Shown here: one piece after another, positions 1 to 38,543 of the stretch | Position numbering within the stretch: position 1 is the first letter of the stretch | Layout: every line of letters starts with the position of its first letter | NCBI GenBank assembly: GCA_025359865.1 | Contig: JANYDH010000158.1 | Span: 1 to 38,543 of the forward strand | Source: Actinomycetes bacterium | GTDB taxonomy: Bacteria > Actinomycetota > Acidimicrobiia > Acidimicrobiales > Ilumatobacteraceae | Length of the DNA stretch: 38,543 bases | Reading direction: 5' to 3' | Made by a program: the position numbers and the translations under genes | Notes under the pieces: generated by a model | Databases searched by the model: none | Told to the model about the DNA's origin: nothing | What the model saw: only the letters and a program-made list of their open reading frames with translations

Positions 1-2
1 CC

Positions 3-185
3 ACATCCGGTAACGGCAGCCCAGCATGCGGGCATCACAACCGGTGGAAATCAACCGGGTACCGCACCTGGCACGACCCACAAGGCCACTGGCACCACTA
101 CCGGCCAGACGGAACCGAAATCGGCTGGCGCGCCGACCTCAACACCACCAGCCCGGTCACCCCCCAACACCCCAACGCAACCTGA
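3..185 (+). CDS. C-terminal end of a DUF222/HNH endonuclease (13E12 family), cut by window edge
   Basis: The window opens inside a gene. Frame 3 reads about 60 residues to a TGA at 183-185. The peptide includes CGHHNRWKSTGYRTWHDPQG and HYRPDGTEIG, the typical tail of actinobacterial DUF222-HNH proteins, where an HNH core ('C..HN..K') is followed by a W.DP.G.W..YRPDGTEI segment. These are multicopy genes in many actinobacteria and are thought to behave as selfish or repeat-associated endonucleases; the function here is inferred only from the tail. The N-terminal DUF222 part lies outside the window. Confidence 0.75.
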   Translation, partial: TSGNGSPACGHHNRWKSTGYRTWHDPQGHWHHYRPDGTEIGWRADLNTTSPVTPQHPNAT

Positions 186-260
186 CACCACCGGCGTCTG
201 ATCGACCGCAGTCGGCACCTCGACGCCTGATGAGCCAGCCTCCGACGCCCCAGGACGCTG
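186..260. other. short intergenic stretch before repeat element E1
   Basis: No gene or hairpin terminator is recognised between the endonuclease stop and the first repeat. Open frames here on both strands have no recognisable protein pattern. Confidence 0.4.
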
Positions 261-350
261 AACAGGTTGTCGCAAAATGCTGCTTGGTGGTGCGACGCTT
301 GGCCGTAGCCGTGAGCATCGCCGCAACAAAGGCGAGGGTGAGGCGAAACC

Positions 351-406
351 GCCCAACCTTTGGCGTTGGGCGGTCATTGACAGCAGCCCAACGCCAAAGG
401 TTGGGC
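351..406. repeat. perfect 21-bp-arm hairpin (copy a)
   Basis: Arms 351-371 and 386-406 are exact reverse complements around a 14-nt loop. Each arm contains GCCCAAC and CTTTGGCG. Related hairpins or half-hairpins are at 13327-13366 and at both ends of the 37926-38487 element, whose outer TIR tip is CTTTGGCGTTG. The hairpin therefore looks like two such TIR tips brought head to head by deletion of the interior. Confidence 0.85.
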
Positions 407-554
407 CTCGTGTTGAGTTGGAACGCCGGACCCGTTCGCTCACGGTGCTGCGTTGTGATCGTCGGCCGGGCTGAGGTGGTGTGACATGCGCCTGAGAGGC
501 AGTCGGCCGGGGACCGGGTCTCCGCCGTGGCGAGTTCGAATCGCTGATGGCGGC

Positions 555-604
555 GACACGTGGAGGCATGTGTCGTTACGTATGCACACGTGCCTCCGCG
601 TGTC
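555..604. repeat. 50-bp double palindrome, copy A
   Basis: The sequence begins GACACGTGGAGGCA and ends CGTGCCTCCGCGTGTC. The two arms of about 19 nt are complementary with a few mismatches around a 12-nt centre containing TACGTA. Each arm is itself a smaller inverted repeat (GACACGTG-GAGG-CATGTGTC). Near-identical copies lie at 3639-3688 and 24538-24587. Copies A and B also share the upstream string GTTCGAATCGCTGAT. Confidence 0.85.
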
Positions 605-681
605 GAGCCCGCCACACCATGCACATCGGTGAGGTCGGGTTGGGGCGCCGCCACACCCGACCCGCAATTTGCGACAGCCGG

Positions 682-865
682 TGGCGGGCTCTCTCACCAA
701 CCGATCGCACCCGGTCGCCCTGGTGTTCGTTGCCTCCTCATCGGCCAGCCAACGCTGCGCCGACGGAGCAAGCTCGGCATGTTCGCCGCGCTCGATCAAC
801 GCATCGCCCTCGGATTCGCCATGCCACCCCGCACCCCCGTCGAGACCGGCAGCTACATTGCCCAT
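682..865 (-). pseudogene. hypothetical protein fragment, 3' end lost at element E1
   Basis: Reading leftward from ATG 865, the frame gives residues such as ALIERGEHAELAPSAQRWLA, which look like real helical coding sequence. The frame then runs straight into the right edge of E1 with no natural stop. It overlaps the end of the upstream nucleotidyltransferase remnant, suggesting it was the next gene of that unit. I do not recognise the family. Confidence 0.35.
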
Positions 866-1290
866 CCCATCACCTCGAACTCGCGGGCCCGCTCGCCTCG
901 CCAGTGGGCATCCAGCGTCTGCTTGGCGAGTTCGGCGAGTTCGAAGCGGAGGTACTCGGCGGTGACGGTGGACATCCGATTGTCTCCGCTGCGGAGCCAG
1001 CCGCGTGTGCGGTCTGCGCCGGCGACGAGAACTCGGTGAGCTGCATCGTGGATGAGCTGCTTCAGATTGGGTGGGGCTGCTGCTAAGGCGGTTTGAACGG
1101 AGCCATCGGCGTCGAGGTCCACGAGCAACCGATACAGGTCCCACGCCTCGCTGGCGCGTTTGTCCTGCCCGTTGGTGCCTCGGGTCTCGATCGCGTGGAG
1201 CTTCATCGCGACGAGGGCTGCGGGTGTCGCGAATGGTGCCCGCGCGCGAACGCTCTGGTCGTATTCGGCGATCACGGTGACAGCATGAAG
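853..1290 (-). pseudogene. AbiEii-type nucleotidyltransferase remnant (C-terminal part)
   Basis: The leftward frame contains ATPAALVAMKLHAIETRG and then DLYRLLVDLD, the 'P..L.A.Kl.Ai..R....D..DL..Ll' helix pattern of AbiEii/AbiGii (type IV toxin-like) nucleotidyltransferase proteins. The N-terminal catalytic half with the G-S and D-x-D/E residues is absent: upstream of about 1290 the frame loses similarity to the family. It stops at 853. Part of the same gene is duplicated at 3779-3870. It is probably non-functional. Confidence 0.55.
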
Positions 1291-1501
1291 TTGTGAGTGT
1301 CCATGTGGTGTCGATTCATGTGTTGCGACGGACGTGCCGTCGGATCTGTTTGGCGTGGTTGGCGGTGTTCTTCGGTGCCGACCACACCCGAAACGGAAGG
1401 GGTTGATCACCGCTGATGACATTGGTGGAATGACCGTGGCCCGTACCGTCGCTCACGGTCAATCCCGCGTCCTCGGCTTCTCCATCACTCAGCCATCGAG
1501 G
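1291..1501. other. non-coding stretch before the phd/vapC module
   Basis: No convincing gene on either strand. The sequence continues the decayed nucleotidyltransferase region and leads into the phd promoter. Confidence 0.35.
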
Positions 1502-1551
1502 TTGCCGCTCCCAAACCCCACGACTAATGTAGATATGTAACTACATGGAGG
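1502..1551 (+). promoter_or_regulatory. promoter, operator palindrome and RBS of the phd/vapC module
   Basis: TTGCCG (1502-1507) and TAATGT (1525-1530), 17 bp apart, form a plausible -35/-10 pair. The palindrome ATGTAG-N8-CTACAT (1527-1546) overlaps the -10 and the expected start point, the usual place for an autoregulatory Phd/YefM operator. GGAGG (1547-1551) lies 4 nt before ATG 1556, which decides that start over GTG 1553. Confidence 0.6.
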
Positions 1552-1555
1552 TGTG

Positions 1556-1807
1556 ATGACGACGCAGATGAGCAGCCGACAATTCAACCAAGACACCAGC
1601 GGCGCCAAGAAGGCTGCCGAGAACGGCCCGGTCTACATCACCGACCGGGGCCGACCGGCACACGTGCTGCTGACCTTCGACGACTATGAGGAGCTCGTCG
1701 GACCACACCGAGCACTCGACCTGCTCGCCGAGCCGGCAGGAGTCGCGGACATCGAGTTCGTGGCACCGAAGAACACCGACGTGGCTCGGCCAGCAGCGTT
1801 CGAGTGA
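1556..1807 (+). CDS. Phd/YefM-family antitoxin
   Basis: This 83-aa protein starts MTTQMSSRQFNQDTSGAKKA and continues with GPVYITDRGRPAHVLLTFDDYEEL, the classic Phd/YefM DNA-binding fold ('F.....a.k.A..gPV.IT.rG.p..Vl...'). The C-terminal tail (LAEPAGVADIEFVAPKN) would bind and block the toxin. The stop TGA overlaps the toxin ATG (TGATG), so translation is coupled. A palindrome over its promoter fits autorepression by the antitoxin or the complex. Confidence 0.9.
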   Translation: MTTQMSSRQFNQDTSGAKKAAENGPVYITDRGRPAHVLLTFDDYEELVGPHRALDLLAEPAGVADIEFVAPKNTDVARPAAFE

Positions 1808-2226
1808 TGTTCGTACTCGACACGAACATCGTGTCCGAACTCCGCAAGGTGCGAAGCGGCAAGGCGAACCTCGGGGTTGCCTCGTGGGCCGAGCAAGTCC
1901 CGTCGGCCGCGCTGTTCATCTCAGCGATCACGATCCACGAACTCGAGCACGGCGTGTTGCTCATGGAGCGTTCAGATCCTGCGCAGGGAGCCGTGCTCCG
2001 TGCATGGCTCGACCACAGCGTGACCGCAGCGTTCAAGAGTCGAGTCCTCCCGGTGGACGAGCGCGTCGCGCGTCGCGCGGCCGCCTTGCACGTACCGGAT
2101 CCCGCACCGTTCCGCGATGCCCTCATCGGCGCAACTGCCTTGGTTCACAACATGACCGTCGCGACCCGAGACCTCAAGGACTTCCAGCGCTTCGACGAAC
2201 TCGACGTCATCAATCCCTGGAGTTGA
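1807..2226 (+). CDS. PIN-domain toxin, FitB/VapC type
   Basis: This 139-aa PIN ribonuclease starts MFVLDTNIVSELRK and carries the acidic residues expected of the family: D in VLDTN, E in TIHELEHG, D in FRDALIGATAL and D in TRDLKDF. The FitB-like sub-type is normally paired with Phd/YefM-type antitoxins, as here. ATG 1807 is preferred to GTG 1804 because it gives the standard MFVLDTN start and a 1-nt stop/start overlap with the antitoxin. It looks intact. Predicted activity is site-specific RNA cleavage when not held by the antitoxin. Confidence 0.9.
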   Translation: MFVLDTNIVSELRKVRSGKANLGVASWAEQVPSAALFISAITIHELEHGVLLMERSDPAQGAVLRAWLDHSVTAAFKSRVLPVDERVARRAAALHVPDPAPFRDALIGATALVHNMTVATRDLKDFQRFDELDVINPWS

Positions 2227-2241
2227 GTTGAGTTGAGTTGA
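2221..2241. repeat. pentanucleotide tandem repeat (AGTTG)x4 across the vapC stop
   Basis: Four AGTTG units in a row. The first contains the TGA stop of the PIN toxin and one register carries further in-frame stops. It is short but typical of the slippage-type repeats seen elsewhere in this window. Confidence 0.85.
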
Positions 2242-2406
2242 CCAGCGTCGGCGGCCGAGCTACTGATAGCGCTCGGGCGGAGCGGCCAGGCGGTCGCCGT
2301 CGTGGAGGCGTTCGTCGCCGCAAACCCACAACGGTATGCGGGTATGACGTCGAGAAAGAAACGGCTCACCGTGACGGTCGCCCGCAACACGCACGACGAG
2401 GTCGGC

Positions 2407-2820
<414 letters not shown>

Positions 2821-2832
2821 CCGCCTGTTCAT

Positions 2833-3099
2833 GTGCCTCGCGGGAATCCGTCTCCAAAGCTTGCCATCACTGTCGATCCCGAAATCCGTGAACGAGTCGT
2901 GAGCGCAGCAGCGCGAGACGGCGTCAGCGTGTCGGCATGGATGACCGAGGCGGCTCATCGCTCCCTTGTGGTCCGCGATGGGCTCGAAGCGATCGGCGAG
3001 TGGGAACGGCTGCACGGGTCGTTGACCTCGGAGGAGATGGCGATGGCCCGTCAACGGGTCTCGGCGGAGCTTGCACCGAAGCGCAAACGCTCGGCATGA
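2833..3099 (+). CDS. antitoxin of a PIN-type TA pair (CopG/Arc-like)
   Basis: This 88-aa protein reads MPRGNPSPKLAITVDPEIRE, then VSAAARDGVSVSAWMTEAAH. That is a ribbon-helix-helix-like start ('k.aitvdpe......aA...G.SvSaWm.eAa...l') followed by an acidic/basic tail, the usual form of antitoxins paired with the PIN family next door. It starts at GTG 2833, 13 bp after the preceding PIN gene, and its TGA overlaps ATG 3096 of the following toxin remnant (ATGA). It could also neutralise the PIN toxin at 2407 if that toxin has lost its own partner; this is inference. Confidence 0.75.
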   Translation: MPRGNPSPKLAITVDPEIRERVVSAAARDGVSVSAWMTEAAHRSLVVRDGLEAIGEWERLHGSLTSEEMAMARQRVSAELAPKRKRSA

Positions 3100-3190
3100 C
3101 GACGGTCTACGACACCGGCGTTCTGATCGCTGTCGACCGCAACGACCGCAACGACCGCAACGTGTGGGCTGATCACAGAGTTGGGACCCT
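3096..3190 (+). pseudogene. PIN toxin remnant (N-terminus only)
   Basis: It begins MTTVYDTGVLIAVDRNDRND, a clear PIN start with the first catalytic Asp, coupled to the antitoxin by an ATGA overlap. After WADHR the sequence no longer matches the family in any frame, although the frame stays open to 3566. A 9-bp unit (AACGACCGC) is repeated at about 3141-3160 and duplicates NDR residues. The remaining three acidic motifs are missing, so it should be inactive. Confidence 0.6.
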
Positions 3191-3538
3191 GCTCGCCAAG
3201 TCCGATGCCACACGTCCTCGACACAGTTGCGGGTCCCAGGGTTCGCCCTGGACGCAGATGTCGTACGGCACCACCACGCACAACCCTGCCAACAGCCAAT
3301 TCGTCGTGTTTGCTGCAGCGGTCGATCATGCCCGCAACATCCTCGACACCGACACCTTCGACATCTGTGCCGGCACTGGGGCAGCAATGACCCTCACCGA
3401 AACCGGGTTGTTCCCCACCTTGACTGACGGTTCAGCCGACCACATCGGCGCGGCACGAGTTCGGCTGTCCGCGCCCGCGACCGACCGAGCTGACCGGGAC
3501 GACCTGAGACGTTGGAGTTGCGAGATCCCACAGCATCC
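3191..3538. other. 350-bp stretch without a recognised gene
   Basis: All three forward frames are open for long distances, as expected at this GC content, but none shows a recognisable motif. It is probably degenerate sequence between the broken toxin and the next repeat. Confidence 0.35.
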
Positions 3539-3690
3539 TGACGCAAAAGCTCAGTCTTTGTGTTGAGTTGGTGCGCCAGATGCGTTCGCTCACAGCGCCG
3601 CGTTGTGATCGTCGGCGGTTCGAATCGCTGATCTTGATAACACGTGGAGGCACGTGTCGTTACGTAGGCACACGTGCCTCCACGTGTCGT
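3539..3690 (+). repeat. partial repeat element E2 with double palindrome copy B (3639-3688)
   Basis: From ACGCAAAAGCTCAG (3540) onward the sequence parallels E1: TGTTGAGTTGG, CGTTCGCTCAC, CGTTGTGATCGTCGG and TTCGAATCGCTGAT occur in the same order, followed by the 50-bp double palindrome at 3639-3688. Here the 19-nt arm starting ACACGTGGAGGCACGTG pairs with its complement around CGTTACGTAGGC. It lacks the roughly 70-bp segment that E1 has between GATCGTCGG and TTCGAATC. Confidence 0.75.
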
Positions 3691-3778
3691 GAGCTGTTCG
3701 ATGCCGACGACGCGCGACGTCTGGCCGCCCCGAGTGATACCTCGGCCGTTTCGAAGCGGCTGACATTGCAGGAGGCAT

Positions 3779-3870
3779 CGCTGGCGCGTTTGTCCTGCCC
3801 GTTGGTGCCTCGGGTCTCGATCGCGTGGAGTTTCATCGCGACGAGGGCTGCGGTTGTCGCGAACGGTGCC
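3779..3870 (-). repeat. duplicate of part of the AbiEii-type gene
   Basis: This segment matches 1149-1240 with about three differences over 92 bp and on the leftward strand encodes ALVAMKLHAIETRGTNGQDK again. It is flanked by unrelated sequence on both sides, so it is a displaced gene scrap, not a second gene. It lies about 90 bp after the double palindrome copy B. Confidence 0.8.
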
Positions 3871-4014
3871 GGGGAGGATGACGTGGTCAGCGCCAGACGG
3901 CATCGGGGAGGTTCCAGTCGGCGAGGATGCCGCGGCCGCGCGATCGGTCTTGGGCGAGATCGAGCGCGACGCGGCTGTCTCGGTGCGCTCGTCAGCGGAA
4001 CAGGCAACGATGCG

Positions 4015-4069
4015 TTTCCAACCAAGCATGGTCAAATATAATTGACTGGAAGATGCTTCCGGATAAATA
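4015..4069 (+). promoter_or_regulatory. candidate promoters of the hipBA module
   Basis: TATAAT (4037-4042) lies 16 bp after TTTCCA (4015-4020), and TTGACT (4042-4047) lies 16 bp before TAAATA (4064-4069). Either pair could drive the gene starting at ATG 4080. The local AT-rich patch stands out in this GC-rich window. Confidence 0.4.
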
Positions 4070-4079
4070 CAGTTACCTC

Positions 4080-4402
4080 ATGTTCGTGGAAGCGGTGTCA
4101 CCAGTTGCGCGAGAAGCGCACGAGATCCTTGGAACGCGGATCCGTATCGGAAGGATCCGTCGCGGGTGGACGCTGGCTGCCCTGCAGAGCGCGTTGGTGT
4201 GTCCAAGCCGACCATGATCCGCATTGAGCGCGGCGACTCGAAGGTTGCCATCGGAGCCGTCCTCGAAGCAGCAGCCCTCACCGGCGTCGCACTGTTCGAT
4301 CCGGACCCTGACGTACGGGCCAACCATCGCGCCTTCCAGCAAGCCGAACTGGCGCTCCTGCCACGCGCCGTCCGTCAACGCCGGGTCGACGATGACTTCT
4401 GA
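4080..4402 (+). pseudogene. hipB: HipB-like XRE antitoxin with a one-base frameshift
   Basis: The first part reads LGTRIRIGRIRRGWTLAAL and the second, in another frame, AERVGVSKPTMIRIERGDSK. Together they form the Cro/C1 helix-turn-helix of HipB-type antitoxins. The frame changes at about 4185: adding one base after CCCTG would give WTLAALAERVGVSKPTM. The C-terminal tail continues to TGA 4400-4402, overlapping the hipA ATG (4392) by 11 bp. It is either a true frameshift mutation or a single-base assembly error. Confidence 0.75.
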
Positions 4403-5481
4403 ACCGACCACAGCGTTCGTGTGGATATGGCTCTCAGGAGCAGAAAATCCCGTCGTCTGCGGGCGAATCGACGCAGACCGCTCACCCGTCACCTTCACCT
4501 ATGGTCGCCACTACCTCAACCGCAGCGACGCCGTACCGATCTACGAACCGGAACTCCCATTGCAAGCCGGCACGTAAACGTCCGCATCAGGAACCGGCCT
4601 GCCGCTGTGTATCGACGACGCCATGCCTGACTCCTGGGGCCGACACCTCGTCAACCACCGCCTCGGCAACCCCACAGCCGACTTCAGTGACCTCACCTAC
4701 CTGCTTCAATCCGGGTCGAACCGCATCGGTGCCCTCGACTTCCAAAGCGACCAGAAGACATTCGTCGCACGTGAATCGACGCCGCCCAGCCTGCGTCATC
4801 GCTAAATTCTCACGATCGACTGACACCTACCTGTGGGTGCAGTCAGAGTACGTAGCGATGGAACTCGCACGCCGAGCGGGTCTCCACGTCGCACCAGTCG
4901 AAATTGTGAACGCAGGCGAGCGGTTCGCGCTTCTCGTCGAACGATTCGACCGCACGGCCGGAGGCCACCGCCGGAGGATGGTCAGCGCGCTCACAATCCT
5001 CGGATTCAACACGTTCCCAGACGGCCGCTACGCCACCTACGCAGGCATAGCCCACCAAATCCGCGCGCAGTTCGTTGACCCCGACGCCACATTGCGCGAA
5101 CTGTTCTCCCGTATCTCGTTCAACATTTTGTGCGGCAACACCGACGACCACGGCCGAAACCACGCCGCATTCGTCGACTCGACCGGCCTGTCGCTCACGC
5201 CGGCCTACGAGATCGCCCCACAACAACGGACCGGCAAAACCGCCCAGGAGGCAATGGCGTACACCGACGACATCGGCAACCGCGACTCACGAATCGAACT
5301 CCTCGTCGCAGCTGCTGGCATCTACCACCTTGCCGACAGTGAGGCACACAACATCGTCGCCGAACAGGTGCACGTCATCCGCACCTACTGGAATGATGTC
5401 TGCGACATCGCCGAGTTGACGCAATCGCAGCGCTACAGCTTCATGGACCACCAGTTCCTCAACCCGTACGCCTTCCAATAG
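4392..5481 (+). pseudogene. hipA: HipA-type Ser/Thr kinase toxin, multiply broken
   Basis: Three parts are visible. Residues from ATG 4392 (VWIWLSGAENPVVCGRID, then EPELPLQAGT) are the HipA N-subdomain and end in an in-frame TAA at 4575-4577. The same frame resumes with CIDDAMPDSWGRHLVNHRLG to about 4760 and stops at 4805. A different frame from about 4795 gives IAKFSRSTDTYLWVQSEYVA and then the catalytic NTDDHGRN and a SLTPAYEIAP metal-binding motif, ending PYAFQ at 5481. The stretch that should hold the nucleotide-binding GGARPKA-like loop, roughly 100 residues, is missing at the junction. HipA kinases phosphorylate glutamyl-tRNA synthetase or similar targets; this copy should be dead. Confidence 0.8.
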
Positions 5482-5498
5482 CCACCGCCCTCCAGCCC

Positions 5499-5660
5499 AT
5501 GGAAGCCCGGACCGTCTCACCGGACGAGCGGGAAGCCCTTCATCAGGAACGGGTTGCGCTCAGCGCAGAACTGCACCACGCACGCCGAGAACTCGTCGAG
5601 CAGAGAACCGACGCGGTACTCAAGCTCATTGACCAGCTTGGTTCAGCTGCCTACATCTGA
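5499..5660 (+). CDS. small coiled-coil hypothetical protein (53 aa)
   Basis: ATG 5499 opens a 53-residue frame, MEARTVSPDEREALHQERVA, continuing with SAELHHARRELVEQRTDAVL and ending LIDQLGSAAYI before TGA 5658. The charged heptad-like pattern (L..E...LR.E) predicts a single amphipathic helix or short coiled coil. It begins 17 bp after the hipA remnant stop, in the same direction. I do not recognise the family. The regular composition favours a real small gene, possibly a third member of the hip operon. Confidence 0.5.
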   Translation: MEARTVSPDEREALHQERVALSAELHHARRELVEQRTDAVLKLIDQLGSAAYI

Positions 5661-5897
5661 CTGACGCTACCCGACGCCCACGTATGACCCGGATCTCCTC
5701 GATGCACTGGCGGGCTGCGTTGTCGAGCGGGTCGCAGGCACAGTCTGGCGCCTAGTTCTGGCCCCGTCCTCGGTGACCCGATCGAACCTTCGTGGCGGCC
5801 GATTGAACCTGTTGCACCTCGTCGATGGCGAACAGACCCTCGTGACGTACAAACCGAGTCGGGTCACTCAGTGCCGCCTGTCGTTGGCGTCGCTACG
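5661..5897. other. intergenic stretch between converging units
   Basis: No gene recognised. Both flanking genes end here (the 53-aa ORF from the left, the hydrolase from the right). I see no strong hairpin terminator. Confidence 0.35.
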
Positions 5898-7216
5898 TCA
5901 AGACTCCGCTATATCGACCCCGGATACGACCGGAGCGCTGACTTCAAGAGGGTGCTCTTGCCGACCTGTGCGGATCGACTGAACGACGTCGACGATGGCG
6001 AGCACGGCTGGCTCAAACGCTGCCTCGGCCTCGATCAGTCCCTGGTGGGTTGCGTCCGCAACGCGGTGCTGGCTGTTGGTCGACAGCGTGGCGAGGAGGT
6101 TCTGCAGGTCGGTCCACTCCTTGTGCTTGTCGATCGACTCAGTCGTGGTGACGACGATGAGCGGCTTGTCGTGGAGCGAAACGAGGGCCTTGGCCTGCTC
6201 GAAGACCTTGGGATATATGGACTGCTCGTCGCGCATGTTGCGCATGCCGCGTGGGCTCGACGCGAACGCCTGCACCTGTGACTCAACCGGCTCGGGGAGA
6301 CTCGACCACGCTGACGTGGGCACGGCCCGGGTCACGCCCAATCGGGCGAGGCTGGGGAGCACGCCGTGCCCCCGGCGCATCATCAACTGCTCGGACGCGA
6401 AGCCCGGCAGCGCCGTGAACTCGTCCGGGCTCATCGAGTCGAGCAGCACCATGCCGGCGACCTCGTCCGGGTACTGGGCGGCGTAGGTCATGATGTAGGT
6501 ACCGCCCGCGGAGTGGCCGACGAGCAGGTACGGCCCTGGTTCGCCTGCGCGTGCGAGCAGGTTGTGCAGGTCCGCGGCGATGGCCAGTCCGTCCTGTGGG
6601 CGTTGACGTCGTCGCTCCAGCCCTGACCGGCGCTGTCGTAAGCGCACACCCGGGTGGTGCGGCTCACCTCGGCGGTGACCCGAGCCCAGTTGGCCGACGT
6701 CGATCCGAGCCCGCTCTCGAGCACGACGGTGGGACTGCCCGCCCCCGAGCAGTTCAGGTGCAGGCAGTGGCCGCCGAGGCTGCAGCGGAGCTGGACGATC
6801 ATCCACACGGCGAGCGCGAACGCAATCGGAGGCCACACCCACCCGGCCGCGTTGAGCGCCTGATCGTCGGGCTTCACGATCAGCAGGGTCAGCCCGGCGA
6901 CAGCCATGCTGACGGCAGGCACGCGTGCCCAGCGTTGGGGTTGGCTGGTGAAGCGAGCAGACAGCATGGCAAGCACCGCCCATCCGGCGGCGAAGGCGAG
7001 CAGGGCCGAACCGGAGATGACATGCTCGGCGGCGCCGCCGAAGACACCGATGGTCAGCACGATCGCTCCGACGAAGCCAGCAGCCACCGATCCGCCGACG
7101 ACGCGCCAGACAGGTTCCCGTCTGGGTGCGTCGACCACGGCGTTCGGCTCCTCGTGGCTGACGACGGCTTCGGCCGTTGTGTCGGTCGCTAGTGCGGTGT
7201 GATGGATGGTGTTCAT
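5898..7216 (-). pseudogene. membrane-anchored alpha/beta hydrolase with a one-base frameshift
   Basis: From ATG 7216 (RBS AGGAGA just upstream) the N-terminus holds about four membrane segments (AAGFVGAIVLTIGVFGG, SALLAFAAGWAVLAML, VSMAVAGLTLLIV and WPPIAFALAVWMIVQL). An alpha/beta hydrolase domain follows (SPTVVLESGLGSTSANW, then CAYDSAGQGWS). At about 6608 the frame breaks. One added C in the CCC run restores it and leads into the nucleophile elbow LLVGHSAGGTYIM, the DSMSPDEF region and the catalytic His in VADATHQGLIEAE. The substrate is unknown. A paralogue lies at 10698, and both flank the LuxR regulator. It may be functional if the frameshift is an assembly error. Confidence 0.75.
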
Positions 7217-7255
7217 GGTCTGTTCTCCTTGGTTGCTATTGATTGACGTTGACGG
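7217..7255 (-). promoter_or_regulatory. hydrolase leader with RBS and short GACGTTGAC repeats
   Basis: On the leftward strand an AAGGAGAAC-type ribosome binding site lies 6-8 nt before ATG 7216. Just upstream the plus strand shows a near-repeat of TTGACGTTGAC separated by GGTCA (about 7240-7270), a possible regulator site. Confidence 0.35.
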
Positions 7256-7519
7256 TCATTGACGTTGACGAGCCCAACGAGCCAGCCGCCGTCGACGCCC
7301 ACCGAACGCGAGCACGTTCTGGACGGACGTCCTCGTGCGCAGCTGCTGCGGTTGATCCGACGAGCCCTGTACTGGACTGACGAGAACGGAGCGGGCGACG
7401 CCGTCGTGCCCGATCCCGAGCATCCGGCCGGACAACCCCGCAGGAACGCGACCACTCACATCGACGTCGAGGTTCTCCGGGGGCGGCACGGATCGGCCGG
7501 TCGATGAGGGCACGGCCAC
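7256..7519 (-). pseudogene. N-terminal fragment resembling a carotenoid oxygenase (RPE65 family)
   Basis: The leftward frame from ATG 7519 reads NLDVDVSGRVPAGLSGRMLG and later VQNVLAFGG. This resembles the start of carotenoid cleavage dioxygenases ('v.G.lP.gLsGrllriG...' then '..h....FGG'). After AFGG the frame leaves the family, ending at 7256, so only about 75 residues remain and none of the iron-binding histidines. It sits between the LuxR stop and the hydrolase start, all leftward. The assignment rests on a short pattern. Confidence 0.4.
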
Positions 7520-7582
7520 ATCGTCGACCTAAGGCGACCGGGGCCACATCGGGCGCTCCCCCTCAGATCGCGAAGATGTTCC

Positions 7583-10574
7583 TCAGGTGATGCGCAGCCG
7601 TTGCGCCACGGCTGCCGCGTCGACTCGGCTGTTGACGCCGAGATTTCGCCGGATGTTGGAGACGTGCACGCTGGCGGTCTTGTCCGACACGTAGAGCTCG
7701 TCACCGATCTGGCGATTGGTCCGCCCGGCAGCGACCAGCGCGAGCACTTCCGCTTCGCGGGGCGTCAAGCCGAGGCGTTCAGCGGAGGTCTCGTCAAGTG
7801 CGATGCGGGTCGGGGCTTCGAGGCTGATCCGTGCCCGGCTAGACACAGCGTCGATCTCGGCCAGCAGCGGAACAGCCCCCAGCTGGGATGCGATCTCGTG
7901 TGCATCTCGAAGCGACGACGCCGCTCGGTCCGCCGCGCCGATACTGGCCGCGGCCTCGGCTTCCCGGACCAGCGCAATTGCGGTCGCCCACCGGTCACCG
8001 AGCGCTCTCCACCTGGTCACAGCTACGGCCCATGCCTCGGCGTCCGAGACGTCAAGTCGGGTGATGCTCGCAGCAGCGTGGGCAAGGTGTGCAGCGGTAT
8101 CGAGCTGAGGACCACCGGGCAGACCGCTGGCGAGGGATCGAACGTCGTCGATTCGCTGTTGAAGTCGGCACGATGTTGTTGCGAGGTCGACGGGTTCGCG
8201 ACGGGCGCGTTGGTCGAGTGTTCGTTCGACCTCGGCGACGACCCCGAACATCGCGAACCGTGCCGCCCACAGCACCGACGTCGTGCCGTTCGCCGTCCAG
8301 CCTTGCTCCGCTGCGGCCGCCGCTTCGGTCCAGTTGCCGAGCGCCATGTGCACGTCTGCCGTTGTGGCGTTGTGGCGTTGTGGCGTTGTGGCGTTGTGGC
8401 GTTGTGGCGTTGTGGCGTTGTGGCGTTGCGGCGTTGCGGCGTTGCGGCGTTGCGGCGTTGCGGCGTTGCGGCGTTGCGGACAGTCTGGCGCCATCCGTCG
8501 ACCGGGAGCCCGTGCGCCACGGCCAGTTGTCCGAGTGCCTGCTCGGTCTCGCCACGTCGCGCCGCGAGCATTGCTCTCGCCCGTGCGAGGCGCAGCAGGC
8601 CGACGGGCAGCGTGTCGGCGAGCGGTTGCCGGGCGAGCACGCCCGCCACCTCACTCCAGCGGCCGAGCCGGATGAGCGCCTCCGCGGCGAGCGAGTCGAG
8701 GTAGCACCCGAACCCGCGATCCAGACCAGTCAACTCACCCTCCGCAACCGCGTCGAGGGCCACGTTGAGCGCCTCTTGGTACTCGCCGGCGTCGCTGAGC
8801 GCGACGCACAGGTACAGGGTGGCCAGGGCACGGGCCTGCGCGTTTGCGGCAGCGGCAACCGCGGTCCGGCACAGCTCGACAGCCCCCGCCGGGTCTCCCT
8901 GGCTGCTCCGGATGATGCCCAGCACGCGCCGCGCCATCGCCCAAGCCAGGGGATCGCCCTCGGGTGCCCGCACGAGTTCGAACACCTTCGTGCACCACAG
9001 CTCGGCTGCTGCATCGTTGCCTGCCATCAGCTCGGCTTGTCCGAGACCGGCGAACACCGCCGCTGCCTCGTGGCCGTCAGTCGACAGTGCTGCAGCCAGT
9101 GCGAACTCGCCGCGGCTCTCCTCGAACCGACCGGTGAACCAAAGGTAGCGACCGAGCCGTTCGTGACCCCACGCCGCACCGAGCGGTGGCAAACCGCTGT
9201 CGAACGCGGCGCGAGCCAACTGCACAGCTCGTTCGTTGCCAACTGTGGAAGTTGCGATTTCGGCCGCCTGCCACAACCGGTCCGACCGGTTGGCTGCTGA
9301 GGCGCTCGCGCCTACCGCATCCCACAGCTCGAAAGCCCGTTCGAGATGACCGAACGCGGCTGCTGGAGCCACCATCTCCGCGGCGTCGGCTGCGGCGAGG
9401 AATGCAGAGAAGGCGCCGTCGAAGTCGCAGGCGCGGTCTAGGTGAAAGGCCAGCTCGCCGGCACGGTCCGCTCGCAGCAATGCAGCAGCGGGCTGCTGGG
9501 CCAGTGTCGCGGCGATGCTGCGGTGCAGGCGGGCTCGTTGTGGTGGGAGCAGGTCGGCGTAGACGACCTCGCCGAGTAGCGGATGCCGGAAACGGTAGGC
9601 GTCATTGCTCACGACGAGTAAACGTGCGTCGATCACCGACCGCACAGCGGCTTCCACTTCGTGCTCCGACAGGCCAACGATCGCGACCAGCAACTCGTGG
9701 GTCGTCTCGCGACCGATTGCGGCGACCGCACCCAACACGAAGCGGGCTCGGTCGTCGAGGTCGGCGATCTCGGCAGAGATCAGATCGGACAACACAAGCG
9801 GAATCGTCTCGCCCGACAGGTGAGCAGCGACGAGCTCGCCTGTGAAGAACGGGTTGCCACGGCCTCGCGCGGCCGCCTGATCGACGAGCCCTGTCGGTGC
9901 CGGCGTCCCGAGCAGCGTCGCGACCCTCTGAGCGATCTCATCGCGATCCAACCCTTCGAGGTGCATCCGATGCGCGGCCGGTAGCCGGGTGAGTTCCGCC
10001 AGCCGGCCCCGCTGTTGCGGGCGGACCGCGACCTCGTTGGCCCGGTAGGTGCCGACAAGCACCACCTCCTCGTCGATGAGGTTGCGGGCCACGTAGTCGA
10101 ACAGATCCCACGTCACCGTGTCGGCCCAGTGTAGATCCTCGAACCCGACGATGACCGCTCCATCAACTGCGAGGTGGCTGAACAGCTCGAGGACGGCGAC
10201 GAACAGTCCTCCGTGCAACGATCCGTCCAGCGCGGGAACGGCCGAACGGGGCGCGAACCAGTCGTGCAGCATGGCGAGCGCCGGTGTAACGGAAAGCAGC
10301 TGCGGTCTCGCCCTGCGAACCTGGCGCAGCAGATCGGCGAGCGGCGCCAATGGAATGGTGTCGCCCCACCGATGTGCGTTGAACGTCCAAGGTACAAGCC
10401 CACACCGGCTCGCGCGGCGCTCTCGCTCACGATCGTGGTCTTGCCGATCCCGGCGTCACCACTCACCAACACGACCGACGGCAGCCCACGTTGCGCATCC
10501 GCGATGGCGCGTTCAAACACAGCGAGCTCTGCGCGTCGTCCCACAAAATCAGAGGCGAGCCGATGCGCGTGCAT
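7583..10574 (-). pseudogene. LAL-type LuxR ATPase regulator, frame broken by an 8-bp repeat (possible phase-variable gene)
   Basis: Likely start ATG 10574. The N-terminal AAA domain has FVGRRAEL, Walker A GDAGIGKTT and, in the next frame, Walker B GAVIVGFEDLHWAD. A long TPR-like middle follows, then a C-terminal LuxR helix-turn-helix ([20 protein letters not shown], then [20 protein letters not shown]) ending at 7583. There are two breaks. A one-base deletion near 10352 separates Walker A from Walker B. The (GCCGCAAC/GCCACAAC)n array at 8361-8479 separates the middle from the DNA-binding domain. Removing one 8-bp unit, or adding two, joins the frames. Repaired length is about 1,000 aa, normal for the family. 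It is divergent from the hydrolase at 10698 and probably regulates it. It could be dead rather than switchable because of the first frameshift. Confidence 0.8.
8361..8479 (-). repeat. 8-bp tandem repeat, 14 units plus a partial one
   Basis: On the plus strand there are eight GTTGTGGC units (8361-8424), six GTTGCGGC units (8425-8472) and an incomplete unit to 8479. Because 8 is not a multiple of 3, every reading frame encodes the same octapeptide (NAATPQRR or NATTPQRH) without stops. Copy number therefore sets which frame reaches the regulator's C-terminus. The two variant blocks show the array grew by local duplication. Confidence 0.95.
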
Positions 10575-10697
10575 ACTGCCGCTCAGTATCGCATGCTCGG
10601 GCAGCCTGCCCGACGGAAACCTCACTCCCCCGTTGGCGCGGATCTGAGGGGGTGTGTCCGATGCGGTACGCCACCCCTTAGGTCGATCGTGGCACCC
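10575..10697. promoter_or_regulatory. divergent promoter region between the LuxR regulator and the lipoprotein hydrolase
   Basis: 123 bp separate ATG 10574 (leftward) from ATG 10698 (rightward). No clear palindrome or consensus promoter could be assigned by eye. The arrangement itself suggests shared control. Confidence 0.35.
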
Positions 10698-11561
10698 ATG
10701 AACACCGCCATCGCCCCGATCATCAACAACACGAAGACCCCTCACCGACTGAAGGTCCGCCAGCTCGGCCTCGCCATCCTCGCCGCCGCGGTCGTCAGCT
10801 CGTCGGCGTGTGGTAGCAGCACGTCTACCGCGCCCACTGCCCCGCCCAACGCCCCGACTACCGCCGCCACAAGCCCGGAGTCGACCACTCCAGCCGCCTC
10901 CTCAACGGCAACCACCGACACGGACCCGCCGACCACGACGGTTACCACCGTCGCACGGCCGACCGCAACGATCGACCAACTGGTCGGCGCCGAGGGTGCC
11001 CGAGTGCACGTCCGCTGTGTGGGCCATGGCGACACGACCGTCGTGCTGATCGCCAGCTTCGGTGGCGACAACACCGGCTGGGTCAAGGTCGAGCCCGCCC
11101 TTGCTGTTCGCGCTCGGGTGTGCTCCTACGAGCGGCCGGGGACGGGAACGAGCGACCCGGCGACCTCGACCGCGACGTTCACCACTCAGGCGACCGAGCT
11201 GCACGCACTGTTGCTCACGATCGGTGAACCCGGGCCGTACGTGGTCGTCGGACACTCCTTCGGTGGCGCCGAGGCAGTCACGTTCGCATCGCGGTTCGCA
11301 GACGAGGTCACCGGCGTCGCCCACATCGTCTCACTCGGCTCGCTGCCGATGGCCATCATCACCGCTACCCGCCGCGAGCTTCCCGCCGACCTGGCCGCGT
11401 CAGAAGTCGCCCGCCTCAACATGGCGTGGAACCAGGGGCAGCAGGCCTGGGCGGCGCTGTCCACCTCCGCACACCTGGTGTCGGTCGAACACACCCGCCA
11501 CCACATCGAGATTGACCAACCGGCCATCGTGATCGACGAGATCACCCGCCTGCTGCCGTAA
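10698..11561 (+). CDS. lipoprotein alpha/beta hydrolase
   Basis: 287 aa from ATG 10698. A signal peptide with a lipobox-like end (LAILAAAVVSSSACGSS, Cys near residue 38) is followed by a Thr/Pro/Ser-rich linker and an alpha/beta hydrolase domain with VVLIASFGGDNTGW, CSYERPGTGTSD and the nucleophile elbow VVVGHSFGGAEA. A candidate catalytic His is in HTRHHIEIDQP. The region that normally carries the acid residue after the elbow looks shortened at FADEVTGVAHIVSLGSLPMA, so a small internal deletion is possible. It should act outside the membrane, anchored by the lipid. It is a paralogue of the hydrolase at 5898. Substrate unknown. Confidence 0.8.
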   Translation: MNTAIAPIINNTKTPHRLKVRQLGLAILAAAVVSSSACGSSTSTAPTAPPNAPTTAATSPESTTPAASSTATTDTDPPTTTVTTVARPTATIDQLVGAEGARVHVRCVGHGDTTVVLIASFGGDNTGWVKVEPALAVRARVCSYERPGTGTSDPATSTATFTTQATELHALLLTIGEPGPYVVVGHSFGGAEAVTFASRFADEVTGVAHIVSLGSLPMAIITATRRELPADLAASEVARLNMAWNQGQQAWAALSTSAHLVSVEHTRHHIEIDQPAIVIDEITRLLP

Positions 11562-11577
11562 CCAAGCTTCCTCCGCC

Positions 11578-11600
11578 CACCACACCACACCACACCACAC
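11578..11600. repeat. (ACACC)n pentanucleotide repeat in a leader
   Basis: About four ACACC units lie between the hydrolase stop and the AAGGAG ribosome binding site of the MFS gene. Slippage here would alter leader length without touching coding sequence. Confidence 0.75.
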
Positions 11601-11615
11601 ATCCAAGGAGTCATC

Positions 11616-13066
11616 ATGCACGGCCGTCCCATCACCCAGTCCATCGGCGACACACACGCCAGCCACCCCAACCGGTGGCGCATCCTCGGCGTGCTCGTGC
11701 TCGTGCTCGCCCTGCTCGTCACATCGTGTTCGTCGGGCTTCTGCTCACCGCAGGAAGCATCGGCGACCGCTTCGGCCGCCGGCATGCACTCCTCGCCGGC
11801 CTGTTCACGTTCCTTGGCGGTTCCATCGTCGCCGCCACCGCAGGCTCGACGACGGCACTCATCGCCGGCCGCTGCATCATGGGCATCGGCGGCGCTCTGA
11901 TCATGCCGACCACGCTGTCGATCCTCGTCAACGTCTTCGGCGATCCCCGCGAACGCGCCAAAGCGATTGCCGGATGGACCGCCGCCAGTGGCGCCGGGAT
12001 TGCGCTCGGACCGATTGTCGGCGGTGCGTTGATGCGTAGCTTCTCGTGGTCATCGGTGTTCTGGATCAACGTGCCGTTGCTCGTCGCCGCGTTCATCGGC
12101 GCAGTGCACCTGGTTCCCGATTCACGCGACCCGCACGCCACCCGGCTCGACCCGATCGGTGCCGGCCTATCCATCGCCGGGATCAGCACACTCGTCTACG
12201 CCATCATCCAAGCCCCAGAGCGCGGATGGACTTCCACCGCCTCGGTCGTCAACTTCGCAGTCGGGTCTGCGATCGCAGTCGTATTCGTCGGCTGGGAGAT
12301 GCGCCGCGACGACCCGATGCTCGACATGACCCTGTTCCGCAACCGCAGCTTCTCGGCTGGCAGCATCGCCCTCGCCTTGCTGTTCTTCGCGATGGCCGGA
12401 ACTGTCTTCCTGCAAGCCCAATACCTGCAGTTCGTGCTGCAGTACACACCGCTCGCGGCCGGCTTCGCGCTCGTCCCCGCTGCGATCGGGATGCTGCTCG
12501 GCACCGGCGCCGGCGCACATCTCGCCGAGATGCACGGTGGGCGCATCGCCGTCACCGCCGTCACACTGATCGCCACCGCCGGCGTCGGCTCGGCCGTCAA
12601 CGACACGGTCCGCGAGTTCGGTGGCGCACTCGGCGTCGCCATCATCGGAAGCGTCGCCGCCACCAGCTACGCGACATCGATGCACGGCAAGCTCGACCAG
12701 TTCCCGAACCTCACCGCCACCGATCGCAGTCTGTTGGTCAACAACGTCGGCGCCGCAGTCAGCGCCAGTCAGCACCTCGACGCACAAGCCGACCAGGTCG
12801 CAGTAGCAGCCCGTACAGCGTTCGTGGACTCCATGCACAGCTCGCTGTGGATCGCCGTCGGCCTCGCGTTCTGCGCCGCCGTCGTGACCTTCACACAGCT
12901 CCCGCGCCAGGCGATGCACGGCGGACACGCTGGCCAGGGGGCGCCCGCTTCTGACGGTGTGCATGGCCGTCACGGTGCCGCCACCCACGCATGGCACCAC
13001 GCCGGTCACCGTCCACACGTCGCAGTGGCCGAGGCCACCACTTCGGGAGAGCTGTCGGCACCATGA
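11616..13066 (+). pseudogene. DHA2-type MFS drug exporter with two internal deletions
   Basis: ATG 11616 follows a good RBS (AAGGAG) and starts MHGRPITQSIGDTHASHPNR, then the first membrane helix. At about 11728 the frame changes and the sequence jumps to GLLLTAGSIGDRFGRRHALL (motif A of MFS), skipping TM1-TM2 residues such as the usual 'LDxTIVNVALP' segment. The main frame then runs to 13066. A second jump occurs near 12590, where AVTLIATAGVGSAVND joins the helix-11 region to the 'aGvGSAVND..REfGGALGVA' motif normally about 60-80 residues later. Family members have 14 helices and 480-520 aa. The C-terminus is His-rich (HGGHAGQG, HGRHGAATHAWHHAGHRPH), perhaps metal-binding. Activity is unlikely. 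Confidence 0.75.
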
Positions 13067-13240
13067 GCAGCATGGAGGTGCCGCCGCTGGCGACGTACTC
13101 GTGGTGGATCCGCAACGACTACACCATTGCGGAGACACCAAGCGGATGCGTTCCGAGTGACGAGCCTGTGGTTTGGGACGAGCGACTGGATCGATGCCGC
13201 TGCGATCCTCGCGATGCACGCCGTCTTTCAACATCTAGTG
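13063..13240 (+). CDS. start of an unrecognised ORF overlapping the MFS stop
   Basis: ATG 13063 overlaps the MFS stop (ATGA) and begins MSSMEVPPLATYSWWIRNDY, which looks like real coding sequence. The open frame continues to 13635 but enters repeat element E3 at about 13240, so the true gene is probably cut there. Family not recognised. Confidence 0.35.
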
Positions 13241-13460
13241 CTGCGGCGCAGAAGTTGGCTCAACGTCAGGGTCGACCGGGTTCCAAAAGACGCTCTCCGA
13301 TGGGATACAAGCAGAATCTCGTGAGGTTTGGCGTTTGGCTGTCATTGGCAACAACCCAACGCCAAAGCTCAGCCCTGCAGCACGGCGCCGGGCCATGTGA
13401 TGGGTGTCGTGTGGCGGTGCTCGACGAATTTGATCATCGTGGCCACGAGACTATTGAGCC
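13240..13460. repeat. repeat element E3 with hairpin copy b (13327-13366)
   Basis: Three parts recur elsewhere. GAAGTTGGCTCAACGTC (about 13252) resembles 38315-38345 inverted and 23010-23030. The hairpin TTTGGCGTTTGG...CCCAACGCCAAA (13327-13366) matches the TIR tip of the 37926 element. TGGCGGTGCTCGACGAATTTGATCATC (about 13411-13437) is the inverse of 23210-23240. E3 is therefore a rearranged member of the same family as E1, E4 and E5. Confidence 0.65.
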
Positions 13461-13879
13461 GCAGAGGTGCAACCGTCTGGACCTCCCGTTGACTCCAAAC
13501 ATCAGCGTTTCTGTGCTCCCGCATCAGCATCGTGACAGACCTGGCAAGGGGTTTGAGACACGAGCGGGCAATTTGTTCTGGATGTTGGCTTGTCGTGAGG
13601 GATCGCCAACCACAGATCGCCGCATCGGCGTGTAGGTGTTCGCTTCTCTCCGCTCGGCGCTTGCTCAGGGTCGAGCAGCCACGTCGCTTGGGGAGAGCGC
13701 TCAGTATCAGATTGGGTCCGTGGCGGCGACACCGTAGTTGGACACATGGGCCGTCCACGCCTGACCGTCTCAGAATCTCATCTGGTGACGGCTGACCGGA
13801 TCGGCTCGCCAGGACGCTGGGATCGCCGGCGGTGGCGGCGCGGGACCAAGTGCGACTCCGACAACGGGCAGTTGTCCGG
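13461..13879. other. 420-bp stretch with no recognised gene
   Basis: Long open frames exist on the minus strand (for example through 13502-13747) but lack recognisable motifs. It is probably decayed sequence at the edge of element E3. Confidence 0.35.
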
Positions 13880-14248
13880 TCAGTAGTTGAATGTGAGCGC
13901 GCCGCCTTGGGTGAACTCGAGGAGCGATGGGACGCCTTTGACCTCGGCACCTTGCACCCAGTCCGCGTTCTCCAGGCCACGGCTCTTGACGCAGACGGGG
14001 CAGGCGTAGAACAGTCCGCCTCGTTCGATGTATTCGGCGTGGAGGTCGGCGATCGAGGGGGCGCCGGGAACCGAGATGCCCTCTACGTATCCGGTGGTGG
14101 CGACGTGTACGCCATCTTTGGTGAGCCACATCAGCGCCTGTTTCCCGGCGCGTAGCGATTCGACGCCGAGGAGGTAGCCGATGAGCACGGCCTCGGGGTC
14201 GTTGGTTCCGTGGGTTTGCCCGATCACCACTTTGTCATCTGTGGCCAT
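13880..14248 (-). CDS. DsrE-family sulfur-relay protein
   Basis: 122 aa from ATG 14248. It starts DDKVVIGQTHGTNDPEAVLI, has an alpha/beta fold pattern, and carries two cysteines in GLFYACPVCVKSRGL near residue 85, the position of the active-site Cys of DsrE/YchN proteins. Such proteins bind or transfer persulfide sulfur. It is the last gene of the leftward unit with the ArsR-rhodanese regulator and the ArsM-like methyltransferase, 60 bp downstream of the latter. This supports a role in thiol or persulfide handling. Confidence 0.85.
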   Translation of the reverse strand: MATDDKVVIGQTHGTNDPEAVLIGYLLGVESLRAGKQALMWLTKDGVHVATTGYVEGISVPGAPSIADLHAEYIERGGLFYACPVCVKSRGLENADWVQGAEVKGVPSLLEFTQGGALTFNY

Positions 14249-14308
14249 GTTCAGTCCTTTCGGGGTTGGGATCCTTTGTGTTGGTTCGGTCCATGCTGGC
14301 TGCGGGTG

Positions 14309-15088
14309 TCATCCGCGGATGGCGAGAAAGGCATAGCCGTAGACCTCGAATGACCGTGCTTGGGCTTCGCCGGTTGCACCGCCGAATGTGTCGACGGATG
14401 GTCCGATGTTGACCTGGTGGAAGCCTGAGTCTTCGAGCATCTGTTGCCAGCCCGCACGGGGCAGCCCTCCGGCAATTCAACCGGTCCACAGATCGACATC
14501 GCGCATCGCCTCGATGGGTACTGGTCTCCCGTTGGCGATGTCGGCGAATTGCAGCACACCGCCAGGGCGCAGCACCCTGAAGATCTCGGCGAAGACGGCC
14601 TGCTTGTCGACGCACAGGTTGATCACGCCGTTGGAGATGACAACATCGGCCCACCCAGTCTCGACGGGCATGGCTTCCGCGAGCCCCTCACGGAACTCGA
14701 CATGGCCGAAATGGAGTTGCTCGGCGGTGGCTCGTGATTTGGTGAGCATCTCGGACGTCATGTCGATCCCGACGACGGAGCCGGTCGGACCGGTTTGGGT
14801 AGCAGCGATGAATGAGTCGAAACCGGCGCCGGAGCCGACGTCAACGACACGCTCACCGGGTTCGATGCGGCGCAGTGAGAACGGGTTGCCGACACCGGCG
14901 AACGACTCGACCGCCCGATCCGGCAGGCCATCTACGACCACGCCGTCGTAGCCGAGGCGGGCAGCAAGTGGGCGACCGGTATGGAAGTGGTGAGCGCCGT
15001 GCGGGTCGAGGGCGACATCGCGGTACTTGTCTCGCACCTGAGTGCGTAGGGTGTCGACGTCGACGAGAGGATCGTGGGGCATGGTCAT
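14309..15088 (-). CDS. ArsM-like SAM methyltransferase, candidate selenoprotein (in-frame UGA, Sec204)
   Basis: ATG 15088 overlaps the upstream stop (ATGA). Motif I is VVDVGSGAGFDSF, followed by VVGIDMTSEML, DVVISNGVINLCVDK and IFRVLRPGGVLQFADI. This is the arsenite methyltransferase type, although arsenite itself is not proven as substrate. At codon 204 the frame reads DLWTG-UGA-IAGGL, where ArsM proteins have a conserved Cys (…C-I/V-A-G-A). After the UGA the same frame continues 55 residues with family character (GWQQMLEDSGF, FEVYGYAFLAIRG) to a normal UGA at 14309, giving the family length of 259 aa. A hairpin with a G in its apical loop starts right after the UGA. Either it is a selenoprotein or a nonsense mutant. 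The neighbours handle sulfur. Confidence 0.75.
14441..14479 (-). promoter_or_regulatory. SECIS-like hairpin at the in-frame UGA
   Basis: Reading leftward from the UGA (14479-14477), UUGCC (nt 2-6 after the UGA) can pair with GGCAA (29-33). Above it GCCC (15-18) pairs with GGGC (24-27), leaving a 5-nt apical loop CGUGC at 19-23. Bacterial SECIS elements have a short stem with a G in the apical loop about 16-37 nt after the UGA, which this satisfies. An 8-nt asymmetric bulge is a weakness. Confidence 0.5.
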
Positions 15089-15753
15089 TGTCCTGCTCCG
15101 ACCGCAATGGGCAGGCCAGCTCGTTTCCATTCGGGGTATCCGTCTTCGAGGCGTTTGGCGGCAAAACCTCGTCGGCGCAGTTGGCGCACGGCCTCATCGG
15201 CGTACACGCAGTAGGGGCCGCGGCAGTAGGCGACGATCTCTGTGTCCTTGGCGAGCGAACGCAGACGGCGAAGGTCGCTGACGGGGACGGACCGGGCACC
15301 GGGGATGTGGCCGGCCGCGTACTCGACGGCGGGGCGGACGTCGAGCACGACGACGTCACCGGCCTTGAGGCGGGCTTCAAGTTCGCGCCGGCTCACGGGT
15401 TCGAGAGCGGAGCGGTCTCCGACGTATGCGTCGGCAAGTTCGTTGATACCGGCTACATGTTCGGCGGCGACGTCGCGCATGGCTGCCCACATGTCACCGA
15501 TCCGTTCACTGGCCAGCATGTAGACGATTCGGGTGCCTTCTCGGCGGGTGCGCAGCACGCCGGCTCTAGCCATCGCCCGCAGGTGATGGGAGGTGTTGGC
15601 GACCCTTTGGTCGATCTCGGCGGCGATTTGTTCGACGGACCGTTCGCCCTGGGCGAGGACGTCGACGATCTCGGCTCGCCGCCCACTGGCCAACGCCCTC
15701 GCGACTTCGGCGAACGCGTCGAACAATGCATCCTTCGCTGCCCTATCTCCCAC
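15085..15753 (-). CDS. ArsR-type regulator fused to a rhodanese domain
   Basis: 222 aa from ATG 15753. Residues about 1-100 form an ArsR winged helix (ALASGRRAEIVDVLAQGERS, then NTSHHLRAMARAGVLRTRRE). Residues about 115-215 form a rhodanese domain with DVRPAVEYAAGHIPGA and the active-site loop VAYCRGPYCVYAD. The fusion suggests that a persulfide or oxidised sulfur species on the rhodanese Cys controls DNA binding. It is first in a leftward operon and divergent from the MBL-rhodanese operon. The intergenic region holds two matching palindromes, so it probably represses both arms. Confidence 0.9.
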   Translation of the reverse strand: MGDRAAKDALFDAFAEVARALASGRRAEIVDVLAQGERSVEQIAAEIDQRVANTSHHLRAMARAGVLRTRREGTRIVYMLASERIGDMWAAMRDVAAEHVAGINELADAYVGDRSALEPVSRRELEARLKAGDVVVLDVRPAVEYAAGHIPGARSVPVSDLRRLRSLAKDTEIVAYCRGPYCVYADEAVRQLRRRGFAAKRLEDGYPEWKRAGLPIAVGAGQ

Positions 15754-15773
15754 GCAGACCTCCCGATTCCTCG

Positions 15774-15797
15774 ATATTCAAACTACTACTTGAATAT
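15774..15797. promoter_or_regulatory. operator 1, ATTCAA-N8-TTGAAT
   Basis: This 24-bp near-perfect palindrome (ATATTCAA-N8-TTGAATAT) lies 21 bp upstream of the ArsR-rhodanese start. An identical-core site lies 40 bp away, the same helical face (about four turns). It is the most likely binding site for the divergent ArsR protein. Confidence 0.7.
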
Positions 15798-15813
15798 CGG
15801 TGGGGCAAGGAAT

Positions 15814-15837
15814 ATATTCAAGTAGTCATTTGAATCG
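15814..15837. promoter_or_regulatory. operator 2, ATTCAA-N8-TTGAAT
   Basis: It has the same core as operator 1 (arms 15816-15821 and 15830-15835). It lies 24 bp before the start of the 39-aa ORF that leads the rightward operon, so it is well placed to repress that side. Confidence 0.7.
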
Positions 15838-15860
15838 ATCTGGATTGGGAGGGGGAGGTC

Positions 15861-15980
15861 GTGCACAAGTTGGCATCTCGGGAGGTTGCTGCTCTCTGGC
15901 TGATGCCGCGGAAAGCCAAAGCCATTCCATACGTGGATCGCATCCTCATCGCCGGCCGCAAGCCCGCTGCGATCCGTTGA
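15861..15980 (+). CDS. 39-aa leader ORF of the MBL-rhodanese operon
   Basis: GTG 15861 is preceded by a very strong purine-rich RBS (GGGAGGGGGAGG, 15847-15858). The frame reads MHKLASREVAALWLMPRKAK, then IPYVDRILIAGRKPAAIR, ending in TGA 15978-15980, 3 nt before the next ATG (15984). The tight spacing and basic composition suggest a translated small protein or a leader peptide that couples translation of the MBL gene, which has no separate good RBS. Not recognised as a family. Confidence 0.55.
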   Translation: MHKLASREVAALWLMPRKAKAIPYVDRILIAGRKPAAIR

Positions 15981-15983
15981 CGG

Positions 15984-17330
15984 ATGAAGATTTACGACTT
16001 CGTCGATGAGGGTCTCGGGCATTCGTCGTATCTCATCGACATTGGCGATGGAACGATCGCTCTGGTAGACCCTCCCAGATTCCCGACCGCTCACGAGGCG
16101 CTCGCCGCGCATCACGGATCGCGGATCGCGTGGACGTTCGATACCCACTCGCACGCCGACTATGTGACGGGCAGCCCGGGACTCGCGGCGCGTCTCGGCG
16201 CGACGTTCGTCGCCCCGAACGCTTCTCGTCTCGAGACGCCACATCATCGGCTCGGCGACGGTGCGTCGATCGAGCTGGGAGGGAGCCTGCACATTGTTGC
16301 ACTAGCCACGCCCGGACATACGCCTGATCACCACGCGTACCTCCTTTGTCACGGCGACGATTCGGTTGGACTGTTCTCGGGCGGGTCGCTGATGGTCGGA
16401 ACAGTCGGACGCACCGACCTGTGCGGCCCGGAACTCGCAAACTCATTGGCCCACGACATGTTCCGATCGCTGCGCCGCTTCGATGACCTTCCCAACGACC
16501 TCACCGTCTACCCCACGCACGGTGCCGGTTCGTTCTGCTCCGCACCGGGATCGTCACAGCGCACCACTACCCTCGGACATGAACGCGCTGGGAACGCGCT
16601 GTTCGCGATCACCAACGAGGACCACTTCGTCACTCAATTGCTCGCTGGGTTCGGCACCTTTCCCACCTACTTCCGGCGCCTACCCGAACTCAACAGGCTC
16701 GGACCCCGCCATTTCGACACGGTCCCGCGTCTCGCGCTCCTTGGAACCGATGACATCGACCGTCACCTCGCGACCGGTGGCGTAGTCGCCGATGTCCGCC
16801 CGGCCGCGGCGTTCGCGGCCGGTCATATTCCGGGATCGATGTCGAACACACTTCGCCCAGTATTCGCCAGTTGGCTCGGCTGGCTGGTCGAACCGGACAG
16901 ACCAATCGCGTTCATCCTCGATGAGTCTCAGGACCGCAACGAGTTGGTCCGACAGTGCCTCGACGTCGGCCACGAAATATTGATCGGTGAGGTCTCCGGC
17001 GGCCTCGACACCTGGACAGCGTCGGGTCGGCCGGTGGCCACGATCCCACTCGTAGGTCCCAACGCCATGCAAGGACGAGTGGTCGACGTCCGCCAGACCA
17101 ACGAGTACGCGACCGGACACGTTCCCGGAGCAACCAACATCGAACTCAGTTCGATCACCACTACCACCGTGCCGGCCGGCCCGTTGACGCTCATGTGCGG
17201 CCACGGAGAACGCGCCATGACCGCAGCCAGCCTCCTCGCCGCCACGGGTCACAACGATCTGGTCGTGCTCGACGGCGGACCCGACACATGGTCGACAGCC
17301 ACTGGTATCCCGCTGGAGAGCGGACAATGA
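15984..17330 (+). CDS. MBL-fold hydrolase with two rhodanese domains (persulfide dioxygenase/BlrB-like)
   Basis: 448 aa. The N-terminal MBL domain has the metal motif THSHADYV near residue 53, GHTPDHHAYLL, VGRTDL and YPTHGAG, arranged as in persulfide dioxygenase/glyoxalase II-like enzymes. Two rhodanese-like domains follow. The first (VADVRPAAAFAAGHIPG) lacks the catalytic Cys (FILDESQDRN). The second (VVDVRQTNEYATGHVPGATN) has it in LMCGHGERAMT near residue 405. The expected role is oxidation or transfer of sulfane sulfur. Its TGA overlaps the ATG of the MFS gene, and it is under the divergent ArsR operators. Confidence 0.88.
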   Translation: MKIYDFVDEGLGHSSYLIDIGDGTIALVDPPRFPTAHEALAAHHGSRIAWTFDTHSHADYVTGSPGLAARLGATFVAPNASRLETPHHRLGDGASIELGGSLHIVALATPGHTPDHHAYLLCHGDDSVGLFSGGSLMVGTVGRTDLCGPELANSLAHDMFRSLRRFDDLPNDLTVYPTHGAGSFCSAPGSSQRTTTLGHERAGNALFAITNEDHFVTQLLAGFGTFPTYFRRLPELNRLGPRHFDTVPRLALLGTDDIDRHLATGGVVADVRPAAAFAAGHIPGSMSNTLRPVFASWLGWLVEPDRPIAFILDESQDRNELVRQCLDVGHEILIGEVSGGLDTWTASGRPVATIPLVGPNAMQGRVVDVRQTNEYATGHVPGATNIELSSITTTTVPAGPLTLMCGHGERAMTAASLLAATGHNDLVVLDGGPDTWSTATGIPLESGQ

Positions 17331-18595
17331 GCGCACCCACCACTCCGGCGGCAACCACTATTTCGCCGTTACGGCTCGGATTGCGCGAAAATCTCGCTCA
17401 GTTCTCGCTCCTCGTCGGGGTCAACGCACTCGTCGGCGGCATGATCGGCCAGGAACGCACCGTCCTGCCGTTGCTTGCCAAGCAAGAGTTCGGGCTCACC
17501 GCGTTCACCGCGACGCTGACCTTCATCGTCGCCTTCGGGGCCGTCAAGGCGGTGACGAACTTCTTCGCCGGCACCCTCTCCGACCGGTACGGCCGCAAAC
17601 CGGTTCTCGTCGCCGGGTGGATCATCGCCCTCCCGATCCCGCTGCTACTGATCTGGGCACCGAACTGGGGATGGGTGATATTCGCCAACGTCATGCTCGG
17701 CGTCAACCAAGGCCTCACGTGGTCAACCACAGTGATCATGAAGATCGACCTCGTCGGCCCGACTAAACGCGGCTTCGCGATGGGGATGAACGAAGCCGCC
17801 GGCTACGGCGCGGTCGCCATCACCGCGCTCGCCACCGGGTACATCGCGCAACACGCCGGCCTGCGCCCGGAGCCGTTCTTCCTCGGCATCGCCTACGCCG
17901 GGCTGGGTCTCGGCCTGTCGGTGTTCTTCGTACACGAGACCCGCGGCCACGCCCGCCACGAAGCTGCCAATCATGTTGCCACAATCGAAGCCCATCACGA
18001 CGCGTTGACCACCGGCGAGATATTCCGTCTCACGTCGTTCAGCGACAAGGCGCTGTCGTCGTGCTCGCAGGCTGGACTGGTCAACAACTTGAACGACGGT
18101 CTCGCGTGGGGGCTGTTCCCGATCTTTTTCGCCGGCGCCGGGCTCTCCATCGGGAGGATCGGTGTGCTCGCCGCGCTCTACCCCGCGGTGTGGGGTCTCG
18201 GCCAGCTCTACACGGGAGGACTCTCCGATCGCATCGGACGAAAGCCACTCATTGTCGGTGGCATGCTCACCCAGGCCGTCGCCATCGCATGGATTGCCGC
18301 CACGGGTAGTTTCTCGGCATGGGCGGTCGGTGCGATGGTTCTTGGGGCCGGCACCGCGATGGTCTACCCGACGCTGCTCGCGGCGATCGGTGACGTCGCC
18401 CACCCGACATGGCGGGCACGATCCGTCGGCGTCTACCGGCTGTGGCGCGATGGCGGCTTCGCCATCGGCGCGCTCCTCGCCGGAATCCTCGCCGACCTCA
18501 TCTCCATCCCGGCTGCGATCTACGCCGTCGCCGCACTCACCGCGGTCTCTGGCCTGGTAGTTGCCGTGCGCATGTACGAAACCCATCCGCGATGA
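17327..18595 (+). CDS. MFS permease of the sulfur operon
   Basis: 422 aa from ATG 17327, which overlaps the upstream stop. It has 12 predicted helices, motif A as GTLSDRYGRKPVLVAGW and its repeat GGLSDRIGRKPLIVGGML between the halves, and VNQGLTWSTTVIMKIDLVGP after helix 4. Such permeases occur next to rhodanese and MBL genes in many bacteria; the substrate (perhaps a sulfur oxyanion or thiol) is inference. It is intact, and its ATGA overlap with the following rhodanese shows one operon. Confidence 0.88.
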   Translation: MSAPTTPAATTISPLRLGLRENLAQFSLLVGVNALVGGMIGQERTVLPLLAKQEFGLTAFTATLTFIVAFGAVKAVTNFFAGTLSDRYGRKPVLVAGWIIALPIPLLLIWAPNWGWVIFANVMLGVNQGLTWSTTVIMKIDLVGPTKRGFAMGMNEAAGYGAVAITALATGYIAQHAGLRPEPFFLGIAYAGLGLGLSVFFVHETRGHARHEAANHVATIEAHHDALTTGEIFRLTSFSDKALSSCSQAGLVNNLNDGLAWGLFPIFFAGAGLSIGRIGVLAALYPAVWGLGQLYTGGLSDRIGRKPLIVGGMLTQAVAIAWIAATGSFSAWAVGAMVLGAGTAMVYPTLLAAIGDVAHPTWRARSVGVYRLWRDGGFAIGALLAGILADLISIPAAIYAVAALTAVSGLVVAVRMYETHPR

Positions 18596-18990
18596 ACGAC
18601 CTGGGCGGCGAGCGACACTCGATCGACGAACTCCTCGCTGCCGCACGAGCCCGCCTCGACCGGATCAAACCGGAAACACTCGAGCGCGAGCGCACCGCCG
18701 GCGCGTTAGTCGTTGACATCCGCCCCGGCGTACAACGCGCCCGAGACGGCGAGCTTCGGGGAGCTATCGTCATCGACCGCAACGTTCTCGAATGGCGACT
18801 CGACCCAAACTGCGAGCATCACATCTCCGAGGTGGTCGGCCACGACATGCGCATCGTGATCGTGTGCAACGAGGGCTACAGCTCCAGTCTCGCCGCCGCC
18901 CAACTCATGGACCTCGGACTGCACCGTGCTACCGACCTCATCGGCGGCTTCCAGGCCTGGCTCAGACTCACGGTAAGCGAGAAGCGCTGA
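18592..18990 (+). CDS. single-domain rhodanese (sulfurtransferase)
   Basis: 132 aa. GALVVDIRPGVQRARDGELRGAIVIDRN is followed by the active loop RIVIVCNEGYSSSLAA (Cys near residue 90) and LIGGFQAWL. It is last of the rightward sulfur operon, coupled by ATGA to the permease gene. It is likely to move sulfane sulfur for the pathway. Confidence 0.88.
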   Translation: MNDLGGERHSIDELLAAARARLDRIKPETLERERTAGALVVDIRPGVQRARDGELRGAIVIDRNVLEWRLDPNCEHHISEVVGHDMRIVIVCNEGYSSSLAAAQLMDLGLHRATDLIGGFQAWLRLTVSEKR

Positions 18991-19335
18991 CCAACCAGCC
19001 TCCCGTTCCGAGTACGACCAGACGGCCCGATTCGAAGAACTCGGCGAGGGCAGCGCTGACCGCGTCGATTGCCCCTCTTTGCGCATCCGGTTCAGCCCCG
19101 TCGAGCAACACCCGGCAGATGATCGGCAGGGCCGAAGGTCCTCAATCTGGGTGGTTTTGCGGATCTTCAGCCCTGTCTGTCGACGAGGTCGCGGCACGCC
19201 GGTCGAACCAGTTCCGCAGTTTGGAGGGAGGCGATGCATTCGAGCCGGTCGACGAGAATCCGATGATCGGTTATCGCGGTTGCTTCCGCTACGTGCGGGA
19301 GCACGACCTGTTCGCCCACGAGCTCGAGCTGTCAA
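18968..19335 (-). pseudogene. decayed leftward coding sequence (hemerythrin-like fragment and an unknown C-terminus)
   Basis: Two pieces in different frames look coding on the minus strand. The first (about 19335-19176) reads LELVGEQVVLPHVAEATAIT, then DHRILVDRL, like the metal-binding helices of hemerythrin/HHE proteins, and ends in a stop. The second (about 19135-18968) reads PIICRVLLDGAEPDAQRGAI, then LAEFFESGRLVVLGTGGWLV, and has no start. Neither is complete. Identification is weak and rests on short patterns. Confidence 0.35.
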
Positions 19336-19387
19336 TCACCACCACCCGTCGCGGAAGTGTCAATGAGTGTGGTGATCTCAGTCGATG

Positions 19388-19562
19388 AGCTTGTCGGCTT
19401 CGGCGGCCCGCGCCACAGCGATCGCCTGAGCACTCTCGTCGATCGCAGCGAGACCACCGCAGCGAGACCTACTTCGACGCACGTCCGTACGAACTGGTCA
19501 CGGCCGGCTAGATCCAACTCGCCACGGGCGTGGACCACCGAGCAACGAGCGTCAGCTGGCAC
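19388..19562 (-). pseudogene. STAS-like (anti-sigma antagonist) fragment with a frameshift
   Basis: From 19562 the frame reads SVVHARGELDLAGRDQFVRT, then CVEVGLAAVV, matching the start of STAS domains ('v.v.GELD.a....f......'). The frame is then lost. A neighbouring frame supplies IDESAQAIAVARAAEADKLID and a stop at 19388. The phosphorylatable Ser region is missing. Confidence 0.4.
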
Positions 19563-19653
19563 GGCACGTTATGACGAATGGCCCTAGCGCTGGCAGCGAT
19601 GGGAGCAGACACTGTCCCTAGGAGATCCAACTCCCACGAAATCGAGGTGTGTC

Positions 19654-19725
19654 ATGTATGTCAGTGGTGGCCTCGTGGTCTTGGTGTTGCTCATCGTGTT
19701 GATCGTTGTGCTCATTCGGCGCTGA
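19654..19725 (+). CDS. 23-aa single-pass membrane protein
   Basis: ATG 19654, preceded by a GAGGTG ribosome binding site, encodes MYVSGGLVVLVLLIVLIVVL and then IRR: one uninterrupted hydrophobic helix ended by two arginines, and a TGA at 19723. Very small proteins of this form occur in many soil bacteria near stress genes. It precedes the CsbD-like stress gene in the same direction. Function unknown. Confidence 0.6.
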   Translation: MYVSGGLVVLVLLIVLIVVLIRR

Positions 19726-19870
19726 CGACACGAATCCTGCGTTTTCCGGCCGTTTCTCTCGACCGATTCCGAGACCTACAGCAGTCCCGGTCAGCGACCT
19801 CCAATTCATGTCGCTGACAACACCTGTTCGGTTCGACAGTCGTCGAGCCGACTCACAAAGGAGGCCCACC
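19726..19870. other. leader region of the CsbD-like gene
   Basis: Non-coding. It contains the AAAGGAGG ribosome binding site (19857-19864) for the next gene. No clear promoter was found by eye. Confidence 0.4.
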
Positions 19871-20068
19871 GTGGGCAGCACCGACACCGCGTCGAACAAG
19901 GCGCGAGACATCAAGGGCAAGGTCAAAGAGACGGTCGGCAAGGCCGTTGGCAATGAAAAGCTCGAGGACAAGGGCAAGAGCGACCAAGCCAAGGCAGCCG
20001 TGAAGGAAGCCGGAGAAAAGGTCAAAGACGCCGCGGCGAAGGTCAAGCACGCCATCACCGAGAAGTAG
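19871..20068 (+). CDS. CsbD-like general stress protein
   Basis: 65 aa from GTG 19871, which has an AAAGGAGG site 6 nt upstream. The frame is open further left, but no start there has an RBS. The sequence is Lys/Ala/Asp/Glu-rich with the CsbD signature DIKGKVKETVGKAVGNEKLE followed by DKGKSDQAKAAVKEAGEKVK. These small, hydrophilic, poorly folded proteins are stress-induced in Gram-positive bacteria; the mechanism is unknown. It ends at a strong hairpin. Confidence 0.88.
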   Translation: MGSTDTASNKARDIKGKVKETVGKAVGNEKLEDKGKSDQAKAAVKEAGEKVKDAAAKVKHAITEK

Positions 20069-20107
20069 TCACGAGCCCGGTAGCGCTGTTCTGGCTACCG
20101 GGCGTGA
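20069..20107 (+). terminator. hairpin terminator after the CsbD-like gene
   Basis: TCACG and GCCCGGTAGC (20075-20084) pair with GCTACCGGGC (20094-20103) and GTGA around a 9-nt loop. The stem is strong and immediately follows the stop, but there is no T-run, as is common in actinobacteria. Confidence 0.7.
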
Positions 20108-20131
20108 CTGCGCTCAACAAAGGAGCCCACC

Positions 20132-21181
20132 ATGAAAGCACTCGTCTATCACGGACCCAATCAGAAGGCCTGGGACGATGTTCCGAAGCCGACGATCCTC
20201 GCCGACACCGACGCCATCGTGCGCGTCGATGCCGTCACGATCTGCGGCACGGATCTCCACATCCTCAAAGGCGACGTCCCGGCCGTCACCGACGGTCGCA
20301 TCCTCGGCCACGAGGCCGTCGGCACCGTTGACGAGGTCGGCAGCGGCGTCAAGAACCTTAAGCCCGGCGACAAAGTCCTCGTCTCGTGCATCACCGCTTG
20401 CGGATCGTGCCGGTTCTGCCGGGAAGGCCGCTACGGCCAATGCCTCGGCGGGGGCGGCTGGATCCTCGGCCACAAGATCGACGGCACCCAAGCCGAATAT
20501 GTCCGCGTCCCGTTCGCCGACAACTCCACCTACCCTGCACCCGCAGGCGTCGCCGACGAAGACCTGTTGATGCTCGCCGACATCCTCCCCACCGGGTACG
20601 AGATCGGCGTCCTTAACGGCGGCATCCGCCCCGGTGATGTCGTCGCCGTCGTCGGCGCAGGACCGATCGGACTGTCGGCAATCATGGGCGCACGCCTGTT
20701 CAGCCCGAGCCACATCATCGCCATCGACAAAGCCGACACGCGGCTCGAAGCCGCCAAGCAGTTCGGCGCCGACATCACCATAAACAACAGTCGCGAAGAC
20801 GCGCTCGCCGTCGTGCACAGCCTCACCGACGGTCTTGGTGCTGACGTCGCCATCGAAGCAGTCGGCGTACCGGCAACGTTCGAGCTCGCCGCCGAGCTGA
20901 TCCGCCCGGGCGGACACGTCGCCAACATCGGCGTGCACGGCGAACCAGCCACCCTGCACCTCGAGACGATGTGGATCAAGGACGTCACGATCACCACGGG
21001 ACTCGTCGACACCTACTCCACACCGACACTGCTCAAGCTGATCTCCAACGGCCAGATCGCTGCCGGCCAGTTCATCACCCACCACTACGGACTCCACGAC
21101 TTCATCGAGGCGTACGACGTCTTCTCCCGCGCCGGCGAAACCGGTGCACTGAAGGTCGTTCTCACCCGACAGACAAACTGA
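20132..21181 (+). CDS. zinc-dependent alcohol dehydrogenase (MDR family)
   Basis: 349 aa with RBS AAAGGAG upstream. It starts MKALVYHGPNQKAW. Catalytic zinc ligands are in TICGTDLHILKGD (Cys38) and GRILGHEAVG (His-Glu). The structural zinc loop is CGSCRFCREGRYGQC. The Rossmann motif is VVGAGPIGLSAIM with IDKADTRLEAA after it, which favours NAD(H). The C-terminus is complete. It resembles isopropanol/butanediol-type dehydrogenases; the physiological substrate cannot be read from the sequence. It forms a possible stress unit with the CsbD-like gene, though separated by a terminator. Confidence 0.92.
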   Translation: MKALVYHGPNQKAWDDVPKPTILADTDAIVRVDAVTICGTDLHILKGDVPAVTDGRILGHEAVGTVDEVGSGVKNLKPGDKVLVSCITACGSCRFCREGRYGQCLGGGGWILGHKIDGTQAEYVRVPFADNSTYPAPAGVADEDLLMLADILPTGYEIGVLNGGIRPGDVVAVVGAGPIGLSAIMGARLFSPSHIIAIDKADTRLEAAKQFGADITINNSREDALAVVHSLTDGLGADVAIEAVGVPATFELAAELIRPGGHVANIGVHGEPATLHLETMWIKDVTITTGLVDTYSTPTLLKLISNGQIAAGQFITHHYGLHDFIEAYDVFSRAGETGALKVVLTRQTN

Positions 21182-21209
21182 GCATCGTCGACGCGTCGAT
21201 GAATGTGGG

Positions 21210-21240
21210 ACGGCAGAGCCGGCGAGCCCGGCTCTGCCGT
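21210..21240 (+). terminator. hairpin terminator after the alcohol dehydrogenase
   Basis: ACGGCAGAGCCGG (21210-21222) and CCGGCTCTGCCGT (21228-21240) form a perfect 13-bp stem with a 5-nt loop. It lies 28 bp after the stop and has no T-run. Confidence 0.8.
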
Positions 21241-21525
21241 TCACCGACTCGTAGACGGCAGGGTTCGATCCGTGTATCGGCCACGACGGGGTTGGGCGCC
21301 GAACGCCATCTGCTGCATCGGCCTCAATTGAAACGGCCGACTGAGCGCGTACGAACGACAACCACGAAGGGTGCGCCGACGCCTCAAATCACCCTCGGCG
21401 TAAACGGGGTGCCAGGCACTGCGACGAGGAGCACGTCAAAGGCCCCAAGGGCGCGTTCGGCGGGGAGGTGCTTGGAGATCCTGGCTCCGAGCAGCGAGGC
21501 GGGACCATGTCCAACGCGAACACGC
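21241..21525. other. 285-bp stretch with no recognised gene
   Basis: Nothing recognisable on either strand. It leads into the vapBC promoter. Confidence 0.4.
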
Positions 21526-21562
21526 TTGCAGCATCGGCTGCATGGTGTATGGTTGGTGTATG
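21526..21562 (+). promoter_or_regulatory. vapBC promoter and direct-repeat operator; probable leaderless start
   Basis: TTGCAG (21526-21531) and TATGGT (21548-21553), 16 bp apart, place the transcription start at or next to ATG 21560. GGTGTATG occurs twice, 11 bp apart (21544-21551 and 21555-21562), the second covering the start codon. There is no purine-rich RBS. This fits a leaderless, autoregulated TA mRNA. Confidence 0.5.
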
Positions 21563-21763
21563 TCACGCACCAACATAGATCTCGACGACGCGGCGTGCCA
21601 GGCCATCATGGAGCGCTACCGCCTGGTTTCCAAGCGCGACGCCGTCAACCTGGCCCTGCGTCGCCTCGCGGCGGAGCCTCTCGATCCCGATGACGCTCGG
21701 CGTCTGCGGGGTTCGGGATGGGTCGGTGATCTCGACCAGATGCGGGCCATTCGCGCCGGATGA
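21560..21763 (+). CDS. vapB: VapB antitoxin
   Basis: 67 aa. MSRTNIDLDDAACQAIMERY, then SKRDAVNLALRRLA, is a typical ribbon-helix-helix antitoxin start ('RTNIDlDd.l....m...gl.tKreaV..Alr.l'). The C-terminal LRGSGWVGDLDQMR matches the toxin-binding tail 'GsgWeGdLd.mR'. Its stop overlaps the vapC ATG. Confidence 0.93.
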   Translation: MSRTNIDLDDAACQAIMERYRLVSKRDAVNLALRRLAAEPLDPDDARRLRGSGWVGDLDQMRAIRAG

Positions 21764-22158
21764 TCATCATCGACACGTCGGCCTGGATCGAGTTCCTACG
21801 TAACACCGGGTCCGAGGTGTGCAACACCGTCGACGATCTACTCAGCGCCGACCTCGCCATCTGCGACGCCATCAGCATGGAAGTGCTCGCCGGCGCCCGC
21901 GACGAGCAGCACCTGGCCCAGCTTCGCGGCTTGCTCGCCCGAGCCAGGTTGATGCCGATCATCGCCGAGGACTACGACCAAGCCGCTGCGCTCTACCGGA
22001 CGTGCCGTCGCAATGGAGAGACCGTACGGAAGCTCATCGATTGTCTCATCGCAGCGGTCGCCATACGGTCAAGGACGCCGGTCCTCCACGCCGACGCCGA
22101 CTTCGCAGCGCTGGCCCGGCATACGCCACTGGCCACGCACGCCAAATCCGCCGGGTAG
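21760..22158 (+). CDS. vapC: VapC PIN-domain toxin
   Basis: 132 aa, coupled to vapB by ATGA. It starts MIIIDTSAWIEFLRNTGS. Acidic residues are D5, E in ISMEVLAGARDE, D in VRKLIDCLIAAVA and D in VLHADADFAALA. It is the intact canonical VapC of the 'IDTSAWIEFLR' type, a Mg-dependent RNase. This is the cleanest complete TA pair in the window. Confidence 0.93.
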   Translation: MIIIDTSAWIEFLRNTGSEVCNTVDDLLSADLAICDAISMEVLAGARDEQHLAQLRGLLARARLMPIIAEDYDQAAALYRTCRRNGETVRKLIDCLIAAVAIRSRTPVLHADADFAALARHTPLATHAKSAG

Positions 22159-22282
22159 AGCCGATGGCTCTAGTGTCGCGCACCCAGTCAACGCTGCTGG
22201 CGGTCATCGCCTGCTACGTCGTGTCGAAGGGCGCACCGAATCTCATGTCGGCCCCTGGCGACTAGCTAAAATTTCGGGATGC

Positions 22283-22684
22283 TCAGGCTGGCGGTGACTC
22301 GACCACGGCGATGTGGTTGCCATCAGGATCGCTGAGCATGAACAGCAGCGGCGCACCGGGAGTTTGCATCGGAGGCATGTCAATCGCAACGCCAAGCGCC
22401 TGGAGGCGGTTGAACTCGCCCATAACGTCGGACGAATCGATACCGATCGTCCCTCCACCGGGCTGATTGCCCATTGGCGGGTTGAGCGACAGCCGGCCGT
22501 TGGACCCGGGAGGCGCTACTTCGAGCCAGCGGTTCTCGCCGTTCTCACCGAAGCGAACATCGGCGCAGACTTCGAAGCCAAGCTTCTCGCAATACCACTT
22601 CGTCGATGCGTCGACATCGGCGACGGTGAACATCGTGACCCCGATGTTGGTAAGGGTGGACTCGGCTGGAGTGTCATCGGTCAT
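22283..22684 (-). CDS. VOC/glyoxalase-like protein
   Basis: 133 aa from ATG 22684. NIGVTMFTVADVDASTKWYC, then EKLGFEVCADVRF, ENRWLEVAPPG and FMLSDPDGNHIAVVES follow the beta-alpha-beta-beta-beta repeats of VOC proteins, with the Asp-Pro-Asp-Gly-Asn turn and the final Glu as likely metal ligands. It may be a dioxygenase, a glyoxalase or an antibiotic-binding protein; the sequence does not say which. Its start codon overlaps a rightward ATG at the same site. Confidence 0.88.
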   Translation of the reverse strand: MTDDTPAESTLTNIGVTMFTVADVDASTKWYCEKLGFEVCADVRFGENGENRWLEVAPPGSNGRLSLNPPMGNQPGGGTIGIDSSDVMGEFNRLQALGVAIDMPPMQTPGAPLLFMLSDPDGNHIAVVESPPA

Positions 22685-22912
22685 GGTTGATCTTACGTCG
22701 CAACGCGGATCGTCAGGATCCCTCAACGCGGACTTCACCGACCTCGTTCTCGACCTGGCAGAGGCGGCTCGCGATCTGGGCACCGAACGAGAATTGATGG
22801 CGGCCATGTCCGTGGACGGCGACGCCCCGAGCGAGACTGGCATCATCGCCAAAAGGCTCAGAAAAGCAATCAACAGGCTGTCGCAAAATGCCCTTTGGTG
22901 GTGTCGGGGGTG
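22684..22912 (+). pseudogene. hypothetical ORF cut by repeat element E4
   Basis: The frame from about 22683 reads NADFTDLVLDLAEAARDLGT, then ERELMAAMSVDGDAPSETGI and IAKRLRKAINRL, which looks coding. At 22871 it enters the E4 terminal repeat and the last residues come from the repeat. It has no good RBS and its start overlaps the VOC start. It may be the tail of a lost gene. Confidence 0.35.
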
Positions 22913-23264
22913 AGGTCGACCGTCTGGCCGTCAGTCTGGTCGTCTGGTCGTCTGGCCGTCTGGTCGTGTTGTCGGCAACGCTGTGATGGTTGTCGCTGAA
23001 CTCGTACTTATGCCGCACAAGTCGGCTCATCGTCGGCGACTGACAGCCCGCCCGCCCGGGCCTACCCGTTGTTGCGGTGCCGAGTCGCGTCGAGTTATCG
23101 GCGCTGGCGACATGAAAGTCGACGCGATCCTCCCCGCACAGCCGTCGTGGTGACTGATCCAGGCTTCCACCACACGCGACTTGATCGGTCGCGGCGACGA
23201 ACCCGTGGCCGAGATGATCAAATTCGTCGAGCACCGCCACATACCACCCGCAATTTGCGACAGC
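22871..23264 (+). repeat. repeat element E4 (394 bp, TIR family)
   Basis: It starts CAACAGGCTGTCGCAAAATG (22871-22890) and ends with the inverse CAATTTGCGACAGC (23251-23264). The interior, read inverted, matches the element at 37926-38487 in order: a GTCTGG(T/C)C 8-bp repeat cluster (22922-22969), GCCGCACAAGTCGGCTCATCG, then AGTCGCGTCGAGTTATCG with TGGCGACATGAAAGTCG (23083-23135). No transposase is present. Confidence 0.8.
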
Positions 23265-23418
23265 GTCGCCGCCCTTTCTTATGACCCCGTCATGAGAAGG
23301 AAACGCGGTGATGGTAGACAGCTCGGTGGCCCGGCGGATCTTCCCAACGCCGTGCCGACCATCGATGCCGCCGTATACCGGTACCGATGGCCAAAGACCT
23401 CGAACATCTCGATCGGTG
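23265..23418. other. short gap between E4 and the orphan antitoxin
   Basis: No gene identified. On the minus strand this is where a toxin following the antitoxin would be expected, but no PIN motif is present. Confidence 0.4.
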
Positions 23419-23736
23419 CTACGAAACCAAACGCGCGGCCAACGTGGCGACATCGCCTACCCCCGCCGAATCGAGCAACGCATCGACCTCGGCAATCTCG
23501 CCAGCGGAGAACGTGACCCCCGTTTCACGCATCCAGTCCTCGACCGCTCGGAGTCCACGCCTGATCTGAAGGGCATGCGCTGCGGCGTCAGCAAGGAGCG
23601 TGCCCACGGTCGTACCCTCGGCCTCAGCCGCTTCAGCGAGTTCGGCATCGAGACCGACCGGCAACGAGATGGAGCGCGTGAAATATTTGATGATGCTCGC
23701 ACAGCCATGGTAGTACCCCAGTAGGACCAAGGACAT
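23419..23736 (-). CDS. orphan antitoxin-like protein
   Basis: The leftward frame contains SISLPVGLDAELAEAAEAEG, then TTVGTLLADAAAHALQIRRG and WMRETGVTFSAGEIAEVDAL. It is the same general design as the antitoxin at 2833: a DNA-binding N-terminus, then 'rrgL.AVedWe.e.G.ft..Ei...da.l'. The start is uncertain. ATG 23736 gives extra residues (SLVLLGYYHGCASII) not typical of the family, and a frameshift near 23690 is possible. The toxin that should follow is absent, perhaps lost when E4 arrived. Confidence 0.6.
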   Translation of the reverse strand: MSLVLLGYYHGCASIIKYFTRSISLPVGLDAELAEAAEAEGTTVGTLLADAAAHALQIRRGLRAVEDWMRETGVTFSAGEIAEVDALLDSAGVGDVATLAARLVS

Positions 23737-23746
23737 GGCGCACTGC

Positions 23747-24313
23747 TTACCGGATTCCTTCGGCGATGAGCAGTAGCCCGAAGATGACGAACGTCATCGC
23801 AGCACCGATCTTGATGACGCGCTCGGGAAGACGTGCACCGAGTTGTTGACCGACAACGATCGCCAATGCATCGGCGGCGACCATGCCGAGCGTCGAGCCG
23901 ATCCAGGTGCCGACGAGACCGTGCTCGGTGGCCAAGGTGATGGTGGCGAGCATCGTCTTATCGCCAAGCTCGGCGAGGAAGAAAGCGATGCCCACGGTGA
24001 AGAAGACCGATTTCGAACTCTTCGCCGCTCGGGCCGTGTCATCGTCGTCGAGCTTGTCGCCTCGCAGTGTCCATGCGGCGAACCCCAAGAACGCGACACC
24101 GGCGACAACCGAGATCGCTTTGGTCGGCATCGCCACACCGACGGCGGCACCGATCAAGACGCTGAGCAGGTGGACGACGGCGGTCGCAACGGTGATGGCA
24201 ATCAGGATCGTGACCGCGCGGTAGCGGGCGGCGAACGTCATGGCCATGAGCTGGCTCTTGTCGCCGAGTTCGGCGACGAAGATGATGCCGAAGCTGATCA
24301 GAAAGGCTTCCAT
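23747..24313 (-). CDS. TMEM165/GDT1 (UPF0016) family cation exporter, probably Mn2+
   Basis: 188 aa from ATG 24313, with about six membrane helices and the two family motifs FVAELGDKSQLMAMTFAARY and FLAELGDKTMLATITLA in the two halves. The Glu-x-Gly-Asp-Lys residues line the cation path. Bacterial members export Mn2+. The leader carries a yybP-ykoY-type RNA element, which senses Mn2+, supporting that substrate. The 'TLRGDKLDDDDTARAAKS' loop separates the halves. Intact. Confidence 0.93.
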   Translation of the reverse strand: MEAFLISFGIIFVAELGDKSQLMAMTFAARYRAVTILIAITVATAVVHLLSVLIGAAVGVAMPTKAISVVAGVAFLGFAAWTLRGDKLDDDDTARAAKSSKSVFFTVGIAFFLAELGDKTMLATITLATEHGLVGTWIGSTLGMVAADALAIVVGQQLGARLPERVIKIGAAMTFVIFGLLLIAEGIR

Positions 24314-24329
24314 GGAGTTCCTTCGGGTG

Positions 24330-24478
24330 GTGGCCCGGACGAAGACTGGATGCCCTCGACCGGGCATCGATTGATGCCTGGTCGAAGGTCTTGCTCACCC
24401 GCCGAGGCGGACCCGAGGACCGGGGCTCATCACCCAGCATGTCGATCTCCCGGCGAGGAGCTACTCCCCTTCACCACT
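24330..24478 (-). ncRNA. yybP-ykoY family manganese riboswitch
   Basis: The leader transcript contains GAAGGGGAGUAGCUCCUCG near the 5' side, CGACAUGCUGGGUGAUGAGC and CCCCGG in the middle, and GAGCAAGACCUUCGACC on the 3' side, the order of conserved blocks of the yybP-ykoY RNA (GGGGAGUAG...GCAAGACC). It ends about 20 nt before the start of the TMEM165 gene, a family this riboswitch commonly controls. The exact limits were not modelled. Confidence 0.75.
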
Positions 24479-24516
24479 TTTAAGGATACCGGCGGTTTCC
24501 GCCTCTACCGGTGCCG

Positions 24517-24619
24517 CATCGCAATCGTCGGCGGGCTGACACGTGGAGGCACGTGTCGCTACGTAGGCACACGTGCCTCCACGTGTCGTTGGCTTGTGGC
24601 GACCAACTCGTGGCCAAGC
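24517..24619. repeat. double palindrome copy C (24538-24587) with flanks shared with 31471-31531
   Basis: Arms 24538-24556 and 24569-24587 are exact 19-bp inverted repeats (GACACGTGGAGGCACGTGT) around CGCTACGTAGGC, itself nearly palindromic. The 28 bp before (24517-24544) and the 31 bp after (24589-24619) recur at 31471-31498 and 31501-31531, but there only 2 bp stand in place of 44. It is thus the 'filled' partner of that site. Confidence 0.9.
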
Positions 24620-24935
24620 TGACCCCTTCGATGTCGCGCAGGATCAGAATCTGGCGGTGCTCGTGGCTGAGCCGTTCGAGTGCCACCTGTACCGTCGAGA
24701 CCAGTTCGGCGCGTATCGCCAACTCTTCTCGTCCGAGGACGTCGCTGCTCACGTCGTCAAGCGCGTCCATCTCGACCTGATCACCGAACAGCCGATGCCG
24801 CCTAGCCACGGGTCGCAACAGTTGTCGGCAGGCGTTGCGGACGGTGGTGTACAGCCAGGTCCCGATGCCGGCCTCGCCGCGAAACTCACTAACGAATTTG
24901 AAATCGGGCTCGACCTCATCCTCGACGAACTCCAA
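24608..24935 (-). pseudogene. ECF sigma factor, both ends missing
   Basis: The leftward frame includes FRGEAGIGTWLYTTVRNACR (sigma region 2 end) and ALERLSHEHRQILILRDIEG (region 4 start). After GVSLA the sequence enters repeat copy C, so the recognition helix of region 4 (normally 'EIA..LgiplGTVKSRL') is lost. Upstream of about 24935 the -10-binding helices of region 2 are also missing. It is non-functional as a sigma factor. The truncation point coincides with the repeat edge. Confidence 0.75.
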
Positions 24936-25396
24936 CGATGGAAGACCGACGAGAACATCGCCACAATGGACGCTAACAGGAGGCCGAGAGTTCGAGGATC
25001 AAACGAGCCCCCTCTCCGAGGCCGGTCGGGCACTGATCAACTTCACCGAATCATCTAGTCCATCTTTGACCGTGTGCCGATGCAAATGAATCGGCGCAGC
25101 TCACAGCATCGCAATCCACACCTCCGCCAAACCGCGCCTGCCAAGGGTCCAACGTACTGGCGGAAAGCTACCGGCACAGGGCATCGACCGTTGGAACTGG
25201 CCGTCCCCGCACCATTTTGCGTTGCGTCACCAAGGGCGGTGCACGTGTATCGGGAACGGAGAACTTCAATGGAAGGTTCAGCAGTATTCGGGCCGCAGAT
25301 TGCCAAACCACGGATGCGTCAGGAGGGCATGACGCCGGTTCCAGTTCTGTCTCAGGCCACTTTGGATCGGTCGGTTGCGTTGAACCGGGGCGGGCG
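24936..25396. other. 460-bp stretch with no recognised gene
   Basis: It contains nothing recognisable on either strand apart from the decayed 5' side of the sigma gene. It leads to the chemoreceptor start. Confidence 0.4.
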
Positions 25397-26655
25397 ATGA
25401 GCACGATGACCGCCGGTGCGGACTCTAGGTTGGTCGATGCATCAGAAAGCGAACTGCTGGATCTTCGGGGTCAGCTGGCTGCGATCGGCAAGTCCCAAGC
25501 GGTGTTCTAGTTCAACCTCGACGGCACGATCATCACCGCGAACGAAAACTTCCTGTCCACCCTCGGCTATCACATGGCCGACGTCTCCGGCAAACACCAT
25601 CAGATGTTCGTCGAGCCGAGCTACGCGAAGTCCGTCGAATACAGCAAGTTCTGGGAACACCTGCGCCGTGGCGAATACCTGGCCGGCGAGTTCAAGCGGA
25701 TCGGTAAAGCAGGCAACGAGATATGGATCCGACATCACTACAACACCATCTTCGACTTGAACAGCCATCCCTTCAAAGTCATCAAGTACGCCACCGACAT
25801 CACCGCACAGGTGAACGCCCGTCTGCTCTTGCAGACCAGCGTTGAACTCATGGTCGAACGGGCCAAGGAGGTCAGTGACACATCCTCGTCACTGTCCAAC
25901 CTGACGGAGCAGATGGGACAGAACGCGGCAAGTACCTCTGCTCAGGCAACCATCGTCGCAGCCTCCGCTGAAGAAGTGAACGTCAGTCTCCAGACCGTCT
26001 CGGCCGCAGCCGAAGAACTGACCGCGAGCATCTCAGAGGTCGCGGTCAGTGCCACGCGAGCAGCAGAGGTTGTCAGACGAGCGGTCGAGGTCGCTCAGAA
26101 CACGAACGAAACGGTCACCCGTCTCGGGCAGTCCAGCGCCGAGATCGGCGATGTCGTGAGGGCTATCACGTCGATCGCGCAACAGACGAATCTCCTCGCG
26201 CTGAACGCGACGATCGAAGCGGCCCGCGCTGGCGAAGCCGGCAAGGGATTCGCTGTTGTAGCGACGGAGGTGAAGGAGTTGGCGAAGCAGACGGCACAGG
26301 CAACAGAAGACATCGGCCACAAGATCGCCACGAGCCAGTCCGATACTGCCGCTGCAGTCGCCGCTATCGGTGAGATTGCGATGATCATTGACCAGATCAA
26401 CGAGATCACGATGACGATTGCCTCGGCGGTCGAAGAACAGAGCGCCACGACCAACAACATTGCCCGGAGCATCAGCGATGCCTGACACGTAGGGATGCCG
26501 CCGCCGGGAGCACTGAGATCGCTGTGAACATCACCAGCGTTGCCACCTCAGCCAATGACACATCCGACGCCGTGACACTGGCACAGAACAACGCGACGCA
26601 ACTCGCGTCCATTTCAGTTGAATTGCGCAGGATCATCGACCATCTCAGAACGTAG
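25397..26655 (+). pseudogene. soluble PAS methyl-accepting chemotaxis protein with an amber codon and a 17-bp insertion
   Basis: ATG 25397 starts MSTMTAGADSRLVDASESEL. The PAS domain is split by an in-frame TAG (25508-25510) between SQAVF and [20 protein letters not shown]. Afterwards the same frame runs through PAS ([19 protein letters not shown]) and an MCP signalling domain with the conserved hairpin tip [20 protein letters not shown], then [17 protein letters not shown]. There is no transmembrane segment. After SISDA a TGA arises inside a 17-bp insertion (26483-26499). The original frame resumes with AAGSTEIAVNITSVATSAND and ends RRIIDHLRT at TAG 26653. Receptors of this kind normally signal to CheA/CheW, which are not in the window. 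Confidence 0.8.
26477..26499 (+). repeat. 17-bp insertion flanked by a GATGCC duplication
   Basis: GATGCC (26477-26482), TGACACGTAGG (26483-26493), GATGCC (26494-26499). Removing 17 bp restores an unbroken receptor frame. The insert begins TGACACGT, as do the dispersed 50-bp palindromes with their preceding T (24537-24544). It looks like an excision footprint with a 6-bp target duplication. Confidence 0.6.
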
Positions 26656-26824
26656 CTGTCCCGCCGCACACCTCGAGCTGGTCAGGCCGACATTGACGGA
26701 AATCTCGTTAGGCCTGGCCAGTCGAAGTGTGGCGGCGGATTGTTTCGGGCGATCCGCTGTACTCGTCAGAGCGATGGTTCAACGGCATGAGGACTCCGAT
26801 TCGTCCGCTCGAAGGTCAGCTCGT
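26656..26824. other. convergent intergenic stretch
   Basis: It lies between the receptor stop and the ppc stop. No terminator hairpin stands out. Confidence 0.35.
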
Positions 26825-29560
26825 TCAGCCGCTGTTGCGCAGGCCGGTCGCGAGACCGTTGATAGTCAACTGGATCGCACGACTGACCAGATCGTCGTGG
26901 TCTCCGGCGCGGTAGCGACGCAGCAGATCAACCTGCAGGTGGTTCAACGGGTCGAGGTAGGGGAACCGGTCGCTGATGCTGCGGGCCAGCGTGGGGTTCT
27001 CGGCCAACGGCCCGGCACCCGTGATCTGTTGCAGCCAGTTCACGCACCGCGCATGCTCATCGGCGATGCGGGTGAACACCGCGCCCGCCAACGCCGCGTC
27101 GCTCGAAAGGTCGCGGTAGCGGGCGGCAATGCCGAGATCGGTCTTGGCCAAGACCATGCCCATGTTCGACAGCACGGACTGGAAGAACGGCCACTCACGA
27201 GCCATGCGCTGCAGCAACGCGATGCGTGCAGCGTCGCCGACCGCCCATGTTGCACATGCGCTGCCGGTGCCGTACCACCCGGGCAACATGATCCGGCACT
27301 GGCTCCAGCTGAACACCCACGGGATCGCGCGCAGGTCCTCGATGCGGTCAGATTTCGTGCGCGACGCGGGCCGACTGCCGATGTTGAGCTGGGCGATCTC
27401 GTCGATCGGGGTGATTTGGCGGAACAGCTGTGGGAAGCCGTCAGTGCCGTACACGAGGTCGCGGTAATGCTGCAGCGACAGGCGTGCCAGCTCGTCCATG
27501 GCGATCAGGAACTCGGCGGGCACGTCGCGGTGATCGCTGGCCAGGCTGGCTTCCACCGTCGCCGCGACCAGCGCCTCGAGACTACGGCGTGCGAGCGCAG
27601 CATCGGCGTAGCGAGCGGCGATGACCTCCCCTTGCTCAGTCAGGCGAAGGCTGCCGTCGACCGCGCCAGCGGGCTGAGCAAGAATCGCGCGGTAGCTGGG
27701 CCCGCCACCACGCCCGACGGTGCCGCCGCGCCCATGGAAGAACCGCAGGCCGATTCCATGTTCACGTGTGACGGCCACCACGTCGACCTCCGCCCGGTAG
27801 AGCGCCCAGTTCGAGGCCAGGTACCCACCGTCTTTGTTGCTGTCGCTGTAGCCGAGCATGACCTCCTGCCGACTGTGGCGCGAGTGGGTCAACCAGGCGC
27901 GGTATTCCGGCACGGCGAACAAGTCACGGATGATCCGGCCTGCACTGCCCAGGTCGTCGATGGTCTCGAACAGGGGCACGATGTCGAGTGCCAGCGAGGT
28001 GTCGTCACCGGGGATCAGCAGGCCGACTTCCTTGAGCAGCACAGCGACTTCCAACACGTCGCTGACCGACTGACACTTGGAGATGATCGTGTGGCGAATG
28101 ATCATCGACCCGAACCGTCGACGCGCATCGGCCGCGGTGCGCAGGATCGCCAACTCGCCGGACGTTTCGTCGGTGTAGCTGACGAACGGACTGGCCAGCG
28201 GGCGCGGCGAACGCAATTCGTTGCGCAAAAGATCCACCCGATGGCCCTCGGGCAACGAGGTGTAGTCATCGCACACGCCAGCAGCGGCTAGCAGTTCTGC
28301 GACCGTGCGTTCGTGGACGTCGCTGTTCTGGCGCAGGTCGAGCGAGCAGAGGTGGAACTCGAAGCAGCCCACCGCCTGCCGAACAGGTGCGACACGGGCG
28401 TCGGCCAGCGTGCTTGCGCCGTGCGAACGCAACGATGCGTCGACGACGCCGAGATCGTAGAGCAGCTGGTCGGGGTGTTCGTAGGCCGGGCGGTCGCTCA
28501 CAGGCGGCGGGCCAGGAACTGCGCAGAGCGTAGCGACGGCCGTTGCGGCCAGACGTGCGTACATGCCGCGCAATGCCCGGCGGTAGGGCTCGTCGGCGCG
28601 GAATGGGGAGTGGTCGCCGGACGCTTCGGCCAACGCCAGCAGCTCAACCGTAGGGGTGACGAGTCGAGACGACAGTGACAGGTCGATGCCCAACACGTGC
28701 AGGGATTGCAGGTGGTGCCTCAGCGCCGTGGTGACCTGCCGCTCGACCGCCCACTGCAGCACCTCGGCCGTGACGAACGGGTTGCCATCGCGATCGCCGC
28801 CGATCCAGGAGCCCATGCGCACGAGTGGCGGCAGGGCCGCAGGAACGCCCGTCCGCGCGGCGAGCTCGCGCTCCACATCCAACTGCAGGCGCGGCACCAC
28901 CGCCAGCAGGGTCAGGTCGTAGTAGCGCAGGGCGTCGTCGATCTCGTCGCGCACCCGCAGTTTCGATAGCCGAAGGAGTGCTGTCTGCCACAGCGTCAGT
29001 ACGTGCAGTCGAAGTTCGTGCTCCCACTCGACCTGTTCGACAGTGTCCATCAGCAGGCGGCTGCGCTGTTCGAGCATGGTGGCGATGCACCGCTGAGTGT
29101 CGAGAATCGTCTTGCGCCGCACCTCTGTTGGGTGGGCGGTGAACACCGGGCTGACCTCCACCCGGTGCAACAGTGCTGTGAGTTCCGTCGGCGTGCACGC
29201 AGACGCGGCGACATCGAACGCGTGGGCTACGGTGCCCTCCTGCGGCGGCGAACCGATGCTACGGTGATAGCGGCGACGTCGCGATTGATGGACGTCCTGC
29301 GCAATGTTCGACAGCAAGCTGAACCAACTGAACGCCCGGATGACATGCAGCGCGTCGTTGACGTCCAGCCCATCGAGTACGCCGCTCAGCGCAACCTCGT
29401 CCGCAACCCCGGCGCGACGTAGCTCGACGGCAACACGGCGAACCCGCTCGACCGTGTCGTAAACGTGCGCTCCGGCCTGCTCGGCGATGACCTCTCCCAA
29501 CAGCCGCCCGAGAAGGCGGATATCGTCGTCGGGGCTATCACGGCGATCAGTGTCGGTCAT
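26825..29560 (-). CDS. ppc: phosphoenolpyruvate carboxylase
   Basis: 911 aa from ATG 29560 (MTDTDRRDSPDDDIRLLGRL); the frame is open upstream, but this start gives the normal N-terminus. Signatures are VFTAHPTEVRRKTIL (catalytic His near residue 140), GSWIGGDRDGNPFVTAEVLQ, MLGYSDSNKDGGYLASNWAL and the glycine loop FFHGRGGTVGRGGGPSYRAI, with the C-terminus LTINGLATGLRNSG in place of the usual NTG. It carboxylates PEP with bicarbonate to oxaloacetate, an anaplerotic step, usually tuned by acetyl-CoA and aspartate. It is the largest intact gene in the window. A pckG scrap lies nearby. Confidence 0.97.
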   Translation of the reverse strand: MTDTDRRDSPDDDIRLLGRLLGEVIAEQAGAHVYDTVERVRRVAVELRRAGVADEVALSGVLDGLDVNDALHVIRAFSWFSLLSNIAQDVHQSRRRRYHRSIGSPPQEGTVAHAFDVAASACTPTELTALLHRVEVSPVFTAHPTEVRRKTILDTQRCIATMLEQRSRLLMDTVEQVEWEHELRLHVLTLWQTALLRLSKLRVRDEIDDALRYYDLTLLAVVPRLQLDVERELAARTGVPAALPPLVRMGSWIGGDRDGNPFVTAEVLQWAVERQVTTALRHHLQSLHVLGIDLSLSSRLVTPTVELLALAEASGDHSPFRADEPYRRALRGMYARLAATAVATLCAVPGPPPVSDRPAYEHPDQLLYDLGVVDASLRSHGASTLADARVAPVRQAVGCFEFHLCSLDLRQNSDVHERTVAELLAAAGVCDDYTSLPEGHRVDLLRNELRSPRPLASPFVSYTDETSGELAILRTAADARRRFGSMIIRHTIISKCQSVSDVLEVAVLLKEVGLLIPGDDTSLALDIVPLFETIDDLGSAGRIIRDLFAVPEYRAWLTHSRHSRQEVMLGYSDSNKDGGYLASNWALYRAEVDVVAVTREHGIGLRFFHGRGGTVGRGGGPSYRAILAQPAGAVDGSLRLTEQGEVIAARYADAALARRSLEALVAATVEASLASDHRDVPAEFLIAMDELARLSLQHYRDLVYGTDGFPQLFRQITPIDEIAQLNIGSRPASRTKSDRIEDLRAIPWVFSWSQCRIMLPGWYGTGSACATWAVGDAARIALLQRMAREWPFFQSVLSNMGMVLAKTDLGIAARYRDLSSDAALAGAVFTRIADEHARCVNWLQQITGAGPLAENPTLARSISDRFPYLDPLNHLQVDLLRRYRAGDHDDLVSRAIQLTINGLATGLRNSG

Positions 29561-29632
29561 GGGTCCACCAGTCTGGCCGCTGCCGCCCGGTTTGTGCCCC
29601 GACGTTTGTAAACAGCTCGCGAATGGCGCGAA

Positions 29633-29653
29633 ACGAGCAACAATTTTGCTCGT
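29633..29653. promoter_or_regulatory. 21-bp palindrome overlapping the start of a small ORF upstream of the AraC gene
   Basis: ACGAGCAA (29633-29640), 5 bp, TTGCTCGT (29646-29653): perfect arms, with the right arm reaching into GTG 29652. It lies 73 bp upstream of the ppc start on the other strand. It could be an operator for the AraC-type regulator or for ppc. Confidence 0.5.
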
Positions 29654-29798
29654 GAGCACCACAAATCCTCCAAACCACGGCGCAGAGTCCAGCATTATCG
29701 CTCTGGGCGAGCATCTCACCGCGCACGACGGCATCGTCGGGCTCGAGGTGTTGGAACCCAGCGAGGTGGAGCGTGCCGTACGGCTGACCAGACCATGA
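29652..29798 (+). CDS. 48-aa ORF coupled to the AraC gene
   Basis: GTG 29652 opens MSTTNPPNHGAESSIIALGE, then HLTAHDGIVGLEVLEPSEVE and RAVRLTRP, ending in TGA 29796-29798, which overlaps ATG 29795 of the regulator. It looks like the first part of a larger enzyme that has been cut short, or a short leader for the regulator. Not recognised. Confidence 0.4.
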   Translation: MSTTNPPNHGAESSIIALGEHLTAHDGIVGLEVLEPSEVERAVRLTRP

Positions 29799-30778
29799 AC
29801 CAGGGACCACGACTCCCTCCCTCCTCAGACCCGCTCAGCGAGATCCTGCACTCGATGCACCTGACCGGTGCGCTGTACTGCGTCGCGCGGTTGGGTGAGC
29901 CGTGGGGCATCGAGGCGCCGCGCCTCGATGGAATGATGACCCTCCAGATCGTCACCGCGGGCCAGTGCTGGATCGAAGTGGACGGCGCCGAACCGCAACT
30001 ACTCGGTCCTGGGAGCATGACGTTGATCCCACACGGCACACCACACCGAATGCGCAGCGCCCTCGATGCCGCGACGGTCCCCTTGTTCGATCTGCCCGCC
30101 GAGCGAGTCAGTGAGCGTTTCGAGACCATCCACCATGGCGGTGATGGACCGCTTTGCCACATCACCTACGGAGCGCTTCGGTTCGATCGTGTCGCAGCGC
30201 GTCGGATCACGAACGTATTGCCACCGTTGATCCACCTCGACGCGACGACGGCCGACCCAACAGGCTGGATGCAGTCGACGCTGCGGCTGATTGCTGACGA
30301 GGCGAGCCAGCTCGGTCCCGGCGCTGAGATCATCATCACCCGAATCGCTGACATCCTTGTCATCCAGGCGATCCGCAGCTGGATCCGACGAGCTCCGATC
30401 TACGAACAGGGCTGGATCGCGGCGTTGAACGATGACCTGATCGGTCGGGCACTGGCGATGATCCACCAGGCGCCTGCCGCTCCGTGGAGTGTTGCCGGCC
30501 TTGCGCGCGAAGTCGGTACCTCCAGGTCAGCGTTCGCGAGCCGATTCACCGCGCTCGTCGGCGTCTCGGTGATGAGCTACGTCTCGGAGTGGCGCACGCA
30601 GCTCGCCCGCGCGCTGCTGCATACATCAGCCGAAACAGTGGCGCGCATCGCCGACAGCCTGGGCTATCAGTCCGAAGCGACCTTCAGCTGCGCCTACCGG
30701 CGGACCTTTGGTGCCTCACCGGGCAACGATCGGCGCGCTCCCGAGGGACTCGAGATCCCGACCCAACCTGCTGTGTGA
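29795..30778 (+). CDS. AraC-family transcriptional regulator (cupin_6 type)
   Basis: 327 aa. The N-terminal cupin-like ligand domain (GALYCVARLGEPWGIEAPRL, then TLIPHGTPHRM) is followed by two C-terminal helix-turn-helix units: WSVAGLAREVGTSRSAFASR and VARIADSLGYQSEATFSCAY, then RRTFGASPG, the AraC/XylS signature. Relatives usually control an adjacent oxidoreductase or dehalogenase-like gene. Here the neighbours are the 48-aa ORF and a leftward PPOX gene. Intact. Confidence 0.92.
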   Translation: MNQGPRLPPSSDPLSEILHSMHLTGALYCVARLGEPWGIEAPRLDGMMTLQIVTAGQCWIEVDGAEPQLLGPGSMTLIPHGTPHRMRSALDAATVPLFDLPAERVSERFETIHHGGDGPLCHITYGALRFDRVAARRITNVLPPLIHLDATTADPTGWMQSTLRLIADEASQLGPGAEIIITRIADILVIQAIRSWIRRAPIYEQGWIAALNDDLIGRALAMIHQAPAAPWSVAGLAREVGTSRSAFASRFTALVGVSVMSYVSEWRTQLARALLHTSAETVARIADSLGYQSEATFSCAYRRTFGASPGNDRRAPEGLEIPTQPAV

Positions 30779-30791
30779 CCGGAGGCCGTAG

Positions 30792-31196
30792 TCAGGACTG
30801 GTCGAACGAGACGATCATCGCACAGTCGTTGCGATACCCGGTCCGGCGTCCGGGAATTGCGTGAAGCATGTTGATGATCCGGAGCTGATAGCCGTATTTC
30901 GCCCTCACCTTGCACTGCAGCAGTTCGAACGCTTCGCCGAACACCAGCTCGGCCGACCCCGACGTAGCTCGCGTGCCGGCGAGCACCCGTCCCTTGCCGT
31001 CGGATGGTTGTACCTCGACACGACTGCCATTGTTAATCCGCTTGGCTTTCCACGTCTGCGACAACGTGACGAATCCGAGGCGCCCGGCACCGGCATCGAC
31101 GGGCCACACCGGCGCACACTTCGGTGTGCCGTCACGAGTGAACGTGGTCAGTGCGATGTATCGCTCGTCGGGTAGCGGGGTGGATGACGTAGCCAG
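30792..31196 (-). CDS. PPOX-class F420-dependent oxidoreductase (Rv2061-like)
   Basis: The frame reads [20 protein letters not shown], then [20 protein letters not shown] and [20 protein letters not shown], the small split-barrel fold of flavin/F420 enzymes of the Rv2061c group. No ATG exists at the family's start. CTG 31196 ([19 protein letters not shown]) gives about 134 aa, close to normal, and the first standard start inside (GTG 31109) would remove the first strand. It is either a non-canonical or a mutated start. It converges on the AraC gene. Confidence 0.7.
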
Positions 31197-31204
31197 CTTT
31201 GTCT

Positions 31205-31472
31205 TGATGTGGTCGAGTCGAGATCACGAACACGCTGATCTGTACACCCGCCGGGTTGTCCCACTCCGGATCTACAACCGGGTTCTGGACGGCGGGAGCG
31301 GTGAACCTGCAGTTCGGGTGCGCCGCCTTCTGGTCAGATGCAGGTGTCCAGTGGCTACCCTTTTCGTCGATGAGGTGCGCCAGAACGTCGCCGCCGATTT
31401 CTTCCCACCACACATCACCGTCATCGGTGAGCGCCGCGTTGGTGAAGATCGTGTTGGCTCGAATCGTCGCCA
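31205..31472 (-). pseudogene. pckG: fragment of GTP-dependent PEP carboxykinase
   Basis: About 88 residues read [20 protein letters not shown], then [32 protein letters not shown] and [11 protein letters not shown]. This is a central block of bacterial/animal-type PckG ('[19 protein letters not shown].....AHPNsRFt.Pa.QcP..dpeWe.paGVPI'). Both ends are missing: the upstream side begins exactly at repeat copy D and the downstream side ends at 31205. No other pckG part is present. Confidence 0.8.
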
Positions 31473-31531
31473 TCGAAATCGTCGGCGGGCTGACACGTTG
31501 TTGGCTTGTGGCGACCAACTCGTGGCCAAGC
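31471..31531. repeat. repeat copy D: 'empty' counterpart of copy C
   Basis: 28 bp (31471-31498, one mismatch) plus 31 bp (31501-31531, identical) match the two flanks of the double palindrome at 24538-24587, but only TG separates them. The retained GACACGT suggests loss of a palindrome with a short footprint, or a precursor site. Confidence 0.85.
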
Positions 31532-31545
31532 AGATCAGATCAGAA

Positions 31546-32163
31546 TCACGCGAGCTTGTTGCTGGAGAGAGCAATCGTTGGGTAGGTGTCGGTGAGCAGG
31601 CGGCCATACGCGTTGACCCTCAGTGTGAGCCGGCCGGCGTTGAGGACAAAGGAACGAAGGCCTCGCGGCCAGCGACCGGTGAAAATGACGGCGAACGCAG
31701 CGACGATGACGGTCGTGATTGCTGCGATCGCGATCACAATGCTGTAGACGAGAACGGGGATGATCAAGATGATCCGGAAGGCCACGGTGAGGCGGTTGCG
31801 ATCCGACAGCTGTGGCGCAAAGTCGACCCGTAGTGGGTCGGAGCCGGGGTCGTCATTGGCCATGTCGAACTCGAACTGCGGGTAGGGCTGGCGGAGAAAT
31901 GCGAGGTAGCTGTACGCGCGTGCTTCGTAGCGAAGGATCATGCACTGAAAGCGGGCGATACCGTCGGGCAGCTTGCCGGTGAACACGATGCTGAACCAGC
32001 TGACGACGGACAAGATGTTGGCGACGTTGCTCAGTGCGTTGGCGATGACGAGGTGTGGGATGGCGAGAAGCCAGTTGACGAGTGGTCGCCAGTTCTGGGT
32101 TTCGCAAGGCGAGTCCAGCTGCAGGTCGGCGGTGGGGACGGTGGGGACGGTGGCATAGATCAT
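31546..32163 (-). CDS. DUF4389 membrane protein
   Basis: 205 aa from ATG 32163. Membrane segments are around NWLLAIPHLVIANALSNVAN and LSVVSWFSIVFTG, and a repeat of the same pattern at FRIILIIPVLVYSIVIAIAA and VIVAAFAVIFTGRWPRGLRS. The double 'R..v.w.laiPh......l..v......v.wf.i.ftGr.P.g...f' is the DUF4389 hallmark. It is last gene of the ABC operon. A 9-bp repeat near the start encodes TVPTVP. Function unknown. Confidence 0.85.
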   Translation of the reverse strand: MIYATVPTVPTADLQLDSPCETQNWRPLVNWLLAIPHLVIANALSNVANILSVVSWFSIVFTGKLPDGIARFQCMILRYEARAYSYLAFLRQPYPQFEFDMANDDPGSDPLRVDFAPQLSDRNRLTVAFRIILIIPVLVYSIVIAIAAITTVIVAAFAVIFTGRWPRGLRSFVLNAGRLTLRVNAYGRLLTDTYPTIALSSNKLA

Positions 32164-32256
32164 CAGGATTCCTTGGCGTGTGAGGTGTCGGTCGAGGGAT
32201 GCGAGTCGTGGCGATGGGCGCACAACGCTCGTGTGAGCTGTGCTGGTTGGTAGGGC

Positions 32257-33099
32257 TCAGTTGGTATCGGTGCGGTACAAGAGCGCGGTTCCGATGGCGA
32301 GCGCCAGGACGATGTAGCCCGAAAAGAGAAACGCGTCCTCGATTCGTGTGAGGGCGGCGGCCATGGTCTTGGCGTTGTCGCCAGCAGACTTGATGCCGAG
32401 CAGCCCTGTGGCGGCGCTGAAGGGCAGGAACCTGGAGAAGTTTGCCGGCGCGAAGCCTTTGACGAGGTTCTCGATGACGAGCGCCCAGACGAGCACGGTT
32501 GCCGCGGCACCTGCGCTGTGGCGGATGATCATACCGATCCCGAGTCCGAGCACCGGGGCGAGCGAGGTGAGCAGGAGACCCCACAGAGCCGTGGTGAGCG
32601 ACCCGGACGTGTCGCCCAATTCGAGGCCACCGAGCACGGCACCACCGAATCCTGCGGCCATGCCGGCGATCCCCATTGCGAGGCCGAGGCAGCATCCGAT
32701 GGCTGCTTTGGCGGCGACGATCACCGCTCGAGCGGGCTGTGTAGTCACAACGGTCGCCAGCGTGCCGTGTTGTACCTCGGAGGTGAACAGCAGAGTGCCC
32801 ATCACGACGGCGAGGACGGTGGTGAGCCAGGTCGAAAAAATGAACGTTTCGCCGATCGTCAAGACTTTGTGCGTGTCGGGATCGGTCTTCACGAACGTTG
32901 CAACAACCCAGGACAGCAACACGCCGATGATGACGACGGCGCCGAGGAGCGCAGGAGTCGATCGGAGGGATCGAAGTTTGATCCACTCACTCCGAAGGGC
33001 AGCGGGAAGGGCAGCAACGTCGTCGCTGCCCTTCCGAATCGCCGGAGGCAGGCGTGGCTCTGTTCGGGTGGCGGTGGTCGGGAATGTGGTGATGGTCAT
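32257..33099 (-). CDS. ABC-2 type transporter permease
   Basis: 280 aa. It starts TITTFPTTATRTEPRLPPAI, then RSEWIKLRSLRSTPALLGAV with about six membrane helices (TWLTTVLAVVMGTLLFTSEV, QHGTLATVVTTQPAR). 'EW.KlrSlrs' and 'SEvq.GTl.tt....PaR' are hallmarks of ABC-2 permeases partnered with single ATPases. It lies directly downstream of the ATPase gene and should form the export pore. Substrate unknown. Confidence 0.9.
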   Translation of the reverse strand: MTITTFPTTATRTEPRLPPAIRKGSDDVAALPAALRSEWIKLRSLRSTPALLGAVVIIGVLLSWVVATFVKTDPDTHKVLTIGETFIFSTWLTTVLAVVMGTLLFTSEVQHGTLATVVTTQPARAVIVAAKAAIGCCLGLAMGIAGMAAGFGGAVLGGLELGDTSGSLTTALWGLLLTSLAPVLGLGIGMIIRHSAGAAATVLVWALVIENLVKGFAPANFSRFLPFSAATGLLGIKSAGDNAKTMAAALTRIEDAFLFSGYIVLALAIGTALLYRTDTN

Positions 33100-33143
33100 G
33101 GTGATGTCCTTTTTTGGTGTTCGATGTTGGGTGTGGTCGTAGT

Positions 33144-34040
33144 TCAGGCGGCGGCGAATTCGGCGCTAGCGCCGGTGATGTCGAGCAGAATCTCTTCGAG
33201 TGATCGTCTGGTCTCGGTGATCTCGATGATCTGGATGCGGTTGTCGAACGCGATCTGAGACACCGCAGCCGTGGTCGTACTGCGGACCGAAAGATGGTCG
33301 CCGCGGGCTTCGGCGGCGAGGGCGTGCCGCTCGAGTAGTCGTCTGAGTTCAGCGGCCTGTGGTGTGCGAACGCTGACCATAGATTCGCCACGGGCGAGGG
33401 TGGTAGCGACCGGTTCGGCGGCGAGGAGTCTGCCGGCACCGACGACGATGAGGTCGTCGGCGAACATCGCGAGCTCAGCAATAAGGTGGCTCGAGACGAA
33501 CACGGTGCCACCGTTTTCGGCGAACGCGCTGAGCGAGTTGCGTAGCCAGCGGATGCCGTCGGGGTCGAGCCCGTTGGATGGCTCGTCGAGGAGCAGGACT
33601 TCGGGCTCGCCGAGCAAGGCGCCAGCGAGCGCCAACCGCTGGCGCATCCCGAGTGAGAATCCGCCTGTGCGTTGGTCGGCAGCGCTGTCGAGGCCGACCT
33701 CGTTGAGGACCGCTTCGACCCGGCCGGCGGGTATCGAGGCGAGTGCGGCTGCTGCGGCGAGGTGGTTGCGTGCCGTTCGTCCCGGGTGCATCGAGCGGGC
33801 ATCGAGCACCGCTCCGACGACGCGGGCGGGGTGCAGCATGCGGGTGTAGCTGACGCCGCGGTAGCGGACGTCGCCGTTGTCGGGTCGGGTGAGGCCGACC
33901 ATCATCCGCATCGTCGTCGACTTTCCGGCGCCGTTCGGTCCGACGAACCCGGTGACGCGGCCACCGGCGACGTCGAAGGTGAGGTTGTCGACGGCAGTCC
34001 GCTGGCCGTACTGCTTGGTGAGTGATGAGACGGTGATCAT
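33144..34040 (-). CDS. ABC transporter ATP-binding protein
   Basis: 298 aa. Walker A VGPNGAGKSTTMRMM, the Q-loop region MVGLTRPDNGDVRYRG, signature FSLGMRQRLALAGALL, Walker B EVLLLDEPSNGLDPDG and the H-loop VFVSSHLIAELAM are all present. The C-terminal extension with TPQAAELRRLLERHALAAEA is usual for drug/bacteriocin-type exporters. It pairs with the next permease. Its ATG overlaps the stop of the preceding 90-aa gene. Confidence 0.95.
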   Translation of the reverse strand: MITVSSLTKQYGQRTAVDNLTFDVAGGRVTGFVGPNGAGKSTTMRMMVGLTRPDNGDVRYRGVSYTRMLHPARVVGAVLDARSMHPGRTARNHLAAAAALASIPAGRVEAVLNEVGLDSAADQRTGGFSLGMRQRLALAGALLGEPEVLLLDEPSNGLDPDGIRWLRNSLSAFAENGGTVFVSSHLIAELAMFADDLIVVGAGRLLAAEPVATTLARGESMVSVRTPQAAELRRLLERHALAAEARGDHLSVRSTTTAAVSQIAFDNRIQIIEITETRRSLEEILLDITGASAEFAAA

Positions 34041-34309
34041 GAGTGGTTGCTCGCTTCGTTGTTGGTTGGCGGGTGTTCTGTGGCTGGTTGCGCAGCCAAG
34101 GTGAGGGGGCCGATCGAGACGAGTTCGGCGTTGACGGCGGTCAGGTGCGCAACGATGCCGTGGAGGTGTGCAGCGTCACGGACGTCGCCGATCAGCCGGG
34201 TGACCCCATCCCGGGTGTGGTCGAGGGCGAAGTCGTCGAGCAACGGTCGCAGGAAGCGAGCGGTCGCTCGTCCCTTGATGACGATCTCATAGGTGGTCGT
34301 ACTGGTCAT
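34037..34309 (-). CDS. small hypothetical protein leading the ABC operon
   Basis: 90 aa from ATG 34309. TTTYEIVIKGRATARFLRPL, then LLDDFALDHTRDGVTRLIGD and LHGIVAHLTAVNAELVSIGP give a ferredoxin-like beta-alpha-beta pattern often found next to exporter genes. It is coupled to the ATPase by ATGA. Perhaps a ligand-binding or regulatory subunit. Intact. Confidence 0.7.
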   Translation of the reverse strand: MTSTTTYEIVIKGRATARFLRPLLDDFALDHTRDGVTRLIGDVRDAAHLHGIVAHLTAVNAELVSIGPLTLAAQPATEHPPTNNEASNHS

Positions 34310-34357
34310 GTCCCCACCATCCACCGCAACAGGGTGGGAGCGCCTCACCTCATGCGA

Positions 34358-34379
34358 CATCTCACCCAGGTGAGATGTT
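34358..34379. promoter_or_regulatory. perfect 22-bp palindrome between the ABC operon and the MalT-like regulator
   Basis: ACATCTCACC (34358-34367), CA, GGTGAGATGT (34370-34379). It lies 17 bp before ATG 34397 and 48 bp from the ABC operon start. A half-site-like CTCACCTCATG precedes it at about 34344. It is a likely operator for the divergent LuxR protein. Confidence 0.7.
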
Positions 34380-34396
34380 GGCGGTAAGGTCCACGA

Positions 34397-36598
34397 ATGA
34401 ACGGCGATCACGAGTCGGGACTGGCAGCAACGAAGCTGCGCCCGCCGGCGGCGCCCACCCGGCTTGTCCAGCGCTCCCGGTTGGTAGACCTTTTGGACGA
34501 CGGCGTTGCCAGATCGGTTGCTCTGCTGCTCGTCAGCGCACCTGCGGGGTCTGGCAAATCGACACTCGTCGCTGCCTGGGCACTCGAGCGGGCTCGACCT
34601 GTCGCGTGGTTACAGGTGGAAGAAGACGACTCGGACCCTGCGAGCTTTTGGTCCTCTCTCGTGGCAGCCATCGGCCGATGCCGACCCAACGTCACCGCTG
34701 TCGTCGGACCGCTGGTGATTGGGTCTCAAGGTGACGACCGGGTCGTGGTGCCAGCGATCGTGAACGCCGTGATCGACGACAGCGAACCGCTGCTCGTCGT
34801 GATCGACGACTACCACCTGATCGACAACGCCAGCGTCCACCGAGGCATGGAACGACTGATCGACCTCTGCCCGACGCAGTTGACGCTCGTCATCTCCACT
34901 CGAGTCGATCCGCCGTTCCGCCTCGGGCGGATGCGGGTGCGCAACCGGATCACCGAGGTCCGCGCACAGCATCTCCGGTTCGCCACTGACGAAGCCACCG
35001 TGTTGCTGGGATCAATTGGACGATCGCTCTCCCCCCAACGGCTCGACGATCTGTGTTCGCGAACCGAGGGTTGGGCCGCAGGCCTGGTACTGGCCGGGCT
35101 CTCGATGGAACATGCGGCCGACCCTGATCAGTTCGTGGACGCCTTCCGGGGTGATGATCAGCTCGTTGCCGGCTATCTGACCGACGAACTCCTCGACACA
35201 ATGGGCGCAGGGGACCGACGGCGACTAATCGAGACGGCGGTGCTCGACCACTTGACCGGACCGTTGATCGACGCCTTGACCGGCTCGGTGGACGGAACCA
35301 GATGGTTGGCCGACATCGCCGATCGCAACCAACTCGTGATCTGTCTCGACAGCACCGGCGAGTGGTTCCGATACCACCACCTGCTCCGCGATCTCCTGCT
35401 GCTGGAAGCACAGCGATCGATCCCCGAACGGCTCCCCGAACTGCACGCATGCGCAGCGGGCTGGTTCGAGCTGCGCGGAGACCGCCACCGCGCCGTCGTG
35501 CACCGCTTCGCCGCAGGCGACATCCCGGAGGCGATCGCGTTAATGCGTGTCGTCGGCCCCGACCTGCTCGGCCGCGGACAGATCCGCAAACTCCGCTCGT
35601 TCCTCGAACAAGCCGGACCCGCCGCCACGACGGACACAGCGTGTGCACTGGGCTGGGGATGGTGTGAATACCTGTCGAGCCGCTATGAACCAGCCACGCG
35701 CTGGCTCGACCTCGCCCTCGAGGTAGCTCCGCCGACGTTCGATCCGTTGGTCGCCGCGCCGCTGCGGATCAACCTCGCACTCGGCGGCGGAGACGTCGCC
35801 ACAGCACTCGCCAGCGCTCGCCTCGCCACTGCCGCGGGCGACCTCTGGCAGCGGCCCGCAGAACTCGCGACTGCCGTTGGTGCCGCCTACACGTGGGCAG
35901 GCATGCGCGCCGAGGCACAGGAGGTGCTCGCAGTAGCGATCTCCCGGTCCCAGGCGGAACAGCGGCTCACGTCCCATGTCCTCGCGCTCATTTACTCGGC
36001 GATCAACGACGTCGAGTACGGCAACAAGGACGCCGCGCACGCCACCGCCATCCAAGCAGTCTCGACTGCCGAGTCGTTCGGACTCGCCCAGTATCACGGC
36101 GTCGCCCCTGCGTTTGCAATCCGCGGCCGAACAGCGGCCGATCCAGACAGCGCACGGTTCGACGTGGCGCATGCGCTCCAGCTTGCACGCCGAGCAACCA
36201 CGGACCTCGGGCTCGCCTACGTCCTGACGACATGCGGCGACACACTCCTCGACCTGGCGGACGAAGCAGGCGGTTCGCTCCTCATCGAAGCGCGAGCCAG
36301 GATCGATCGCTGCGTCGACCCCGGAATTGCCGGTCGCTACCTTGCGCGCGCCGAATCGCGACACCACCTGCAATCTCGTACTGCAACGTCACCGACGTTG
36401 CCCACGAACCAGTTGACCGACCGCGAGCTCGCCGTGCTCCGCTTCCTGCCGACCAAACTCTCGCAACGAGACATCTCCACCGAGCTCTACGTCTCGCTCA
36501 ACACGGTCAAGACGCACTGCACCGCAATCTTTCGCAAACTCGAGGTCAACGACCGCAAGAGCGCTGTACAGGCCGCACGCGACCTCCACCTACTGTGA
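34397..36598 (+). CDS. MalT-type LuxR transcriptional activator
   Basis: 733 aa, intact. N-terminal STAND ATPase: LAATKLRPPAAPTRLVQRSR, Walker A LLLVSAPAGSGKSTLVAAWA (near residue 50), Walker B LLVVIDDYHLID and TEGWAAGLVLAGLSM. A superhelical TPR-like middle is followed by a C-terminal LuxR helix-turn-helix (LTDRELAVLRFLPTKLSQRD, then ISTELYVSLNTVKTHCTAIF). Such proteins sense an inducer and ATP and activate nearby promoters. The divergent ABC/DUF4389 operon and the shared palindrome make that operon the likely target. Confidence 0.93.
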   Translation: MNGDHESGLAATKLRPPAAPTRLVQRSRLVDLLDDGVARSVALLLVSAPAGSGKSTLVAAWALERARPVAWLQVEEDDSDPASFWSSLVAAIGRCRPNVTAVVGPLVIGSQGDDRVVVPAIVNAVIDDSEPLLVVIDDYHLIDNASVHRGMERLIDLCPTQLTLVISTRVDPPFRLGRMRVRNRITEVRAQHLRFATDEATVLLGSIGRSLSPQRLDDLCSRTEGWAAGLVLAGLSMEHAADPDQFVDAFRGDDQLVAGYLTDELLDTMGAGDRRRLIETAVLDHLTGPLIDALTGSVDGTRWLADIADRNQLVICLDSTGEWFRYHHLLRDLLLLEAQRSIPERLPELHACAAGWFELRGDRHRAVVHRFAAGDIPEAIALMRVVGPDLLGRGQIRKLRSFLEQAGPAATTDTACALGWGWCEYLSSRYEPATRWLDLALEVAPPTFDPLVAAPLRINLALGGGDVATALASARLATAAGDLWQRPAELATAVGAAYTWAGMRAEAQEVLAVAISRSQAEQRLTSHVLALIYSAINDVEYGNKDAAHATAIQAVSTAESFGLAQYHGVAPAFAIRGRTAADPDSARFDVAHALQLARRATTDLGLAYVLTTCGDTLLDLADEAGGSLLIEARARIDRCVDPGIAGRYLARAESRHHLQSRTATSPTLPTNQLTDRELAVLRFLPTKLSQRDISTELYVSLNTVKTHCTAIFRKLEVNDRKSAVQAARDLHLL

Positions 36599-36658
36599 CC
36601 CGACAACGCTCTCCCCTCGCGATCGAGTCCTGCGGAGCCACCCGTGACGACGACCCGG

Positions 36659-37285
36659 TTACCCGACCTTGGCCACGACGATCTTGCCGAACTCGATGAC
36701 CTCTGCCTGAATGGCCGCATCATCATCGCCGGGCAGACTGCCGCTGATCACGATTTCCTTGCCAGCGCCGATATCGATGTGGAGTTGTGACGCCGCTTTG
36801 AAGTACCAAGCGGCGTCGCCCACTCCATCGACTTTGATGACGTCGGGAAAGACCTTTTTCTCATCGTCGTAGCTGATGTAGCTGCCACCAAGTGTGATGC
36901 TGACAAAGGTGATTCCGGCCTCACCCGTCTTGGTTGTGCCCGAGATGTCATAGCCGCAGCCGTCTTTGCTCTCGTTGAGAACCCCTGCAGTGGCCGTTCC
37001 GCCGAACGCAGTAGCGACATCCTCGGCGGTCACTGCAGCGCATGGATCTCCCGTGGCACCTGTAGCGCCGCCGACCGAACTATTCGTACCAGTGGTCGCC
37101 GGGGGCGACGTGGCGGTTGCGTCGCCCGCACCGGTGACCGCAGTCGGCGTTTCCGTAGCGCTGTTCGCTGTTGTCACCGCCACCGTATCGATCGCCGGGG
37201 CTGTCGTCTTCGACTTCTTCGCATCGCTCGAACACGCCCCGAGCACCAACAGCACACCAATGGAGACGACCCCGATTCGGTTCAT
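36659..37285 (-). CDS. exported lipoprotein, unknown function
   Basis: 208 aa from ATG 37285. Signal peptide and lipobox MNRIGVVSIGVLLVLGACSS (Cys18), a Thr/Ala/Ser-rich linker to about residue 80, then a folded domain DPCAAVTAEDVATAFGGTAT and DGCGYDISGTTKTGEAGITF with two cysteines, like DUF3558-type surface lipoproteins of actinobacteria ('CaLlt..dva..lG......CgW'). It converges with the MalT-like gene. Intact. Confidence 0.85.
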   Translation of the reverse strand: MNRIGVVSIGVLLVLGACSSDAKKSKTTAPAIDTVAVTTANSATETPTAVTGAGDATATSPPATTGTNSSVGGATGATGDPCAAVTAEDVATAFGGTATAGVLNESKDGCGYDISGTTKTGEAGITFVSITLGGSYISYDDEKKVFPDVIKVDGVGDAAWYFKAASQLHIDIGAGKEIVISGSLPGDDDAAIQAEVIEFGKIVVAKVG

Positions 37286-37332
37286 CAAAAGATGGTACTC
37301 CCGCAAAGAGTGCCGACACGACCGAGACCAGC

Positions 37333-37902
37333 GGCGAGGCGGCGAACGGTCGCGAGGCCGTCGAACTTGCCCGCCGGCTGCGCCCCGATGTGTGCCTGTT
37401 CGACATCCGCATGCCAGAGATGGACGGAGTAGAGGCAACCCGTCTGCTCGCGGGGCCGCAGGTCGCACATCCGCTCGCAGTCGTGATCATCACGACCTTC
37501 GATCTGGACGACTACGTGATCGGCGCGCTGAAGGCCGGGGCCCGTGGGTTTCTGCTCAAGGACGCCGGCCCGGTGTTGTTGGTACAGGCCATTCACGCGG
37601 CGGCGCAAGGCGACGCGCTGATTTCGCCGAGCGTGACCGGTCGCCTGTTGTCCACTCTCGCGAACGCCACCAACCGTTCGACTGCGGTGCAGCCGATCGA
37701 GCCGTTGACCGAGCGCGAGGAAGAGGAAGAGGTGCTGGTCACGGTGGCGCGCGGCCGTACCAACGCTGAGATCGCTAGCGAGCTGCACATCAGTCTCAGT
37801 ACCGCGAAGACGCACATCGCCAGCCTGATCAACAAGCTGGGCGCCAGGAACCGCGTAGAGATCGCGATTTGGGCCTACGAAACCGGCCGCATCTCCAACT
37901 GA
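37333..37902 (+). pseudogene. NarL/FixJ-type response regulator, N-terminus missing
   Basis: The homology starts abruptly at GEAANGREAVELARRLRPDV, then CLFDIRMPEMDGVEATRLLA (phospho-acceptor Asp), VVIITTFDLDDYVIGALKAG (Thr) and FLLKDAGP (Lys), and a LuxR helix-turn-helix (VARGRTNAEIASELHISLST, then AKTHIASLINKLGARNRVEI). The first about 50 residues, including the acidic Mg-binding pair, are absent. Position 37333 lies only 47 bp from the divergent lipoprotein start, so a deletion removed them along with any sensor kinase. A GAGGAA duplication (37717-37728) adds two Glu to the 'TEREEEVL' motif. Confidence 0.8.
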
Positions 37903-37987
37903 CACCGCCGCGAGCCGAAGGTGAGCTTTGGCGTTGAGCTGCTGTCAACAGGCTGTCGCAAAATGTGGGTGCGGTGTGGCGGCACCC

Positions 37988-38047
37988 GATCCCGATCCAG
38001 ATCCCGATCCAGATCCCGATCTCGATCCCGACCCCGACCCCGACCCC
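37988..38047. repeat. ten-unit hexanucleotide repeat inside E5
   Basis: Units read GATCCC, GATCCA, GATCTC and GACCCC. The array is non-coding, so it shows that hexamer expansion here is not limited to genes. Confidence 0.9.
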
Positions 38048-38135
38048 GGCCGCGCGGTCGCGCTGCAGCGTGAACGTTCGGTGCATGACAGGCGGGCGTG
38101 GTGGAAGTCTGCATCAGCGACCACGACGGCGTTGC

Positions 38136-38260
38136 GGGCAGGATCGCGTCGACTTTCATGTCGCCAGCCCGGATAACTCGACGCGACTCCTCCCGGAAAG
38201 GCGTGACGGGCAGGATCGCGTCGAGTTTCATGTCGCCAGCGCCGATAACTCGACGCGACT
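38136..38260. repeat. two direct 53-bp copies inside E5
   Basis: Copies 38136-38188 and 38208-38260 share GGGCAGGATCGCGTCGA, TTTCATGTCGCCAGC and GATAACTCGACGCGACT, with a 19-bp spacer. A third, inverted copy is at 23083-23135 in E4. On the leftward strand all encode the same short peptide (SRRVIGAGDMKVDAILP), so they may derive from an old gene. Confidence 0.85.
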
Positions 38261-38487
38261 TGGCAGCGCAGCAACGGGTAGGCCCACCGGGTGGGCTGTC
38301 AGTCGCCGATGTTGAGCCGATGTTGAGCCGACGTTGAGCTGACTTTTGCGGCACAACCATGAGTTCAGCAACGACCATGACACCGTTGCCGACAACACGT
38401 CCAGACGGCCAACCTCACACAATCAGGCCGCTAACACCACCACACAGCATTGTGCGACAGCCTGTTGACAGCAGCCCAACGCCAAAG

Positions 38488-38543
38488 ATCAGGTGGTGCG
38501 ACGTGGAGTCGCGAAGTGCAGAACGAGATGGCATTTTCGCGCG
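38488..38543. other. window end, nothing recognised
   Basis: 56 bp after E5. GGTGGTGCGACG here also occurs at about 286-297 inside E1. Confidence 0.4.

Follow-up and report, generated by a model that had tools for sequence, protein, structure and literature searches.

A predicted selenocysteine-containing methyltransferase with an ArsM fold and two replaced arsenic ligands, encoded beside rhodanese and DsrE genes in an actinobacterium

The window analysed here is a stretch of 38,543 nucleotides of an actinobacterial draft genome (GCA_025359865.1, contig JANYDH010000158.1). Its minus strand carries, at 14309-15082, a gene for an ArsM-like SAM methyltransferase with a predicted selenocysteine (257 amino acids and a TGA stop), which is delineated by translation, by dN/dS and by a 103-bit match to Pfam Methyltransf_31; the only Pfam families matched are methyltransferases. 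The frame, read from 15082 to 14310, comprises 257 codons, starts MPHDPLVDVDTLRTQVRDKYRDVALDPHGAHHFHTG and contains a single internal TGA, codon 202 (14477-14479, minus strand), with no further stops in its translation. On the basis of translation and of alignments to homologues and PDB chains, this UGA is read as Sec202 and is aligned with Cys224 of CmArsM. It had been described before as codon 204, a number obtained by counting from an alternative ATG at 15088 instead of from 15082. An I-A-G-G motif follows the codon immediately and, as also described, the frame continues for 55 residues (203-257) to its normal end. The gene exceeds the boundary of 14441 given previously, because its terminator TGA sits at 14309-14311.

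The methyltransferase gene lies in an apparent operon, with an ArsR-type regulator fused to rhodanese upstream (15085-15753, minus strand; Pfam HTH_5 and Rhodanese, with NCBIfam HTH_metalloreg over its cut-off) and a DsrE-family protein downstream (13880-14248, minus strand; Pfam DsrE at 29.1 bits, cut-off 22.7). A divergent operon on the plus strand encodes a protein (15984-17330; Pfam Rhodanese twice, and NCBIfam GSH_gloB at 72 bits, below cut-off, over residues 17-179) that has two rhodanese stretches towards its C terminus and an N-terminal part probably of the metallo-beta-lactamase fold (MBL), and that we take to resemble persulfide dioxygenase; an MFS transporter follows it (17327-18595; start codon inferred, Pfam MFS_1 at 158 bits). 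Between the two operons, a motif scan identified two perfect inverted repeats of the form ATTCAA-N8-TTGAAT (15776-15795 and 15816-15835), likely operators, of which none would be expected by chance in the window. The exact palindrome occurs at three of the 116 loci scanned: the window's own (L047), L021, which has a single copy immediately upstream of ArsR-rhodanese, and L083, where two copies with the same 40-base spacing lie beside ArsR-rhodanese. It was not found at other ArsR-rhodanese loci of that set, such as L022, L078 and L085. The preliminary description had proposed an ArsR-rhodanese/DsrE operon devoted to reactive sulfur; the genes are confirmed by Pfam, whilst their context makes a link to reactive sulfur plausible. 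Taken together, the ArsR-rhodanese, the rhodanese, the DsrE and the persulfide-dioxygenase-like proteins point to sulfane sulfur. Elsewhere in the window, an MFS gene at 11616-13066 may be broken near its start, as a hydrophobic start lies in an ORF (11616-11900) in another frame than the MFS_1 domain (ORF 11675-13066, Pfam 106.5 bits), and Pfam matches at 1553-2226 and 21542-22158 (Phd/YefM plus PIN, VapB plus PIN) indicate two likely toxin-antitoxin pairs of type II.

This arrangement is shared by part of the family. Amongst 27 neighbourhoods of related genes, ArsR-rhodanese is adjacent in nine (and lies several kb away in L083), MBL-rhodanese is near in six, an MFS gene in eight and a DsrE match in five. 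At least one of these four cluster genes is found in 13 neighbourhoods and none in the other 14, several neighbourhoods ending at a contig edge, and thus the sulfur link of the methyltransferase is not universal. Four of the five DsrE matches are weak (31-38% identity) and may therefore be paralogues. Three of the nine adjacent ArsR-rhodanese cases accompany forms with Cys at codon 202 (L086, L091 and L094), so that this context goes with the subfamily and not with selenocysteine alone. No arsenic transporter or arsenate reductase was found among 15 neighbour proteins scanned. Other genes observed at these loci include an ArsM-like methyltransferase that precedes the Sec gene at L084 (5143-6303, with a cupin domain) and L026 (2973-3602), an OsmC-family gene nearby in L084, an additional methyltransferase gene next to the cluster at L022 (2437-3222) and L085 (8369-9145), and TauE sulfite-exporter-family genes near the cluster in L085 and L021.

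Codon 202 was read by alignment in 27 relatives from the genome_contigs collection and at 30 loci among the matches listed for 395 genomes of the class. UGA occupies this codon in at least 22 genomes of the class, the window genome included, and at nine named genome_contigs loci (L020-L026, L029 and L039). In a tree of 57 rows, site 202 is U in 37, C in 20 and nothing else; every U row has the SNG-type motif, as do seven of the C rows, the remaining 13 having the canonical SNC. Site 202 is likewise invariant in a subset alignment of 43 rows, A1, when TGA is read as Cys. The Cys/UGA exchange sought among homologues is thus present, and the UGA falls, as had been proposed, where the family carries Cys before I/V-A-G-A/G. 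The tree omitted L047 (the query itself), L103 (the same gene as L029), L027, L031, L036, L037, L039, L044, L045, L046, L060, L070 and L071; of these L039, L060, L070 and L071 have UGA and the remainder, L047 and L103 aside, have Cys or do not reach the site. The SNC rows all group to the same side of a branch with an SH-aLRT of 92, and the SNG clade containing the window methyltransferase has a support of 98. Cys forms arise within this clade at two places (L057, and L062/L063/L065/L066), a pattern that fits two losses of selenocysteine in what is a quick tree with many weak forks. A tblastn search in plasmids (617 records) recovered relatives of less than 60% identity only. Many stand-alone ArsM-like frames that share the position of the UGA were also identified in the phylum to which the Brocadiales locus belongs (L101, L102, L104-L108, L110-L112 and L029/L103). 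These resemble the window gene in their SNG-type motif and in the hairpins of 7 to 9 pairs that follow the UGA, are ~37-47% identical to it and extend the Sec methyltransferase family beyond Actinomycetota.

The best structural match of an AlphaFold2 model of the methyltransferase (pLDDT 93.2) is ArsM 4fr0 (Foldseek E 1.1e-17; VIA-align Z 26.3, rmsd 2.3, 215 residues, 28% identity). Three ArsM chains reach Z >=25 in the structure ranking and the best non-ArsM entry 21.8, further ArsM entries (20.4-20.6, and 19.7 for human AS3MT) being level with other methyltransferases. In a phmmer alignment to the PDB, U202, Gly152 and Val64 are matched with Cys224, Cys174 and position 72 of CmArsM, respectively, residue numbers having been counted from the printed alignment and position 72 being Ala in chain 5eg5, a C72A mutant. 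According to the cited passages of PMC3877260, the arsenic sites of CmArsM are Cys72, Cys174 and Cys224. An active site unlike that of classic ArsM had been suggested, and two of these three positions are indeed replaced (Val64 and Gly152), as a consequence of which Sec/Cys202 is the only one of the three arsenic ligands retained in the subfamily. Of the 43 rows of A1, 34 have Gly and nine have Cys at position 152; at position 64, Val occurs in 31 of the 34 Gly152 rows and Cys in eight of the nine Cys152 rows. In the tree, all 37 UGA rows have Gly152. The SNC motif of ArsM is SNG in the window protein, with Cys157 five residues on, just as the preliminary description had noted. Cys157 was considered as an obligate partner of the selenocysteine and is ruled out as such, since it is present in 23 of the 37 UGA rows and absent from 14. 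In common with ArsM (CmArsM 4fr0, AS3MT 8xt7 and NF008823), the window protein has the fold, the SAM motifs and the ligand of the Cys224 type, here as Sec and in some relatives as Cys. In contrast to ArsM, it has Gly and Val at the positions of the Cys174-type (SNC) and Cys72-type (GCGNP) ligands, scores 211.9 bits against a cut-off of 263 for the arsenite methyltransferase model NF008823, and belongs to a subfamily found partly in a sulfur-type gene context. By these sequence-based tests, it would not qualify as a classical As(III) methyltransferase.

One tentative reading is that the enzyme nonetheless methylates a metalloid, as a selenocysteine version of ArsM in which Sec202, together with Cys157 or an outside thiol, would bind arsenic, antimony or tellurium, or would perhaps perform only the step on singly held dimethylarsenite. 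Its nearest relatives in both fold and sequence are ArsM proteins, the regulator is of the ArsR type, the Sec gene of two loci (L084 and L026) has a canonical ArsM-like gene immediately upstream, and the passages cited from PMC3877260 describe dimethylarsenite as bound by a single Cys in CmArsM. However, the same passages report no activity on arsenite or methylarsenite for the C174A and C224A variants of CmArsM, and the residue equivalent to Cys174 is the one that is Gly throughout the UGA rows. Cys157 is lacking in more than a third of those rows (14/37), and the scanned neighbours offer no arsenic transporter or arsenate reductase.

A bacterial SECIS hairpin lies directly after the UGA and has a G early in its loop. 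Following the UGA of the window gene, a SECIS-like hairpin, GCCC-CGUGC-GGGC, can be formed at 14450-14462 on the minus strand, from +15 to +27 relative to the UGA, with four pairs and the loop at +19 to +23. The previously reported stem-loop with CGUGC at nucleotides 19-23 is thus present, but its stability is not above that of shuffled sequences: the folded stretch that includes it has a z of 0.81, and 162 of 200 shuffles are at least as stable. Hairpins were also scored across the family in all rows that reach the site (41 UGA and 25 Cys; L027 and L046 fall short of it), with 300 rounds of synonymous codon resampling as the expectation. As this score takes unbroken stems only, stems with a bulge or mismatch are undercounted. 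UGA rows scored 17.15 on average, a value reached in none of the 300 rounds, against 12.38 +/- 0.47 on resampling. Cys rows scored 9.72 against 9.46 (109/300 reaching), and the seven Cys rows with SNG 9.29 against 9.01 (120/300). UGA rows differ from all Cys rows (Mann-Whitney p 6e-9) and from the seven SNG Cys rows (p 0.0009), comparisons in which the rows, being related, are not independent events. The window's own hairpin group of 14 rows displays no excess (12.07 against 12.78 resampled, 242/300 reaching) and, for this reason, the hairpin alone proves nothing for the window gene. Outside this group, UGA rows have stems of 5 to 10 pairs, including ten-pair stems with a GGA loop in L073 and L074 and eight-pair stems with GGA in L110 and L112. 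In 13 rows selected by a CGUGC or CGUGU loop at +17 to +21 (the loop offset varies among family rows), the pair +11:+27, as counted by script, is G-C in nine, C-G in three and broken in one. Across the family as a whole, SECIS-like hairpins after the UGA are thus in excess of what codon choice predicts, with the window's close group not above that expectation.

The genome that encodes the methyltransferase (4.99 Mb in 219 contigs, 96.6% complete) contains the machinery expected of a selenoprotein-producing bacterium. A search for selA, selB, selC and selD had been proposed, and all four are present over their cut-offs: tRNA-Sec (selC), which ARAGORN also calls SeC with anticodon tca, at 64.7 bits (gathering score 47); selB at 281.6 bits and the adjoining selA at 399.8 bits on contig C83; and selD at 309.8 bits. 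The two selC matches represent one identical locus at overlapping contig ends. A second selenoprotein of this genome is likely to be a homologue of the formate dehydrogenase alpha subunit, FdhA (G000:C169:20408-22279, L113), which contains one in-frame TGA in the context CNRTUHAPSV, the usual Sec site of formate dehydrogenase. This homologue scores 645.3 bits, below the cut-off of 666.25, and profile positions 1-51 match separately ~2.6 kb away.

Across the class, co-occurrence was assessed in 77 genomes hand-picked from the 395, consisting of 25 with a TGA-containing match among the matches listed, seven with the Cys form and 45 controls. Those controls lack a close homologue and come from the same family and order as the window genome, most UGA genomes belonging to other families of the class. 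G218 was counted as a Cys form despite also having a TGA-containing paralogue, and G070, G156 and G215 were included on the presence of a TGA anywhere within the match. SelA exceeds its cut-off in 23 of the 25 UGA-form genomes, two of the seven Cys-form genomes (G083 and G330, in which the methyltransferase is of the Cys form despite the presence of selA) and 28 of the 45 controls (one-sided Fisher, 0.002 for UGA against Cys genomes and 0.006 against controls). The two UGA-form genomes in which no selA over the cut-off was found, G377 and G361, are 56% and 60% complete, respectively. A further selA match, G276:C24:10358-11668, has one in-frame TGA and may represent a disrupted copy or an error in the draft. 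Since the controls differ in family from most UGA genomes, and selA is present in 18 of the 19 controls that share the family of the window genome, this co-occurrence constitutes weak evidence. TRNA-Sec over the cut-off is present in seven of nine named genomes with the UGA form and was not found in the assemblies of the other two, G398 and G400.

Over the 54 codons that follow the UGA, dN/dS between the window gene and L020, L021, L022 and L023 is 0.17, 0.12, 0.13 and 0.22, respectively, compared with 0.07, 0.09, 0.08 and 0.14 for the same pairs before the UGA, values that indicate purifying selection on the tail in all four pairs. This bears directly on the very improbable alternative that the UGA is a true stop, which would leave a truncated methyltransferase of 201 residues with the tail as a remnant or as the product of rare readthrough. 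The normal end of the gene is likewise a TGA and the hairpin of the window is weak, yet such an alternative is contradicted by the constraint on the tail, by the Cys forms, which read straight through the site, and by the restriction of that site to U or C. A sequencing error or pseudogene, conceivable in a draft of 219 contigs, is scarcely credible and is rejected on the grounds of tail selection and of recurrence of the same UGA in at least 21 further genomes of the class and at the nine named loci, the frame also having no second stop. The reading of the UGA at 14477-14479 as a predicted selenocysteine is consequently well supported by comparative evidence. UGA codon 202 would be decoded by SelB and tRNA-Sec, probably aided by the hairpin just 3′ of it.

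Proteins of the ArsM type that contain selenocysteine are, as a kind, already known. Table 1 of PMC9312934 lists an arsenite methyltransferase selenoprotein (PRK11873) as 'experimentally verified', a GOS survey contains eight arsenite methyltransferase selenoprotein sequences (PMC2398784), and methyltransferase selenoproteins are described from algae (PMC2375036), in each case as given in the passages cited. The selenoproteins of PMC9312934 and PMC2398784 resemble the window protein in kind, as Sec in an ArsM-like methyltransferase, a comparison made without their Sec motif, and the cited parts of these two papers make no mention of the present operon. A literature search returned general listings of ArsM selenoproteins and unrelated papers, with nothing on the present subfamily among the listings, although absence from print is not thereby proven. 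The best NCBIfam models for the window protein are ArsM_AhpD_UU (222.5 bits), arsenite methyltransferase (NF008823, see above), ArsM_DUF2284_UU (200.3) and MTase_UXPK_star (196.1), and none of the best 25 of the 36 models matched is over its cut-off, as a result of which genes of this type risk annotation as truncated. ArsM_AhpD_UU, ArsM_DUF2284_UU and MTase_UXPK_star are by name fusions or double selenoproteins, of which the window protein matches the methyltransferase part only. These three models (NF041537, NF041536 and NF047649, respectively), which are matched over residues 8-226, have cut-offs of 510, 575 and 460, far above the scores obtained. The ArsM_AhpD_UU match covers profile positions 9-227 of 345 at less than half of the 510 bits required, and Pfam detects no AhpD domain. 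In the phylum of G402, 59 of 199 genomes match ArsM_AhpD_UU at E 1e-45 and none over the cut-off. What looks new is a stand-alone subfamily in which two arsenic ligands have been lost and Sec alone is kept, and some members of which lie in a sulfur-type cluster.

It is thus quite probable, judging from comparison of the recoding site, the selection on the tail, the ArsM fold, the loss of ligands and the context in part of the family, that the gene encodes a selenoprotein with Sec202 and an ArsM fold from which two ligands have been lost. From this we infer the presence of selenium in the protein, together with the substrate, chemistry and regulation proposed below. With Val64 and Gly152 in the ligand positions, the site would offer a single selenolate, plus Cys157 in some members, and such a selenolate would suit a substrate that requires one bond only. 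Methylation of sulfur or selenium is placed first, with a metalloid as an equal rival, because of the sulfur-type cluster and the single selenolate; the assignment of a sulfur or selenium substrate nevertheless remains speculative. The selenolate would hold a soft atom needing just one bond, most likely sulfane sulfur or selenium handed over by the cluster's sulfurtransferases, or alternatively a metalloid that has been methylated beforehand. Sec202 would present the held atom in line to the methyl group of SAM, and a thiol would then free the methylated product. In its possible, though doubtful, full form, this scheme has Sec202 taking sulfur from a rhodanese/DsrE relay, SAM methylating it and a volatile methyl chalcogenide being released. 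Control of both divergent operons probably lies with the ArsR-rhodanese regulator, acting via the two palindromes.

The role of Sec in ArsM-like selenoproteins is left unexplained in the passages cited above. It should be directly testable here, since the site is stripped to Sec alone and natural Cys versions are available for comparison. If the sulfur-based proposal is true, the family would represent an offshoot of the ArsM fold, based on Sec, that abandoned arsenic and became part of persulfide detoxification controlled by an ArsR-rhodanese switch, and the use of selenium would be tied to the handling of reactive sulfur in this class of Actinomycetota.
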